In this document: in pieces, positions 1-64,000 of the stretch
Layout of the letters: each line of letters starts with the position of its first letter
Numbering within the stretch: the first letter of the stretch is position 1
Assembly (NCBI GenBank): GCA_016712865.1
Contig: JADJQH010000002.1
Coordinates: 124,001 to 188,000, forward strand
DNA from: Dokdonella sp.
GTDB lineage: Bacteria > Pseudomonadota > Gammaproteobacteria > Xanthomonadales > Rhodanobacteraceae
Direction of reading: 5' to 3'
Length of the DNA: 64,000 nt
The notes under the pieces: generated by a model
Told to the model about the DNA's origin: nothing
The model's input: only the letters and a program-made list of their open reading frames with translations
The model's database searches: none
Position numbers and translations under genes: made by a program

Positions 1-326
1 ATTTCGCTTGCCATCAGCCAGGCATGTTCTTCGGCAAGCGCAATCGCCAGCTTGGGATTGCTGTCGAACAGCACTCCCAACTGGGCCAGGGCCGGAAGCT
101 TGGTGAAATCCCCGCGCATGCGCTGCACCGGACCACCTTCCTGATCGACGCAGATGAGGAATGGATCATCCGGCCGTTCCATGCGGATATCGTCGATCAG
201 ACTGGTGACCTGGTCGCGGTTGGCAAAATTGCGCGCGAACAGGATCACACCGCTCACCTGCTTGGCCGAAAGCCAGATGCGATCGTCGTCTGTCAGTGTC
301 TTGCCGGGAATGCCAATGATCAACAT
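1..326 (-). CDS. nagZ: Beta-N-acetylhexosaminidase NagZ, N-terminal part (runs off window start)
   Basis: Cytoplasmic glycoside hydrolase of family GH3 that removes GlcNAc from GlcNAc-anhydroMurNAc peptides during cell-wall recycling. Only about the first 108 residues lie in the window, starting at the ATG at 326 (MLIIGIPGKTL). The N-terminal barrel signature is clear: VSGVILFARNF, then ICVDQEGGPVQRMR near residues 70-85, the conserved GH3 substrate-binding segment. The catalytic Asp and the His of the flexible loop would lie outside the window. It sits about 100 bases downstream of rlmD on the same strand and may be co-transcribed. The identification rests on motifs and is strong despite the truncation by the window edge. 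Confidence 0.9.
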   Translation of the reverse strand, partial: MLIIGIPGKTLTDDDRIWLSAKQVSGVILFARNFANRDQVTSLIDDIRMERPDDPFLICVDQEGGPVQRMRGDFTKLPALAQLGVLFDSNPKLAIALAEEHAWLMASE

Positions 327-428
327 GCCTCAAGCGCCTCGCCTTTCCGTGTCATGCCGGTGAGCAACTGTATTCGCATCGCACAAAATCAGAATCCGGA
401 AACGTGTGGTGCGCATCCTACCGGGCTG

Positions 429-1724
429 TCATCGCTCGAACAATGCAATCGACTCCACGTGCGCAGTGTGCGGAAACATGTCCATGACGCCGGCTTCGCG
501 CAAGCGGAATCCGTGCTTGCTTACCAGGATGCCGGCGTCACGCGCCAGCGAACCCGGATGACAGGAAACATACACGATTCGGTCGGTTCCTTTTCGTGGC
601 AGGTATTCCAGTACCTGCGCTGCACCCGAACGTGGAGGATCGAGCAACAATTTGTCATATCGCGTTGCAGACCACGGTGCCGTGGACTGATCCAGGAACA
701 GATCCGCGGCATGGAAGCGGGCGTTGTCGATGCCATTGCGGGTTGCATTTTCGGCAGCACGGTTGACCAGGGCCTGGTCGCCTTCCACTCCCGCCACCGA
801 AGCAACCTGCCGCGCCACGGGCAAGGTGAAGTTGCCGAGCCCGCAAAACAGGTCCAGCACGCTGTCACCGGGCTGCGGCTGCAGCAGTTCCAGGGCCAAT
901 GCGATCATGCGCTGGTTCATGCCGGCATTGACCTGAACGAAGTCGAGCGGCTTGAACGCGAGGTCAAGATCCGCGGCATCGATGCGAAAATAAAGGTCGA
1001 TCCGATCCGGCCACAGCGGCACGACACTGTCCGGTCCCTTGGGTTGCAGCATGATGCCAAGCCCGTGGCTCTGGCCGAATGCCTTCAGGCGTTCCAGATC
1101 ATCCACACACAGCTCAACCAGGTTGCGGAACACGAGCACGACCGCATCGTCCCCGGCGGCAATCTCGATCTGGGCAATCTGCGCCTTGGCCTGCATCGAA
1201 CCAATCAGTTCCGACAGCGCATCGATATGCAGGCCGACATCCGGCAGCAGGGTGTGGCAGACGGAAAGATCGGCAACAAAACGCGGGTTGTCTTCGCGGA
1301 ATCCGACCAGAACCTTGTCCTTCTTTGCCACCCACTTGACCGACAGCCGTCCCTTGCGCCGATAGCCCCAGGGTTTGTCACTCAGCGCCGGCAACCAGCG
1401 CCCTGGCTCGACCTTGCCGATGCGTTCGAAATTCTCCGCCAGCACGCGCTGCTTGGCCTCGATCTGCTGCCCGGCAGCAAGGTGCTGCAAGGCGCAGCCG
1501 CCGCAAGTTCCGAAATGCGGGCATTTCGGCTCCACTCGATGCCCTGACGCCAACAGGATCTGATCGACCTTGGCCTCGTCGTAGTTCCTGTGACGACTGG
1601 TGTAGCGGAACGTGACGCGCTCACCCGGCAGCGCGCCTGCCACGAAAATCGCCTTGCCCTCCAGCCTTGCAACGCCGCGACCGTCATGATTCAAGCTGTC
1701 GATGATCACTTCCGGATTTTGCAT
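429..1724 (-). CDS. rlmD: 23S rRNA (uracil-1939-C5)-methyltransferase RlmD
   Basis: Iron-sulfur, SAM-dependent methyltransferase that makes m5U1939 in 23S rRNA. An N-terminal TRAM domain (about residues 1-60) is followed by the cluster ligands C68, C74 and C77 (CPHFGTCGGC) with a fourth Cys near 156. The SAM motif is DLFCGLGNFTLPVA and the catalytic region is LLLDPPRSGA followed by YVSCHPGSLARD with the nucleophilic Cys. The chosen ATG gives 431 residues and starts just before the TRAM domain (MQNPEVIIDSL). An in-frame ATG at 1763 would add 13 residues that look non-conserved, and neither start has a strong ribosome-binding site. It diverges from the receiver-Hpt gene. Confidence 0.95.
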   Translation of the reverse strand: MQNPEVIIDSLNHDGRGVARLEGKAIFVAGALPGERVTFRYTSRHRNYDEAKVDQILLASGHRVEPKCPHFGTCGGCALQHLAAGQQIEAKQRVLAENFERIGKVEPGRWLPALSDKPWGYRRKGRLSVKWVAKKDKVLVGFREDNPRFVADLSVCHTLLPDVGLHIDALSELIGSMQAKAQIAQIEIAAGDDAVVLVFRNLVELCVDDLERLKAFGQSHGLGIMLQPKGPDSVVPLWPDRIDLYFRIDAADLDLAFKPLDFVQVNAGMNQRMIALALELLQPQPGDSVLDLFCGLGNFTLPVARQVASVAGVEGDQALVNRAAENATRNGIDNARFHAADLFLDQSTAPWSATRYDKLLLDPPRSGAAQVLEYLPRKGTDRIVYVSCHPGSLARDAGILVSKHGFRLREAGVMDMFPHTAHVESIALFER

Positions 1725-1872
1725 GGCTACACGGTGACTGCGCGCTGGAGAAATCGCGCGCATGGTAGCAGCGAACCGGATTCATCCGTGACCGTGTGGC
1801 AACATCCACACCGCACCAACGCATGAGCAGGCACGCAATGACAATACAGTCACTGGATGCAGGTACGGAGAG

Positions 1873-2589
1873 GTGAAACAGATCCTCATCGTCGATGACA
1901 ATCCCCTGACCCTTGCCTGGTTTGACGAGGCAATCCGTCGCGCGGGGTTCACTCCCGTGCTGGCTGCCAACTCCGGCCAAGCCGTCGCGCTGGCAATCGG
2001 CGATGCGTTTGCGTTGATGCTGATTGATGCCAACTTGCCGGATCGCTCCGGCACCGCGACCCTTGCCGAAATTCGCTCGGGCAACGGCCCCAACCGGCAA
2101 ACGGTTGCCGTGCTGACCAGCGCGGATTCGACAATCCGGCAATCGGCTGCGCACGACATGGGCTTTGCCGATGTCCTTCACAAGCCGTTTGCGCTGGAGG
2201 AGCTGCGGGCGATTCTCGATCAGGCCATGGGCGCCGGTGCCAGTAACAGAGCTGGAATCTCCCTGCTCGATGATGATCAGTCCCGGCGGAACAGCGGCGG
2301 CAACGATGCCATCGCTGCCGCGTTGCGCTCCCTTTTCGTCAAGGAACTGGACGAACTGCCTGCCGAACTGGATGCGATGGCCGGAAATGCGGATTATTGC
2401 GCCTTGCGCGATCGCCTGCACCGACTGGATGCATCTGCCGGCATTTGTGGTACGCCGCAGCTGGCCGAGGCCTGCCGCACCCTTCGCAAGCAGATCAATG
2501 CTGATACGGAGTGGCCAGCGCGTGCCATCGAGGATTTTCTTGCCGCAAGCGGGCAAACGCTGGCGGCACTTAGAAACTCGCTGGAGTAA
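1873..2589 (+). CDS. Response regulator receiver fused to an Hpt-like domain
   Basis: A 238-residue signalling protein. Residues 1-118 form a receiver domain with the acidic pair D8/D9 (IVDDN), phospho-acceptor D52 (MLIDANLP), T82 and K104 (LHKPF). Residues about 135-235 look like a histidine phosphotransfer domain: H173 lies in LHRLDASAGICG, the position of the H-x-L-K-G signature, but the usual Lys-Gly is Asp-Ala. There is no DNA-binding domain, so it probably passes phosphate within a relay. GTG start; a GGAG lies only 2-3 bases upstream, an unusually short spacing. No histidine kinase is nearby, so the partner is unknown. It converges on recO with an 8-base gap. Confidence 0.85.
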   Translation: MKQILIVDDNPLTLAWFDEAIRRAGFTPVLAANSGQAVALAIGDAFALMLIDANLPDRSGTATLAEIRSGNGPNRQTVAVLTSADSTIRQSAAHDMGFADVLHKPFALEELRAILDQAMGAGASNRAGISLLDDDQSRRNSGGNDAIAAALRSLFVKELDELPAELDAMAGNADYCALRDRLHRLDASAGICGTPQLAEACRTLRKQINADTEWPARAIEDFLAASGQTLAALRNSLE

Positions 2590-2597
2590 AACGCGCC

Positions 2598-3314
2598 TTA
2601 GCGATTTTGCCCGCCCGCAGGCGGCTGCATGCTCCATGCCCGGAGCAAACCGCCACCCAACTGGTTTTGCAGCAACTGGCGCATGAGCAAACGCAGGATT
2701 CTTGCGCATTCCGCGTCTGGCATTTCGTCACGAGCCAGGGCAAGCAATGCGGCACCTGGGATCATCAAGCCATCCGCTTGCCCACGCCAGGGCCGTGGTC
2801 CTGCATCCATCACATAGGCGTAGCTTGATTCCGCATCCACGCGCCGGCCAGATTCGATGTCCTGCTCAAGAACAAGGCCATAGCCAAGGTCAGCCAGGAG
2901 GTCGCGCTCGAAGCGACGCAAGGTCCAGGCTTCGGACTCACCGGTTGCCAGGCCATCAAGGCAAGCGACGTAATGCTCGAACAATCCCGAGTGCGGGTCA
3001 GCACGCGCACTGAGGCGCAGGACGAGTTCATTGACATACATGGCACTGACCAGTCGCTGTGCAGAAACCGCGTGCGCGGCCCCGACCGCTTCTGCAAGGG
3101 TCAGGGCGAACAGCTCGCCATTGCCCATCCAGCTCAGGCGCAATGGCTGCAATGGTTGCAGGATGGCCCGCGAAAAGCGGCTGCGCTCACGCCGTACGCC
3201 CCTGGCCACAAGTCCGACCCGGCCGTGTTCCAGGCTCAGGCATTCAAGCAGCAGGGAGGTTTCCCGATATGCACGCGCGTGCAGGACATAGGCAGGCTGA
3301 GCTTCCACGCGCAT
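2598..3314 (-). CDS. recO: DNA repair protein RecO
   Basis: RecF-pathway recombination mediator that loads RecA on SSB-coated DNA together with RecR (also in this window at 34960-35559). 238 residues, normal for the family. The N-terminal OB fold is recognisable (AYVLHARAYRETSLLLECLS, then GRVGLVARGVRR), with the helical C-terminal part after residue 80. It lies 21 bases downstream of era, in the lepB-rnc-era-recO order conserved in gammaproteobacteria. No CxxC zinc-finger pair is visible, as in other proteobacterial RecO proteins. Confidence 0.95.
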   Translation of the reverse strand: MRVEAQPAYVLHARAYRETSLLLECLSLEHGRVGLVARGVRRERSRFSRAILQPLQPLRLSWMGNGELFALTLAEAVGAAHAVSAQRLVSAMYVNELVLRLSARADPHSGLFEHYVACLDGLATGESEAWTLRRFERDLLADLGYGLVLEQDIESGRRVDAESSYAYVMDAGPRPWRGQADGLMIPGAALLALARDEMPDAECARILRLLMRQLLQNQLGGGLLRAWSMQPPAGGQNR

Positions 3315-3335
3315 CAGCGGCGATCCGTGTCCTGC

Positions 3336-4241
3336 TCAGTCCATGTAGCCAAGTTGGCGCAGCAACCCGTCGTCATCCGACCAGTTTTCGCGCACCTTCA
3401 CCCACAATTGCAGGAACACCTTTCCGCCGAACATGGTTTCCATGCGGCGGCGTGCCTGGCTGCCGATGGCCTTGAGCTGCGCACCGCCAGCGCCGATCAC
3501 GATGGCCTTCTGGCCTTCGCGTTCAACCCAGATGGCGGCCGAAATCCTGGCGAGCTCGCCATCCTGCTCGAAGCGTTCGATCTCCACCGTCGTCGCGTAG
3601 GGCAATTCGTCCGAAAGACGCAGCATCAACTGTTCGCGGATCATCTCGGCCGCGAGAAAGCGCTCGCTGCGATCAGTCAGGTCATCCTCGGCATAGACCG
3701 CCTGCCCTTCCGGGAGCAGGCGCACCACGTCATTCATCAACGCCTTGAGCCCTTTGCCGCGCGTGGCCTGCAGGTAATGGATGCCTTGATACGCATGGCG
3801 TTTGCTGATGGATTCGACAAACGGCAGGAGATCCGCCTTGTCCTTGACCAGGTCGATCTTGTTGATGACAAGCAAACATGGAATATCGCGCTGCTCGATC
3901 AGCTTCCAGACCTGCTCATCCTCATCGGTCCAGCGCGGCGCGGCAATCACGTGCAGGAGGACATCGGCTTCATCCGGCGCATGTCTGGCCACGCGATTCA
4001 ATTGCCGGTTCATGGCACGCTTGCCGCCCTCGTGTAGACCCGGCGTATCAAGAAATGCAATCTGGGCATGTTCATGAGTGGCAATTCCCAGAATGCGGTG
4101 CCGGGTGGTCTGCGGTTTCGGCGACACGATGCTGAGGTCCGCACCGATCAATGCATTGAGCAGGGTCGATTTGCCGACATTGGGGCGCCCCAACAGGGCA
4201 ACGTGGCCAAAACGCGAAGGCTGGACATCGAACCCGCTCAC
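3336..4241 (-). CDS. era: GTPase Era
   Basis: Essential GTPase that binds the 3' end of 16S rRNA and takes part in 30S assembly. 301 residues. G1 is GRPNVGKSTLLN (about residues 17-28), G3 is DTPG, and G4 is NKIDL. A C-terminal KH domain contains the IWVEREGQKAIVIGAGG signature. The ATG overlaps the rnc stop codon (ATGA), so the two are translationally coupled, which fits the shared role in rRNA maturation. Confidence 0.97.
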   Translation of the reverse strand: MSGFDVQPSRFGHVALLGRPNVGKSTLLNALIGADLSIVSPKPQTTRHRILGIATHEHAQIAFLDTPGLHEGGKRAMNRQLNRVARHAPDEADVLLHVIAAPRWTDEDEQVWKLIEQRDIPCLLVINKIDLVKDKADLLPFVESISKRHAYQGIHYLQATRGKGLKALMNDVVRLLPEGQAVYAEDDLTDRSERFLAAEMIREQLMLRLSDELPYATTVEIERFEQDGELARISAAIWVEREGQKAIVIGAGGAQLKAIGSQARRRMETMFGGKVFLQLWVKVRENWSDDDGLLRQLGYMD

Positions 4242-4930
4242 GACCGCCTGTCCTTCTTGCGCATCGCAATCATGTTTCTGACCGGTTCCAACAGAAGCTC
4301 GGCTGCGGCTTGCTCGGCGGCCCGCCGGCTTGTTCCCGTGCCGCTATCGCGCATGGCGAGCGATTCCACCGCACAGCTCACCTCAAACGTCTTCGAATGA
4401 TCATCGCCCGAGGTGGAGATCAACTCGTATTCCGGCAAGGGCAGGCCATTGGCCTGCAACAGCTCTTGCAGCGAGGTCTTGGGGTCTTTCGTGCCCATGT
4501 TTTGAGCGGACTTGATGCGCTCGGCGAAGATGTTTCGCACATGGTTGCGACAGGCTTCCCAGCCAGCGTCAAGATAAATCGCCGCGATCAGGGCTTCGAC
4601 GGTATCGGCGAGAATTGAATCACGCCGGAAACCACCGCTCTTGAGCTCGCCGGGCCCAAGCAGGACATGCTCGCCGAGGTCGAACTCACGCGCCAGCTGG
4701 GCCAGCGCGGCACCACTGACCAGCGCGGCACGCAGACGCGTCATTTCGCCTTCACTGGCCTTCGGAAAGCACTCGTAGATGAATTCGGCCACCAGCAGAT
4801 TCAGCAAGGCATCGCCAAGAAATTCGAGCCGCTCATTGTTTGGCCGCCCGGCGCTGCGATGGGTCAGCGCCTGCTTCAACAGACCGGCATCGGAGTAGCA
4901 ATGCCCGAGTGGCGCCTCGCTATTCGTCAT
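4238..4930 (-). CDS. rnc: Ribonuclease III
   Basis: Double-strand-specific endoribonuclease that processes rRNA precursors and structured mRNAs. The ATG at 4930 (MTNSEAPLGHCYSD) gives 230 residues, the usual length. The catalytic signature NERLEFLGDALLNL is near residues 35-50 and the second acidic site ADTVEALIAAIYLD near 110-125. A dsRNA-binding domain follows (DPKTSLQELLQANG to RRAAEQAAAELLL). The open frame continues upstream without a stop to 5317 only because the preceding DUF4845 gene is frameshifted; that extension is not part of RNase III. Its stop overlaps the start of era. Confidence 0.96.
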   Translation of the reverse strand: MTNSEAPLGHCYSDAGLLKQALTHRSAGRPNNERLEFLGDALLNLLVAEFIYECFPKASEGEMTRLRAALVSGAALAQLAREFDLGEHVLLGPGELKSGGFRRDSILADTVEALIAAIYLDAGWEACRNHVRNIFAERIKSAQNMGTKDPKTSLQELLQANGLPLPEYELISTSGDDHSKTFEVSCAVESLAMRDSGTGTSRRAAEQAAAELLLEPVRNMIAMRKKDRRS

Positions 4931-5308
4931 CCGCGCCAGAGAGGTTGACCGTCTTGTCGAAAGTGGCGAGCAACTCGAGGTTGTGGACGAATGGCACCCT
5001 GCGCTCGTATCGGATGCGCAACGAGGACTTGCCACCTTCGCGCTTGACCATGATCGATTCCGGGGGATGGCGCTTCTTCGACATACTGCATATCGAGATG
5101 CAACACCGAGTTTTCGCCGAACCTGCTCCGGCGACAGATTGCTGGAACCCGGCTCTTCCTTTATCTGCTCCATTGCTTTCACCACCCCCATGTACTCCGA
5201 ATACATCGGGATCAGGCGCATCGCCAGATAGGCAAAGAATCCAACCACCGCCATCAGCATCAGAAATCCGATCAACGTGATTCCGCGATTCCTGTAACGA
5301 GTCAACAT
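4920..5308 (-). pseudogene. DUF4845 membrane protein gene, frameshifted
   Basis: Small membrane-anchored protein found between lepB and rnc in many gammaproteobacteria; function unknown. The start is normal: ATG at 5308 with GGAG eight bases upstream, then a membrane segment (GITLIGFLMLMAVVGFFAYL) and MRLIPMYSEYMGVVKAMEQI. After ...VRRKLGV (about 5100) this frame becomes nonsense and runs on into rnc. The expected C-terminal half (MVKREGGKSSLRIRYERR, VPFVHNLELLATFDK) is intact in another frame and stops at 4920, overlapping the rnc start. A short stretch in the third frame (LDMQYVEEAPSP) also looks native, so there may be one 1-base deletion or two small indels, possibly at the CCCCC run at 5061-5065. 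It could be a true mutation or a sequencing error. Confidence 0.8.
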
Positions 5309-5322
5309 GATGCTCACTCCGC

Positions 5323-6219
5323 TTAGTTGATAACGGTGCCGATTCGACGATAGTCGATGGTGTCATCCCAATTGAACCAGATCAGAATGGCCTTGCCCAC
5401 CAGATTGGATTCCGGAACAAAGCCCCAGTAGCGGCTATCGGCACTGCTGTCCCTATTGTCACCCATGACAAAGTAGCTGTCTGGCGGAACACGCCACGTT
5501 CCTTCAAGGCCGGCGTTGCTTTGCTGGACCATCATCCGATGGCTTTGCGTCGAGAGCATCTCGTCCTTGACCTGCGCACCGTCCATATTGCGCCCGGCTT
5601 CGGCCGGGCCGATGTAGGGTGCCACATAGACTTGAGAAATCTCCTTACCATTAACCCACAAAACCTTGTTCCTATAGGTTATTTCATCGCCAGGCAGGCC
5701 AACCACGCGCTTGATGTAATCCTGTTTGGGTACCGGACTCAAAGGTTCGAAGCAGGGTGTACCGCTGCGCACCGTCTCGCCCCCACGCTCACACTGGTAG
5801 CCGGGGTAACGGAACACGATCACGTCACCCCGTTCAGGTTCGCCCAGTTCCAGGAACTTGCTGTTGAGAACCGGCAAGCGCAGGCCATAGGAAAACTTGT
5901 TGACCAGAATGAAATCACCAATCAGCAAGGTCGGCATCATCGAGCCGGACGGAATCTTGAAAGGCTCCACGATGAAGGAGCGGAACACCAGGATCAGAAC
6001 CAGAACCGGGAAGAAGGAGCGCGCGTACTCGGTGATCACGGGCTCGCGCAGGGCCTCCTGCATGCGCGCCTTGCGTTCGGGTTCCGAAAGCGCGGTGATT
6101 TCACCGATGCTGCGCGCCTGCGCGTTTCGCGCGGGGGCAAATGCCAGCTTGTCGATCAGCCAGATGACGCCGGTAAGCGCGCTCAATACGACCAGGATCA
6201 GGGCAAGATCGAAATTCAT
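5323..6219 (-). CDS. lepB: Signal peptidase I
   Basis: Inner-membrane serine protease that removes signal peptides from exported proteins. 298 residues. Two membrane segments are visible: residues 4-22 and about 68-84 (SFFPVLVLILVF). Box B, IPSGSMMPTLLIGD, holds the catalytic Ser93; box D, DYIKRVVGLPGDE, holds the general base Lys170; box E is MGDNRDSSADSRYWG. It is in the lepA-lepB-DUF4845-rnc-era-recO series, 14 bases before the damaged DUF4845 gene. Confidence 0.97.
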   Translation of the reverse strand: MNFDLALILVVLSALTGVIWLIDKLAFAPARNAQARSIGEITALSEPERKARMQEALREPVITEYARSFFPVLVLILVFRSFIVEPFKIPSGSMMPTLLIGDFILVNKFSYGLRLPVLNSKFLELGEPERGDVIVFRYPGYQCERGGETVRSGTPCFEPLSPVPKQDYIKRVVGLPGDEITYRNKVLWVNGKEISQVYVAPYIGPAEAGRNMDGAQVKDEMLSTQSHRMMVQQSNAGLEGTWRVPPDSYFVMGDNRDSSADSRYWGFVPESNLVGKAILIWFNWDDTIDYRRIGTVIN

Positions 6220-6263
6220 TTACCTTCCTCGTTGCTGACTGTTTGGCGCGGCAATCCGCCTCA

Positions 6264-8057
6264 TCATTTCTTGTCGGTCTGCAGGACGGCCAGGAACGCC
6301 TCCTGCGGAACATCAACCCGCCCAACCTGCTTCATGCGCTTCTTGCCTTCCTTTTGCTTTTCCAACAGTTTGCGCTTGCGTGTTACATCGCCGCCATAGC
6401 ATTTCGCCAGCACGTTCTTGCGCAGGGCCTTGACCGTTGATCGCGCAATGATCTGCGCACCGATCGCGCCCTGGATCGCCACATCGAACTGCTGCCTGGG
6501 GATCAGGTCCTTCATGCGCTCGACCAGCTCACGTCCGCGCCGATCGGCGGCAGACCTGTGCAGGACCAGGCTCAGCGCATCAACGCGCTCCCCGTTGATG
6601 AGCACATCCAGGCGCACCAATGGGGCGACCTGGAAACGCTCGAAATGATAGTCCATCGAGGCATAGCCCCGGGAAACCGACTTCAGGCGATCGAAGAAAT
6701 CCAGCACCACTTCGGCCAGCGGCAGCTCGTAGCTGATCTGCACCTGGTTGGCCATGTAGTGGATCGAACGCTGCACGCCGCGCTTTTCCTCGCACAGCTT
6801 GATGACATTGCCGATATGCTCCGGCGGCGTCAGGATGTTGGCGACAATGATCGGCTCGCGGATCTCCTGGATGTTCTGGCTGGCGGGCATCTTGGCCGGA
6901 TTGTCCAGCGGCAGCACGCTGCCATCGGTCAGCACCACCTCGTAAATGACGGTAGGCGCCGTGCTGATCAGATCCAGGTCGTATTCGCGCTCCAAGCGCT
7001 CCTGGATGATGTCCATGTGCAGCAGGCCGAGGAATCCGCAGCGGAAACCGAAACCCATGGCTTCGGAGCTTTCCGGCTCGAAATGCAAGGCCGCGTCGTT
7101 GAGCTTGAGCTTCTCCAGCGCTTCGCGCAGCGCGGGAAAATCTTCGGCATTGACCGGGAAAAGCCCTGCGAATACGCGGGGCTGGACCTTCTGGAATCCG
7201 GGTAGCGCGTGCGGCGCCGGATCGGCATTGTGGGTGAGGGTGTCTCCGACGGGTGCGCCGTGGACTTCCTTGATCGAGGCAGAAACCCAACCCACCTCGC
7301 CACCGCCCAGCTTGTTCTTGACCAGTCTCTTGGGCGTGAACACGCCAACCTGGTCAACCTCATGCCAGCGCCCGGTCGACATCACCAGGATCTTGTCCTT
7401 GGGCTTGATCTCGCCTTGCATCACCCGCACCAGCGATACCACACCCAGGTAGTTGTCGAACCAGGAATCGATGATCAGCGCCTGCAGCTTGTCGGTATCG
7501 CGCGGCTGCGGTGGCGGAATGCGCTCGACAATGGCCTCCAGAACCGCTTCCACGTTGAGGCCGGTCTTCGCGCTGATTGCCACGGCATCGTCGGCGTCAA
7601 TACCGATGACCGCCTCGATCTCCTCTTTTGCCCTCTCGATGTCCGCGGTGGGAAGGTCGATCTTGTTGAGCACGGGAATTACGGTCAGTCCCTGCTCCAC
7701 CGCCGTGTAGCAATTGGCCACGGACTGCGCTTCCACGCCTTGGGCCGCATCCACCACCAGCAAGGCACCTTCACAGGCAGCCAGCGAGCGGCTGACTTCG
7801 TAGGAAAAGTCCACATGCCCGGGGGTATCGATGAAGTTCAGCTGGTACGTCTTGCCGTCCCGCGCGGTGTAGGGCAGCGAGACACTTTGCGCCTTGATGG
7901 TGATTCCACGCTCGCGTTCGATCGGGTTGGAATCCAGGACCTGGGCGGACATTTCCCGCTGCTGCAGGCCACCGCACAACTGGATGATGCGGTCGGCAAG
8001 CGTGGATTTGCCGTGGTCTACATGGGCAATGATCGAGAAGTTTCGTATGTGGTCCAT
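6264..8057 (-). CDS. lepA: Elongation factor 4 (LepA)
   Basis: Ribosome-bound GTPase related to EF-G that acts in back-translocation or initiation. 597 residues, the normal size. G1 is [13 protein letters not shown], switch II is [12 protein letters not shown], and G4 is NKIDL. The C-terminal domain unique to LepA is present ([20 protein letters not shown]). It is followed by lepB on the same strand with a 44-base gap, as in E. coli. Confidence 0.97.
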
Positions 8058-8214
8058 CGGAAGCGCCGTTGGTGCCGATCATCCGACCGGCACAAAACGG
8101 CGATTATCGCAGATTGCGCCCGGAATTGGCTGCGCCGCAGCATCCGGAACCTGCCCGTCCCGACCGGCCTTTCCAGGTGACCGGGCCGGGCGGGTTCTGC
8201 TGACGTCCCGGAGC

Positions 8215-9651
8215 CTACTGCGCTTCCGCCTTGGGCACGGTCAAGGCCACAAACGAGGTGACATCGTCGCGCCGGATCAGCAGCATGACCGAGTCATCCG
8301 GCTTGAGTGCCTTTGCCGCGCTATTGAAGGCGACCGCTGAATCCACCGAGCTGCGGCCAACCATCAGCACGATGTCTCCGGGTTGCAGGGCGGCCCGACG
8401 CGCGGCCTCGCCGTTGATGGCAGTGATCAACACTCCACCGGCCTCCAGGCCCAACTGCTTGCGCTGCTCAGCCGTCAGGTCTTCAACCTGGATTCCCAGC
8501 GGGTTGGCAGAGGGCGCCTTGGCCACTGCCGGCGAATTCGAACCCTGCACTCCTTGTGGCAGTTCGCCAACCGTCACCGCCAGCTTCATGGTCTTGCCAT
8601 TGCGGAAGATCTCGAGTTGCGACTTCGTGCCCGGCGGTGTCATGCCGACGATCGGGGGCAAGTCCGAAGAGCCGACGATTTCTCGGCCATCAAATCCGAG
8701 GATCACATCACCGACCTTGACCCCGGCCTTCTCGGCCGCACCACCCGCGGTGACGTTGTTCACCAGTGCGCCGCCACTGCGCGGAAGCCCCAGGGCCTTG
8801 GCAGAGGCTCGATCCACGTTCTGGATCTGCACGCCGATCATGCCGCGCGAAACGTGGCCATTCTCCTTGAGCTGCTGCATGGTATTCATGGCCACGGAAA
8901 TCGGAATGGCAAACGAAACGCCCATGTAGCCGCCCGTATTCGAGAAGATCTGCGAATTGATGCCGACCACCTCTCCACTGAGGTTGAACAGCGGGCCACC
9001 TGAATTGCCGGGATTGATCGGCACATCGGTCTGGATGAAGGGAACGTATTGCTGGCTGCGGTCGTATCCGCGGCCAATTGCGCTGACGATGCCGTGGGTG
9101 ACCGTGTGATCCATGCCAAACGGAGAGCCGATCGCGACTACCCATTGACCGGGTCGCAGCTTGGTCGAATCTCCAATGCTGACCACCGGCAAGCCGCCCG
9201 CGTCGATCTTGAGCAAGGCAATATCGGTTTGTTCGTCGGTGCCAATGATCTTTGCATCCAGTTCGCGACGATCGGAAAGTCGTACGGTGACCTGATCCGC
9301 ACCATCCACCACATGATTGTTGGTGAGAATGTAGCCGTCCGCCGAAACTATGAAGCCTGACCCGGCAGAATGACGTTCACCGCGCGGCTGCTGGCCGGGC
9401 GGAATCGGCCCGAAGAATCGGCGGAAGATTTCAGGAACATCCTGTTGATCACCGGAGCCGGGGAACTGGGAACTGGAAGGGAACTTGCTTGAGGTGACCG
9501 CCTGCACGTTGACGATTGCCGGCGCATTTTTCTCGACCAGCCCGATGAAATCCGGCAGATCTGCCGCGAATGCATGGCCTGCCGCCAGCATCAGGAACAT
9601 CCAGACACTGCAGAAGGCGATGGTTGCGCGCTTGTAGAAGGGATGGTTCAT
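8215..9651 (-). CDS. mucD: Periplasmic HtrA-family serine protease (MucD/DegP-like)
   Basis: Periplasmic quality-control protease. The ATG at 9651 has GAGGAGAG upstream and yields a signal peptide ending HAFA/ADLPD; a longer in-frame start at 9732 would put 27 residues before the signal peptide and is rejected. Mature protein of about 450 residues: trypsin-like domain with the triad H113 (NNHVVDGA), D143 (TDIALLKID) and S217 (NPGNSGGPLFN), then two PDZ domains (about 255-345 and 370-470). It is the last gene of the rpoE-rseA-rseB-mucD order, where the protease limits sigma-E signalling by clearing misfolded envelope proteins. Confidence 0.93.
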   Translation of the reverse strand: MNHPFYKRATIAFCSVWMFLMLAAGHAFAADLPDFIGLVEKNAPAIVNVQAVTSSKFPSSSQFPGSGDQQDVPEIFRRFFGPIPPGQQPRGERHSAGSGFIVSADGYILTNNHVVDGADQVTVRLSDRRELDAKIIGTDEQTDIALLKIDAGGLPVVSIGDSTKLRPGQWVVAIGSPFGMDHTVTHGIVSAIGRGYDRSQQYVPFIQTDVPINPGNSGGPLFNLSGEVVGINSQIFSNTGGYMGVSFAIPISVAMNTMQQLKENGHVSRGMIGVQIQNVDRASAKALGLPRSGGALVNNVTAGGAAEKAGVKVGDVILGFDGREIVGSSDLPPIVGMTPPGTKSQLEIFRNGKTMKLAVTVGELPQGVQGSNSPAVAKAPSANPLGIQVEDLTAEQRKQLGLEAGGVLITAINGEAARRAALQPGDIVLMVGRSSVDSAVAFNSAAKALKPDDSVMLLIRRDDVTSFVALTVPKAEAQ

Positions 9652-9768
9652 GTTTGCTCTCCTCGTTGCCCTGGCAACGATTTCTGGAATGATGATTCGC
9701 TCAAAAAGAATCGGCCCGTTTGATACCCGCATTGCAGCAAAGTTCCACCACAGGCAAACACACTGCCG

Positions 9769-10808
9769 TCATTTGCCTTGATCGATCTGCTTCTGCGCGC
9801 CATTTCCACTCACCTGTTCGATGGAACCTGCAATGGAACCGACCGTTGCAATCGGCACATCACCCAGCACGGTGAATCGCATGCCGTCACGAAAAAGACC
9901 TGGAGATTGAGGGTTCCACGACCAGCCAGGGTGGTCAGCTCGGATGGATTGTCTGCCTGCGCTTCAATATAAACCGAGACACTGGCAAGGCCGTCGCTGA
10001 ATACCAGATGCTCCGATGTTGCGCTTGATGGCTGGCTCGGCCGTCGCGCCGAAATCAGGGCGAATCCAGGTGGCGCTGCGGTCACACGAAAGTTTGGCGA
10101 CTTCCGCAATTCAATCTCGTCCTCGCCCGAAGTATCCGCAGTCAGGTTTCCGGTCCGACGCGGAACCAGATCGGCGTCGCTGGGCAATCGGCCAATCTCA
10201 AGCGCGACAAACATGAATTGTTCGAGCACCTGCTGGCGCTGATCGACAACCATGGAGCGCAACAGCATGTGCGAATCACGCTCAAGCCAGATCCGGTAAC
10301 CGTAGCGAAACCCGTCGCGGGGGCGCACCTCGATCACATCGGCAAGGTAGCCGGCCACGCGATCCGACCCTGCCATGCGGATATCGTAGTGCTCATCCAG
10401 CGAAGAAGTCGTGGCGGTCGGCACCAGGGGCAGGAGGCCCTTGCCACGACTGATTGCATAGGACACCGCCGAGCCATCTGGCCCGACACAGATCACCGAA
10501 GATCCGGACCTGACCAGCTCACGACTCGGGCCGTTGAGACTGACGAGGCGCTCACGCTCATTGGCGCCGCCCGCGTGGAACACGCGCAGCGTGTCCGTGC
10601 GGCCCGAATGTTGATAGGTGAACGAGCCCTGGTAATCCAGAGCGCGGATGGCATTCGTCATTGAGAACAGGAGCTTTTGTGCATCCTGCGCGTCGTTGGC
10701 GCGGGAAGGAGCCGCAGCAAGCAAGCCGATGGCCAGCAGCATGCCGACCAGGAATCGCGTCGAGCTGCGTCCGCCTGCGAATCCCGTTGCCAGGTTCGAC
10801 GCCAGCAT
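9769..10808 (-). pseudogene. rseB: Sigma-E regulatory protein RseB (MucB), frameshifted near the C terminus
   Basis: Periplasmic protein that binds RseA and shields it from cleavage until it senses envelope lipids. A signal peptide (FLVGMLLAIGLLAAAPSRA) is followed by the MucB/RseB fold: ALDYQGSFTYQHSGRTDTLR and, near the C-terminus, HLVFSDGLASVSVYIE. After GRGTLNLQVFF the frame is lost at the run of five A at 9892-9896 (five T on the coding strand) and ends at 9810. The other frame gives the expected tail (RDGMRFTVLGDVPIATVGSI) and stops at 9769. One additional T restores a full-length protein. Either a homopolymer sequencing error or a real truncation of the last 40 or so residues. ATG lies 6 bases after the rseA stop. 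Confidence 0.85.
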
Positions 10809-10814
10809 CGCGAC

Positions 10815-11459
10815 TCAGCGCTGCTCCGTCCCGGACTCCGCGTTGGCCTCGCGGATGGGTTGTGGCGCAGGCGTCACCAGAAGCACGTACGGCATGAGGC
10901 CGGGCTGTGCCGCGCTGCCTGCAGCACCGTAGTGACGAATCAGATAGGACTGCAAGCGCGGATCGATCATGCCGCCCTGATTGCCGAAGCCGGAGGTCGC
11001 CGCGGATGCCGGCTGCACATCCAGCGGTGGCGCAATCATCGGAGGTCGGAAATCAAGGGTCCCGCCATTGCCTGAGATGGCCGAAGGTACGGAGCCTGCG
11101 TTTACGTTTGTCGCCAGCGCGGGGTCCGCAGTTGTGCCCGGATCCGGAGCCGTGATGAAAAGCGCGGCAGCTGCCACGGATGCGGCGATGGCGCCTCCCG
11201 AGGCCCAGCGCAACCATCGGCCATGCCCTGCCACCGGCTGCGAATCGCTTTCGATGCCGGCAAGCACGCGACTGGCGAGATTCAGGCCCTGGCTGCTCCA
11301 TTCCTGACGCCGCAGGACCTGACGTGCCATGTGGAACCTGGACCAACTGGTCACCAATGCAGGCTCATGTTCCATCCGACGCAGCAGGAATGCGGTCTCG
11401 TCGCGCGAAAGCTCACCATCCATGAGGGCCGATATCTGCTCGCGAATTTGCTGGCTCAT
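10815..11459 (-). CDS. rseA: Anti-sigma-E factor RseA (MucA-like)
   Basis: Inner-membrane anti-sigma factor. 214 residues. The N-terminal cytoplasmic domain has the family pattern (QIREQISALMDGELSRDE, LLRRMEHEP, WSRFHMARQVLR). A single membrane segment lies at about residues 86-103 (ASGGAIAASVAAAALFI) followed by a Pro/Ala/Gly-rich periplasmic part that would bind RseB. It starts 4 bases after rpoE. The periplasmic region is low in complexity, so family searches may find only the N-terminal domain. Confidence 0.9.
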   Translation of the reverse strand: MSQQIREQISALMDGELSRDETAFLLRRMEHEPALVTSWSRFHMARQVLRRQEWSSQGLNLASRVLAGIESDSQPVAGHGRWLRWASGGAIAASVAAAALFITAPDPGTTADPALATNVNAGSVPSAISGNGGTLDFRPPMIAPPLDVQPASAATSGFGNQGGMIDPRLQSYLIRHYGAAGSAAQPGLMPYVLLVTPAPQPIREANAESGTEQR

Positions 11460-11463
11460 CGAT

Positions 11464-12051
11464 TCATTCCTCGGTTTCGGACAACAGCGGTCTCAATTTC
11501 TCGTCAATCGCCTCACGTGCACGGAATATCCGTGAACGCACGGTGCCAATGGGACAGTTCATCGCCTCGGCGATTTCCTCATAACTCAATCCGTCCACTT
11601 CGCGGAGGGTGATTGCGGTGCGCAATTCCTCCGGCAGTTCTTCGACCGTGCCGAACACGGTTTGTTCAATTTCCTGACGCAACAATTCGCGTTCCGGCGT
11701 CGCCCGCTCGCGCAGCTGGGAGGCTCCATCCAGAAGCACGGCATCCTCGATCGCAATATCCCCGATCGGCGGCCGCCGCCCGCGTGAAACGAGGTGGTTC
11801 TTGGCCGTATTGATGGCAATCTTGTAGATCCAGGTATAGAACGCGCTGTCGCCGCGAAAAGCACCCAGCGCCCGATAGGCGCGGATGAACGCCTCCTGCG
11901 CCACGTCCTGGGCTTCGCTCCAGTCGGAAACATAGCGCGTCACGACGCTCACGATCTTGTGCTGGTACTTGCGCACGAGCAGGTCGAACGCACGTTTGTC
12001 ACCCTTCTGGACGCGCTCGACAAGCGCTTGATCCAATTCGCTTTCGCCCAT
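11464..12051 (-). CDS. rpoE: RNA polymerase sigma-E factor (RpoE/AlgU)
   Basis: ECF sigma factor of the extracytoplasmic stress response. 195 residues. Region 2 is at about 10-85 (DLLVRKYQHKIVSVVTRYV, AQDVAQEAFIRAYRAL, FYTWIYKIAINTAKNHL) and region 4 at about 135-185 (LPEELRTAITLREVDGLSYE, CPIGTVRSRIFRAREAI). First gene of the operon with rseA, rseB and mucD. A sigma-E-like promoter lies about 45 bases upstream, consistent with autoregulation. Confidence 0.97.
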   Translation of the reverse strand: MGESELDQALVERVQKGDKRAFDLLVRKYQHKIVSVVTRYVSDWSEAQDVAQEAFIRAYRALGAFRGDSAFYTWIYKIAINTAKNHLVSRGRRPPIGDIAIEDAVLLDGASQLRERATPERELLRQEIEQTVFGTVEELPEELRTAITLREVDGLSYEEIAEAMNCPIGTVRSRIFRAREAIDEKLRPLLSETEE

Positions 12052-12094
12052 GCGGGCAGGTCTCCTTGCCGGCGATCCGGCCCGGGCGTGTTAC

Positions 12095-12122
12095 CCAGAC
12101 CGCTGCTGCATCAAATAGTTTC
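12095..12122 (-). promoter_or_regulatory. Putative sigma-E-type promoter of rpoE
   Basis: On the minus strand GAAACT (12122-12117) is followed after 17 bases by TCTGG (12099-12095). This resembles the AlgU/sigma-E pattern GAACTT-N16/17-TCTGA and lies at a suitable distance (about 45 bases) before the rpoE start. Autoregulation of rpoE is established in related bacteria; the site itself is inferred by eye. Confidence 0.45.
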
Positions 12123-12216
12123 ACGGGTCCAATCGTCACCGAGGCTGACCAGAATGCAGCCTTGCCGGTGACGATGCATCGGCCCCTATTGTATCCGCGC
12201 CTTCATCCGCACAGGC

Positions 12217-14826
12217 TCAATGCGGCTGGCTGGAGATGCGCAGGTCCTCGTACAAGCGCTCGCGCTCGGTCAGCAGACTTTCGAAACTGACCGCGGCAAG
12301 GGGACGGCAAAACAGGTAGCCCTGCAGGACCTCGCAACCCAGGCCGCGCAGGAAATCCAGGTGCGCCTCGATCTCGACCCCTTCGGCCACCACCGCCCGG
12401 TTCAGGTTGTGCGCCATGCCGATGGTCGCCTGCACGATGGCCTCATCATCCGGGTCCAGGCCGATATTGCGCACGAAGGCCTGGTCGATCTTGATGCGGT
12501 CGGCCGGGAAACGCTTGATGTAGTCGAGCGATGACTGCCCAGTACCGAAATCGTCGATGGAAATCTGGCAACCGAGCTCTCGCAAGGCTTGCAGGGTCTC
12601 CAGCAGGTTCGGAATGGACTTCACGCTGATGCTTTCGGTGACCTCCAGGTCCAGCAGATGGGCCGGCACGCCGGTTTCTTCCAGGACCGAAGCCACCAGT
12701 TCGACCAGATTGGGCTGGCGCAACTGCAATGGCGAGAGGTTGACGCTGATTCGCAGCGGCAGGGAAAACCGCAATTGCCATCGACGCGCATCCTGGCAGG
12801 CTGCACGCAGCACCCACTCTCCAATGGAAATGATCAATCCGGTTTCCTCGGCCAGGGGAATGAAGAATCCCGGACTGATCATGCCGAGCTCGGGGTGCTC
12901 CCAGCGGATCAGGGCCTCCATGCCGACGATGTCCTCGGTCACCGTGTCGACCTGCGGCTGGTAGAACACGCGCAGCTCGCCATTGCGTTCTGCCTGGCGC
13001 AGCTTGGCCTCCAATGCCAGGCGTTGCTGGTGGGAATCCTCCGGCACCGCGACATAGGCCTGGAAGTTGTTGCGCCCCATGCCTTTGGCGGTGTACATGG
13101 CCACATCGGCGTGCTTGAGCAGCCGCTCGGCCACGGTCGCGTCATCCGGGTAGAAGCTCAGGCCGATGCTTGCCGTCATCTGCAATTCGAGGCCATCGGG
13201 CAAGGTCAGCGGCGCTTCCATCACGCGCACGATTTTCTCCGCAATGCGCATCACGTCCTCGCGCTGCACGATATGACGAAGAATCATGGTGAATTCATCA
13301 CCTGCGTATCGGGCAACCGAATCGGACGCACGCACGCACATGCGCAAGCGCTTGGCGACGGCTACCAGGACGTGGTCTCCCACGCTGTGGCCAAGCGAAT
13401 CATTGATGTTCTTGAAACGATCGAGGTCGACAAACAGTACCGCGAACATTTCTCCGGTGCGATGGGCTTCCTGGATCACCGACTCCAGCCGGTCATTGAA
13501 CAGCAGGCGATTCGGCAATCCGGTCAACGAATCCTGCAAGCCACGAACCCGGCCCTGCTCGCGGGTGCGGCGAATCTCCAGTTCAAGGGCAAGACGATGC
13601 GCCACGGCGCGCAAGCCTTCGATTGCCGGCGACGGCCGGGACATCGGTTCACGTCGCGCAACCAGCAAGGCGCCCAGGGACACCTTGCGTTCGTCGCAAA
13701 GCGGCAAGCCAATCAGGCATTCGAAACGGCGGTCACGGATGAAGCCGTTGTCCGAACTCAGGCGCCAGGCGTCGGCCAGCTGCACCACCTCGTCACCATC
13801 GAGCACATGCTTGAGATTGGATTGGCGCAGCGGATCGGGCGTTTCCTCGGATGGACTGTAGCGGTGATAAACCGCAAGCGGCTGCACCTCTCCGGCATGA
13901 TCGGCGCGCACCGCAACCACGGCGACAAAATCAAGGGACAACCAATCCACCAGGCTGCGGACGGCCGCGTTGATGCCCTCGTCACCACCGCCGCTCTGTG
14001 CAAGGGTGGAGATGACTTCCAGGGTCTGCTCATAGCGTCCGAGCTCGCCCAATTCGCGGAAGGTGTAGAAATGGCAGACGCGATTGTCCTGGACAGCCAG
14101 TTGCACGTGGACATCGACAGGATAGGCCGAGCCGTCTGCGCGGGGTTTTTGCGCCCGGTATTGCACCCGCCCCTCGCGAACCAGCTTCTGGTTCAATTCG
14201 GAACGCTGTTCAGGCGCAAGTGCGGCGTCGTATTGCTCGATGCGGCCACCCAGCAGTTGGGTTCGCGAATAGCCACTGCGCTGCACGAAGGTCGGATTGA
14301 CATCGAGCAACCGGCCATTCTTGGGGTCGACCAGGGCCAACTCGTCAAGGCTTCCTTCAAACGCATAGAGATAGCGGTCGTCACTGCCTTTGGCAGCACC
14401 GGCGGCCGTTTTCCGCTTGGCCGCCCCGAGTTGGACGTGGATACGCGCCAGTGCCTCCACGGGATTGACCGGGCTGGCTATCCACTCGACCACGCCCGGC
14501 GGCATGTCCTCGCCAGCCCAGCCTGCTGATTCGGGTGCGGATGCGCGGATGCCGATCACCGGCACCGGCTTTTCCTGCCTGTAGCGGATCAATTCCTGGC
14601 AGAAGGCAACCGCATCTTCCGCCTTGCCGATGAATTCGAGCAGGACCAGGTCGATTTGCGGATCCTGGGCAAGGAAGGTGCGTGCCTGGCCGATGTCCTT
14701 GGCGGTGTAGATGGCGTCGAATTCCTGGGCATCCAGGGCATCGAACAGGTAGCGCCGGTCATCGCGATCGGTCGCAACGATGAGCACGGCACCATTTTCA
14801 CCTTCGGCGACCATCAGCGCACCCAT
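12217..14826 (-). CDS. REC-PAS-GAF-GGDEF-EAL cyclic-di-GMP signalling protein
   Basis: An 869-residue cytoplasmic protein with no membrane segment. Order: receiver-like domain (about 11-136), PAS (150-265), GAF-like (275-425), GGDEF (430-590), EAL (605-860). The receiver-like domain has Glu64 (VLLEF) where the phospho-acceptor Asp should be. The GGDEF signature is AGDEF (508-512). The EAL domain looks complete: GMEALIRWEHPE (E637), IDDFGTGQSSLDY, IKIDQAFV, AEGVE. It is therefore probably a c-di-GMP phosphodiesterase, possibly with synthase or GTP-binding activity. The layout recalls FimX, but it has an extra GAF domain and a better-kept EAL domain; whether it acts on type IV pili is unknown. 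Its first 13 bases overlap the small gene upstream. Confidence 0.9.
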   Translation of the reverse strand: MGALMVAEGENGAVLIVATDRDDRRYLFDALDAQEFDAIYTAKDIGQARTFLAQDPQIDLVLLEFIGKAEDAVAFCQELIRYRQEKPVPVIGIRASAPESAGWAGEDMPPGVVEWIASPVNPVEALARIHVQLGAAKRKTAAGAAKGSDDRYLYAFEGSLDELALVDPKNGRLLDVNPTFVQRSGYSRTQLLGGRIEQYDAALAPEQRSELNQKLVREGRVQYRAQKPRADGSAYPVDVHVQLAVQDNRVCHFYTFRELGELGRYEQTLEVISTLAQSGGGDEGINAAVRSLVDWLSLDFVAVVAVRADHAGEVQPLAVYHRYSPSEETPDPLRQSNLKHVLDGDEVVQLADAWRLSSDNGFIRDRRFECLIGLPLCDERKVSLGALLVARREPMSRPSPAIEGLRAVAHRLALELEIRRTREQGRVRGLQDSLTGLPNRLLFNDRLESVIQEAHRTGEMFAVLFVDLDRFKNINDSLGHSVGDHVLVAVAKRLRMCVRASDSVARYAGDEFTMILRHIVQREDVMRIAEKIVRVMEAPLTLPDGLELQMTASIGLSFYPDDATVAERLLKHADVAMYTAKGMGRNNFQAYVAVPEDSHQQRLALEAKLRQAERNGELRVFYQPQVDTVTEDIVGMEALIRWEHPELGMISPGFFIPLAEETGLIISIGEWVLRAACQDARRWQLRFSLPLRISVNLSPLQLRQPNLVELVASVLEETGVPAHLLDLEVTESISVKSIPNLLETLQALRELGCQISIDDFGTGQSSLDYIKRFPADRIKIDQAFVRNIGLDPDDEAIVQATIGMAHNLNRAVVAEGVEIEAHLDFLRGLGCEVLQGYLFCRPLAAVSFESLLTERERLYEDLRISSQPH

Positions 14827-15290
14827 CGTCCGTCGCGCAAACGGGGTCGCGAGGACGCAACATTGCCGGGCGTCATCCGCGCGACCAATCCATCCACTTC
14901 CTCGGGAAACACCAGCTGGCGGGCAAGAAACACGATCTTGCGCTGGTTGGCGCTGCGAATGCGGGCGAACCTCCGCAACAATGCGGTATTGGGCGGCTTG
15001 ATCTGGTCGTCGTAGTCAACCAGCAGGTAGACCGCAAACTGCATGCTCTGCAGGATGAAACGCATCGCGTCGTTGAAGCGCTTCGATCCAGGAACGCGCA
15101 GCTCGCTCTGCCGCAAAGCAGCAATACCGTTGTGCGGGTCCCACAGGTACACCGACTGTCCACTGCGCAATGCCAATTGGCGGAACTGCTCGAGAGCATC
15201 CTCGATATGCGCGGTTTCGATGCCGATCAGGTTGTTCTCGGACTCGATGATCTGCTCGAACAGCCGTGGTGTGACCAGTACGGAGGTCAA
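14814..15290 (-). CDS. Protein of unknown function, resembles the N-domain of Ycf46-type AAA proteins
   Basis: 158 residues, soluble. Visible features: LFEQIIESENNLIGIETAHI, GQSVYLWDPHNGI, MRFILQSMQFAVYLLVDYDD and IRSANQRKIVFLARQL. The pattern of a segment on living with a loop or partner (IGIET), a W/D-P-hydrophobic turn (YLWDPHNG) and a later VYLLVDYDD strand resembles the non-ATPase front domain of Ycf46/SpoVK-like AAA proteins, but no Walker motifs follow, so it would be a free-standing version. It overlaps the c-di-GMP gene by 13 bases, suggesting coupled translation and a shared pathway. The family link is my inference from pattern only. Confidence 0.6.
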   Translation of the reverse strand: MTSVLVTPRLFEQIIESENNLIGIETAHIEDALEQFRQLALRSGQSVYLWDPHNGIAALRQSELRVPGSKRFNDAMRFILQSMQFAVYLLVDYDDQIKPPNTALLRRFARIRSANQRKIVFLARQLVFPEEVDGLVARMTPGNVASSRPRLRDGRWVR

Positions 15291-15412
15291 ATCCTGCGTT
15301 GCGTCGATCGGGCGCCCTCCCTCAGTTTCGCTACCTTAGACCGAACCCGGAACATTGACCAGAGCCGCGGATTGCCCGGATCATAGCGGTCCGATTCGCC
15401 GAGGATGATGCC

Positions 15413-17476
15413 ATGTTCGAAGGTCTCCGTTTCAGGCACTGGAGCAGCGAACAGGATGCCGATGGCATCGTGGTGCTCAGCCTTGACCGGGAGCACAGCT
15501 CGGTCAATACACTCGCCCGCGCCGTACTGGAAGAACTCAACGAGATCGTCGAACGCCTGTCGTTCGAGCTGCCCAGGGGCGTCATCGTGCGATCCGCCAA
15601 GGCCGCCGGCTTCATTGCCGGCGCCGATATCAAGGAATTCGAGCAGTTCGAGCGCGCCGGAACCGTTCTCGATGCCATCCGCTTCGGACAGGAGGCACTC
15701 AACAACCTCGCACGCCTGCGCTGTCCCACGGTCGCCGCAATCCATGGCCACTGCATGGGCGGCGGGACGGAGCTTTCGCTGGCCTGCCGCTACCGGGTGG
15801 CCAGCCGCGATCCATCCACCCGCATCGGCCTGCCCGAAGTGAAGCTGGGAATCTTTCCCGGCTGGGGCGGCAGCTCCCGCCTGCCCTACCTGGTGGGTGC
15901 GCCGCTGGCCCTGGAGTTCATGCTCAGCGGACGCAACGCATCGGCTGAAAATGCCCGCACCATGGGCCTGGTCGATGCCGTGACTTCTCCGGAAATGCTG
16001 GTGGAGCGGGCGCGTGAAATCATCCGCAGGCCACCCGCCCGACCCATCGGCCAACGCCTGCGCGCCTGGTCAACCAATATCTGGCCCAGCCGGCAGATCC
16101 TCGCCCCGATCATGCGCAAGCAGACCGCAGCCAAGGCGCGACCGGAGCACTATCCAGCCCCCTTCGCCCTGATCGAAACCTGGCGTCGCGGCGGCGGGCT
16201 GTCCCAGCGCCTGCGCAACGAAGCCAAGGCCGTCGCCAAACTGGCGCAGTCATCAACCGCGCGCAATCTGGTGCGGGTGTTTTTCCTGCAGGAACAACTC
16301 AAGGGTCTGGGCGCCGGCATCGACCATGGAATCCGCCATGTCCATGTCATCGGCGCCGGCGTGATGGGCGGGGATATTGCCGCCTGGTCGGCCTTGCGCG
16401 GCTTCCAGGTCACGCTTCAGGACCGCGAACAGAAATACATCGATCCGGCCCTGCAACGTGCGCGCGAACTGTTCGAGAAGCGCCTGAAAACGCCCGATCG
16501 CATCAAGCCTGCGCTGGAACGGCTGAGATCCGATGTCGAGGGCGCGGGTGCAGCGCAGGCCGATCTGCTCATCGAAGCCATTTACGAGAATGCCGAAGCG
16601 AAGGAAAACCTCTATCGCGACGCGGAACCGAAGATGAAGGCGGATGCATTGCTCGCCTCCAACACTTCCAGCATTCCGCTGGATGAGTTGCGCAAGGCGG
16701 TCCAGCAGCCGCAGCGCTTCCTCGGCCTGCACTATTTCAATCCGGTGGCGTTGATGCCGCTGGTGGAGATCGTGCGCCATGACAAACTGGATGCCGCCGC
16801 CGAGAAGCGCGCCTTCGCATTCTGCAAGGCCATCGACAAGCTGCCCATCCCCGTCAAGGGCACGCCCGGATTCCTGGTCAACCGCATCCTGGTGCCTTAC
16901 ATGCTGGAAGCGATCCGCATGCTCAGCGAAGGCGTACCCGGCCCGGTGCTCGACAAGATCGCCAGGAAATTCGGCATGCCGATGGGGCCCATCGAGCTGG
17001 CCGATACGGTGGGGCTGGATGTCGCGGCATCGGTAGGCAGGGAGTTGTCAGAATTTCTCAAACTGGAAATTCCGGAAGGAATCGAAGGCCTGCTGGCCAG
17101 CGGCAAACGCGGCAAGAAGGACGGCGAGGGCTTCTACAAGTGGGAAAACGGCAAACCGGTCAAGCCCGATGTCGATCCCTCCTACGTGGCACCTGCCGAT
17201 ACCGAAGATCGCATGATCCTGCCCATGCTCAACGAAGCCGTGGCCTGCCTTCACGATGGCGTGGTTTCCTCACCCGACCTGTGCGATGCGGGCGTGATAT
17301 TCGGCACCGGATTCGCACCGTTCCGCGGCGGCCCCATCCAGCATATCCGTGACTCTGGCGCACAAGTGCTGAAACAGAAGCTGCAAAGCCTGGAACAGCG
17401 TCTGGGTGGGCGATTCTCGCCGCGCGCGGGCTGGGATCACCCCTATTTGCAAGGTGACGTGCAACCGCAGGCTTAG
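15413..17476 (+). CDS. Bifunctional enoyl-CoA hydratase / 3-hydroxyacyl-CoA dehydrogenase (FadJ/FadB alpha-subunit type)
   Basis: Fatty-acid beta-oxidation enzyme of 687 residues. The crotonase domain (1-190) carries the oxyanion-hole segments IAGADIKEFEQF and HGHCMGGGTELSLACRYRV and the catalytic Glu in IGLPEVKLGIFPGWGG. A linker leads to the NAD-binding Rossmann segment (VIGAGVMGGDIAAWSALRG, about 307-325), the catalytic His/Asn of LHYFNPVALMPLVEIV, and two C-terminal dehydrogenase domains. I cannot tell FadB from FadJ; no thiolase gene follows, so the beta subunit is elsewhere. It is divergent from the 14814-15290 gene across 122 bases. Confidence 0.93.
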   Translation: MFEGLRFRHWSSEQDADGIVVLSLDREHSSVNTLARAVLEELNEIVERLSFELPRGVIVRSAKAAGFIAGADIKEFEQFERAGTVLDAIRFGQEALNNLARLRCPTVAAIHGHCMGGGTELSLACRYRVASRDPSTRIGLPEVKLGIFPGWGGSSRLPYLVGAPLALEFMLSGRNASAENARTMGLVDAVTSPEMLVERAREIIRRPPARPIGQRLRAWSTNIWPSRQILAPIMRKQTAAKARPEHYPAPFALIETWRRGGGLSQRLRNEAKAVAKLAQSSTARNLVRVFFLQEQLKGLGAGIDHGIRHVHVIGAGVMGGDIAAWSALRGFQVTLQDREQKYIDPALQRARELFEKRLKTPDRIKPALERLRSDVEGAGAAQADLLIEAIYENAEAKENLYRDAEPKMKADALLASNTSSIPLDELRKAVQQPQRFLGLHYFNPVALMPLVEIVRHDKLDAAAEKRAFAFCKAIDKLPIPVKGTPGFLVNRILVPYMLEAIRMLSEGVPGPVLDKIARKFGMPMGPIELADTVGLDVAASVGRELSEFLKLEIPEGIEGLLASGKRGKKDGEGFYKWENGKPVKPDVDPSYVAPADTEDRMILPMLNEAVACLHDGVVSSPDLCDAGVIFGTGFAPFRGGPIQHIRDSGAQVLKQKLQSLEQRLGGRFSPRAGWDHPYLQGDVQPQA

Positions 17477-17586
17477 CTGTCGTCTCATAGTCACCTGGCA
17501 ACACCAGCGCTGGGCGGAAGGCGCATGCATCATGCATGACCCCTTCCCAAATCTGCTGGCACTCGTCCCACACGGAGATTCCACCC

Positions 17587-19566
17587 ATGCGTGCAGGTTT
17601 GCATTCAAGAATTGCGGTCGCGTTGTCAGTGGTACTGATGATTGGCGCTTGTTCACCACACCCGGAAACGCCCAAGTCCTCCGACTCCCCCGTGGTCACC
17701 ACAGCAACGGCACCTGCCACCGAGGCAGCACGTCCTGGCAAGCAATACGCCATTGCAGACTTCATCGACACCACCTCGATCTTCGGTGCGTCCTTTTCAG
17801 CGGACGAGAAGCGAATCCTGTTTTCCTCGAACAAGACCGGCGTGTGGAATGCCTACACCATGCCGACGGGTGGCGGCGATTGGTCTGCAGTAACGTCCTC
17901 GGCCACCGACAACAACTATGCGGTGTCCTACTTTCCTGCCGATGAGCGCAAGCTGGTTACACGCGACCAGGGCGGCAACGAGCTGGATCACCTGTATGTG
18001 ATCGAGCTCGACGGCAGCGAAAAGGACCTCACGCCCGGCGACAAGCTGAAGGCCGATTTTCTGGGTTTCAACCATGCCGGCAGCGCCTTTTACGTCGCCA
18101 CCAATGAGCGTGATGCAAAGTTTTTCGACCTTTACCGCTACGACGCCTCGACCTACGCACGCAAGCGTGTCTACGAGAACGCGCAGGGCCTGGATCTGGG
18201 TCCGGTTTCCGGCGATGGGCGTTACCTGGCGCTGACCAAGACCCGCACGACCAACGACAACGACCTGCATCTGGTCGAGCTGGCCAGTGGAAAATCCGTC
18301 CACCTCACCCCGCACGAGGGTGATGCCAGCTTCAGCGCCGAAGATTTCTCGCCCGACGGCAAGTACCTGTACTACACCAGCAACCAGGGCAGCGAATTCA
18401 GCCGGATTCGACGTTACGACCTCGCTGCCGCTACTCATGAGGACGTACGCAGCGAGTCCTGGGACATCATCGACGTTGCCTTCTCGCACAACGGCAAGTT
18501 CCGCGTCGACATGACCAATGTGGATGGCAGGACCCGCGTCGACGTGTTCGAAAATGCCACCGGCGCTGAACTGGCATTGCCAACGCTGCCTGCCGGGGAG
18601 ATCCGCAACCTGCGCATTGCACGTTCGGAAACGCGAATGGCCTTTTATCTCAACGGTGACCGCCAGCCAAACGATCTTTACATGCTGGAATTCGGCAAGA
18701 GCGCGCCAGAACGCCTGACCACCTCGCTCAGCAGCAGGCTGGATCCCGACGATCTGGTCGACTCCAGCGTGGTGCGCTTCAAGGCACGCGATGGCCTGAT
18801 CATCCCCAACATCCTGTGGAAGCCGCATCAGGCGACGGCGCAAAGCAAGGCACCGGCGCTGCTGTTGGTCCATGGCGGTCCGGGCGGCCAGACCACGCGC
18901 GCGTACAACGTCCTCGCGCAGTTCCTGGCCAATCACGGCTATGTGGTACTGGGCATCAACAATCGCGGCAGCTCCGGTTATGGGAAAGCCTACTTTGCCG
19001 CCGACGACGGCAAACACGGGCGCGAACCGCTGTGGGATTGCGTGGACGGCAAGAGCTTCCTGCAGACGCTGGACTACGTCGATGCACAACGCATCGGCAT
19101 CATGGGCGGCAGCTATGGCGGCTACATGACCGTGGCTGCACTGGCGTTCCAGCCCGAGGAGTTCAAGGTCGGCGTCGACATCTTTGGCGTCACCAACTGG
19201 TTGCGCACGCTGGAATCCATCCCGCCGTATTGGGAGAGCTTCCGTGAAGCGCTGTACCAGGAAATCGGCAACCCTGCGACACAGCGCGACTTCCTGGTGG
19301 AAACCTCACCGTTGTTCCACGCCGACAAGATCACCAAACCGTTGATGGTGTTGCAAGGAGCCAACGATCCGCGCGTCATCAAGGCCGAGTCCGACGATAT
19401 CGTGGCGGCAGTGAGGAAAAATGGCGTGCCGGTGGAGTACGTCGTGTTCGACGACGAGGGTCACGGCTTCAGCAAGAAGGAAAACCAGATCGAGGGTTAC
19501 GGCAAGATGCTGGTGTTCCTGGATACCTACCTGAAAGGCGACGCCGCTGCGTCAGCACCCAGGTAA
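17587..19566 (+). CDS. S9-family prolyl oligopeptidase-like serine peptidase, lipoprotein
   Basis: 659 residues from the ATG at 17587, which has CGGAG nine bases upstream; an in-frame ATG at 17536 is less likely because it would precede the signal peptide. The N-terminus has a lipobox (VLMIGAC), so the protein is probably lipid-anchored in the periplasm. A beta-propeller built of TolB/WD-like repeats covers about 60-400 (SADEKRILFSS, SPDGKYLYYTSNQ). The alpha/beta-hydrolase domain follows, with the triad S509 (GGSYGGYM), D594 (GANDPRV) and H626 (DEGHGF). It would cleave short peptides. It converges on pilZ with a 10-base gap. Confidence 0.92.
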   Translation: MRAGLHSRIAVALSVVLMIGACSPHPETPKSSDSPVVTTATAPATEAARPGKQYAIADFIDTTSIFGASFSADEKRILFSSNKTGVWNAYTMPTGGGDWSAVTSSATDNNYAVSYFPADERKLVTRDQGGNELDHLYVIELDGSEKDLTPGDKLKADFLGFNHAGSAFYVATNERDAKFFDLYRYDASTYARKRVYENAQGLDLGPVSGDGRYLALTKTRTTNDNDLHLVELASGKSVHLTPHEGDASFSAEDFSPDGKYLYYTSNQGSEFSRIRRYDLAAATHEDVRSESWDIIDVAFSHNGKFRVDMTNVDGRTRVDVFENATGAELALPTLPAGEIRNLRIARSETRMAFYLNGDRQPNDLYMLEFGKSAPERLTTSLSSRLDPDDLVDSSVVRFKARDGLIIPNILWKPHQATAQSKAPALLLVHGGPGGQTTRAYNVLAQFLANHGYVVLGINNRGSSGYGKAYFAADDGKHGREPLWDCVDGKSFLQTLDYVDAQRIGIMGGSYGGYMTVAALAFQPEEFKVGVDIFGVTNWLRTLESIPPYWESFREALYQEIGNPATQRDFLVETSPLFHADKITKPLMVLQGANDPRVIKAESDDIVAAVRKNGVPVEYVVFDDEGHGFSKKENQIEGYGKMLVFLDTYLKGDAAASAPR

Positions 19567-19576
19567 GGCGAAGGAT

Positions 19577-19942
19577 TCACATTGTGTGGGTGGCGCGCTC
19601 CTGGCCGAGTATGCCGGCCAGGATCGTTTCGATCTTGGTGCGCGCCGCGTCACCGTCGCTGGATTCGCTGAACTGCACGCCGATGCCCGCCGTCCGGTTG
19701 CCCTGGGCGCCGGGCGGCGTGATCCAGATGACCTTGCCCGCCACGGGCAGACGGTCCTTTTCATCCATCAGGGACAGCAGGATGAACACTTCATCCCCGG
19801 GGTTGTAGCGCTTGCTGGTCGGAACAAACAGGCCGCCGCCCTTGACGAATGGCATGTAGGCATTGAACAGGGCTCCCTTGTCCTTGATGGCAAGGGAAAG
19901 GATTCCCTGCTTGGGCATGCCGCCGCTGGCGGGTGTGGACAT
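19577..19942 (-). CDS. pilZ: Type IV pilus assembly protein PilZ
   Basis: 121-residue PilZ-domain protein. Segments seen: GALFNAYMPFVKGGGLFVPT, DEVFILLSLMDEKDRLPVAG and a C-terminal helix. The N-terminal RxxxR c-di-GMP-binding motif is absent, as in the pilus-type PilZ, which acts by binding PilB and FimX rather than the nucleotide. Its position right after holB (1-base gap) in tmk-holB-pilZ is the usual Xanthomonas/Pseudomonas arrangement. The ATG at 19942 was chosen because the longer open frame upstream is antisense-free holB DNA in another frame and lacks any homologous pattern. Confidence 0.93.
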   Translation of the reverse strand: MSTPASGGMPKQGILSLAIKDKGALFNAYMPFVKGGGLFVPTSKRYNPGDEVFILLSLMDEKDRLPVAGKVIWITPPGAQGNRTAGIGVQFSESSDGDAARTKIETILAGILGQERATHTM

Positions 19943-19943
19943 G

Positions 19944-20909
19944 TCACGATCTCCTGGCCGATGGCCAAGTATGCAACAGATCGAGCAGGACCAGATCACT
20001 GCGCACCTGGCTGGAAAGCAATTGGCGCGTGCGATTGGCTGCGGCAAACCATGCGGCCAACTCTGCAATTCCGGCACCGGCCTGCAATCCAAGTTGGCCC
20101 TCACCGCCGTTTGCCAAGCGTTCGGATTCCTCACGCGCAATGACGGCGGCGTGCCACAGCCGCTCATCCGGTCGGTCCGCCACCCAGTTCTCGGCAATCT
20201 GCAGGGCCTGCGCCCGCCCCTGCCCCAGGGCCTGGAGGTCACTCCGGCAACTCGCCTTGAGCTCAAGCACACCCTGCTGCGAGGCCTGCAGGGCCAGCCC
20301 CGGATTCCCAAGGCTGGCATCAAGAACACGCCGCGCCAGACTGGCATCGAGTCCGCTGCGCTCCAGCCACGCGCAGGCCTCTGCTTGTCCCGGCAACTTG
20401 ATCTCGAAGCGCTGGCAACGGCTGCGGATGGTGGCGGGCAATCGTGCAGGATCATCGGCCACGAGCACGATGATGGTGCGGCTGGACGGCTCTTCCAGCG
20501 TCTTGAGCAAGGCATTGGCGGCGCTGGCATTCATGCGGTCGGCGGGATCGACAAGGGCAAGCTGCAAACCACCGAACTGGCTGGACAGCGCCAACCGTTG
20601 CGACAGGGCGCGGATCTGCTCGATCAGGATGTCCGAACGCACCTTGCCGTCATCGCGCAGCTCCAGGGTGACCAGCACCCGATCAGGATGCGAGCCTGCC
20701 GCAAGCAATTGGCAGGCTCGACAGCTTGCGCAGGCGAATCCCTGCTCGCCGCGCTGCTCGCACAATGCGGCTGCAATCAGTTTGTCCGCCAGTACCCGCT
20801 TGCCCAGGCCACGCGGGCCGGATATCAACACCGCATGCGGCAATTCCCCGCGGCCGATGCGTGGCGCCAGCAGCTTCCAGGTTGGCATCAGCCAGGGTTG
20901 CAGGGACAT
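19944..20909 (-). CDS. holB: DNA polymerase III subunit delta'
   Basis: Clamp-loader subunit of the replicase, 321 residues. The AAA-like front part is recognisable (ELPHAVLISGPRGLGKRVLA) with four zinc-ligand cysteines around CEQRGEQGFACASCRAC, and the SRC-like motif lies in ATIRSRCQRFEIKLPG. The delta' subunit does not hydrolyse ATP. It overlaps the tmk stop by one base (TGATG) and is followed by pilZ. Confidence 0.95.
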   Translation of the reverse strand: MSLQPWLMPTWKLLAPRIGRGELPHAVLISGPRGLGKRVLADKLIAAALCEQRGEQGFACASCRACQLLAAGSHPDRVLVTLELRDDGKVRSDILIEQIRALSQRLALSSQFGGLQLALVDPADRMNASAANALLKTLEEPSSRTIIVLVADDPARLPATIRSRCQRFEIKLPGQAEACAWLERSGLDASLARRVLDASLGNPGLALQASQQGVLELKASCRSDLQALGQGRAQALQIAENWVADRPDERLWHAAVIAREESERLANGGEGQLGLQAGAGIAELAAWFAAANRTRQLLSSQVRSDLVLLDLLHTWPSARRS

Positions 20910-21544
20910 CAGCCGAGGCCTCGTTGCGAGAGGAATGCCGTGAGTGCTTCGCGCACTTGCCTGCCTACCGATTCGATGTCGCTGGCCGCATCAATCACGC
21001 GAAAACGTGCTGGTTCTGCAGCAGCCCGCTCCCGGTAACCCGCCCTGACCCGATCAAAGAATCCGAGGTCTTCGCGTTCAATGCGATCCGGTTCGCTGCG
21101 CAGACCCGCACGCGCCAGTCCGGTTGCCGAGGGAAGATCCAGCAGCAAGGTCAAGTCGGGTCGGATTCCCTGCGTCGCCCATGCCTCAAGCGCCGCGATT
21201 CGTTCAAGCGGCTGCCCGCGCCCTGCGCCTTGATAGGCAAAGCTCGCGTCGGTGAAGCGATCGGACAGCACCCATTCACCGCGCTCGAGCGCCGGCCGGA
21301 TCACCTCCTGCACCAGTTGCGCACGCGCGGCGAACATCAGCAGCAGTTCGCACTCCGCTGCAACCGGCCCCAACTCGCGATCCAGCACCAGCAAGCGGAT
21401 GGCCTCGCCCATCCGCGTGCCTCCCGGCTCCCGCGTCAGAATCGGCGATATCCCCCGGGCAACGAGGCCATCACGCAGCACCGCCAGTGCACTGCTCTTG
21501 CCGGCTCCCTCCCCGCCTTCGAGTGTGATCAGGCATCCTCTCAT
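20909..21544 (-). CDS. tmk: Thymidylate kinase
   Basis: Converts dTMP to dTDP for DNA synthesis. 211 residues. P-loop LEGGEGAGKSSALAVL at the N-terminus, DRE/REPGGT motif (LTREPGGTRMGEAIR), and DRFTDASFAYQGAGRG near 95-110. The ATG overlaps the mltG stop (ATGA), and the stop overlaps the holB start, so mltG-tmk-holB-pilZ is one tightly coupled operon. Confidence 0.97.
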   Translation of the reverse strand: MRGCLITLEGGEGAGKSSALAVLRDGLVARGISPILTREPGGTRMGEAIRLLVLDRELGPVAAECELLLMFAARAQLVQEVIRPALERGEWVLSDRFTDASFAYQGAGRGQPLERIAALEAWATQGIRPDLTLLLDLPSATGLARAGLRSEPDRIEREDLGFFDRVRAGYRERAAAEPARFRVIDAASDIESVGRQVREALTAFLSQRGLG

Positions 21545-22599
21545 TGCTGTTTTCGCCGTATCAGATAGCGCCTGACTGCCCGGTTGTGTTCGTCCAGGGA
21601 GTTGCTGAACTCGTGACGACCGCTGCCATCGCCCAAGGCCACGAAGTACAGGGCATTGCCAGCCGCCGGATGCAACACGGCATCGATTGCCGCCAATCCC
21701 GGCAGGGCGATCGGCGTGGGTGGCAGGCCGCCCCGGGTGTAGGTGTTGTACGGCGTGTCGGTGTCGAGATCACGGCGGCGGATGTTGCCGTCATAGGTTT
21801 CACCGAGCCCGTAAACCACGCTGGGATCCGTCTGCAAGCGCATGCCGATCTGCATTCGCCGTGAAAACACACCGGCAATCTGCGCGCGCTCGGAATCCAC
21901 CCCGGTTTCCTTTTCCACGATCGAGGCCAGGATCAGGGCTTCGTAAATCGATTTGACCGGAACGCCCGGATCGCGCCCTGGCCAGCGTTGCTCCAGTGCG
22001 CGCTGCATGGCCTCATGCGCATGGCGCAACACGCTGAAATCGCTGTCGCCGCGTACCCAGGCATAGGTTTCCGGCAAGAACCAACCTTCCGGATTGTCCG
22101 TCTCGATACCCAGGCGATGCGCAACGGTGGCTGCATCCAGACCCGGCAATTCCTGATTCAAGCCTGCTTCCCTGGCCAGCGCCAGGCGCAGCTGGCGAAA
22201 GGTCCAGCCCTCGACGATGGTGAAGTGATGCTGCACGACCTTGCCCTGCGCCAGCATGGACATCAACTGGCGCGGCGTCGTGCCAGGCTCCAGCCGGTAC
22301 TCGCCCGCTTGCAAGCGCGATGCAATCTGCATCTGGCGTGACAGCAGCTTCCAGTACACCCGTGGCTCATTGCTGAATTGGCGACTGCGCAACTCATCGA
22401 CGATGCTGCTGAACGATGCACCACGAGGAAAATCGATCAACTCTGCCTCTTGCAACGCGAGCGGCGTGTCCGCGAAACGCTGGAAATCCCGCCATGCCAG
22501 CCAGCAGGCCAGTCCAAGGCCGAGCAGAACCAGCAGCAGCAAGATTTTCAGGCGCGCGCCGCCGGCGGGAATGGAGGCAATTCTGTCAGGCATGATCAT
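21541..22599 (-). CDS. mltG: Endolytic murein transglycosylase MltG
   Basis: Inner-membrane lytic transglycosylase that cuts nascent peptidoglycan strands. 352 residues with one N-terminal membrane segment (about 18-35), a LysM-like region (QAGEYRLEPGTTPRQLM) and the YceG domain. The catalytic Glu is in ILASIVEKETG (about 223-233); EGWFLPETYAW and the C-terminal GLPPTPIALPGLAAIDA are also family signatures. A second in-frame ATG two codons on is equally possible. Lies upstream of tmk as in E. coli. Confidence 0.96.
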   Translation of the reverse strand: MIMPDRIASIPAGGARLKILLLLVLLGLGLACWLAWRDFQRFADTPLALQEAELIDFPRGASFSSIVDELRSRQFSNEPRVYWKLLSRQMQIASRLQAGEYRLEPGTTPRQLMSMLAQGKVVQHHFTIVEGWTFRQLRLALAREAGLNQELPGLDAATVAHRLGIETDNPEGWFLPETYAWVRGDSDFSVLRHAHEAMQRALEQRWPGRDPGVPVKSIYEALILASIVEKETGVDSERAQIAGVFSRRMQIGMRLQTDPSVVYGLGETYDGNIRRRDLDTDTPYNTYTRGGLPPTPIALPGLAAIDAVLHPAAGNALYFVALGDGSGRHEFSNSLDEHNRAVRRYLIRRKQQ

Positions 22600-22647
22600 C
22601 CCAAAACGATTCCCCCGAGCGTATCAGGAATGGCCATCCGCTTTCGC

Positions 22648-24021
22648 TCACCCGGGCAAGCCGAACGCCCGCAGCAGGCCGCGTGCCTTGGCGCGGGTCT
22701 CGGCAAGTTCCGCTTCCGCATCGGAATCCGCAACGATTCCGGCACCCGCACGCAGGCAAACCCGCTGACCATCCATCAGGAGCGTGCGGATCAGGATGTT
22801 GAGATCGAGGTTGCCGTTGCGGTCGAGGTAGCCCAAGGCTCCGGTGTAAGGGCCACGCGCGCAGCCTTCCAGTTCGGCGATGATCTCCATGCAGCGCACC
22901 TTGGGACAGCCCGTGATGGTCCCACCCGGAAACACGGCACGAATCACCTGCCCGGGTGTTGTTCCCCGCCGGATCTGCCCGCTCACGTTGGACACGATGT
23001 GATGCACGTGGGCGAAGCTTTCCACTGCCATCAGTTCATCCACCCGCACGCTGCCCGGCTTGCAGATCCTGCCGAGATCATTGCGTTCAAGATCAATCAG
23101 CATGACGTGTTCGGCGCGTTCCTTGGGATGGCCGATCAATTCCCGTATGCGCAGCCCCGCATCATCCTCGGCCAGGCGCGCACGGGTTCCCGCGATCGGT
23201 CGGGTTTCAACGTGATCACCGCGCACCTTGACCAGACGCTCGGGCGAGGAGCTGGCGATGGCCCAACCATCACCCTGCAACAGGGCAGCAAAAGGCGATG
23301 GATTGGAGCGCCGCAATGCCTGATAGATGGTTGCCGCATCCGTCGCTTCGGGCAGGCTGATTTCCCAACCCCGTGACAGGTTGACCTGGAACACGTCGCC
23401 CGCACGAAGGTAATCCTTGATCTTGCCCAGCGCATCGAGAAATCGCACCGGCTCGTCTTCGACAATGCCGAGTGGTTGGACATCCGCATTGGTCGGCGCC
23501 GGCGCCTGATGCAGATCCAGCAAAGCCTGATCGATCAGCTGCTCGAAACCCGGCTCGGCGACTACGGTCGTCGTGTCGGCTTCGTGATCGACGATGAAAG
23601 CCAGCGGGCAGCGCAGCGCCATGGCCACGGGCATGTGTGAATGCGCGAGCGGCAAGCGCAAGCGTGGCTCGATCTGGCCAACCAGTTCGTAGCCGAGATA
23701 GAGCAACCACCCACCGTTGAAGAGCAGATCGGCCGAGGCGTCGGACACTGCTTCCGCCGTACGCACCCCGGCATGCGCCCTATCCAGCACCTCGAGAAAA
23801 TCCGTCCCCAGCACGACACCCTCGCCGCCTCGCACCTGCCCGTCTGCGTCCAGGCGAATGCAGTTCTGCGGAAAGCCCAGCAAGAGGTCATGGCGCGCAT
23901 GCGCAGTGCCGTGGGCGACACTTTGCAGGAGGCCCGGATATCGCGTTGGCCAGGCGCGTGCGAGCGCAAGCAGGTCATGACTTCCGGCCAGAACCCTGCG
24001 CAAACAACCCACCGCAGCCAT
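22648..24021 (-). CDS. pabB: Aminodeoxychorismate synthase component I (PabB)
   Basis: Chorismate-using enzyme that makes 4-amino-4-deoxychorismate for folate. 457 residues. The chorismate-binding core has DYLRAGDVFQVNLSRGW, IASSSPERLVKV, HVMLIDLERNDLGRI, AHVHHIVSNVSG and AVFPGGTITGCPKVRCMEI; the GG(S/T)ITG.PK form is PabB-like rather than TrpE-like. The motif that is PIKGT in E. coli PabB reads PIAGT here, as in TrpE, so the active-site Lys is absent. It sits where E. coli has pabC (between fabF and mltG). Anthranilate synthase is the only real alternative. Confidence 0.87.
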   Translation of the reverse strand: MAAVGCLRRVLAGSHDLLALARAWPTRYPGLLQSVAHGTAHARHDLLLGFPQNCIRLDADGQVRGGEGVVLGTDFLEVLDRAHAGVRTAEAVSDASADLLFNGGWLLYLGYELVGQIEPRLRLPLAHSHMPVAMALRCPLAFIVDHEADTTTVVAEPGFEQLIDQALLDLHQAPAPTNADVQPLGIVEDEPVRFLDALGKIKDYLRAGDVFQVNLSRGWEISLPEATDAATIYQALRRSNPSPFAALLQGDGWAIASSSPERLVKVRGDHVETRPIAGTRARLAEDDAGLRIRELIGHPKERAEHVMLIDLERNDLGRICKPGSVRVDELMAVESFAHVHHIVSNVSGQIRRGTTPGQVIRAVFPGGTITGCPKVRCMEIIAELEGCARGPYTGALGYLDRNGNLDLNILIRTLLMDGQRVCLRAGAGIVADSDAEAELAETRAKARGLLRAFGLPG

Positions 24022-24043
24022 GCGCGTGGTTATCCGACTGTCG

Positions 24044-25282
24044 TCAGAGGCGGCGGAAGATCAGGGTGCCATTGGTCCCGCCGAAGCCGAAACCATTCGA
24101 CACCGCAACCGAGATCGACTTGTCGCGCGCGAGGTTGGGAACGTAATCGAGATCGCAACCCTCGCCCGGATTGTCGAGGTTGATGGTCGGCGGAACCGCC
24201 CCGTGATGCATGGCCAGGATGGTGAAGATGGCCTCGACGCCACCGGCCGCACCGAGCAGGTGACCGGTCATCGACTTGGTCGAACTGACCATGGTCTTGT
24301 AGGCATGCTCACCGAGCACGCGCTTCAACGCGAGCGTCTCGGCAAGGTCTCCCAGCGGAGTCGACGTACCGTGCGCGTTGATGTAATCGATGTCTTCGGC
24401 ATTGACGCCTGCATCCTTCATGGCAGCAGCCATGCAGCGCGCCGGGCCTTCGCCGTTTTCGCTGGGGGCGGTCATGTGGAATGCATCGCTGCTGCTGCCG
24501 ATGCCCGCCAGTTCGCAGTAGATGCGCGCTCCACGCTTTTTCGCGGATTCGTATTCCTCAAGCACGAGGATGCCGGATCCATCACCCAGCACGAAGCCGT
24601 CACGGTCCTTGTCCCAGGGCCTGCTCGCGCGCTGCGGATCATCATTGCGCGTGGACATGGCCTTCATCGAACAAAAACCGCCCATCGCCGTCGGCACCGT
24701 CGCGTACTCGGCGCCACCCGTCACCATGATGTCGGCGTCGCCGTACTGGATCAGGCGCATGGCCATGCCGATGCTGTGGTTGGAGGTGGCGCAGGCCGAT
24801 ACCGCCGAGAAATTCGGTCCCTTGATGCCGGTCATGATCGACAGGTGCCCGGAAACCATGTTGATGATCGTGGACGGAACGTAAAACGGGGAAACCTTGC
24901 GCGGCCCACCCTCGTTGCAGGCAATCGTGGTCTTCTCGATGCCGGAGATGCCGCCGATGCCGGAACCGATCAAGGCACCCACGCGCTCGGCATTGCCGTC
25001 GTTGATTTCCAGACCGGCATCCTTGATGGCCATCAAGCTCGCGGCAACGCCATAGTGGATGAAGTGATCCATCTTCTTGACGTCTTTCGGCGGAATCCAG
25101 GCCGTCGGATCAAAGTCGCGCACTTCGCCTGCGATGCGCGTGGAAAACGCACTGGCGTCGAAGTTCGTCACCGGGCCAATGCCGCTGCGGCCCGCGGTGA
25201 TGTTCGACCAGGCGCTTTCCAGATCGTTGCCAATCGGACTGACCAGCCCGAGGCCGGTTACGACGACGCGACGTTTGCTCAT
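24044..25282 (-). CDS. fabF: 3-oxoacyl-ACP synthase II (FabF)
   Basis: Condensing enzyme of fatty-acid elongation. The ATG at 25282 ([18 protein letters not shown]) gives 412 residues, the family size; an upstream TTG would add 12 residues. Catalytic triad: Cys in [13 protein letters not shown], His in [13 protein letters not shown] and His in [15 protein letters not shown]. It is downstream of acpP but separated by a strong terminator-like hairpin, so it may have its own promoter or be expressed by partial read-through. Confidence 0.97.
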
Positions 25283-25345
25283 GCTCTTGTTCCCGTTTTC
25301 CGGATCGAACAGCGGCAACCATACGCCGACGTAGCGTTTCGATCC

Positions 25346-25378
25346 TCAAAATGAAAGCTGCGCCTCAAGGGCGCAGCT
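25346..25378 (-). terminator. Rho-independent terminator after acpP
   Basis: A 9-bp perfect stem (25356-25364 with 25370-25378, AGCTGCGCC/GGCGCAGCT) and a 5-base loop, followed on the minus strand by the T-rich TTTCATTTT. It lies between acpP and fabF, which are transcribed in the same direction. Confidence 0.75.
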
Positions 25379-25469
25379 CTTTGCGACTCCGGTCGTGCTG
25401 CCGAATCGGCCTGCCGGGTGGCAAGCCATGGCCCTGGTGCGGATGCTTGCTCCGCAGCCCGAGGCGTGA

Positions 25470-25709
25470 TCAGGCCTTGACGTGCGCCTTGACGTAATCC
25501 ACGGCCTGCTGGACGGTGGTGATCTTCTCGGCGTCCTCATCGGGAATCTCGCACTCGAATTCCTCTTCCAGAGCCATGACCAGCTCGACGGTGTCGAGCG
25601 AGTCCGCGCCCAGATCGTCAACGAACGAGGCATTTGGGGTCACTTCGTCCTCCTTCACGCCCAACTGTTCGACGACGATTTTCTTGACGCGTTCTTCAAT
25701 AGTGCTCAT
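25470..25709 (-). CDS. acpP: Acyl carrier protein
   Basis: 79-residue acidic carrier of growing acyl chains. The phosphopantetheine attachment site is Ser37 in [10 protein letters not shown]. Typical start [17 protein letters not shown]. It follows fabG after a 192-base gap and is followed by a terminator, so it is likely transcribed strongly as its own unit. Confidence 0.98.
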
Positions 25710-25901
25710 GAGTGTTTTGTCTCCCGAGGGAATCTCGATTCAGAATCTGGATCATGGAAAGGCGGCTGGCGCTTGCTGCCACCGGCCGCTGCGCAGGCTA
25801 GTTCCTGCGGGGCGCGGCGAATTGTAGTGGAACGGATCGACCCCTGCCAGCGCCGACCCGCGAACGGCTGGGCGCATGCGGAAAAGGCGGCCAAACCGTG
25901 C

Positions 25902-26645
25902 TCAGGCCATGTACATGCCACCGTTCACATGCAGGGTTTCACCGGTGATGTAGGCCGCCGCCGGCGATGCAAGGAATGCCACCGCTTCGGCAATATCCGA
26001 AGGCTCGCCCAGCCGTTGCAGTGCGATTTGACCGATCAGCGATGCGCGTTGTTCTTCGGGCAATGCGCGGGTCATGTCGGTGTCGATGAATCCAGGCGCC
26101 ACCACGTTGACGGTCACCCCGCGCGATCCGATCTCGCGGGCCAGCGATTTCGAGAACGCGACGATTCCGGCCTTGGCCGCCGCATAGTTGGACTGGCCGG
26201 CATTGCCGATCGCGCCGATCACCGAAGCGATGCTGATGATGCGCCCCTTGCGCGCCTTCATCATGCCGCGAAGCACTGCTTTCGAGGTTCGGAACACCGA
26301 ACTCAAATTGGTATCCAGGATCGCCTGCCAGTCATCATCCGACATGCGCAACAGCAGCTGGTCGCGCGTGATTCCGGCATTGTTGACCAGGATGCTGATG
26401 GCACCGAACTCCTTGCCAATGCCAGCAATCAGGGCATCGACATCGGCGCTGCGGCTGACATCCAGCACGCGGCCACTGCCACCGCGTGCTGCAAGTCGTG
26501 CCGCGATTGCCTGTGCGCCGGCTTCGCTGGTTGCCGTGCCAATGACGGTGGCACCGCGCGCAGCAAGAGTGTCGGCAATTGCCGCGCCGATGCCACGACT
26601 GGCTCCGGTCACCAGTGCAATTTCACCCGCCAGGGATTCTGTCAT
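25902..26645 (-). CDS. fabG: 3-oxoacyl-ACP reductase FabG
   Basis: NADPH-dependent short-chain reductase, 247 residues. Nucleotide motif VTGASRGIGAAIADTL near the N-terminus, NNAG (VNNAGITRD), catalytic Ser in IISIASVIGAIGN, and Tyr/Lys in SNYAAAKAGIVAFSK. Ends with NGGMYMA, the usual FabG tail. 33 bases after fabD. Confidence 0.97.
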   Translation of the reverse strand: MTESLAGEIALVTGASRGIGAAIADTLAARGATVIGTATSEAGAQAIAARLAARGGSGRVLDVSRSADVDALIAGIGKEFGAISILVNNAGITRDQLLLRMSDDDWQAILDTNLSSVFRTSKAVLRGMMKARKGRIISIASVIGAIGNAGQSNYAAAKAGIVAFSKSLAREIGSRGVTVNVVAPGFIDTDMTRALPEEQRASLIGQIALQRLGEPSDIAEAVAFLASPAAAYITGETLHVNGGMYMA

Positions 26646-26678
26646 TTCGTATTCCCGAGTTTGACCAATATGCCGGGT

Positions 26679-27614
26679 TCAAGCCCAGGCCGTGCGTGCG
26701 TCTTCAAGTTCGGCAGGCGTACCCAGCGTGCGCATGTCCATGTTCTTGTCGATGCGACGCGCAAGCCCGGCCAGCACCTTGCCCGGACCGCATTCGGCCA
26801 TCCGCGTGCAATCGGAAGCCATGAGCGCCTGCACGCACTCGGTCCAGCGCACCGGCAGGTACAGCTGGCGCTCGAGCGCGTCACGAATGGCGGCGGTGGA
26901 TTCGTGGATGCGTGCATCCACGTTTTGCACCACCGGAATCGATGGCTGGTGCCAGGTGTAGGCGCGCATCGCTTCAGCCAGGCGATTGGCCGCCTCGCGC
27001 ATCAAGGGTGTATGCGAGGGCACGCTGACGGCCAGTTTCACCGCTTTGCGCACACCGCGTTTTGCCAGTTCGGCAATCGCCGCATCCACCGCCACCGCAT
27101 GGCCACCGATGACGATCTGGCCCGGCGAGTTGTAGTTTGCCGGCACCACCACATGATCGGAGGAAACCTCGCGGCACACGGTTTCCACCATCGCATCTTC
27201 GCCACCGATCACCGCCGCCATCGCGCCGACGCCTGCGGGAGCAGCAGCCTGCATGGCCTGGCCGCGGATGCGCACCAGATGTGCGGCATCCTTCAGTTCC
27301 AGCGCACCGGCTGCCACCAGCGCGGTGTACTCACCCAGGCTGTGACCCGCCAGGAATGCGGGCTTGGGGCCGTTCTCCTGCTGCCACACCCGCCACACGG
27401 CCACGCCCGCGGCCAGCAAGGCAGGCTGGGTGTACTCGGTGCGGTTGAGCATTTCTTCAGGACCACCCTGCGACAGCGCCCAGAGGTCGGTACCGGCGCC
27501 GTTGGAGGCCTCGTCAAAGGTGGCGCGCACCAGCGAATGCTGATCGGACAGCGCGGACAACATGCCGACCGCCTGCGAGCCCTGCCCGGGAAACACGAAT
27601 GCAATCGAACTCAT
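26679..27614 (-). CDS. fabD: Malonyl-CoA-ACP transacylase FabD
   Basis: Loads malonyl groups onto ACP. The ATG at 27614 (MSSIAFVFPGQGSQAVGML) gives 311 residues; the frame is open further upstream but that part lies within fabH. Catalytic Ser in FLAGHSLGEYTAL and His in VSVPSHTPLM; the QPAL motif is TQPALLAAGVAV. Located 16 bases after fabH in the fab cluster. Confidence 0.97.
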   Translation of the reverse strand: MSSIAFVFPGQGSQAVGMLSALSDQHSLVRATFDEASNGAGTDLWALSQGGPEEMLNRTEYTQPALLAAGVAVWRVWQQENGPKPAFLAGHSLGEYTALVAAGALELKDAAHLVRIRGQAMQAAAPAGVGAMAAVIGGEDAMVETVCREVSSDHVVVPANYNSPGQIVIGGHAVAVDAAIAELAKRGVRKAVKLAVSVPSHTPLMREAANRLAEAMRAYTWHQPSIPVVQNVDARIHESTAAIRDALERQLYLPVRWTECVQALMASDCTRMAECGPGKVLAGLARRIDKNMDMRTLGTPAELEDARTAWA

Positions 27615-27630
27615 CGTCAACCCCAGCGGA

Positions 27631-28641
27631 TCAATAGCGCAGCAGCGCCGAAGCCCATGTGAATCCGCCACCAAAAGCCTCAAGCAGCAGGGTCTGGCCA
27701 CGCTGCACCTTGCCCGATCGCACGGCCTCGTCCAGCGCCAGCGGCACGGATCCCGAGGACGTGTTGCCGTGGCGGTCAACGGTGACGATGACCCTGTCCA
27801 TCGGCAGCTTCAGGCGCTTGGCGGTGGCTTCGATGATGCGCAGGTTGGCCTGGTGCGGAATCAGCCAGTCGACCTGGGATTCGTCCATGCCTGCCGCCTC
27901 GAGCGTTTCGCCGACGATGCGGTCGAGGGTCTTGACCGCGACCTTGAACACTTCGTTGCCGGTCATCATCACGCGAATGCCGTGGTTGGGTTCGCCGTCG
28001 CGAAACCCGGCGGACACGCCCACGGGATTGAACAGCAGGTGCTTGTAGCCGCCATCGGCATGCAGCTTGGTGGTGTAGATGCCCGGCTCGTTGCTCGCCT
28101 CCAGCACCACGGCGCCCGCGCCGTCGCCAAACAACACGCAGGTTGAACGGTCATTCCAGTCGAGCATGCGGGTCAGCGTTTCCGAGCCGACCACCAGCGC
28201 CTTCCTGGCTTGCCCGCTGGCAATGAAGGCGTTGGCGACACCCAATGCATAGACGAAACCGGAACAGGCCGCATTCACGTCGAATGCTGCGCAACCATTG
28301 GCACCCAGCCGATGCTGCAACAGACAGGCCGTGGAAGGAAAAATGATGTCGGGGGTGGTCGTGCCAAGCACGATCAGGTCGAGTTCCGACGCCTCCACGC
28401 CGGCCGCTTCCATGGCTCGGGTAGCCGCATGGAAGGCGAGATCGCCCGTGGTTTCACCATCCGCAGCCTTGCGTCGCTCACGGATACCCGTGCGCGAGCG
28501 GATCCATTCGTCACTGGTCTCGACGAACTTCTCGAGATCCTGGTTGGTGACGACGTTTTCCGGCAAATAGCTGCCGGTGCCTGCGATGCGTGAGTAGAAC
28601 AGAGCCGTTTCTCCCCGGGAAAAGGAAACGGCGGATACCAT
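27631..28641 (-). CDS. fabH: 3-oxoacyl-ACP synthase III FabH (start uncertain)
   Basis: Starts fatty-acid synthesis by joining acetyl-CoA and malonyl-ACP. Catalytic Cys in [14 protein letters not shown], His in [11 protein letters not shown] and Asn in [14 protein letters not shown]. Homology normally begins at (M)[13 protein letters not shown]. In this frame there is no ATG there: the residues before it are ALFYSRI. The nearest ATG (28641) gives 336 residues with a 16-residue N-terminal extension. A CTG at 28602 has GGGGAG eight bases upstream and would give the usual length of about 323. Which is used is open. Between rpmF and fabD, as expected. Confidence 0.93.
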
Positions 28642-28690
28642 GGCATCCGCCGTCTTGAGCAATCTTCCGCGCCAGGCCCGCTGCGCGGAC

Positions 28691-28885
28691 TCAATCCACG
28701 TCGGCGGCTTCTGCCTTGCCCTGGATCACCTTCTTGCCGCGATAGTAGCCATCCTTGGTGACGTGGTGGCGCAGGTGCACCTCGCCCGAAGTTGGATCGG
28801 TGGCCAATTGCTTGGCGCTGAGGGCATCGTGTGCGCGACGCATGTCGCGGCGGGACGGGGATTTACGACTCTTGGCAACTGCCAT
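28691..28885 (-). CDS. rpmF: Ribosomal protein L32
   Basis: 64-residue ribosomal protein from the ATG at 28885, preceded by GGAGAG. Family start [20 protein letters not shown] and the later [14 protein letters not shown] are typical. No CxxC pairs, the zinc-free form of gammaproteobacteria. It lies between yceD and fabH, the standard arrangement. Confidence 0.97.
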
Positions 28886-28978
28886 GACAACTCTCCAGAC
28901 AAAACCAGTGCTTGCAAGCAAGCGTCAATGATAAAGGATTACGCGCCTCTGGCCCAGCCAATTCGGACCTGATGGCGT

Positions 28979-29491
28979 TTAGTGGTTCAACTTTCCCAGC
29001 GAGCCGAGCACCGCAAACGGGCTGGCCGAAATCTCGACTTCAACCCTGGACTCACCCAGCGCCACCTGCTCCAGCGGTGCGCCCGGGCTCAACGCCACCA
29101 AAGGCAGCGCCAGGATAATTTCGTCCTCGATGACATCCCGGATCGAGGCTTTTCCATCGGCCACCAGCAGGGGCTCGTAACCTTCCGGCAATGCCGATTC
29201 CTGCGCCTCGTCCCTGATCAAGCCAAGCCGCTGGTCGATACTGACCGGCAGCACGAATGCCTGCAGGGTGCGCTGGCAGGTAAGCACCAGATCCGCATCG
29301 GCATGCACATCAAGACAAGTCACGCCCGACTCATCACGCCCGAAATCAACGCGATAATTCAATTCACCGTCCGTGCTGGCCAGCATTCCCGCCAGTCGCG
29401 GCAACTGCTTCAGGGCGATGCTTCCGGCAAAGCCACGTCGCGCCTGCGCCATGCGCCAAGGATCAACGAAGTCTGGCAGGGCGTTCGACAT
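28979..29491 (-). CDS. yceD: YceD/DUF177 protein (23S rRNA accumulation protein)
   Basis: 170-residue soluble protein of the DUF177 family, whose members influence 23S rRNA accumulation. Segments: DFVDPWRMAQARRGFAGSI, LDVHADADLVLTCQRTLQAF (the position of the family Cys pattern) and IEDEIILALPLVAL. ATG at 29491 (MSNALPDFVD) preferred over one eight codons upstream. First gene of the yceD-rpmF-fab cluster; divergent from 29625-30080. Confidence 0.9.
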   Translation of the reverse strand: MSNALPDFVDPWRMAQARRGFAGSIALKQLPRLAGMLASTDGELNYRVDFGRDESGVTCLDVHADADLVLTCQRTLQAFVLPVSIDQRLGLIRDEAQESALPEGYEPLLVADGKASIRDVIEDEIILALPLVALSPGAPLEQVALGESRVEVEISASPFAVLGSLGKLNH

Positions 29492-29624
29492 GGGCGCGCG
29501 ATGGTAGGTGGGCACCCTGCCAATGTCAATTCCCGCGTCAACTCAATCACTTGAGATGGAATCATCGCTTGAGTGCCGGCAGCGTGGATTGCCGAGGGCA
29601 GGCGCAATCGGCAGACTGCATGCA

Positions 29625-30080
29625 ATGGATGATCCTGATCTGCCCAGATACCTGCTGATTGCCGCCCTGGTGCTGGCCCCGATAGCCATATTGATCTGGC
29701 TCCGGGAGCGCTACATGTCGGCGCGAACCCGCGTGTTGCGCGAGATTCTCGATCACGCCGATGCCCTGGAAAGCGAGCTTCAGGAATGCCGCAGCCGCCT
29801 TCGTGAAATCCCTGCCCTGGTCAGCCGCCTGCCACCGTCAGCAAGCCTTTCGGCACGCGCCACCCTGGCTGCCGAACCTGAAGTTCAGGCGGCCTTGCAC
29901 GACCTCCTGCAACACCGCTTGTGGCTGAAGCAGTTTGGCGCCGACGCATCACTGGACACGTTGTGCTCGGCATGCAAGGCACTGGAACAGTCGCGCAGCA
30001 AGCTTTCCACCCAACTGGAACGACTCGAACAGGTTCGCGAAGAGCTCGCCAGCGCAGGCAGCAACCTAGAAACCCCATGA
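29625..30080 (+). CDS. Small membrane protein with a coiled coil, unknown function
   Basis: 151 residues. One membrane segment at about 8-25 (YLLIAALVLAPIAILIWL), then a charged helical region with heptad-like spacing (ILDHADALESELQECRSRLR and LEQSRSKLSTQLERLEQVRE). A C-x-x-x-C-x-x-C-like pair (LDTLCSACKALEQ) is notable. It precedes moxR by 23 bases on the same strand and is likely in that operon. No family recognised. Confidence 0.7.
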   Translation: MDDPDLPRYLLIAALVLAPIAILIWLRERYMSARTRVLREILDHADALESELQECRSRLREIPALVSRLPPSASLSARATLAAEPEVQAALHDLLQHRLWLKQFGADASLDTLCSACKALEQSRSKLSTQLERLEQVREELASAGSNLETP

Positions 30081-30103
30081 CTTGAGCCAATTGCACCTTT
30101 CCC

Positions 30104-31066
30104 ATGACCGATCCACAACCAGAAAATCATCCGGCCAGGCTGTCCGATAGCTTGCGCTTCGCGCTGGAAGGCAGCCGCGCCCAGGTCAATGGCGTGCTGC
30201 TCGGAAAACCAAGGGAAGTGGATCTCGCTTTCGTTTGCCTGCTGGCTGGCGGACACCTGCTGATCGAGGATCTGCCCGGGGTGGGCAAGACCACCCTCGC
30301 TCACGCGCTGGCATTGACCCTGGGCCTGGAATTCCAGCGCGTGCAGTTCACCAGCGACCTGCTGCCCTCCGACATCATTGGTGTCAGCATCTATGAACGC
30401 GAATCCGCCGCCTTCCGTTTCCAGAGCGGCCCCGTGTTCACCCAGTTGTTGCTTGCCGACGAAATCAATCGCGCCACGCCCAAGACGCAGAGCGCCCTGC
30501 TCGAAGCCATGGCCGAGGGACAGGTGACCATTGATGGGCACAGCCGCCCCCTGCCGCAACCGTTCTTCGTGGTGGCCACCCAGAATCCGGTTGATTTTGC
30601 CGGCACCTACCCGCTGCCGGATTCCCAGCTTGACCGCTTCATGATGCGCATGAGCCTGGGCTATCCGGATGCCGCTTCGGAACGCGCCATGCTCGCGGCT
30701 CCGGACCGGCGCAGCCTGCTCGAACGCCTCGATCATCGGCTGACCACCCAGCAGGTCATGGAACTGCGCAACGCCGTCAGCCACGTACTCGCCAGCGAAG
30801 CCCTGATCGACTATGTGCAGCGACTGCTTGAAGCCAGCCGCCAGCACGCCGAAATCCGCGTCGGCCTTTCCCCGCGCGCGGGGCTGGCCATCGTTGCCGC
30901 GGCACGCGCGCATGCCTTGTTGCACGGGCGCACCCATGCGGTTCCGGAAGACGTGCAATTGGTGTTTCCGCATGTTGCGGCGCATCGCCTGTCGCTGGGT
31001 GCCAACGCCCAGCACAGCCGCTCCGCAATTGCCGCAGCGCTGACCGGATCGACGCCGGTGAGATGA
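30104..31066 (+). CDS. MoxR-family AAA ATPase
   Basis: 320-residue AAA+ ATPase, a chaperone-like partner of DUF58 and VWA proteins. Walker A is EDLPGVGKTTLAHALA (about 55-70), Walker B LLLADEINRATPKTQ, sensor 1 VVATQNPVDFAGTYPLP, and sensor 2 region VGLSPRAGLAIVAAA. Its stop overlaps the start of the DUF58 gene (ATGA), and the transglutaminase gene follows: a common three-gene module of uncertain role, linked to cell-envelope functions. Confidence 0.93.
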   Translation: MTDPQPENHPARLSDSLRFALEGSRAQVNGVLLGKPREVDLAFVCLLAGGHLLIEDLPGVGKTTLAHALALTLGLEFQRVQFTSDLLPSDIIGVSIYERESAAFRFQSGPVFTQLLLADEINRATPKTQSALLEAMAEGQVTIDGHSRPLPQPFFVVATQNPVDFAGTYPLPDSQLDRFMMRMSLGYPDAASERAMLAAPDRRSLLERLDHRLTTQQVMELRNAVSHVLASEALIDYVQRLLEASRQHAEIRVGLSPRAGLAIVAAARAHALLHGRTHAVPEDVQLVFPHVAAHRLSLGANAQHSRSAIAAALTGSTPVR

Positions 31067-32052
31067 GCGTCCTGGGCGGACTGGCCAGCAGCTTGTGGCT
31101 GCGCATCCTGGCGATCGCGGAACGACGCCTGCCGGCCCTGACTCGCTTGCGCCAGCCGGAATCCCTGCCGATCCTGCTCAACCGCAGGCGCATCTACGTG
31201 CTGCCCAGCATGTTTGGAATCGGCATGGCGACGCTGCTCGTCATCATGCAGTTGGGTGCGCTCAACTATTCGAACAATCCCGCGCTCCTGCTGACTTGCA
31301 TGCTGGCCGCGGCAACCTGGATGAGCCTGTTTGCCGGCTTCCGTACGCTGTCGGGATTGGCATTGAAAGGCGTGACGGCCAGCGAGTGTCACGCCGGCGG
31401 AATGCTGCAGTTGGAGTTCCGCTTCGAGGGCGGCGAGCGCATGCGCTCCGGACTGCGTTTGAACTGTGCCGACGTGAGCACCGCATTCTGCGCGCCCGCA
31501 CACGCAGAGCAACGCGTGCTGATGGCGATACCAGCACAAAAGCGTGGATGGTGGCGTCCCGGTCGCATCCGGGCATGGACCGACTATCCACTGGGCATGT
31601 TCGTGCTGTGGAGCTGGCTCAATCCCGATCTTGCCTTCCTGATTTATCCGCAGGTCGAACCTTCCCCGCCACCGTTGCCCGGCAACCCGTCGCACGGACA
31701 AGGCGTGCCTGCGCCAGGACGGGAAGGCGACTACGCGGGGCTGCGTGACTATCGAAGCGGCGATCCACAACGACAGGTTGCGTGGAAGGCATCGGCGCGG
31801 CATGGCAGCCTGCTGGTACGGGAAACCGAAGGCCAGGTCGACGAGAACCTGTGTCTGTCGTGGAATGCATTGGCTCATCTGGACCACGAACACCGCATCC
31901 GGCGGCTCGCCGCCTGGGTGTTGGTTGCCGACGCCGCGCAATTGACCTACACACTGGAACTTGGCAACGCACAAATCGGCCCAGCAAGCGGCACCGCGCA
32001 TCGGCACGCGTGTTTGCGAGCCCTGGCATTGATTCCCGATGCGCCTGAGTGA
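31063..32052 (+). CDS. DUF58-domain membrane protein
   Basis: 329 residues. Two membrane segments are at about 47-65 and 68-88 (MFGIGMATLLVIMQLGAL, NPALLLTCMLAAATWMSLFA). The DUF58 core is GREGDYAGLRDYRSGDPQRQ followed by VAWKASARHGSLLVRE. These proteins work with MoxR ATPases and transglutaminase-like proteins. Start overlaps moxR; 3' end overlaps the next gene by 14 bases. Confidence 0.9.
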   Translation: MSVLGGLASSLWLRILAIAERRLPALTRLRQPESLPILLNRRRIYVLPSMFGIGMATLLVIMQLGALNYSNNPALLLTCMLAAATWMSLFAGFRTLSGLALKGVTASECHAGGMLQLEFRFEGGERMRSGLRLNCADVSTAFCAPAHAEQRVLMAIPAQKRGWWRPGRIRAWTDYPLGMFVLWSWLNPDLAFLIYPQVEPSPPPLPGNPSHGQGVPAPGREGDYAGLRDYRSGDPQRQVAWKASARHGSLLVRETEGQVDENLCLSWNALAHLDHEHRIRRLAAWVLVADAAQLTYTLELGNAQIGPASGTAHRHACLRALALIPDAPE

Positions 32053-34015
32053 TCGCCAGTTCCTGCTGGTAACGGCAACTGCCCTGCTGGCGGTTGCCAC
32101 GCACTTTGGCCAACTGCCGGCCTGGCTCGCGATGTGCGTACCCACGTTGATACTGTTGCGCGTGGCGCATCGACGCAGGACACAACGCAAGGTTGCCTTG
32201 TGGTTGCGCGTCCCCCTGTTGTTCACCCTGCTGGCTGCGATCGTCATGCAGTTTGGCAACGTATTCGGGCGTGAGCCTGGAAGCGCACTGGCCTGCGCCA
32301 TGCTGGCCATGAAACTGCTGGAAACCGAATCCGTGCGCGATGCGCGGGCGGCACTCGGGTTCTCAGCCTTTGTATTGATGAGTGCACTGCTCAACAGCCA
32401 AGGCTTGGGCATCACCTTTGCGGTTTGCGCCAGCCTGGTGCCGCTGCTTGCCGCGTTGGTCGCGTTGCAACCCGCCGCGACACCAACGCCCCACGTCTGG
32501 CGCAGCGAACTGAAGACAGCAGGCGCCTTGTTCGGTCTTGGCTTGCCCTTGGCATTGGCCGCGTTCCTGTTTGTACCGCGCCTGGGCGCACCGCTGTGGG
32601 GGTCACCGGGTGGATTCCAGGACGCCCGTACCGGTTTGAGCGATCAGATGTCGCCCGGCTCGATGACCGATCTGCTCATCGACGATTCACCCGCCCTTCG
32701 CGTCACGTTTGCCGGAGCGGTTCCCACACCGGACACGCGCTATTTCCGCACCCTGGTGATGTGGGATTTCGACGGTGCCTCCTGGCTAAGCTCAGGCTGG
32801 CGCAGACCCGGCTCGGCCGAAACGTTGCGGACGCTGGCAGAACCGGTCGACTACGAGATCACTCTGGAACCCAGCATGCGGCCGTGGTTGCCGGCTTTGG
32901 ATGTCCCGCTGGATGTCCCACTGGATGCACCCGCCGATGCGCGCATGGATTCCACGCACACCTTGGCCGCACGCAAGCAGATGGGTGAACTGCGCCAGTA
33001 TCGACTGCAATCCGCCACCAGCTACCGCCTCGGCGAAACCCTGGATGAACGTGATCGCGCGCGCGCGCTGCGTTTGCCTGCCGAGTTCAATCCGCAGACC
33101 CTGGCCCTTGCGGAAAAATGGCGCGAGGAATCCGATTCGGACCTGGCCATCTCACGCAAGGCGCTGGAACTGTTCAATGCGAGTTTCCACTACACCCTTG
33201 CCGCTCCCCTGCTTGGGCGTCACTCGGTTGATGAATTCCTGTTCGACACCCGCGCGGGATTCTGCGAACACTTCAGTTCCGCATACGTGGTTCTGATGCG
33301 CGCTGCCGGTATTCCGGCCCGCGTGGTGACCGGCTACCAGGGTGGCTGGTGGAGTACAACCGGGGAATACCTGCTGGTTCGCCAGTCGGATGCTCACGCC
33401 TGGGCGGAAATCTGGCTGCAAGATCGCGGCTGGGTGCGCGTTGATCCCACCTCGGCAGTGGATCCGGTGCGGGTGGAATTCAACGCCGCCAGCGGAGGTG
33501 CGGGACCGGATTGGATGTACGGCAATTGGATGCGCAACCTGCGCAACCAGCTCGACCTCGTCAACCGCATGTGGACACAGATGGTGGTTGGATTCAATGC
33601 CGCACGCCAGGCCAACCTGTTGCAACCCTTGGGCATTTCCAAGGCCACCCGCTCCCAGCTGCTGCTGATCCTGTCCAGCGGAATCGCGCTGATCCTCCTG
33701 TTGGCCACCGCGTGGGTGCTGCGCGGCGACAAGCGTCGGCGGGAAGATGCGCTCGATGCTGCCTGGCGCCAACTGCTGGTCAAACTGGAGCGCAGCGGCT
33801 TGGGCCTGCAACCGGCGGAAGGCCCGCAAACCCTGCTCTCACGAGCCAAGCAGCATTTGCGCGATCACCCGGTTCAGCCGAGGCTCAAGCTGTTGGTCGA
33901 ATGCTATGTCAGGCTACGCTACGCAACAGCCGAACCGGCGCCACAGGATATCCGGGCATTTGCAAACCAGGTTCGCGCGTTGCGCCTGCCGGGTCGCGGG
34001 TTCGGCAAACGCTGA
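32039..34015 (+). CDS. TgpA-like membrane transglutaminase (DUF3488-transglutaminase-DUF4129)
   Basis: 658 residues. The front third has several membrane helices (FLLVTATALLAVATHF, LLFTLLAAIVMQFG, TFAVCASLVPLLAALVAL and others; DUF3488). The periplasmic transglutaminase-like core has the triad C409 (RAGFCEHFSSAYV), H453 (SDAHAWAEIWL) and D469 (VRVDPTSAV). A further membrane helix (about 540-558, LLLILSSGIALILLLATAWV) leads to a C-terminal DUF4129 segment. In Pseudomonas aeruginosa the homologue TgpA is essential. Third gene of the MoxR-DUF58-TgpA module. Confidence 0.93.
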   Translation: MRLSDRQFLLVTATALLAVATHFGQLPAWLAMCVPTLILLRVAHRRRTQRKVALWLRVPLLFTLLAAIVMQFGNVFGREPGSALACAMLAMKLLETESVRDARAALGFSAFVLMSALLNSQGLGITFAVCASLVPLLAALVALQPAATPTPHVWRSELKTAGALFGLGLPLALAAFLFVPRLGAPLWGSPGGFQDARTGLSDQMSPGSMTDLLIDDSPALRVTFAGAVPTPDTRYFRTLVMWDFDGASWLSSGWRRPGSAETLRTLAEPVDYEITLEPSMRPWLPALDVPLDVPLDAPADARMDSTHTLAARKQMGELRQYRLQSATSYRLGETLDERDRARALRLPAEFNPQTLALAEKWREESDSDLAISRKALELFNASFHYTLAAPLLGRHSVDEFLFDTRAGFCEHFSSAYVVLMRAAGIPARVVTGYQGGWWSTTGEYLLVRQSDAHAWAEIWLQDRGWVRVDPTSAVDPVRVEFNAASGGAGPDWMYGNWMRNLRNQLDLVNRMWTQMVVGFNAARQANLLQPLGISKATRSQLLLILSSGIALILLLATAWVLRGDKRRREDALDAAWRQLLVKLERSGLGLQPAEGPQTLLSRAKQHLRDHPVQPRLKLLVECYVRLRYATAEPAPQDIRAFANQVRALRLPGRGFGKR

Positions 34016-34055
34016 GTCCACCCCGCTCCTCGCATTTCCATCACGGAGGCGCACC

Positions 34056-34580
34056 ATGAACCGCTGCATACCCCTCGCCCTGCTGAGCAGCATGCTGGTG
34101 GCCTGCGCCACCACGCCGGCACCGCTGCAAGGGCAGTTTGAAGCCCTCACTGCCAAGGACGCCGCAGGCGGCAGTCATTCCGGCGCTCGGGTGCGTTGGG
34201 GTGGAACCATCATCACAGTGCAGCCCGCGGCCACGGAAACCTGTTTCGAAGTGCTTGCGCATGCCGTCGATGCACAGTCCCGACCACGCATTCGGGATGC
34301 CAGCGAAGGGCGCTTCATGGCGTGTCGCTCGGGGTTCTACGATCCGGAAGTTTTCAGCAAGGGCCGCGAGCTGACCATTGCCGGAACCCTCGACGGCACC
34401 CGCATGGGACGCATCGGCCAGTTCGATTACACCTATCCGAAGGTTGCCGCGGAAACCATCTTCCTGTGGCCACCGCGTCCGCTGGTCATCGAACGCAGAG
34501 ACTACTGGCCGTATGACCCGTTCTGGGGGCCGGCATACGGTCCCCATTGGCGTGTCGGCTACTGGGGGCCATTCTGGTGA
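34056..34580 (+). CDS. Slp-family outer-membrane lipoprotein
   Basis: 174 residues, preceded by ACGGAGG. Lipobox SMLVACATT with Cys17, so a lipid-anchored protein. The Slp-like core shows VRWGGTIITVQPAATETCFE and RSGFYDPEVFSKGRELTIAG. The C-terminus is rich in W, Y, P and G (RRDYWPYDPFWGPAYG). Slp proteins are starvation- or stationary-phase-associated in E. coli. It follows tgpA by 40 bases and converges on hit. Confidence 0.88.
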   Translation: MNRCIPLALLSSMLVACATTPAPLQGQFEALTAKDAAGGSHSGARVRWGGTIITVQPAATETCFEVLAHAVDAQSRPRIRDASEGRFMACRSGFYDPEVFSKGRELTIAGTLDGTRMGRIGQFDYTYPKVAAETIFLWPPRPLVIERRDYWPYDPFWGPAYGPHWRVGYWGPFW

Positions 34581-34600
34581 TCGGGAAACTGCGCAGCTGA

Positions 34601-34945
34601 TCAGCCCGGCGGCCAATGCATCTGCCGACCTGCCAGCAGATGCAGATGGATGTGATAGACCGTCTGGCCGCCATCCTTGTTGCAGTTGATCACGCAGCGA
34701 TAGCCGTTTTCCGCGAGACCCTGGGCCTTCGCATACGCCGTGGCGGCCATCACCAGCTTGCCCACCAGGGTTGCGTCATCGGGACGCAGATCATTCAGCG
34801 TCGGGATTTCCCGCTTGGGAATGAACAGCACATGGGTTGGGGCCTGCGGACTGACGTCGCGGAAGCCGAGCACTTCATCGTCTTCGTGCACGATGTCGGC
34901 CGGAATCTCGCGACGAATGATGCGGGAAAAAATGGTATCGCCCAT
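34601..34945 (-). CDS. HIT-family nucleotide hydrolase (HinT-like)
   Basis: 114-residue histidine-triad protein with the motif HIHLHLLAG, which hydrolyses AMP-lysine or AMP-NH2-type purine phosphoramidates. Start MGDTIFSRIIRREIPADIV with GAGGAG six bases upstream; a GTG six codons earlier is less likely. Length is normal for HinT. It follows recR with a 14-base gap. Confidence 0.95.
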   Translation of the reverse strand: MGDTIFSRIIRREIPADIVHEDDEVLGFRDVSPQAPTHVLFIPKREIPTLNDLRPDDATLVGKLVMAATAYAKAQGLAENGYRCVINCNKDGGQTVYHIHLHLLAGRQMHWPPG

Positions 34946-34959
34946 GCCTGACTCCTCGA

Positions 34960-35559
34960 TCACAAAGTGTGGCGACCGCCAAATGCATGCGCCAGCGTGC
35001 CGCGGTCGATGAATTCGAGCTCGCCACCCAGCGGAACTCCGTGCGCGAGTCGCGTCGCCTTCACGCCAGCGGCGCGCGCAAGCTGCGAGAGCATGTGTGC
35101 GGTCGCCTCACCTTCCACGGTGGGATTGGTGGCAACGATCATTTCCTCGACTTCGCCTTCGGCCAGGCGCGCGGCAAGCAGATCCAGGCCCAGTTCCTTC
35201 GGGCCAAGGCCATCCATCGGCGAGAGGCGCCCGAGCAGCACGAAATACTGGCCGCAGAATCCGGTTGCCTGTTCGATGGCAAGCTGATCCACCGGCGTTT
35301 CCACCACGCACAACAGATGCTTGTCGCGGCTGGGATTCGCACAGAAAACGCAGGTGTCCTGCTCACTGAATCCGCGGCAGCGTCGGCAATTGCCCACCCG
35401 CTCCACGGCCAACGCCAGGCGTTCGGCCAGGCGCCGCGCACCTGCGCGATCACGTTCGAGCACATGGAATGCCATCCTTTGCGCGGACTTCGCTCCCACG
35501 CCAGGCAGGCAGCGCAGCGCCTCGATCAAGTCTCCGAGCAGCGGCGATCCGGTACTCAA
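34960..35559 (-). CDS. recR: Recombination protein RecR
   Basis: 199-residue partner of RecO and RecF. Helix-hairpin-helix at the N-terminus ([20 protein letters not shown]), zinc finger with Cys in [17 protein letters not shown], then the Toprim domain ([34 protein letters not shown]). Start overlaps the ybaB stop (ATGA). Standard dnaX-ybaB-recR order. Confidence 0.97.
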
Positions 35560-35879
35560 AACGGCATCTTGAAACCGGGCGGAAGATTCAGGCCGTTGGT
35601 CAGGCCGCTCATGCGCTCCTGGCTCACCGTCGCAACCTTGTTGATCGCATCGTTGAACGCGGCGGCAAGCAGGTCCTCGGCCATCTCCGGATCATCGGCG
35701 AAGGTCTGGCGGTCGATGCTGACCCGACGCACCTCATGGCGCCCGCTCATGACCACGCTGACGAGGCCGCCACCGGCCTGGCCGGTGACCTCGAGTTGGG
35801 CCAGTTCTTCCTGGGCCCGCTGCATGTCCTGCTGCATGCGCTGGGCTTGCTGCATCAAGCCTGCCAATGGACCTTTCAT
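35556..35879 (-). CDS. ybaB: YbaB/EbfC nucleoid-associated protein
   Basis: 107-residue DNA-binding protein. Start [17 protein letters not shown] with GGAG eight bases upstream. Family pattern [20 protein letters not shown] and [17 protein letters not shown], Met/Gln-rich N-terminus. Between dnaX and recR, as in most proteobacteria. Confidence 0.96.
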
Positions 35880-35881
35880 GT

Positions 35882-37501
35882 TCAATTCTCCAGGGGGCGT
35901 ACCGAGTCGGACAACAGGCGCGCACCAAACGTTTCAATCAGCGACTGCACCGCCGGGTCCGAGCTCAACCCGTCGTGCGCTTCGCGTTGCTTGTCCGCAC
36001 TCACGCGTGCCTGCGTGTCGGCGGGGCTTTCAACCACTTCGGAAACCTTCTCGATGCGTACACGCACCGCGCTACCCATGGCTTCCCCAAGCTTCTTGCC
36101 CAGCTGTTCGACCAAAGCAGCCGAAACCAGATGCTCATGCAATGCCTTTACGCCCAGTCGCAGCACATTGCCATCGACTCCAAGCAGCACGGCATTCATG
36201 GCCAACTGCCGTACCGCGCCACCCAGGTCCGCAGAGTTCACCAGCGCAGGCCAATCACCAACGCCGACGGCCTTGTTCGAAGCCGGCGCTTGCGATGGCA
36301 ACGACTCGACGCGTGAATCCGGCGATGCGCTGCCGACCGGGCTTGCATTCGGCATCGGTTTCGACGTGGAATTTCCCTGTGCAGCCACACTCGCAGCCGG
36401 TCTTTGCCCACCCTGCGCGGAACTTCGATTCGGCGCGAAGGCGAACATGCGCAGCAAGGCCATTTCAAATCCGACGCGCGGACTGGGCGCAAGCGCCAGA
36501 TCCCTGCGCCCGGTAATGGCGATCTGGTAGTCGAGCTGGACTTCGCGCGGATCGATTCGCTGCGCAGACTGCACAATCCAGGTATCGTCATTGGCCTGGC
36601 TTGCGCCGGTCACCTGGTGGATCTGGATCCGATGCAGCAGATCGGCCAATTCGTCCAGCACCTGCGCGAAATCCGGGGCGAATTCGGCAATGCGCGCAAT
36701 TTCCTCGAACAGCGCCGCCGAATCATGCGCCATCACGGCATCGAGCAAGGTGCGAACACGAGCCCTTTCCACCGTGCCCAGCATCGAGTGAACGTCCCCG
36801 GCAAGCAGCCGGCCACCGCCGTGCGCAATGGCCTGGTCAAGCAAGGACAAGCCATCGCGCAAGGAACCATCCGCCGCGCGCGCCAGCACATCGATCGCTT
36901 CGTCATCGAATTCGATCTTCTCGGCGCCCAATATGTGTCGCATCTGGCCGCTGATCTGTTCCAGGGTCAGGCGCTTGAGGTTGAACTTGATGCAGCGCGA
37001 CAGCACGGTGACCGGCAGCTTTTGCGGATCGGTGGTGGCGAGCAGGAATTTCACATGCGGCGGCGGTTCTTCCAGCGTCTTCAACAGCGCGTTGAAGGCA
37101 GCCTTGGACAGCATGTGCACTTCGTCGATCAGATAGACCTTGTAGCGGCCGCGCCCCGGCACATACTGCGCGTTGTCGATCAGGTCGCGCACATTGTCGA
37201 TGCCTGTGTTGCTGGCGGCGTCGATTTCCAGCAGGTCCACGAAGCGGCCTGCGTCGATATCGACACAGATGCCGCACTCGCCACACGGATGCGAAGTCGG
37301 ACCTTTCTCGCAGTTCAGCGACTTGGCGAAAATGCGCGCGATCGTGGTCTTGCCGACGCCACGCGTACCCGTGAACAGGAATGCATGGTGGATGCGGTTC
37401 GAATCCAGCGCATGCGACAGCGCGCGCACGACATGCTCCTGGCCGATCAGCTCGCCAAACTGCCGGGGACGCCATTTGCGCGCGAGAACCAGATAGGACA
37501 T
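35882..37501 (-). CDS. dnaX: DNA polymerase III subunit tau/gamma
   Basis: Clamp-loader ATPase of the replicase, 539 residues. Start [20 protein letters not shown]. Walker [21 protein letters not shown], zinc module [16 protein letters not shown], Walker [11 protein letters not shown], sensor [11 protein letters not shown]. The C-terminal tau part after about residue 370 is Ala/Ser/Pro-rich and shorter than in E. coli (643 residues). I did not find an obvious slippery heptamer of the E. coli gamma type. Confidence 0.97.
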
Positions 37502-37649
37502 TGCCGAATCCGCGGGGAAGTCCGCCGATTGTGCCAAGTATTCAACGCGCTGGCCAAATGGCGAGCCTGGCGCTTGTCTGCATGAAGCAGGCCTAGTATC
37601 CTCCGCGCCCCGTTGCTGCGTGCCAGGAAAGCTGCGCAGCGGGGAATGC

Positions 37650-37742
37650 GGAGAGATGTCCGAGTGGTTGAAGGAGCACGCCTGGAAAGTGTGTAAGCGG
37701 CTTAACCCCGCTTCGCGGGTTCGAATCCCGCTCTCTCCGCCA
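37650..37742 (+). tRNA. tRNA-Ser(GGA)
   Basis: 93-base class II tRNA with CCA encoded. Acceptor GGAGAGA (37650-37656) pairs with TCTCTCC (37732-37738), discriminator G, CCA at 37740-37742. The anticodon arm CACGC-CTGGAAA-GTGTG has anticodon GGA. Long variable arm, and T arm GCGGG-TTCGAAT-CCCGC. It would read UCC and UCU. It shares its acceptor sequence with tRNA-Ser(GCT) at 50705-50797. Confidence 0.97.
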
Positions 37743-37748
37743 GTTTTG

Positions 37749-37786
37749 AGCATCTTCAGCAGATCGAGTAGCAGGATGCTTTTTTT
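37749..37786 (+). terminator. Terminator after tRNA-Ser(GGA)
   Basis: AGCATC (37749-37754) can pair with GATGCT (37775-37780), followed directly by a run of T (37780-37786). The 20-base loop is long but the U tract is good, six bases downstream of the CCA end. Confidence 0.6.
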
Positions 37787-37802
37787 GCGGGACTGTGGGA
37801 AA

Positions 37803-37818
37803 GCGGGTTCGAACCCGC
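37803..37818 (+). repeat. T-arm-like palindrome
   Basis: GCGGGTTCGAACCCGC is a 16-base perfect palindrome almost the same as the T arm of the tRNA-Ser(GGA) 60-100 bases upstream. No acceptor or anticodon arm surrounds it, so it is not a tRNA gene. A second perfect hairpin (8-bp stem 37843-37850/37857-37864) follows it. They look like a decayed tRNA copy or a structured spacer. Confidence 0.55.
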
Positions 37819-37885
37819 GAAAATAGGTACGATGGGTTCGACGCATCGGCAGGACAGCCGATGCGAGCAGCGCAAGCTGCCCTGG

Positions 37886-38025
37886 TAGGTTGTTGAAATA
37901 CGTTGGCGAGGCAGCCAGTGCAAGGCAAAAGCAGGCGAAAAAGCGCAGTTTACACAGAGTAAATGAGCATTTTGAGCCTGCTTTTAACGCTGCAATGGCA
38001 ACGCAGGTAGTATTTCAACAGCCTA
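37886..38025. mobile_element. MITE-like element, about 140 bp
   Basis: The ends are inverted: TAGGTTGTTGAAATAC at 37886 and, on the other strand, TAGGCTGTTGAAATAC at 38025. The interior also pairs imperfectly (AAAGCAGGC near 37928 with GCCTGCTTTT near 37976; GTTTACACAGAGTAAATGAG at the centre). No reading frame. I recall closely similar elements (..GTTGAAA..CAGTTTACACGGAGTAAATGAGC..TTTCAAC..) scattered through xanthomonad and pseudomonad genomes; that recollection should be checked. No target duplication is evident. Confidence 0.65.
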
Positions 38026-38058
38026 GCAAGGGCGAGGCACAGGAAGTGCCGAGTACAT

Positions 38059-38077
38059 CCCGCTCTCTCTCCGCCAG
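38059..38077 (+). repeat. Copy of the tRNA-Ser(GGA) 3' end
   Basis: CCCGCTCTCTCTCCGCCAG repeats the last bases of the tRNA (37727-37743, CCCGCTCTCTCCGCCAG) with one extra CT, 334 bases downstream in the same direction. It stands between the MITE-like element and ffs and may be an old attachment-site-like duplication. Confidence 0.7.
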
Positions 38078-38119
38078 ATTCTTTGGCAACCCGGCGTGAA
38101 CTTGAATCCGCCAATCTAT

Positions 38120-38229
38120 GGCGGCTCCGTTGGTGCCTTCGCGACGATAGCTTGTGAACTCCGCCAGGTCCGGAAGGAAGCAACGGCAGCAAGTGACTCG
38201 GGTGCCGGAGTGTCGCTGGCGGAGCTGCC
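38120..38229 (+). ncRNA. ffs: Signal recognition particle 4.5S RNA
   Basis: About 110 bases. The conserved SRP core GGTCCGGAAGGAAGCAAC lies at 38167-38184, with the symmetric partner GGGTGCCGG further on. The outer ends pair: GGCGGCTCC (38120-38128) with GGAGCTGCC (38221-38229), one G-U. The sequence can be aligned by eye to E. coli 4.5S over its length (GGCTCCGTTGGT / GGCTCTGTTGGT). A CTCTTTTC follows the stem and may terminate. It binds Ffh and targets membrane proteins. Confidence 0.95.
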
Positions 38230-38415
38230 ACCCTCTTTTCAGATCAAGAGCACATCCCGGCAAGCAGCCATCCATGGAGCGCTTTCCGGCCCGGCCATCC
38301 ATGGCCGGTCGGCAGGAAATTGCTCCTGCAATTCCTGCACTTCCGCCGTCCTTGGCGGTCGCTCAGCGGCACATGCGTTGTCCGACGACAACGCATAAAC
38401 GTGCCACTTCGCCCA

Positions 38416-38443
38416 GAGTGTCGCTGGCGGAGCTGCCACCCTC
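38416..38443 (+). repeat. Partial copy of the ffs 3' end
   Basis: 28 bases (GAGTGTCGCTGGCGGAGCTG and eight more) identical to 38208-38235, the 3' strand of the SRP RNA stem and its flank, placed 208 bases further on. The 5' half and SRP core are not duplicated, so it cannot fold as SRP RNA. The spacer holds a perfect hairpin GCGTTGTC-CGAC-GACAACGC at about 38376-38395. Confidence 0.85.
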
Positions 38444-38457
38444 GCTCCTGAAGCACC

Positions 38458-38488
38458 GACCCGCCCGGCATTCCGCTGCGGGCGGGTC
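38458..38488. terminator. Stem-loop between ffs region and porin gene
   Basis: A 10-bp perfect GC stem (GACCCGCCCG at 38458-38467 with CGGGCGGGTC at 38479-38488) and 11-base loop, between the convergent ffs region and the porin. No T run follows on either strand, so a bidirectional stop or mRNA-end stabiliser is inferred, not proven. Confidence 0.5.
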
Positions 38489-38506
38489 AATTGCCGAGCG
38501 GCGTGC

Positions 38507-39670
38507 TTACCAATAGAACTGCGCGCGTGCCTCGAGGATGCCGGGGTTGTCGTCGATGTCTTCACCCGCGCTGGCGCTGAACTTCGAACTCTGCACGGCA
38601 ACGTAGTTGAGCATGAACTTGGCGTTGGAACGCCAGTACCAGTTCACGCCGAGGGTGAGATTGGTTCCCTGACCGCCCTTGATCGCTCCATCGTTGAGGT
38701 TCGCACCATCCACTCGCAAACCCAGCTGCCACATGCCGGAAGCCGGATCGTCGGCGCCCTTGGTGGTGGGCGTTCCTCCCTTGTAGCCCCAGGTCTCACC
38801 CGTCAGGTTCCACAACCCGGACACGTACCAGCTGTCCGCATCAAAGTCGGCACCCGCGCTTTCGTTCGTGCGCGAGGTCTTTGAGCGCATGTACTCGGCC
38901 TGCAGCTTGATGGGTCCATTCACCCATGCTGCTTCCAGGCCCGCCGTGCGGATCCGGTCGGCATTGGTGATGTTGCCGGTATCCAGCAAACGTTGTGTGG
39001 CGAGGTCGGCATCGGGTCGGATGCGCCAGCGCTGGGTGTCATTGCTCGTGTCGTAGTCGAGCAAGGAAGCTCCCAAATGCAGGAAGCGACCGGATTCGAC
39101 GAAAGGCGCGTAGTAAACGCGGCCGCCCACGCCCTGCCCCTTCGCCAAGCCACGGGTCATTTCCCGGCCGAACGCGCTGACGCTGTAGCCCCACTGCGCG
39201 TTGTCTGCGCCATAGGCAACACCCACGCGGCGGCTGAGCCCGAAGGTGTTGGTGGTCATGGCTTTGGAAATGAAATCATTGTTTTTCGTGCTGCTCAGCT
39301 CTTCCATGCTGTTGGGCTGCTTGAACTGACCCACCATGAGGTAGCTGGAACCACGCTTCCATTTGAGGTTCACGTCCAGCCACTTGTCGGCCTTGGCGTC
39401 GTAACCCATGACCCAGTCGAACAGGGTGCCCTTGCCGCTGAGCACCAACTCCGCTCGGCGCAATTCGAATTCGCTGTCCTTGCCGTTGATGCCGCTGGAT
39501 CCATTCAGATCGACCACATCGTTGTTGAACCAATTGCCATCAGCCTGGACAAGACCGGAAAAACTGACTTCATAGCCGCCGATGACGTCGATGGCGACAT
39601 CTGCCTGCGCTTGTGAGGCCAGGGTTGAACTGATCAGTACTGCAAGGACGCGTGAGACTGGAAGTTTCAT
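38507..39670 (-). CDS. Phosphate-selective porin (OprO/OprP family)
   Basis: 387-residue outer-membrane porin from the ATG at 39670. Signal peptide [20 protein letters not shown] ends QAQA/DVAID. Family patterns: [39 protein letters not shown], and the C-terminal strand ending ARAQFYW with the aromatic last residue needed for outer-membrane assembly. Location 2 kb from pstSCAB and four Pho-box-like heptamers upstream suggest phosphate-starvation control and uptake of phosphate or polyphosphate. Substrate cannot be told from sequence. The open frame upstream of the ATG lacks homology. Confidence 0.9.
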
Positions 39671-39748
39671 GGTGGATTCGCTGGTTGGTGGAGAGGCGGG
39701 TGAATGCCAAACTGGCTGGCATCGGCGGCCGCAAACTAGCGGGCAATT

Positions 39749-39788
39749 GTTACTGCATCGTTGCATTTTCAAAGCAGTCCGGTTACCG
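39749..39788 (-). promoter_or_regulatory. Putative Pho boxes upstream of the porin
   Basis: Reading the minus strand, heptamers CGGTAAC (39788-39782), CTGCTTT (39777-39771), ATGCAAC (39766-39760) and CAGTAAC (39755-39749) are spaced exactly 11 bases apart, the period of PhoB direct repeats (7-base CTGTCAT-like unit plus 4). They lie about 80 bases before the porin start. Individual matches are weak; the spacing and the gene's family support the call. Confidence 0.5.
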
Positions 39789-39863
39789 ATCCTTGTGGAT
39801 GCCGTCAAGCTTGCACAGGTCCAAGTGGGCGCCGGTTCGCCGCAGATCAGCTATCCTTCAAGA

Positions 39864-40535
39864 ATGTCCGCTTCCCATTCCGTGCGCCGCATTGCCGAGC
39901 GATTCCGCGGCTTCCTGCCTGTCGTCGTCGACGTGGAAACCGGTGGATTCGACGCCGAGCGCGATGCCTTGCTGGAGATCGCCGTGGTGGTGATTGGCAT
40001 GGATGACCAAGGCGTCCTCTATCCACAGCCGGCCGTATCCACCCACGTTGCCCCCTTTCCCGGCGCCAACATCGAGCAGCAGGCCCTGGAGATAACCGGA
40101 ATCGATCCGGACCATCCTTTCCGCGACGCGCGCGAGGAACGCGCGGCGCTTGACCACATCTTCGCCCCGGTACGCAAGGCATTGCGCGATGCGGACTGCC
40201 AGCGCGCGATCCTCGTGGGCCACAACGCGGCCTTCGATCTTGGCTTCCTGAATGCCGCGGTGCGTCGCACTGGCCACAAGCGCAATCCGTTTCATCCCTT
40301 CAGCAATTTCGACACGGTCACCCTGGCCGGCCTGGCCTATGGACAGACGGTGCTTGCCCGCGCAGTCGTGGCGGCAGGCGGACAATGGGATCCAGCACAG
40401 GCGCATGGCGCCGTGTACGACACGGAACGCACGGCCGAACTGTTTTGCACCATCATCAACCGCTGGAAGATGCTGAGCGAGTCCAATGGCACGGATGCAG
40501 CCAGAACGACCGTTTTCGAAACCGAGCCCAATTGA
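39864..40535 (+). CDS. rnt: Ribonuclease T
   Basis: 223-residue DEDD exonuclease that trims 3' ends of tRNA and other stable RNAs. Exo I with the acidic pair [20 protein letters not shown], Exo [15 protein letters not shown], and Exo [16 protein letters not shown] with the DEDDh His. Start [19 protein letters not shown]. Divergent from the porin; the intergenic region is about 190 bases and has the porin Pho boxes. Confidence 0.96.
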
Positions 40536-40566
40536 ATCATCCACCCGGCCACCCCATTCTCCCGAC

Positions 40567-40848
40567 ATGCCGATCTATCAGTACAAGCCAGACCAGGAAT
40601 CCTGCGCCGACTGCGTTGCCGGATTTGATCTGTTGCAGCGTCTTGCAGATCCTGCGCTGACCCGCTGCCCGGCCTGTGGAAATCCGGTGCATCGGGTCAT
40701 CAGCGCGCCGCAGGTTGTTTCCGGACAATCGCATCGCACCAGCGAAAGCCACGTCGGCAAGCATGGCTTCACCCAATACAAGCGCGCCGGCAAAGGGGTA
40801 TACGAGAAGACCGCGGGCAAGGGACCGGATTACATCAGTGGCGATTGA
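40567..40848 (+). CDS. FmdB-family small zinc-ribbon protein
   Basis: 93 residues. Start MPIYQYKPDQESCADC has the family pattern of a first CxxC, here with a modified spacer (CADCVAGFDLLQRL), and a second CPACG (TRCPACGNPVHRVISAP). The remaining C-terminal 50 residues are basic and probably disordered. FmdB proteins are putative regulators of unknown role. Overlaps the start of the amidase by about 11 bases. Confidence 0.8.
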   Translation: MPIYQYKPDQESCADCVAGFDLLQRLADPALTRCPACGNPVHRVISAPQVVSGQSHRTSESHVGKHGFTQYKRAGKGVYEKTAGKGPDYISGD

Positions 40849-41590
40849 CCTGAGGTTGCCAGTTGCGCTGGGTCTGCTCGGCATGGCGGTGGCTGCCTGC
40901 GCACCACTGCCACCACGCAACCCACTGGCGCAATGGGTACCCTCGGCAAATCACGAGTTGCGCAAGCCCGTGCTGATCGTGATCCACCACACCGAGGAGG
41001 ATTCGGTGCAGGAATCACTGCACACGCTGCGTACGCGCAACAGCCAGGGGCCGGTCAGCGCGCACTATCTGGTTGGACATGATGGCAAGCGCTACCAACT
41101 GGTTGCCGACAACGAACGCGCCTGGCACGCGGGGGCCGGCAGTTGGCACGGGCTCACCGATATCAACAGCATTTCCATTGGTATCGAACTGGACAACAAC
41201 GGCATCGATCCCTTTCCCGCCGCGCAGATCGACAGCCTGCTGGTGCTGCTGGAAGACCTGTGCGAACGCTATTCCATCGCGCGTTCGCAGATTATCGGTC
41301 ACGCCGATCTCGCTCCTGTGCGCAAGGTGGACCCGAGCCGCGAATTTCCATGGAAGCGCCTGGCCGATGCGGGATTCGGATTGTGGCCCGGGGATGCCGA
41401 TATTGAAGTTCCTCCCGGCTTCGATCCCTGGTTGGCCCTGCGCCTGATTGGTTATTCGCTGGATGACCGGCCGGCAACGGTGCGCGCGTTCCACCTGCAT
41501 TTCCGCGGCATCGAGAGCGTGGAACTGGATGATGAAGATCTGCGCATTCTGCATGCCTTGACCATGCAGATCCTCGACACGACACCCTGA
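40838..41590 (+). CDS. N-acetylmuramoyl-L-alanine amidase, lipoprotein (AmpD/AmiD-like)
   Basis: 250 residues from a GTG at 40838. Signal peptide with lipobox GMAVAAC, so anchored in a membrane, like E. coli AmiD. Amidase_2 core: LIVIHHTEEDS (zinc His), YLVGHDGKRYQLV, SISIGIELDNNG, and IIGHADLAPVRKVDP (zinc His and Asp/Lys). A C-terminal extension of about 60 residues (WLALRLIGYSLDDRPATVRA) resembles a peptidoglycan-binding domain. It would cut peptide stems from murein. Choosing the only later ATG would destroy the signal peptide. Confidence 0.9.
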   Translation: MAIDLRLPVALGLLGMAVAACAPLPPRNPLAQWVPSANHELRKPVLIVIHHTEEDSVQESLHTLRTRNSQGPVSAHYLVGHDGKRYQLVADNERAWHAGAGSWHGLTDINSISIGIELDNNGIDPFPAAQIDSLLVLLEDLCERYSIARSQIIGHADLAPVRKVDPSREFPWKRLADAGFGLWPGDADIEVPPGFDPWLALRLIGYSLDDRPATVRAFHLHFRGIESVELDDEDLRILHALTMQILDTTP

Positions 41591-41660
41591 ACCGTTCGCC
41601 CGTGAACGGGCTCCTGCAAAGGCGAATGCTGGCCCGCCCAGCACGGAGAATTCGGGGGCG

Positions 41661-41700
41661 ATGTAACACGGCTGCAATATTTCTCTCATGCTTCTGCAAC
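41661..41700 (+). promoter_or_regulatory. Tandem Pho boxes upstream of pstS
   Basis: Heptamers ATGTAAC (41661-41667), CTGCAAT (41672-41678), CTCTCAT (41683-41689) and CTGCAAC (41694-41700) recur at exactly 11 bases with 4-base spacers. This is the arrangement of the PhoB-binding repeat (CTGTCAT-N4). They lie 60-100 bases before the pstS start. PhoB control of pst is established in proteobacteria; the site is inferred here. Confidence 0.7.
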
Positions 41701-41759
41701 CTTGAGTCACTACAAAGTGCGCCTCGCTGCTTTGTATTCAACCTCAAGGAGTTGCCTGC

Positions 41760-42779
41760 ATGACCGTTTCAACCCGATTGACCGCGGCCACTTTTGGCTT
41801 GGCCGCAGCACTCGCCGGTACAAGCGCATTTGCCGCGGAAGTCACCGGTGCCGGTTCTTCGTTCGTCTATCCGTTGATGTCCAAGTGGTCGGCGGATTAC
41901 AACGCGGCCACCGGCAACAAGATCAACTACCAGTCGATCGGCTCCAGTGGCGGCATTGCCCAGATCAAGGCCTCCACCGTGGACTTCGGTGCGTCCGACA
42001 AGCCCATGGAACCGGCTGAGCTCACTGAAGCCGGCTTGATCCAGTTCCCGGTCACCATCGGTGGCGTGGTCCCGGTGATCAATGTGGAAGGCATCGAGCC
42101 CGGTCGGCTCAAGCTCACCGGCACGTTGCTCGCCGACATCTTCCTCGGCAAGGTCACGCGCTGGAATGACGCGGCCATCACGGGCATCAACGAGGGCGTC
42201 TCCCTGCCCGACACCAAGATCACCATCGTGCATCGTTCGGATGGTTCGGGAAGCACATTCAACTTCACCGACTATCTTTCCAAGGTCAGCCCCGCATGGA
42301 AGACGGAAGTGGGTTCCGGTACGTCGGTAAAGTGGCCGGATGGCCTTGGTGGCAAGGGCAACGAAGGTGTTGCGGCCTACGTCAAGCAGGTGAAGAACTC
42401 GATCGGCTACGTTGAGCTTTCCTACGCCCTGCAGAGCAAGATGTCGTTCACCCGGTTGCAAAATGCAGCCGGCACCTTTGTCACTCCGAGCGCGGAAACT
42501 TTTGCTGCGGCGGCGGCCAGCGCCGACTGGGCCAGCACCAGCGACTTCAGCCTGATCATCACCAATGCTCCTGGCCAGGAGGCATGGCCGATCAGCGCCA
42601 CGGTGTTCGCCATGATGCGCGCAGAACCCAAGGATGCCGAGCGTGCCAAGGCAGCCCGCGAGTTCTTTGCCTGGGGCTATGCAGACGGCAAGCAGCAGGC
42701 TGCAGCCTTGGACTACGTCCCCCTGCCGGACAGCCTGGTCGAACAGATCAAGGCGTACTGGGCCGCCCGCGTCAAGTAA
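41760..42779 (+). CDS. pstS: Phosphate ABC transporter, periplasmic phosphate-binding protein
   Basis: 339 residues; AAGGAG eight bases upstream. Signal peptide MTVSTRLTAATFGLAAALAG ends SAFA/AEVTGAGSSF. Phosphate-contacting loops: GAGSSFVYPLMSKW, YQSIGSSGGIAQIKA, DFGASDKPM and VHRSDGSGSTFNFTDYL. First gene of pstSCAB-phoU and preceded by tandem Pho boxes. Confidence 0.97.
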   Translation: MTVSTRLTAATFGLAAALAGTSAFAAEVTGAGSSFVYPLMSKWSADYNAATGNKINYQSIGSSGGIAQIKASTVDFGASDKPMEPAELTEAGLIQFPVTIGGVVPVINVEGIEPGRLKLTGTLLADIFLGKVTRWNDAAITGINEGVSLPDTKITIVHRSDGSGSTFNFTDYLSKVSPAWKTEVGSGTSVKWPDGLGGKGNEGVAAYVKQVKNSIGYVELSYALQSKMSFTRLQNAAGTFVTPSAETFAAAAASADWASTSDFSLIITNAPGQEAWPISATVFAMMRAEPKDAERAKAAREFFAWGYADGKQQAAALDYVPLPDSLVEQIKAYWAARVK

Positions 42780-42798
42780 TCAACCACCCGACAGTGCC

Positions 42799-42822
42799 GG
42801 GTCACGGGGAGCCCCGTGACCC
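42799..42822 (+). promoter_or_regulatory. Stem-loop in the pstS-pstC spacer
   Basis: A perfect 10-bp stem (GGGTCACGGG 42799-42808 with CCCGTGACCC 42813-42822) and GAGC loop, with no T run. Such hairpins after the binding-protein gene of ABC operons protect the upstream mRNA and lower expression of the downstream genes; that role is inferred here. Confidence 0.6.
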
Positions 42823-42852
42823 GCGCATCAATGAGATCCGGCGGAACCCGAC

Positions 42853-43824
42853 ATGACCAGCATTGCAGTCACGCACACCAGGCTCGTCACACAAGCACGA
42901 CGCGACGCGTCGGCCGACCGCAAGTTTCGCACACTGGTCGTGCTGGCAGCCTTCATCGTCCTGGTTTCCCTGATCGGCGTCGCCTTCTCCATGCTTTGGG
43001 GTGGCCGCGAGGTACTCTCCGAGCAAGGGCTGGGGTTCTTCTTCTCCACTGAGTGGAACCCGGTCGAGAACCGATACGGCGCGCTGGTACCGATCTTCGG
43101 AACACTGGTCACTTCGGTGATCGCCTTGATGATCGCAGTGCCGGTGAGTTTCGGTATCGCCGTCTACCTGACCGAAGTAGCGCCCGTCTGGTTGCGCACT
43201 CCCGTCGGCTCGGCCATCGAATTGCTGGCCGGCATCCCGTCCATCATCTACGGCATGTGGGGGCTCTTCGTACTGGTCCCGATGATGACCGCATACGTCA
43301 CCCCCTGGCTCAACGATCACCTCGGTGCGCTGCCGTTCATCGGCGAATTGTTCCAGGGCCCACCCATCGGCATCGGCCTGCTCACTGCCGGCTTCGTGCT
43401 CTCGATCATGGTCATTCCGTTCATCTCCTCGGTCATGCGCGAGGTATTCCTCACCGTTCCGGTCAGACTCAAGGAATCCGCCTATGCACTGGGCGCGACA
43501 CGCTGGGAAGTGGTCTGGAACATCGTCTTGCCTTACACCCGCTCGGCCGTCATCGGCGGCGTCTTTCTCGGCCTGGGTCGCGCGCTTGGAGAAACCATGG
43601 CGGTTGCCTACGTCGTCGGCAACACCGTGCGCTTTTCGGCTTCGCTGCTGGAGCCCGGCACAACCATCGCCGCCTTGATCGCCAATGATTTTGCCGAAGC
43701 CACCGACAGCTACCGATCAGCCTTGCTGCTTCTCGGATTCGTGCTGTTCGTGGTGACCTTCTTCATTCTCGCCATCGCACGCCTGATGTTGTTGCGCTTG
43801 TCGCGTCGCGAGGGCGTGCGATGA
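42853..43824 (+). CDS. pstC: Phosphate ABC transporter permease PstC
   Basis: 323-residue inner-membrane permease with about six helices. First helix at about 30-53 (LVVLAAFIVLVSLIGVAFSM), EAA-loop motif RLKESAYALGATRWEVVWNIVLP near 205-225. Forms the channel with PstA. Its stop overlaps the start of pstA (ATGA). Confidence 0.96.
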   Translation: MTSIAVTHTRLVTQARRDASADRKFRTLVVLAAFIVLVSLIGVAFSMLWGGREVLSEQGLGFFFSTEWNPVENRYGALVPIFGTLVTSVIALMIAVPVSFGIAVYLTEVAPVWLRTPVGSAIELLAGIPSIIYGMWGLFVLVPMMTAYVTPWLNDHLGALPFIGELFQGPPIGIGLLTAGFVLSIMVIPFISSVMREVFLTVPVRLKESAYALGATRWEVVWNIVLPYTRSAVIGGVFLGLGRALGETMAVAYVVGNTVRFSASLLEPGTTIAALIANDFAEATDSYRSALLLLGFVLFVVTFFILAIARLMLLRLSRREGVR

Positions 43825-44705
43825 ACCCCGTGCAGAGTCCTCAGAACCGCACGTCGCAACGCCTGTTGCGCAAGCGCAGCGCCATCAATGCCATTGCCAT
43901 GACTTTGTCCTGCGCAGCGGCATTGTTTGGCCTCGTCTTTCTCGGCTGGATCCTTTGGACCACCATCAGCAAGGGGCTGGTCGGAATCGACTGGGCGCTG
44001 TTCACGCAAAGCACCCCGCCTCCGCAGGAAAGCGGTGGCTTGGCAAACGCCTTCTTTGGCAGCGCAATCATGTGTGGTCTGGCAATACTCATGGGCGCCC
44101 CGTTGGGTATTGCCGCGGGAACCTGGCTGTCGGAGTACGCCGGTGCGCGCAGGATCGGCATGGTCGTGCGCTTCGTCAATGACATCCTGCTCTCCGCCCC
44201 ATCCATCGTGCTCGGCCTGTTTGTCTACACCCTGGTCGTGGCGCAGATGGGAACCGGCTTCTCCGCCATTGCCGGCGCCATATCCCTGGCATTCATCGTC
44301 ATTCCCGTCATCGTGCGCACTACGGATGAAATGTTGCGGCTGGTTCCGGCACAGATGCGCGAAGCCGCACTTTCACTCGGCGTACCGCAATGGAAGGTGA
44401 TCGTGCAGGTGCTTTATCGCGGCGCATCCGCAGGCATCGTCACCGGAATCCTGCTTGCCCTGGCGCGCATCAGCGGCGAGACCGCACCCTTGCTGTTCAC
44501 CTCGTTCGGCAACCAGTACTGGAGCACAGATCTCGCCAGCCCGATGGCCAGCGTGCCGGTGGTGATGAACCAGTTCACCGCCAGCCCGTATGAGTCCTGG
44601 CACACCCTGGCCTGGGCCGGCGCCCTGGTCCTCACCTTCTTCGTACTGGTGCTGAGCCTGCTGGCACGCGCCATCCTTTCCAGGAACAAAGTTCGCCATG
44701 ACTGA
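43821..44705 (+). CDS. pstA: Phosphate ABC transporter permease PstA
   Basis: 294 residues, about six helices (first [20 protein letters not shown]). The EAA-loop motif [20 protein letters not shown] is near 180-200. Pairs with PstC. Overlaps pstC by 4 bases and pstB by 8 bases, so the subunits are coupled in translation. Confidence 0.96.
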
Positions 44706-45522
44706 GCTTGCCTTTTCCATGAACGCACCGGTGGTGGCGCACTCGCCGCGGGCCGTGGCCGCCAACGCAACCGCAAAGATGAGCGCGCGCAGGTTGAACT
44801 TCCACTATGACCGCTTCCATGCGATCAAGGATGTCAGCCTGGACATCGCCGCCAATCGCGTGACCGCGCTGATCGGGCCATCCGGTTGCGGCAAGTCAAC
44901 CTTGCTGCGCACCTTCAATCGCATCTACTCGATCTATCCGAAACAGGTTGCCAGCGGCGAACTCCTCCTGGATGGCGAGAACATCCTGCATCCCAAGTAC
45001 TCGCTCAACCAGCTGCGCAGCAAGGTCGGCATGGTGTTCCAGAAGCCGGTGCCGTTTCCGATGACGATCTTCGAAAACGTGGCTTACGCCATCCGCCACT
45101 ACGAGAAGCTGTCCAAGGCGGAAATGAACGTGCGCGTCGAGCAGGCACTGAACCAGGCTGCGCTGTGGGATGAGGTGAAGGACAAGCTCAAGCAAAGCGC
45201 ACTTGGGCTTTCCGGTGGCCAGCAGCAACGCCTGTGCATTGCCCGAGCGGTGGCCTTGAAGCCGGATGTGTTGTTGCTTGACGAACCAACATCCGCCCTC
45301 GACCCGATAGCAACCAGCCGCATCGAGCAACTGATCGCAGAGTTGGCCGGCGACTTCACCATCGCCATCGTCACCCACAACATGCAGCAGGCGGCACGCT
45401 GCTCGGACTTCACCGCCTTCATGTACCTCGGCGAGTTGGTGGAATTCGGCCCCACCGAAAAGCTGTTCACCCAACCCGGCAAGAAACAGACCGAGGATTA
45501 CATCACCGGCCGCTTCGGCTGA
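44698..45522 (+). CDS. pstB: Phosphate ABC transporter ATPase PstB
   Basis: 274-residue ABC ATPase that drives phosphate import. Walker [16 protein letters not shown] loop [13 protein letters not shown], signature [17 protein letters not shown], Walker [15 protein letters not shown] and switch His in [11 protein letters not shown]. Start overlaps pstA; phoU follows after 10 bases. Confidence 0.97.
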
Positions 45523-45532
45523 GGAACCGCAC

Positions 45533-46261
45533 ATGCATCAGACCAGTGAGCACATCGTGAAAAGCTACGACGAAGAATTGGACCGCCTGACCGGGGAAAT
45601 CCTGCGCATGGGCGACCTTGCGCTCAATGAATTGGAGGCGGCCATCAATGCAGCGATGGAGCGCGACAGCGAAACCGCGCAAAGCATTGTCGACAGCGAC
45701 CAGGAGGTGGACAAGCTCGAACTTGAGGTCAGCCACGACGTGATCCGTCTCCTCGCACTGCGCCAACCGATGGCTGGCGACCTGCGCGAAGTGCTGGCCG
45801 CCTTGCGCATCGCCTCGGACATCGAACGCATCGGTGACTACGCAGCCAACGTCGCCAAGCGTGCCATCGCGCTCAACCGCGTGGAGCGCGTTCGTCCCGT
45901 GTTCAGCCTGCCGCGACTGGGAAAACTGGCCGGGGACATCCTCGGCGAGGTACTGCTTGCCTATCGCGACCGCGACGCCGATCGTGCCTTGCTGGCCTGG
46001 GCGCGTGACGAGGAACTGGATGGCCTGTACACCGGCATGTTCCGCGAACTGTTGACTTACATGATGGAAGATCCACGCACCATCACCGCGTGCACGCACC
46101 TGCTGTTCATGGCCAAGAACATCGAGCGCATTGGCGATCACGCCACCAACATTGCGGAAAACGTCTACTTCATTGTGCACGGCCATCGCATGCCACAGGC
46201 GCGTCGCAAGGCGGATAGGACCGATTCGCTGCTGGCGTCGGGCACCCAGCTTTCTAACTGA
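45533..46261 (+). CDS. phoU: Phosphate-signalling protein PhoU
   Basis: 242-residue, all-helical cytoplasmic protein with two PhoU repeats. Metal-binding motifs in DRDADRALLAWARDEELD and the pair ASDIERIGDYAANVAKRA and AKNIERIGDHATNIAENV. It represses PhoR-PhoB signalling when phosphate is plentiful, acting through Pst. PhoB and PhoR are not in the window. Confidence 0.97.
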   Translation: MHQTSEHIVKSYDEELDRLTGEILRMGDLALNELEAAINAAMERDSETAQSIVDSDQEVDKLELEVSHDVIRLLALRQPMAGDLREVLAALRIASDIERIGDYAANVAKRAIALNRVERVRPVFSLPRLGKLAGDILGEVLLAYRDRDADRALLAWARDEELDGLYTGMFRELLTYMMEDPRTITACTHLLFMAKNIERIGDHATNIAENVYFIVHGHRMPQARRKADRTDSLLASGTQLSN

Positions 46262-46351
46262 GGTAACGTCGAACCGGTTGCCAATGCCGTCAATCCTGCG
46301 CGAGCCGAAATCCATCGGCGCGATGAACACATGCCCTTGAAATCAAGATGG

Positions 46352-46371
46352 ATCCCGGCTTTTGCCGGGAT
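46352..46371. repeat. ATCCCGGC hairpin (REP-like) between phoU and acs
   Basis: ATCCCGGC-TTTT-GCCGGGAT, an 8-bp perfect stem, in the 163-base spacer of the convergent phoU and acs genes. It is of a short dispersed-hairpin type often found at gene ends and could stop transcription from both sides. Confidence 0.55.
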
Positions 46372-46424
46372 GACGACTTGAATACTCGCCGACTTGAGGC
46401 AACGTCGATCAAAGGGTGCAGCCG

Positions 46425-48365
<1,941 letters not shown>

Positions 48366-48495
48366 GCGAGCCTCCGCAGATTGCATCAAGAGTTCATGCA
48401 TGATGCCACGGCTTGCGAGCGAGGCGCTCTTTTCGACCTTCGCTGCGAAACATCACCTTCACGCGCTATTGTCGCTGAGCATTGCAATCAGCATC

Positions 48496-49017
48496 TCATC
48501 CATTCTTTCCAGCTTGACCCCTGACAAACCTGTGGAGTTGATCGAAGGTTTCATCCAGACCGCTGGTGCTGCCGGACTCAATGGCTTCGTCGAGCGCCGC
48601 TTTCGATGGGTAGAGGTCATGCATGACCAGTCGCGTGTTGCCACCGATCTCCTCAAGCGTGACGGTTGTGATCTGGCCGTTGTCACCCGCTTCCTCATTG
48701 GTCCATACCAGACGCGAATGCGCAGTCACTTCCAAATACCGACCATGAACCGCCATGGTCTCGGGAGCCGATGGATGGTGGAATTCGAGGCGATACGTAC
48801 CACCTTCGCGAACATCCATGACACAGGAAACCATGGTCAGGCCGCAGGACTTTGGAACCCACCATCGCTGAAACAGCTCAGGCTTGGTCCAGGCTTCAAA
48901 GACCAGGCGTGCTGGCGCATTGAAAATTCGCGTCACCACGAGTTCACGGTCGGATACTCGATTCACGATCGTGCGCTCCTGCGGAGCGGTGCTATCACTT
49001 GCGCTTTCTTCGACCAT
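48496..49017 (-). CDS. SRPBCC (AHSA1-type) ligand-binding domain protein
   Basis: 173 residues from the ATG at 49017 (MVEESASDSTAP), which has AAGGA eight bases upstream; an ATG three codons earlier is possible. START/Bet v1-like fold: RELVVTRIFNAPARLVFEAW, RWWVPKSCGLTM, GRYLEVTAHSRLVWTNE and the C-terminal helix ESGSTSGLDETFDQL. This family is often paired with an ArsR regulator, as here (the genes overlap). Substrate or ligand unknown. Confidence 0.9.
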   Translation of the reverse strand: MVEESASDSTAPQERTIVNRVSDRELVVTRIFNAPARLVFEAWTKPELFQRWWVPKSCGLTMVSCVMDVREGGTYRLEFHHPSAPETMAVHGRYLEVTAHSRLVWTNEEAGDNGQITTVTLEEIGGNTRLVMHDLYPSKAALDEAIESGSTSGLDETFDQLHRFVRGQAGKNG

Positions 49018-49360
49018 CACGCTCATCCTTTCGTTTGAGGTCCTCGATGACCCTGTCCAGCTCGTTGAATCGCGCGCCCCACATTTCGCGGTGTCTGTTG
49101 AGCCACGCTGCTTCTTCACCCAATTGCCTGCGGCCAAGAGTACAAGTACGCACGCGCCCGATTTTCACGCTCGTCACGAGACCGGCACGCTCGAGAACCG
49201 CCACGTGCTTTCGCATGCCCGTTAGGGTCATGTGGAACCTGTCGGCCAGGTCGGTTATGGATGAATCCGTTCGACCGAGATGTTCAAGAACACCACGCCG
49301 CGTGACATCCGAAAGTGCGGCAAAGGAGGCGTCGAGCCTGGCTTGATTATACTGAACCAT
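48995..49360 (-). CDS. ArsR-family winged-helix transcription regulator
   Basis: 121 residues. The wHTH is SFAALSDVTRRGVLEHLGRT and then SITDLADRFHMTLTGMRKHV, LERAGLVTSVKIGR. No ArsR-type metal-binding CVC motif (the recognition helix is not preceded by metal Cys), as expected for the sub-family that is paired with SRPBCC proteins. Start MVQYNQARLDASFAAL. The 3' end overlaps the SRPBCC gene. A 24-bp palindrome covers its start codon. Confidence 0.92.
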   Translation of the reverse strand: MVQYNQARLDASFAALSDVTRRGVLEHLGRTDSSITDLADRFHMTLTGMRKHVAVLERAGLVTSVKIGRVRTCTLGRRQLGEEAAWLNRHREMWGARFNELDRVIEDLKRKDERDGRRKRK

Positions 49361-49372
49361 ATGGCTCAGTAT
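49349..49372. promoter_or_regulatory. Palindromic operator at the ArsR/GNAT divergent start
   Basis: ATACTGAACCAT (49349-49360) and ATGGCTCAGTAT (49361-49372) are inverted copies, 11 of 12 matching. It is centred exactly on the ArsR start codon. It is a good candidate for the ArsR binding site, controlling its own operon and possibly the divergent GNAT gene. Inferred from symmetry and position. Confidence 0.65.
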
Positions 49373-49414
49373 GTAACACCTTGTCCTTCCACATGCAACG
49401 GGAGCCTTGGCGTC

Positions 49415-49858
49415 ATGAGCGGATCCGTGCACACCGCTGTGCAACTGATTGAGCAGTTTCCCGATTTGGAGCACTACCGTCGAATTCGAGCTGAGGCAGG
49501 GCTCGCACAGAAAACGCTTGAAGCATCACGCCGTGGACTTGCGAACACCCTGTATGGCGTCAGCTTGCTTCACGAAAGGGAAATTATCGGCATGGGTCGC
49601 GTGATCGGAGACAACGGCACGGTATTTGTCATTGCCGACATCGCGGTTGTTCCCGCCTGGCAAGGTCGCGGCCTCGGACGTCAAATCATGAAAAGCCTGG
49701 ATCTCTGGCTGCGTCGCAACGCACCCGAATCTGCGTATATCACCCTGGTCGCCAATGGTGACGCGAAGTTCCTTTACGCGAAGTTCGGTTTCGAGGAGCC
49801 GCCTCCCGACGTGGTTTACATGGAATACATCCAGAGTCCACGCGGGGGCGACCCATGA
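49415..49858 (+). CDS. GNAT-family N-acetyltransferase
   Basis: 147 residues. Acetyl-CoA loop is VPAWQGRGLGRQIMKSL (R/Q-x-x-G-x-G/A), preceded by GMGRVIGDNGTVFVIADIAV, and followed by FLYAKFGFEE. An in-frame ATG at 49361, inside the palindrome, would add 18 residues without GNAT pattern; the 49415 ATG has GGGAG further upstream than usual. Substrate unknown. Confidence 0.88.
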   Translation: MSGSVHTAVQLIEQFPDLEHYRRIRAEAGLAQKTLEASRRGLANTLYGVSLLHEREIIGMGRVIGDNGTVFVIADIAVVPAWQGRGLGRQIMKSLDLWLRRNAPESAYITLVANGDAKFLYAKFGFEEPPPDVVYMEYIQSPRGGDP

Positions 49859-49885
49859 CCCGAAGCAACCGGATTGCACGTCCTC

Positions 49886-50683
49886 CCTCTCTCTCCGCCA
49901 GATACGAAAAAGGCCTCGACTGAATTCCAGACCAACATCGCGAGGGATATGCTCGGCTCATCCCTGAGCCTCACCCTCGCGCCAAGCGCCCAGGCTCCTT
50001 GGGCTGTCCAAATTCGTTCCCGACGAATTTGTCACTGCGAAGGCAGGATGCCGAAGCGAACATCGCCATCGGCGATGGCCCGAAGGGTGAGGGCCGGGAA
50101 TGGCCCGAATCAACCCGGAGGTTTCGTCCACACCTCTCTCTCCGCCAGATACGAAAAAGGCCCTGACGGAGCTCCAACCCAACATCGAGAGGGATATGCT
50201 CGGCTCATCCCTGAGCCTCACCCTCGCGAGCAGCGCTCGGGCCAGCCGTTCGGCTGTCCAAATTCGTTCCCGACGAATTTGTCGACCCCGGAGGTTTCAT
50301 CCACACCTCTCTCTCCGCCAGATACGACAAAGGCCCTGACAGAGATCCAACCCAACATCGAGAGGGATATGCTCGGCTCATCCCTGAGCCTCACCCTCGC
50401 GAGCAGCGCTCGGGCCAGCCGTTCGGCTGTCCAAATTCGTTCCCGACGAATTTGTCGACCCCGGAGGTTTCGTCCACACCTCTCTCTCCGCCAGATACGA
50501 AAAAGGCCCTGACCGAGCTCCAACCCAACATCGAGAGGGATATGTTCGGCTCGTCCCTGAGCCTCACCCTCGCGCCAAGCGCTCGGGCCAGCCATTCGGC
50601 TGTCCAAATTCGTTCCTGACGAATTTGTCGAACCCGGAGGTTTCGTCCGCACCTCTCTCTCCGCCAGATACGACAAAGGCCCC
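49886..50683 (+). repeat. Tandem array of 173-bp repeats carrying the tRNA-Ser 3' end
   Basis: Five copies of CCTCTCTCTCCGCCAGATAC begin at 49886, 50133, 50306, 50479 and 50652; the last three intervals are exactly 173 bases, the first is 247 because of a 74-base insert (about 50034-50110). Each copy starts with the tRNA-Ser 3' end with CCA and about 15 bases of its trailer. The rest of the unit holds small hairpins (AAATTCGT-TCCCG-ACGAATTT; GCTCA-TCCC-TGAGC; CAGCC-GTTC-GGCTG). 173 is not a multiple of 3, and the open frames seen here change phase between copies, so it is not a coding repeat. The copies run on the plus strand, head-on to the tRNA gene. Confidence 0.93.
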
Positions 50684-50719
50684 GATTGGGGCCTTTGTCG
50701 TATCTGGCGGAGAGAGAGG
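50652..50719. repeat. 32-bp perfect palindrome over the tRNA-Ser(GCT) 3' end
   Basis: The arms 50652-50683 and 50688-50719 are exact inverted copies with the loop GATT. The right arm contains the last 15 bases of the tRNA including CCA. The inner part (GGCCCC/GGGGCC then TTTGTCGT on the minus strand) could act as the tRNA terminator. The trailer RNA could pair with the tRNA's own acceptor 3' strand. Confidence 0.9.
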
Positions 50720-50797
50720 GATTCGAACCCTCGATAGAGCTTTTGACCCTATACTCCCTTAGCAGGGGAGCGCCTTCGACCACTCGGCCATCTCTCC
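50705..50797 (-). tRNA. tRNA-Ser(GCT)
   Basis: 93 bases with CCA encoded (50707-50705). Acceptor GGAGAGA (50797-50791) pairs with TCTCTCC (50715-50709), discriminator G at 50708. Anticodon arm CTCCC-CTGCTAA-GGGAG with anticodon GCT, reading AGC and AGU. Long variable arm; T arm GAGGG-TTCGAAT-CCCTC. Located between csrA and the tandem repeats. Confidence 0.97.
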
Positions 50798-50885
50798 GGA
50801 TTCTTGCTCCGCAAACTGGAGGTTCGCGGGTTCGCCTGATTCGGCGGGACGCGAAGGATACTCGGCGCGCAACGCCGGGTAAAGC

Positions 50886-51092
50886 TCAGGAATCCGCGGC
50901 GCCGCCCGCGTCCTCGGACCCTGGGCCCTGCTCGCGCTTGATGCGTTGATAGATTTCTTCTCGATGTACCGAGACGTCTTTCGGGGCATTGATTCCGATG
51001 CGAACCTGATTGCCCTTCACGCCCAGAACGGTGACCGTCACTTCGTCGCCTATCATCAGGGTTTCCCCGACACGGCGGGTCAAAATCAACAT
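50886..51092 (-). CDS. csrA: Carbon storage regulator CsrA (RsmA)
   Basis: 68-residue RNA-binding post-transcriptional regulator. Start [20 protein letters not shown] with AAGGAG eight bases upstream; RNA-contact residues L4, R6-R7 and R44 ([10 protein letters not shown]) are kept. The C-terminus is Gly/Ala/Glu-rich. It lies downstream of alaS and upstream of tRNA-Ser, the usual gammaproteobacterial neighbourhood. Confidence 0.97.
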
Positions 51093-51347
51093 GTTGTCTG
51101 CTCCTTGGAACCCGTTTGTCGATCCGGTCCGTTGCTGGCACGTACCGCTCCCGGCACACGCCTTCATTGGATCCCGGGACCGAAACCAACCTCCCTAGCT
51201 GGTTTCGCAGCCCGCCCCCTCGCAGCTTTTTGCCCCGTTGAGGTCACTCATCCGCATCCAGAGAATGACCGCCAAAGCGACGAAAGCATACTAAGCGAAG
51301 CACTTGGCCGGACGCAAACGAAAGCGCCAAATGCCGCCGGTTGCGCC

Positions 51348-53984
51348 TTACGCCAGCGTTTTTCCAATCCACTGTGGCAACGACGAAAGCACGCTGGCTA
51401 CTGCCGGTGAATCGGTTCCGCCGCCCTGGGCCATGTCCGGCCGTCCTCCGCCCTTGCCGCCAATGGCAGCAGCCACATGGGCAACCACGTCACCCGCCTT
51501 GATGCGACCCAACGCCTTGCCGCCGACGCCGCCAACCAGCGCGATGCGCCCGTCCGCACCGGAGGCGAGCAGCACCACGCAATCGCCCAGTTTCACTTTC
51601 AATTGATCCACGCTGTCGCGCAGGGATTTGGCATCCAGCCCATCCAGGCGTGCGGCGAGCACGCGGATGCCGCCAACCTCGACGGCCTGGCCTTCAAGAT
51701 CGGCGCTCGCGGCACTGGCTGCCTTGGCCTTGAACGATTCCAGCTCGCGCTCAAGCTTCTTCTGCTTGTCCAGCAACTGACGCAGCTTCTCCACCGCATC
51801 CAGCGGAGAGCTCGAGAGCATTTGCGCGAGCTCACCCAGCCGGCGCTCCTCGTCGACCACATGGGTGGTGGCATCCGCACCCGTGATTGCCTCGATGCGA
51901 CGGATACCTGACGCAACACCACCTTCGCCCAGCAACTTGAACAGGCCAATGTCGCCGGTACGCGTCACATGCGTGCCTCCGCACAGCTCGGTGGAAAATT
52001 CGCCCATCCTGAGCACCCGGACATGATCACCGTATTTCTCGCCAAACAAGGCCATGGCACCCATGTTGATGGCGTCGTCATAACCCATGTTGTGCACTTC
52101 CGCTTCATGGTTGCCACGGATCTGCGCATTCACCAGGTCTTCGATCCGGCGCAGTTCGGCGGGCGAGACCGGCTGGAAATGCGCAAAGTCGAAGCGCAGG
52201 CGATCCGGGGCCACCAGCGATCCCTTCTGCGTGACATGTTCGCCAAGCACCGTGCGCAGTGCCGCATGCAGCAGATGGGTGGCGGAATGATTGAGGACGA
52301 TGGACCTGCGCCGATCCTGGTCGACGATGGCTTCGACCATCGTGCCGGGCGTCAGTGCCGCCTGCCCCTGCCAGCGTCCGACATGGCCATGGAAGACGCC
52401 GCCCAGCTTGATCGTGTCAGTGACCTGGAACGTTCCATTCGGAGTGCGCAGTTCCCCGCAGTCTCCAACCTGTCCGCCCGACTCGGCATAGAACGGCGTG
52501 CGGTCGAGCAGGATGATGGCTTCCTCGCCGGTGTTCAGTTCATCCAACTTCTTGCCGCCGCGCACAATCGCAAGCACGCGCTCATCGGCTTCGGCACACG
52601 TGGCATATCCGGAGAAGCGGGTGGCTTCGAGTGAACTGGCCAATTCGGCAGGCAATTGCCCTTTCGACTCGAAGCTGCTGGCGGAACGCGCGCGTTCGCG
52701 TTGTTCGTTCATGGCCTTGTTGAAGCCCGGCATGTCAACCGACAGGCCGCGTTCGCGTGCAATGTCCGCGGTCAGGTCAACCGGGAACCCGTAGGTGTCG
52801 TACAGGCGGAACGCTTCGCTCCCGGCAATCTCCGACGAGGAACGCGAGGCGACATCCTCGAACACCTTCATGCCCTGCTCCAGGGTTTCCCCGAAGCGTT
52901 CCTCCTCGGCCTTCAGTGCGCGTTCGACAAACTCGCGCTTGGCTTTCAGCTCCGCATAGGCATCGCCCATCTGCTCGACCAGCGGCTCCACCATGCGCCA
53001 GAAAAACTCACCGCGCACGTTCAGCATCCAGCCGTGGCGCAAGGCACGCCGGATGATCCGACGCAGGACGTAGCCGCGACCTTCGTTGGAGGGCAGCACG
53101 CCATCGACAATCAGGAACGAGCAGGCGCGGATATGATCGGCAATCACGCGCAGCGACTTGTTTTCCGTGTCCTTCACGCCGGTCAGCCGGGACGCCGCCG
53201 CAATCAGGTGGCGGAACAGGTCGATCTCGTAGTTGGAATGAACCTTTTGCAGGATCGCGGCAAGCCTTTCCAGGCCCATGCCGGTATCCACGCACGGCGC
53301 GGGCAACGGCGTGAGGGTGCCATCCTCGGCGCGATCAAACTGCATGAACACGAGGTTCCAGATCTCGATGAATCGATCACCGTCCTCGTCCGGCGATCCC
53401 GGCGGCCCGCCGGCAATATGCGCGCCGTGGTCGTAGAAAATTTCGGTGCAGGGTCCGCAGGGACCGGTGTCGGCCATCTGCCAGAAATTGTCCGAAGCAA
53501 ACGCCGCTCCCTTGTTGTCGCCGATGCGGATGATGCGTTCCACCGGCAAGCCGACTTCATCGCGCCAGATGGCGAAAGCCTCGTCGTCGGTGTGGTAGAC
53601 CGTGGCAAGCAGGCGCTCAGCGGGAAGCCCCCAAACCCGGGTCAGCAGTTCCCAGGCCCAGAGAATGGCGTCGCGCTTGAAATAATCGCCGAACGACCAA
53701 TTGCCAAGCATCTCGAAGAAGGTGTGGTGGCGCGCGGTGTAACCGACCTGGTCCAAATCGTTGTGCTTGCCACCTGCGCGCAGGCAGCGCTGCACATCGA
53801 CAACTCGCGGGCCGGGCGGTTTTTCGCTGCCCAGAAAGGCATTCTTGAACGGCACCATGCCCGAGTTGGTGAACATCAGGGTGGGGTCGCTGGCCGGCAC
53901 CAATGAGCTGGAGGGCACCACGGTGTGGCCCTTGCCACGAAAGAATTCGAGGAAGTCGGAGCGGATTTCAGCGCTGGTTTTCAT
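51348..53984 (-). CDS. alaS: Alanyl-tRNA synthetase
   Basis: 878 residues. Class II catalytic core (about 1-240), with the motif [18 protein letters not shown] and [10 protein letters not shown]; editing domain with zinc ligands in [14 protein letters not shown] and [16 protein letters not shown]-terminal DHHA1/C-Ala domain ([20 protein letters not shown]). Normal length. Between recX and csrA. Confidence 0.97.
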
Positions 53985-54164
53985 CTGGAGCGAATTTGCA
54001 GAGTCGGAAATGGGAAACGGGATGGGCGCGCAAACCTGAGGACCCGACGTGCAACCCGGGGCAATCGATTCCGGCTGTCGAGTCCTTGAGGCGCCGTTGA
54101 TTCACGTTCCAATCGTTCGTCGATCCCGCGAAGGCGCGAATGACGGAAATGGATCAGCGTTGCC

Positions 54165-54656
54165 TCAGGTTTTGCTGCGCGTGAGGGCGCTTACTGTGGC
54201 GGCATCAAAGCCGCGGCGCAAGAGAAAGGCCGCCTGCCGCGCGCGCGCCTTGGCGTCTGCCGCAGCGCCCTGCCCGAAATGCCGGCGCAACTGGCGCTGC
54301 GCAAGCTCCTGCCAATCAACATCCAGGGCATCAAGAACAGCGCGGATCTCGGCATCGGTGATGGCGTGGGTGCGAAGTTCGGCGGTTATCCGAAGCGGGC
54401 CGTATCCATTGCTGCTGCGAGTGCGTGCCAGCATTTCCGCGAAACGGGCATTGCTCAACTGTCCGCCGGCTTGCAGGGTTTCCATTGCGGCGCTGGATTC
54501 CTCCGCGGAATAGCCATCGCGTTCAAGTCGGGTTTGCAGTTCACGCTGGGAACGCTCACGCCGAACCAGCAAACCCAGCGCCTTGGCGTAGGCGCCGGGC
54601 TTTTCGGTGGAACTTTCGTGGGAAGCGGACGGCGGTTTGCGCCTCATGCCTGTCAC
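54165..54656 (-). CDS. recX: Regulatory protein RecX
   Basis: 163-residue helical inhibitor of RecA filaments. Three-helix repeats: AKALGLLVRRERSQRELQTR, ISNARFAEMLARTRSSNGYG-like segment, and a C-terminal ARQAAFLLRRGFDAATVSAL. An ATG three codons in is also possible. It lies 30 bases after recA. Confidence 0.93.
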   Translation of the reverse strand: MTGMRRKPPSASHESSTEKPGAYAKALGLLVRRERSQRELQTRLERDGYSAEESSAAMETLQAGGQLSNARFAEMLARTRSSNGYGPLRITAELRTHAITDAEIRAVLDALDVDWQELAQRQLRRHFGQGAAADAKARARQAAFLLRRGFDAATVSALTRSKT

Positions 54657-54686
54657 GCCATGCCCCGATCAGCCGGCAACTGTGCG

Positions 54687-55718
54687 TCAGGCTTCCTCGG
54701 TTTCGACCGCCGGCAGCGGCGAATTGCCCGATTTGACCAGCAGCTTTTCGCGCAAGGCGCTGTCGATTTCATTGGCAATCTCCGGGTGTTCCTTGAGGAA
54801 CAGGCGCACATTGTCCTTGCCCTGGCCAATGCGGTCGCCCTTGTAGCTGTACCAGGCCCCGGACTTCTCGACCAGATTGTGCTGCACGCCGAGCTCGATC
54901 AATTCGCCTTCACGCGAGCTGCCCTCGCCGTACAGGATCTCGAACTCTGCCTGGCGGAAGGGCGGTGCAACCTTGTTCTTGACCACCTTGACCCGGGTTT
55001 CGGAACCAATGACTTCCTCGCCACGCTTGACCGCGCCGATGCGCCGGATATCCAGGCGCACCGAGGCGTAGAACTTCAGGGCGTTGCCGCCGGTGGTGGT
55101 TTCCGGATTGCCGAACATGACGCCAATCTTCATGCGAATCTGGTTAATGAATATCACCAAACATCCTGATTTCTTTATGTTTGCCGTCAACTTGCGCAGG
55201 GCCTGGCTCATCAGTCGCGCTTGCAGGCCGACATGCGTATCGCCCATTTCACCCTCGATTTCCGCCTTGGGCGTAAGTGCGGCCACCGAGTCGACCACCA
55301 CCACATCCACGGCATTGGAGCGCACCAGCATGTCGGCGATTTCCAGTGCCTGCTCGCCGGTATCGGGCTGCGACACCAGCAGGTCATCGACCTTGACTCC
55401 GAGTTTTTCGGCATAGGTCGGATCCAGCGCATGCTCGGCATCCACGAACGCGGCCGTGCCCCCGGCGCGTTGGCAAGCAGCAATCACCTGCAGGGTGAGG
55501 GTGGTCTTGCCGGAGGACTCCGGCCCGTAGATCTCGACCACGCGCCCGCAAGGCAAGCCGCCGATACCGAGCGCAATGTCCAGTCCGAGCGAACCGGTGG
55601 AAATGGTGGCCACCGCTTCGTTCACGCGATCGCCCATGCGCATGACTGCGCCCTTGCCGAACTGCTTCTCGATCTGGCTCAACGCGGAGGAGAGCGCCTT
55701 GCGCTTGTTGTCGTCCAT
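54687..55718 (-). CDS. recA: Recombinase RecA
   Basis: 343 residues. Walker [17 protein letters not shown], Walker [14 protein letters not shown]1/L2 regions ([37 protein letters not shown]) and acidic C-terminus. Central to homologous recombination and SOS. No lexA is adjacent, unlike in many Xanthomonas, where lexA precedes recA; the upstream gene is pncC as in Pseudomonas. I saw no clear LexA box. Confidence 0.98.
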
Positions 55719-55847
55719 CGGGGTTTCCTGTCAGGTTCAGTTCAATGATTGGAGCGTGCCGACTGCCGATCTCACCGAATGAGACCTGTCGAAAGCTGGC
55801 AACGATTATTCCACAGCGCGCCGACTACGGAAGCGCGAGTTGTCGCG

Positions 55848-56357
55848 TCAACTTGTAAGAATTCGCCGCACGCCATCCAGCGCGGTTTGCACCGTTTGCC
55901 TGCGTACCGCTTCGCGATCACCGGCAAAATGAAAGAGTTCGGCCTTGGCATAACCGCCGCGCCGCTTCCATCCGATCCAGACCGTGCCGACCGGCTTGCC
56001 CGGCACATCGCCGCCAGGCCCGGCGATGCCGGTGACTGCCACTGCAACGCCAGCGCCATAGCGAGCCAGCGCGCCGGAGACCATTTCCACCACGGTATCC
56101 TGGCTGACCGCGCCGGTGCGTTCCAGCGTCTGCGGCTGCACCCCGAGCAGGGCTTCCTTGGCTTCGTAACTGTAGGCCACCACGCCACATTCGAACCAGG
56201 TGGAACTGCCCGGAATATCGGTCAGCACCTTGGCAATCCAGCCTCCGGTGCAGGATTCGGCGGTAACGATGGTCTGTCCATGCGCGATCAGCAACTCGGC
56301 AATGGTGTTGCCCAGCGCGAAAAGGTGTTCGTCGGTCGGATGGGTCGCCAAGGTCAT
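55848..56357 (-). CDS. pncC: Nicotinamide-nucleotide amidase PncC (CinA C-terminal type)
   Basis: 169 residues. CinA family core TAESCTGGWIAKVLTDIPGS, YSYEAKEALLGV, VEMVSGALARYGAGVAVAV-like pattern and TGIAGPGGDVPGKPVGTVW. It converts NMN to nicotinic acid mononucleotide in pyridine-nucleotide recycling. The N-terminal competence domain of long CinA proteins is absent. Upstream of recA by 129 bases. Confidence 0.93.
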   Translation of the reverse strand: MTLATHPTDEHLFALGNTIAELLIAHGQTIVTAESCTGGWIAKVLTDIPGSSTWFECGVVAYSYEAKEALLGVQPQTLERTGAVSQDTVVEMVSGALARYGAGVAVAVTGIAGPGGDVPGKPVGTVWIGWKRRGGYAKAELFHFAGDREAVRRQTVQTALDGVRRILTS

Positions 56358-56742
56358 TTCCTCTTGCCGGACTCCGGCCCGTTCAATTCAGCTTCCCATG
56401 ATACCGAAGCATGATCGCCTTGCAGTCCGCCCAGGGCCAGGGGTGCGCCCATCCACGACGGCTCGCGTGTTCCATGCTTGCAAACGCGTCGTTTCTCCTC
56501 GCTGATGCGAGCAAATGCGTGCGCGGCCGTACACACAGGCTTGCGCTCCCATCTCGGCTACGCATTCCACGTAGGGCGACGCGCCATGCGCAAGCAGGCC
56601 AGGCCAATTCCGGCCTCTTTCGAGCCTCGTCCAGGCAGCGCTTCTGATAGGCAAACCAGATCGCATCGATTCCATCAATCAATTTCCTCTATCGACATGT
56701 GCGGTCCACAATGCCCGCACATCCCGCCAACCGGAGCACGCC
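56358..56742. other. Intergenic region, pncC to catalase
   Basis: 385 bases between the divergent pncC and catalase genes. Short open frames exist on both strands but none shows a protein-like pattern or a ribosome-binding site. It must hold both promoters; I recognise no clear OxyR site or other motif. Confidence 0.5.
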
Positions 56743-58206
56743 ATGAGCAAGCCGAAAGATTTCACGCCCAGCCATCTGACCACGGATTTCGGCGCCCCGG
56801 TGCCGGACAACCAGAACAGCCTCACGGCCGGGCCGCGTGGGCCCCTGCTGGCCCAGGATGTCTGGTTGAACGAGAAACTTGCCAACTTCGTGCGCGAAGT
56901 AATCCCCGAGCGACGCATGCATGCCAAGGGTTCCGGCGCGTTTGGCACCTTCACCGTTACCCACGACATCACCCAATACACGCGCGCCGCCCTCTTTTCC
57001 AAGGTCGGCAAGCAGACCGAAATGTTCGCGCGCTTCACTACCGTGGCAGGCGAACGTGGCGCGGCCGACGCCGAGCGCGACATTCGCGGCTTTGCCCTGA
57101 AGTTCTATACCGAGGAAGGCAATTGGGACATGGTGGGCAACAACACGCCCGTGTTCTTCATTCGCGACCCGCTCAAGTTCCCGGACCTCAACAAGGCAGT
57201 GAAACGCTGCCCGCACACCAATCTGCGCAGCGCCACCTACAACTGGGACTACTGGACACTGCTGCCCGAGGCGCTGCACCAGGTGACCATCGTGATGAGT
57301 GATCGCGGCATTCCCGCCAGCTACCGCCACATGCATGGTTTCGGTTCGCACACCTACAGCTTCTGGAACGCCGCCGGTGAGCGCTACTGGGTGAAGTTCC
57401 ATTTCCGCACCCGGCAGGGCATCAAGAATCTCAGTGACGCCGAGGCCGAGGCGCTGGTTGGCAAGGACCGCGAAAGCCACCAGCGTGACCTGTTCGACGC
57501 GATCGCGCGCGGCGATTTCCCGAAGTGGACACTGTACGTGCAGGTGATGCCCGAAGCCGATGCGGAGAAGGTGCCCTACCACCCGTTCGACCTGACCAAG
57601 GTGTGGCCACACAAGGACTATCCGCTTATCGAAGTCGGCGTGTTCGAACTGAATCGCAATGCCGAGAATTTCTTTGCCGATGTGGAGCAGAGCGCGTTCG
57701 CGCCATCCAATCTGGTACCAGGCATTGGCGTGTCCCCCGACCGCATGTTGCAGGCCCGCCTCACCAACTATGCCGATGCGCAGCGTTACCGCCTGGGCAC
57801 CAACTACCAGCAGATTCCGGTCAACGCCGCGCGCTGTCCGGTGCACAGCAACCACCGCGACGGCATCGGTCGCGTGGACGGCAACTATGGCCGCCTGCCC
57901 CACTACGAACCCAACAGTTTCCACCAGTGGCAGGAACAGCCGCAGTACCGCGAACCGCCGCTGAAGATCAGTGGCAACGCCGATCACTGGGATTTCCGCA
58001 AGGACGACGCCGACTACTACAAGCAACCCGGCGATCTGTTCCGCTTGATGACCCCGGCCCAGCAGCAGGCGTTGTTCGACAACACCGCACGCGCCATGGG
58101 CGATGCGCCGGACTTCATCAAGCAGCGCCACATCGACAATTGCAGCAAGGCCGACCCGGCCTATGGCGCCGGCGTTGCGGCGGCACTGAAAAAGCTCCAG
58201 GGCTGA
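56743..58206 (+). CDS. Monofunctional haem catalase
   Basis: 487 residues, the small-subunit type. The catalytic His is in [16 protein letters not shown], the distal Asn in [17 protein letters not shown], and the haem-ligand Tyr in [15 protein letters not shown]. Removes H2O2 in the cytoplasm; no signal peptide. ATG with GGAG upstream. A hairpin follows the stop. Confidence 0.96.
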
Positions 58207-58225
58207 GGCCTATCCGCACTCCAGG

Positions 58226-58252
58226 GCGGGTCGCGGAATTTCCGTGACCCGC
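58226..58252 (+). terminator. Hairpin after the catalase gene
   Basis: GCGGGTC-GCGG-AATTT-CCGT-GACCCGC, with one mismatch in the stem, 20 bases after the stop. There is no T run, so factor-dependent stop or mRNA protection is possible. Confidence 0.5.
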
Positions 58253-58382
58253 TTGCGCACTCTGCGTTGATTGCGCTGCAAGCGGCTGCGCCCAGCTTCG
58301 CCCCGCTCGCCTGATTCCACCCGTGATGCAAGTCGGCCTGCCGGACATGGGATAATCGCCGTTTTTGCACCGGCTTGAATTG

Positions 58383-60950
58383 ATGAGCGAGCTCGCCCAG
58401 CACACGCCCCTGATGCGCCAGTTTTTCGCTGCCAAGGCCGCGCATCCGGACGTGTTGCTGTTCTTCCGCATGGGCGACTTCTACGAGTTGTTCTACGACG
58501 ATGCGCGCAAGGCGGCACGACTGCTGGACATCACCCTGACCCAGCGCGGCGCCTCGGCGGGCCAACCCATTCCGATGGCAGGTGTTCCTTATCACGCTGC
58601 CGAGTCCTACCTGGCACGCCTGGTCAGGCAGGGAGAATCCGTCGCCATCTGCGAACAGATCGGGGATCCCGCACTGGCCAAGGGACTGGTTGAACGCAAG
58701 GTGGTGCGCATCGTCACTCCCGGAACCGTCACCGATGAGGCGCTGCTGGAGGAACGCCGCGACAACCTGCTGCTGGCCATCGCCGCGGGGAATGCAGGAT
58801 ACGGCCTGGCCTGGGTGGACCTCGGCAGCGGTCGCTTCCTGCTCAGCGAAGTCGCCTCCGTTCAGGAACTCGATGCGGAACTTGCCCGATTGCAACCCGC
58901 GGAAACGCTGATCTCCGAGGATTCGGGATGGCCTGTCAGCGTTGCCAGCCTGAGTGGTCTGCGCAAGCGCGCGATCTGGCATTTCGATGCTCAAAGCGGT
59001 CAGCGTGAATTGTGCCGATTCTTCGGCACCCGCGATCTCGCCGGATTCGGCGCGGAAGGAATGAATCTGGCCATCGGTGCCGCCGGCTGCCTGCTCGCCT
59101 ATGTTGAGGAAACACAGAAAGCCGCGCTGCCCCACCTGAGCGGGCTGGCGGTGGAAAGCGCCGACGAGACGGTGGCCATGGACGCCGCGACCCGACGCAA
59201 CCTTGAGCTGGACAGTCATGTTTCCGGACGTCGCGACGCCACCCTGCTCGGCGTGCTCGATGCGACGGTCACTCCCATGGGTGCACGCAACCTGCATCGC
59301 TGGGTGCATCGCCCCTTGCGCAATCGCGACATCCTCAATCGACGCCTGCAGGCCGTCGATTGCCTGATCTCCAGTGCGACTCACCACGCGCTGCGCAACG
59401 AGCTGCGCGGCATCGGCGACCTCGAGCGCATCCTTGCACGTGTCGCCTTGCGTTCGGCGCGTCCCCGCGACCTGTCCACCCTGCGCGATGGGCTTGCGCG
59501 CACACCCGAGTTGCGCAGGCAACTTGGCGGAGTCGACAGCCCCCTGCTTGCCGACTTGCTCAACCAGCTCGGCGAACATGCGGATACGGCAGCCTATCTG
59601 GCGGCCGCCACGGTCGAACATCCGCCGGCCGTGCAACGGGACGGTGGCGTGATCCGCGAAGGGTTCGACGCGGAGCTCGACGAACTGCGCGGGTTGGCCA
59701 CGCATGCCGATGAATTCCTCGTCCAGCTTGAGGAGCGCGAACGCTCGAGCTCGGGCATTGCCAATCTCAAGATCGGCTACAACCGCGTCCACGGCTATTA
59801 CATCGAAATCAGCAAGGCGCAGGCCGAGCGCGCGCCCACCCATTACACCCGCCGCCAGACCATCAAGGGTGCCGAGCGTTACATCACCGAAGAACTGAAG
59901 GCTTTCGAGGACAAGGTGTTGTCTGCCCGCGAGCGCGCCTTGATGCGCGAACGCGCCCTGTACGAATCGCTGCTCGATTATCTCGGCGAGCGCCTGGCCA
60001 GGCTCAAGCTGGCCGCGCAGGCAATTGCCGAGCTCGACAGCCTCGCCAGCTTCGCTGATCGGGCCGAGACGCTGAAGTGGTGCCAGCCAACGCTCGACGA
60101 CGACCCCGGCATCCACATCGAACGCGGACGCCACCCGGTGGTTGAACAGGTTCGCGAGGAACCCTTCGAGGCCAACGACCTCGGGCTCGATGATTCCCGC
60201 CGCATGCTGATCGTCACCGGCCCCAACATGGGCGGCAAGTCCACCTACATGCGGCAGAACGCGTTGATCGTGCTGCTCGCCCATATCGGAAGCTTCGTGC
60301 CGGCGGCCAGCGCCCGCATAGGCCCCATCGACCGCATCTTCACGCGCATCGGCGCCGGCGACGATCTCGCGCGGGGACAATCCACCTTCATGGTGGAAAT
60401 GAGCGAGACGGCGAACATCCTGCACAACGCCAGCGCACGCAGCCTGGTGTTGATGGATGAAATCGGCCGCGGCACCAGCACCTATGACGGCCTTGCCCTG
60501 GCCAGCGCCTGCGCCAAATGGCTGGCCACGCACAATCGCGCGTTTACCCTGTTTGCCACCCACTATTTCGAGTTGACCCGCTTGCCCGCCGACTATCCGC
60601 AAATTGCCAATGTGCATTTCGACGCCGTCGAGTATGCGGAACAGCTGGTGTTCATGCACGCGGTCAAGCCGGGGCCTGCCAATCGCAGCTTTGGGCTACA
60701 GGTTGCCGCCCTCGCCGGCTTGCCGAAGGCGGTGATCGCCGATGCCAAGGCAACCCTGGACGACCTGGAAGCTCACGCCGAGCATCATCGTGCGACGGCG
60801 CCGAAACAGGATTCGCCAGCGCCACAGATGGCCCTGTTCAGCCCGGCCACGCAGTCGCCGGCACTCGAAGCACTTGCCGCAATCGATCCGGACGCGCTGA
60901 GTCCTCGCGAGGCGCTTGAAGCTCTCTATCGACTCAAGAACCTGACGTGA
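58383..60950 (+). CDS. mutS: DNA mismatch repair protein MutS
   Basis: 855 residues from the ATG at 58383. Mismatch contact [15 protein letters not shown] with the Phe-x-Glu pair; ATPase Walker [15 protein letters not shown], Walker [21 protein letters not shown], sensor and helix-turn-helix region to [16 protein letters not shown]. The C-terminal tail ends [10 protein letters not shown]. Full length. Confidence 0.97.
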
Positions 60951-61002
60951 CAAGACGCTGATCCCGTTGGGCAATCCTTCTTCCGCACGATCGCATTCCA
61001 CG

Positions 61003-63114
61003 ATGAACCAATCTCAACCCGCGCCACACTCGCCACGTTCCGAATACCTGCCCTGGATCGATGGGCTGCGCGCGATTGCCGTGCTCGCGGTCATGCTCTA
61101 CCACCTGCGCAACGAGTGGTTGCCCGGCGGCTTCGCGGGCGTCGATGTGTTTTTCGTGATTTCCGGTTTCGTGGTCAGCGCATCAGTCGCGCGCTGGGAT
61201 CGGGGTGGACTGGGCAGTTTCCTGATGTATTTCTACGCTCGCCGCATCCAGCGCATCGCGCCGGCCCTGATCGCGTGCCTCTTGGTCACCACGGTGGTCT
61301 CCTGCCTGTTCATACCCAACGCATGGCTGAGTTCGGCCGTGGATCGCACCGGCCTGTTTGCATTCATCGGCATGAGCAACCTGTTCCTGGCTTTCCAGAA
61401 CGAGAACTACTTTGCGCCGAGTGCCGAGTTCAACCCGTACGTGCATACCTGGTCGCTTGGCGTCGAGGAGCAGTTCTATCTTTTGTTTCCCTTGCTGTTC
61501 TTTGCCTGGACGCGATCAGGCCGGGGGCGGGTCGTTTCGCTCGTACTGTTTGGCCTGGCCCTGGTGGCATCGTTGGTCGATGCCTGGTGGCGATCCACCA
61601 GCAACCCGGCGGCCGCGTTCTATCTGATCACCACCCGCTTCTGGGAACTGGCGGCCGGTGTGCTGATGTTTCAACTGCTTCACCGCGGTGGCAGCGAAAG
61701 CGGGCGCCCGTCCCGATTCGCATTTCCCGCTGCACTGCTGGCCTGTGTTGCGCTTGTCGTGCTGGGCTGGTCGCTGTGGACCTCCAATGCGCAAGCCTTT
61801 CCGTATCCGCAGGCCATCCTGCCGATCGCGGCGAGTCTTGGAATCCTTGCCGGCCTCTCGCTGGCGAACCCGACAACGCTGTTGGCGCGGCTGCTCGGCA
61901 GCACGCCCATGCTCTATATCGGCCGACGCTCGTACTCGCTGTACCTGTGGCATTGGCCCGTCCTGGTCCTGATGCGCTGGACCAGCGGTGTGGAAGGTGC
62001 AGCGATGATCGTGCTGGCCCTGGTCGCCACGTTCTTGCTGGCGCATCTGTCGTACCGGTTTGTCGAGACACCGCTGCGCTATTCCTCGCGATTACGCACA
62101 TGGTCGCGTCCACGCGTCGTGCTTGCCGGCCTGGTCGTGATTTTCCTGACCACAACGGCTGCCTACGGCCTGATCATGAACAAGTCGGTGCTGGCGCAAT
62201 CCACGGTCATGCGCAACGCCGCGGAGTGGTATCCAAGCCCGATTCCAACGCTGCCGGAGCTGCCCGGTTGCCACCTGCTGGCACGCGATGAAGGTGTCGG
62301 CGCCCATCGCACCTGGACTTACACACGGGAAGGCTGTCCGGAACAGACGCAGCTTGCACCGAACCTGTTTGCGGTGGGCGATTCCCACACACTTGCCTTC
62401 AACACCATGCTGAGTGAATACGTACTGCGAAGTGGCGCGCGTGTGGTCATCTATCCGAACATCGGATGCAGCTTTGCCAGCCTGCGACCGGGATTCAACG
62501 TGGGCGCCTGTCCCGCTCAGGGCGAGGCCATCGTTGCCGACATCAGCGCGCGCGCCCAGACTGGAGACCTGTTGTTCCTCGCCGCACTGCGACTGGCGCG
62601 CCTGACCAACCAGGATGCGGTTATCGAAATCGCGGATCATTGGCAGACCATGACCGATCCTGTCCACGCCGCGGCCCAGCAACAGGACGCAGAACACACG
62701 CGGTCCCTGCTGCGACCGCTGGCAGACCGCGGCATCCGCATCATCTTCGAGGCACCGCTGCCGCTTTTCCGCACCTCGGCATTCCGCTGTTCGGACGCCT
62801 TCAATTCCGGCAATCCGGTTTGTCGCGCAGGCAACTCCGAATCCCGTGCCGCATTGGCCAGCTACCGGGATCCGGTCGTGCGCGCCTTGCAACAACTGGC
62901 CGGGCAACTCGACGCCAGCATCTGGGATCCTTTCCCGGTCTTGTGTCCCGGCGAGCGCTGCCAGAACTCACGCGATGGTCATCCGCTGTATTTCGATGGC
63001 GACCATATCAGCGCCTACGCCAACCGCATCCTGTTTCCTTCCTTCCACGCATTCGTCAAGTTGCTCACCTCAGAACCCGGCAAGCAGGACACCAGCGCAA
63101 CGCACGGCTCTTGA
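61003..63114 (+). CDS. OafA/YrhL-type membrane acyltransferase with C-terminal SGNH domain
   Basis: 703 residues. Acyltransferase_3 part: YLPWIDGLRAIAVLAVMLYH (catalytic His) and VDVFFVISGFVVS, with about ten membrane helices to residue 400 (WSLGVEEQFYLLFPLLFF, RSYSLYLWHWPVLVLM). C-terminal periplasmic SGNH domain from about 440: VGDSHTLAFNTM and the terminal FDGDHISAYANR with Asp-x-x-His. Likely O-acetylates a surface glycan; substrate unknown. The ATG was chosen; a TTG 12 codons earlier is possible. 53 bases after mutS, no glycan cluster nearby. Confidence 0.9.
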   Translation: MNQSQPAPHSPRSEYLPWIDGLRAIAVLAVMLYHLRNEWLPGGFAGVDVFFVISGFVVSASVARWDRGGLGSFLMYFYARRIQRIAPALIACLLVTTVVSCLFIPNAWLSSAVDRTGLFAFIGMSNLFLAFQNENYFAPSAEFNPYVHTWSLGVEEQFYLLFPLLFFAWTRSGRGRVVSLVLFGLALVASLVDAWWRSTSNPAAAFYLITTRFWELAAGVLMFQLLHRGGSESGRPSRFAFPAALLACVALVVLGWSLWTSNAQAFPYPQAILPIAASLGILAGLSLANPTTLLARLLGSTPMLYIGRRSYSLYLWHWPVLVLMRWTSGVEGAAMIVLALVATFLLAHLSYRFVETPLRYSSRLRTWSRPRVVLAGLVVIFLTTTAAYGLIMNKSVLAQSTVMRNAAEWYPSPIPTLPELPGCHLLARDEGVGAHRTWTYTREGCPEQTQLAPNLFAVGDSHTLAFNTMLSEYVLRSGARVVIYPNIGCSFASLRPGFNVGACPAQGEAIVADISARAQTGDLLFLAALRLARLTNQDAVIEIADHWQTMTDPVHAAAQQQDAEHTRSLLRPLADRGIRIIFEAPLPLFRTSAFRCSDAFNSGNPVCRAGNSESRAALASYRDPVVRALQQLAGQLDASIWDPFPVLCPGERCQNSRDGHPLYFDGDHISAYANRILFPSFHAFVKLLTSEPGKQDTSATHGS

Positions 63115-63180
63115 TCCAGTCCTCAATCACGCAAACGTTTCTCGTTGTGACGCGGAAGTTGTTCCGCATGCTGAGCTGGG

Positions 63181-63480
63181 CTTGCTCGGCTGCGGTGGTG
63201 AATGTCGCGAGAAAGCGGAGCAAGCTCCGCTCTACCAGGGCGACGTGGCTCTTGTAGAGCCGAGCTTGCTCGGCTGCGGTGGTGAATGTCGCGAGAAAGC
63301 GGAGCAAGCTCCGCTCTACCAGGGCGACGTGGCTCTTGTAGAGCCGAGCTTGCTCGGCTGCGGTGGTGAATGTCGCGAGAAAGCGGAGCAAGCTCCGCTC
63401 TACCAGGGCGACGTGGCTCTTGTAGAGCCGAGCTTGCTCGGCTGCGGTGGTGAATGTCGCGAGAAAGCGGGGCAAGCTCC
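63181..63480. repeat. Array of four 84-bp GTAG-type REP repeats
   Basis: Copies start with CTTGCTCGGCTGCGGTGGTG at 63181, 63265, 63349 and 63433, exactly 84 bases apart and nearly identical. Each contains GTAGAGC..CTCGGCT and AGCGGAGCAAGCTCCGCTCTAC, inverted GTAG-ended hairpins like the SMAG REP elements of Stenotrophomonas and relatives. 84 is a multiple of 3, so long open frames run through on both strands, but they are not supported as genes. No RAYT transposase is in the window. The 411 bases 63115-63525 hold no gene. Confidence 0.85.
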
Positions 63481-63525
63481 ACGACGACGACTGTTTTCGA
63501 GCCGAACCAGAGAGGCGGAGTTGTC

Positions 63526-63921
63526 TCAGGCCGTTCCGCGCTTGATCTCGCGACGCAGCTTGCGCGCATGTTTGTCCAGGTGTGATGCGGGAAGCTGAAT
63601 CCCTGCGGCAGTCAATCGGCGCTGTTCGCGCTCCAGCTCGCGGGCGCGCTGGCTTTCCGCAAGCTCGCGATACATCAACACTGCCTGCGTTGCCGGACCC
63701 CGAATAACGTTCAAGCCAATGACTTCGACAGTCATGCGCTCCCAGCCGCGCACCACCTGAACGAGATCACCCGCATGAAGGGTACGCGCGGGTTTCGCGG
63801 CCTGGTCATTGACCGCGATCTTGCCGCCGACGATGGCCTGCTTGGCCAGACTTCGGGTCTTGAACAACCGAGCCGCCCATAACCAGACATCGAGGCGAAC
63901 TTCCGTGGTTTCCGAAGCCAT
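63526..63921 (-). CDS. hslR: Heat-shock protein 15 (HslR), S4-domain ribosome-associated RNA-binding protein
   Basis: 131 residues. S4 domain at about 8-65: RLDVWLWAARLFKTRSLAKQ and GKIAVNDQAAKPARTL, HAGDLVQVVR. Basic C-terminus (HLDKHARKLRREIKRG). It binds 50S subunits with nascent chains and helps recycle them. Only S4-domain family paralogues are an alternative. Confidence 0.92.
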   Translation of the reverse strand: MASETTEVRLDVWLWAARLFKTRSLAKQAIVGGKIAVNDQAAKPARTLHAGDLVQVVRGWERMTVEVIGLNVIRGPATQAVLMYRELAESQRARELEREQRRLTAAGIQLPASHLDKHARKLRREIKRGTA

Positions 63922-63942
63922 GGCCTAGGTTCTGCGTTTGCC

Positions 63943-64000
63943 TCAAAAGCGGATCTTGCCACGCAGCGTGTCCCGGTACATGACCCAGTCGCCCATCAGA
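63943..64000 (-). CDS. C-terminal fragment of an unknown protein (runs off window end)
   Basis: Only the last 18 codons are present, reading LMGDWVMYRDTLRGKIRF then TGA at 63945-63943. It is in the same direction as hslR and 21 bases upstream of its start. Too short to identify. Confidence 0.5.
   Translation of the reverse strand, partial: LMGDWVMYRDTLRGKIRF

Follow-up and report, generated by a model that had tools for sequence, protein, structure and literature searches.

The stretch of Dokdonella sp. DNA analyzed here (64,000 nucleotides, hereafter the window) carries, downstream of its tRNA-Ser(GCT) gene, four tandem copies of a conserved element of about 72–85 nt that comprises four hairpins and interrupts a copied tRNA T-loop. 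This element is very probably a homologous member of the type represented by the tRNA-linked repeats (TLRs) of E. coli, and the homology of its core to the E. coli elements RrA, RrB and RrF is firmly indicated by sequence comparison. The array is best explained as a TLR-type set that would give RrB-like, CsrA/RsmA-binding RNA by read-through from the tRNA gene, an explanation held with fair confidence. The kind of element is already known; what appears to be new is a tRNA-Ser-linked, TLR-type variant placed outside the strict hallmark of these repeats.

Organization of the array

The original prediction had described a tandem array of the tRNA-Ser(GCT) 3′ end, and this was confirmed by a repeat search and by Tandem Repeats Finder. 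Five plus-strand copies of the tRNA 3′ end with its trailer were found downstream of the gene, their complementarity to the corresponding part of the gene being 97–100% and their starts lying 247, 173, 173 and 173 nt apart (Table 1). Tandem Repeats Finder assigned to the array a period of 173, 3.3 copies, 95% matches and a score of 1033, far beyond what is expected by chance, which ruled out chance repeats. The lack of a consistent reading frame, likewise noted beforehand, also stood: since 173 is not divisible by 3, no frame is common to all units, a coding repeat was ruled out, and the open frames of 212 and 152 aa running across units were judged mechanical.

The units are not plain duplications of the tRNA 3′ end. 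Read in the tRNA sense, a unit consists of an inverted tRNA-end arm (TGGCGGAGAGAGAGG...), the 5′ strand of the T-arm in direct sense, the hairpin core, and the 3′ strand of the T-arm, again direct, the core interrupting the copied T-loop at TTCG^AATCC. The inversion of the units relative to the tRNA, as first described, thus holds for the 31-base arms and fails for the T-arm pieces, which are in direct sense in the first three units and altered in the fourth. The direct 3′ piece, ATCCCTCTC, is identical to the tRNA over 9 nt and diverges beyond them, and in the altered pieces of the fourth unit this direct identity is shorter than 9 nt. The length of the fourth unit (247 instead of 173) is due to an extra inverted half-element inside it. 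Long modules of this sort recur in relatives, for example at loci L084, L093, L115 and L131.

The first element begins 77 nt past the 3′ end of tRNA-Ser(GCT), on the same strand. The tRNA 3′ end and trailer form with the first inverted arm a perfect inverted repeat of 32 bp, inferred to be possibly a first, leaky terminator. Along with csrA, alaS precedes the tRNA gene on its strand.

Table 1. Features of the window at and around the tRNA-linked elements
Feature	Position	Strand	Evidence
tRNA-Ser(GCT)	50705..50797	-	ARAGORN; Rfam tRNA 61.8 bits
csrA (rsmA), 68 aa, directly upstream of tRNA-Ser(GCT), same strand	50886..51092	-	Pfam CsrA PF02599 93.2 bits, cut-off 27
Perfect 32-bp inverted repeat: tRNA 3′ end, trailer, terminator-like loop, reverse complement (first inverted arm, plus strand 50652-50683)	50652..50719	-	Repeat search: 32 nt, 100% complementary, 4-nt loop
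Inverted tRNA-3′-end arm, copy 2	50479..50509	+	Repeat search; sequence
Inverted tRNA-3′-end arm, copy 3	50306..50336	+	Repeat search; sequence
Inverted tRNA-3′-end arm, copy 4	50133..50163	+	Repeat search; sequence
Inverted tRNA-3′-end arm, copy 5	49884..49915	+	Repeat search; sequence
T-arm 5′ strand GGGTTCG, tRNA sense, left flank of insertion	50629..50635	-	Sequence
T-arm 5′ strand GGGGTCG, units 2 and 3	50456-50462 and 50283-50289	-	Sequence
T-arm 3′ strand ATCCCTCTC, tRNA sense, right flank of insertion	50533..50541, also 50360-50368, 50187-50195	-	Sequence
Element copy 1, four hairpins, GGA in loops of hairpins 1 and 4	50544..50628	-	R2 75.3 bits; MFE z -4.57
Element copy 2	50371..50455	-	R2 79.0 bits
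Element copy 3	50198..50282	-	R2 79.0 bits; MFE z -3.33
Element copy 4, hairpins 2-3 degenerate	49951..50032	-	R2 66.9 bits; MFE z -1.63; 15/200 shuffles fold as well
Inverted half-element (hairpins 2-4) in long unit	50023..50110	+	R2 26.0 bits, E 8e-4
Second, degenerate element in T-arm copy, between tRNA-Ser(GGA) (37650-37742) and SRP RNA (38128-38224)	37841..38056	+	By eye; flanks GGGTTCG ... ATCCCGCTCTCTCTCCGCCA

Structure and conservation of the element

Two covariance models were used, R1, built from 27 cores with their tRNA flanks, and R2, built from 41 elements without flanks and holding no E. coli sequence. From 108 model matches, 100 were used further; the eight omitted were partial or weak, five of them being low-scoring, seemingly inverted half-elements. 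Conservation was measured on 41 elements hand-picked for diversity, nearly all out of a set of 133 (alignment A4), and on a mainly tRNA-linked alignment of 87 rows, 82 of them unique and 74 counted as full (A2).

In A4, the four-helix structure pairs 92.9% of cells, helix 2 being the weakest with 76.5% paired, and double changes occur at 17 of 23 pairs (157 cells). The covariation score was 0.488 versus 0.165 in shuffled alignments, none of 500 shuffles reaching the observed value, and slid controls scored at most 0.100; these shuffles keep the relatedness among the sequences, and the structure tested was derived from the same sequences. The stems thus covary, and the structured RNA family that had been proposed is upheld. 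In the tRNA sense, G-U was found in 24 cells versus 8 for A-C (10 versus 2 at one A4 pair), cells which are not independent of each other, and this excess argues that the tRNA strand is favored as RNA. Folding energies do not separate the strands, as copy 3 gave z –3.33 on the minus strand and –3.55 on the plus strand; on the tRNA strand, where copies 1, 3 and 4 of the window were folded, copy 4 was unremarkable (Table 1).

The optimal target of CsrA/RsmE is an ANGGAN hexaloop closed by a C-G pair. The loop of hairpin 4 reads C[A(N)GGA(N)]G in all 41 rows of A4, hairpin 1 has GGA in its loop in 40 of the 41, and the linker carries GGA in 30, GGA making up 5% of the 3-mers in these elements. 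Among the 74 full rows of A2, GGA is present in loop 1 of 68, loop 4 of 67 and the linker of 65, while the stem strings differ (29 and 25 distinct ones, per script reading); the GGA counts run somewhat high, since R1 and the search pattern both go back to copies with GGA. All four window elements bear GGA in loops 1 and 4 on the minus strand, the one presumed to be transcribed. In passages of PMC8144298, GGA in a hairpin loop is given as the canonical CsrA motif.

The core was also compared with Rfam, and assignment to a known family was rejected, since none reached its cut-off for the core at the window or at the other loci compared. The window and 17 other loci returned only tRNA, SRP and, once, sX4, and 16 further loci returned one tRNA.

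Distribution and linkage to tRNA genes

The search of relatives suggested by the original prediction did return arrays, mostly at tRNA-Ser; the association is not exclusive, as tRNA-Gln and tmRNA genes are also adjoined. The 173-bp unit matched 19 of 40 genomes, the window's own included. R1 at E 0.01 matched 171 of 299 genomes of the order, and R2 matched 25 of 30 nearest-kin genomes at E 0.01 and, across the class at E 0.001, 80 of 185 genomes. ARAGORN placed a tRNA-Ser at 25 of the best 30 R1 loci, a sample that leans to tRNA sites because R1 carries T-arm flanks. A pattern of core letters only, which allowed a linkage test without this bias, found at least 120 stretches; 80 listed loci were tallied, 55 of them assigned to Lysobacterales.

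Among these 55 listed loci, 43 had a tRNA within 700 bp (Ser cga 13, gct 11, gga 8, tga 4; Gln 6; SeC 1), and the others comprised three with a tRNA 3′-end remnant, one masked, four at an edge and four with none by script. In two cases with none by script, inspection by eye revealed a slightly altered tRNA-Ser end upstream (L097) and tRNA-Ser-like sequence continuing into GAGGGTTCG (L102); at L123 and L129, the elements lie elsewhere than at a tRNA. The remaining 25 listed loci included 17 with no tRNA, four with a same-strand tRNA, one with an opposite-strand tRNA, one remnant and two at an edge. Counted per match, 53 of the 70 listed have a tRNA no more than 700 bp away, in every case on the same strand, and 17 have none at that distance. 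At L134 and L137, the element stands between tRNA-Ser(GGA) and SRP RNA on one strand, which makes co-transcription plausible.

At seven loci (L039, L052, L065, L074, L095, L115 and L146), other DNA replaces, by eye, the tRNA-Ser body up to its 3′ end, and the array persists beyond the remnant; this can be read as the result of island integration.

In the window's own genome, cores also follow tRNA-Ser(CGA) and a tRNA-Ser(TGA)-like gene. Long poly-G runs were observed in two sister tRNA-Ser loci (L015 5085–5125 and L016 4960–5030), one of which breaks the tRNA-Ser(TGA)-like gene; they are perhaps a two-color sequencing artefact at strong hairpins. Copies resembling tRNA-Gln, with 5′ halves, are interrupted at the exact T-loop point (L361 300–860, minus strand; also L017 9400–10001), and the last such copy has an uninterrupted T-arm and an altered 5′ end. 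ARAGORN called no tRNA-Gln at this tRNA-Gln-like locus, and therefore the gene may be damaged or the assembly scrambled. Moreover, a tRNA-Tyr copy with a complete 5′ part and the element in its T-loop was found upstream of an intact tRNA-Tyr (L017 4796–4930, minus strand), a locus where an 18-nt direct tRNA end is present by eye. This interrupted copy has GAA instead of GTA at the anticodon position.

Dispersed copies

The idea that the element occurs only at tRNAs in Lysobacterales was discarded: it is true for most of the listed core-pattern copies, yet R2 finds dispersed ones. The same element is dispersed in other gammaproteobacteria and in at least one record labeled Methyloversatilis, with 1–49 matches per genome in 15 genomes, each chosen for a known copy and with both strands of one site able to count; one genome of the same genus (G005) has 33 R2 matches. 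By eye, dispersed copies occupy hairpin or repeat sites and at times apparently genes, and their flanks join cleanly with no duplication, while D-loop insertions seem to occur at L085, L312 and L313. In a mostly non-tRNA set (A3), the preceding base is G in 40 of 52 and the following base A in 39 of 52, and in A2 the element is directly preceded by TTCG in 60 of 83 cases, the ends being set by model register in both sets.

In seven loci fetched from G005 (L351–L357), elements lie in both arms of inverted cassettes of about 290 bp with GGTTACTTTTGCC / GGCAAAAGTAACC-like ends. In two Ectothiorhodospira species (L125 183–271 and L117 259–347), the element is apparently in frame and stop-free within an hsdR-like restriction-enzyme gene, gene name and frame being read by eye.

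Mobilization by IS200/IS605 or RAYT enzymes was considered and rejected. Matches to the Y1 transposase (PF01797) occurred in 18 of 25 relatives and in 9 of 10 other genomes, from which 20 and 30 loci were taken, and these 50 loci were searched with R1 over flanks of some 1.5 kb, or less near a contig end. A single weak match was obtained (L261, 24.6 bits), all others having E of at least 0.2; this match apart, the Y1 genes of these loci are thus not flanked by the element.

Relationship to known systems

The E. coli family of TLRs has 22 members according to passages of PMC8144298, which date their first description to 1978, state that their function had not been known, and cite Egan and Landy 1978 and Rudd 1999 on them. 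Their hallmark, in the definition used here, is a 3′ stretch of 18–19 bp that exactly repeats, in direct orientation, the 3′ end of the tRNA or rRNA preceding it. In the window array this identity covers 9 nt (ATCCCTCTC) in three units and is shorter in the fourth, and because of this short direct end the array is called TLR-type and not a strict TLR. Within the open-access literature, PMC8144298 was the only TLR paper noticed, and others may exist among the subscription papers outside this scope; the open-access search for T-loop insertions or literal element sequences found nothing relevant, and one for Stenotrophomonas sRNAs associated with tRNA-Ser was likewise unproductive.

R2 was run on 102.5 kb of E. 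coli DNA chosen to hold rrA, rrB, rrF and tyrT. It scored 59.0 bits at each of rrA, rrB and rrF (E 1.6e-10), 15.9, 14.0 and 10.5 bits at three of the four tyrT copies, the fourth having no reported match, and 9.3 bits at one further place, all four non-rr matches having E of at least 0.17. RrA, RrB and RrF share with the window elements the same hairpins and the GGA in the loops of hairpins 1 and 4; they likewise follow a stable-RNA gene and a terminator, and hold the copied gene 3′ end at their own 3′ side. Unlike these E. coli elements, which are 5S-linked and occur one per operon, the window array is tRNA-Ser-linked and has four tandem copies, a longer hairpin 3, a perfect inverted arm and csrA directly upstream. 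As reported in passages of PMC8144298, RrA/B/F lie between T1 and T2 of rrnA/B/D and are made by T1 read-through, and RrB binds CsrA in EMSA, with no shift in the tested range for a mutant in which three GGA were changed. In these passages homologues of RrA/B/F are reported from Enterobacterales only, the 19 TLRs of E. coli tRNA operons are predicted not to bind CsrA, and the three 5S-linked TLRs tied to CsrA are suggested to be unique within the E. coli family.

The comparison with the rtT repeats of the E. coli tyrT operon, made in the original prediction, was well founded, since layout and T-loop site are the same. At tyrT/tyrV (Rfam RF00391), as in the window, an arm (GGGGAAGGATGAGAAGCTTCG) is followed by AAGGTTCG^[hairpins]^AATCCTTCCCCCACCACCA, in tandem and after a class II tRNA. 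However, the E. coli rtT units belong to tRNA-Tyr, have a period of 178, lack GGA loops and possess a core barely recognizable to R2 (best 15.9 bits, E 0.17), and their direct tRNA end is complete, compared with only 9 nt in the window array. The homology proposed for rtT is based on layout and position, R2 scoring 10.5–15.9 bits at three of four copies. RF00391 gave 16.2 bits on the other strand of the window against a gathering score of 45, versus 132.9–137.5 bits for the E. coli RtT copies, and blastn of the 173-bp unit against E. coli returned no match. The view of the array as an independent case did not survive, as rtT shares its layout and site and rrA/rrB/rrF are clear homologues of its core.

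Other known systems show partial likeness. CsrB, RsmY and RsmZ also present repeated hairpins with GGA loops (in passages of PMC8144298), unlike which the elements are dispersed tRNA-linked units rather than one dedicated gene; the Rfam models of these RNAs gave no match over the cut-off in 20 genomes. The sX4 family (RF02223) covers tRNA-Ser plus an extended 3′ hairpin in Stenotrophomonas (L139 803–968, 102.6 bits) and stops before the element; on the window it scored 28.4 bits, below its cut-off of 70, and sX4, although listed as an sRNA, may simply be a tRNA precursor. REP elements associated with RAYT (passages of PMC3733652) are likewise small dispersed palindromic repeats, some in inverted pairs, but the element adjoins none of the RAYT/Y1 genes inspected, one weak match apart.

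Putative role and rival explanations

According to the proposed mechanism, RNA polymerase that has made tRNA-Ser(GCT) would read through the S/S′ hairpin, as for RrB from rrnB, and the four elements would be released as RNA. Their GGA-loop hairpins (hairpin 4 with C[A(N)GGA(N)]G and hairpin 1 with CNGGA) would then bind CsrA/RsmA dimers, each of the four units offering two loop GGA and one linker GGA. The supply of decoys would follow stable-RNA transcription, i.e. growth rate, where no decoy of the CsrB/RsmY/RsmZ type was found. Transcription of the array is considered likely and binding of its RNA to CsrA is expected with moderate confidence, while a physiological relevance is rather doubtful.

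The window has no CsrB, RsmZ or RsmY match over the Rfam cut-off. In 20 genomes, the window's own included, CsrB (RF00018) was absent above its cut-off, with the control detected in E. coli; RsmZ (RF00166) was found in none of them and RsmY (RF00195) in none over the cut-off, with weak sub-threshold matches in 6 of the 20, these two being weaker negatives in that no control genome reached the cut-off. Sequenced Xanthomonas have no CsrB/RsmX/Y/Z homologue and only the genus-limited RsmU, as far as stated in passages of PMC7694677. A CsrA-type N-terminal motif was found upstream, on the same strand, at 37 of 38 distinct tRNA-Ser(GCT) loci, the other having 167 upstream bases, in a check that took in all stored loci, including 40 pattern loci outside the linkage tally. 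This adjacency proves nothing, because the csrA-tRNA-Ser order is an old synteny, also present in E. coli, and was seen as well at L030, L032 and L034, fetched for their tRNA-end match only.

Several observations count against the decoy reading. The tRNA-linked TLRs of E. coli are predicted to be non-binding and the tyrT copies lack GGA loops, and the in vivo effects of rrA/B/F are modest. Copies at non-tRNA sites need another reason to exist, a decoy role being less obvious there. Moreover, 15 of 200 shuffled sequences equal copy 4 in folding, and for copy 3 the strands hardly differ.

The possibility that the element is a selfish or passively mobile hairpin of about 72 nt is unlikely, though it has several points in its favor. 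Such an element would insert at G^A sites within hairpin loops or small repeats, T-loops being good targets, and would apparently cause no target duplication; the tRNA arrays would be by-products kept since the duplicated tRNA 3′ end protects the gene, and the GGA loops would serve a mobilizing enzyme and not CsrA. The copy numbers in the 15 genomes chosen for a copy and in the same-genus genome, the non-tRNA sites, some of them apparently intragenic by eye, and the G before and A after the element in set A3 all fit mobility. However, no transposase was found, only L261 among the 50 Y1 loci giving even a weak match, and the fixed orientation beside tRNAs, kept by all 53 listed pattern matches no farther than 700 bp from one, is consistent with an RNA being under selection; in addition, the homologue RrB binds CsrA (passages of PMC8144298). 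Mobility and the decoy role may also be combined. On this tentative and rather doubtful reading, TLRs would form a single branch of a mobile hairpin element, ancient and spread across the class, whose targets were T-loops, D-loops and a 5S copy, with insertion at TCG^AA-like sites and without target duplication. The copies linked to stable RNAs would have been repeatedly co-opted as CsrA decoys, the Lysobacterales arrays at tRNA-Ser, tRNA-Gln, tRNA-Tyr and tmRNA would be the main RsmA sponge of an order in which the searches returned no CsrB/RsmY/RsmZ homologue over the cut-off, and csrA, tRNA-Ser(GCT) and the array would form a co-transcribed feedback loop.

A maturation device, in which the inverted arms would modulate the termination or 3′ processing of tRNA-Ser, or serve as antisense to its precursor, is improbable. 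The perfect 32-bp hairpin at the tRNA 3′ end speaks for it, as does the sX4 family with its cover of tRNA-Ser and such a hairpin in Stenotrophomonas, but the first hairpin would form in cis, the covarying four-hairpin core would be left unexplained, and the arm is shortened at E. coli tyrT, with no long arm at rrnB by eye. The antisense role suggested in the original prediction is retained only within this minor rival, through possible pairing of the arms with the tRNA 3′ end; since the core is in the tRNA sense, antisense action on the tRNA precursor is not the role best supported. Repeated island integration at the tRNA-Ser 3′ end could have left tandem ends, and in several relatives other DNA does, by eye, lie directly against the tRNA 3′ end that precedes the array; nevertheless, integration yields end copies in direct rather than inverted orientation and no conserved core that covaries, and this core is common to the 5S-linked copies, so that att-site debris is very improbable. 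An assembly artefact is hardly credible, since the window units differ among themselves and similar arrays are present in many further assemblies, single-contig ones among them, even if poly-G runs interrupt the sister loci L015 and L016 and the tRNA-Gln locus looks scrambled.

As to its meaning, the decoy reading brings together a core of the RrA/B/F type, CsrA-type loops kept under changing stems, its frequent occurrence at tRNA genes of another order, and csrA beside the tRNA-Ser(GCT) locus. This order has CsrA and no recognized general decoy RNA, to the extent covered by the Rfam searches (0/20 above cut-off) and, for Xanthomonas, by passages of PMC7694677. The relationship of the element to CsrA-binding RNAs of E. 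coli suggests that tRNA genes of the order may carry CsrA decoys. Moreover, TLRs can be defined simply as a hairpin element interrupting a copied stable-RNA loop, a definition that unites rtT, RrB and arrays of the window type and makes function and origin testable.

Other repeats in the window

Two more repeat features were observed in the window. At positions 63173–63480, an 84-bp unit with GAGC-type hairpins is repeated in tandem (3.7 copies, 98% matches); as far as seen it is unrelated to the tRNA array. The degenerate element between tRNA-Ser(GGA) and SRP RNA scored 15.6 bits with R2 (E 0.12, 3′ half only), which is not significant alone. A palindromic insert of some 135 nt, at roughly 37888–38022 (TGTTGAAATAC ... 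GTATTTCAACA), divides this element and resembles a small mobile repeat.
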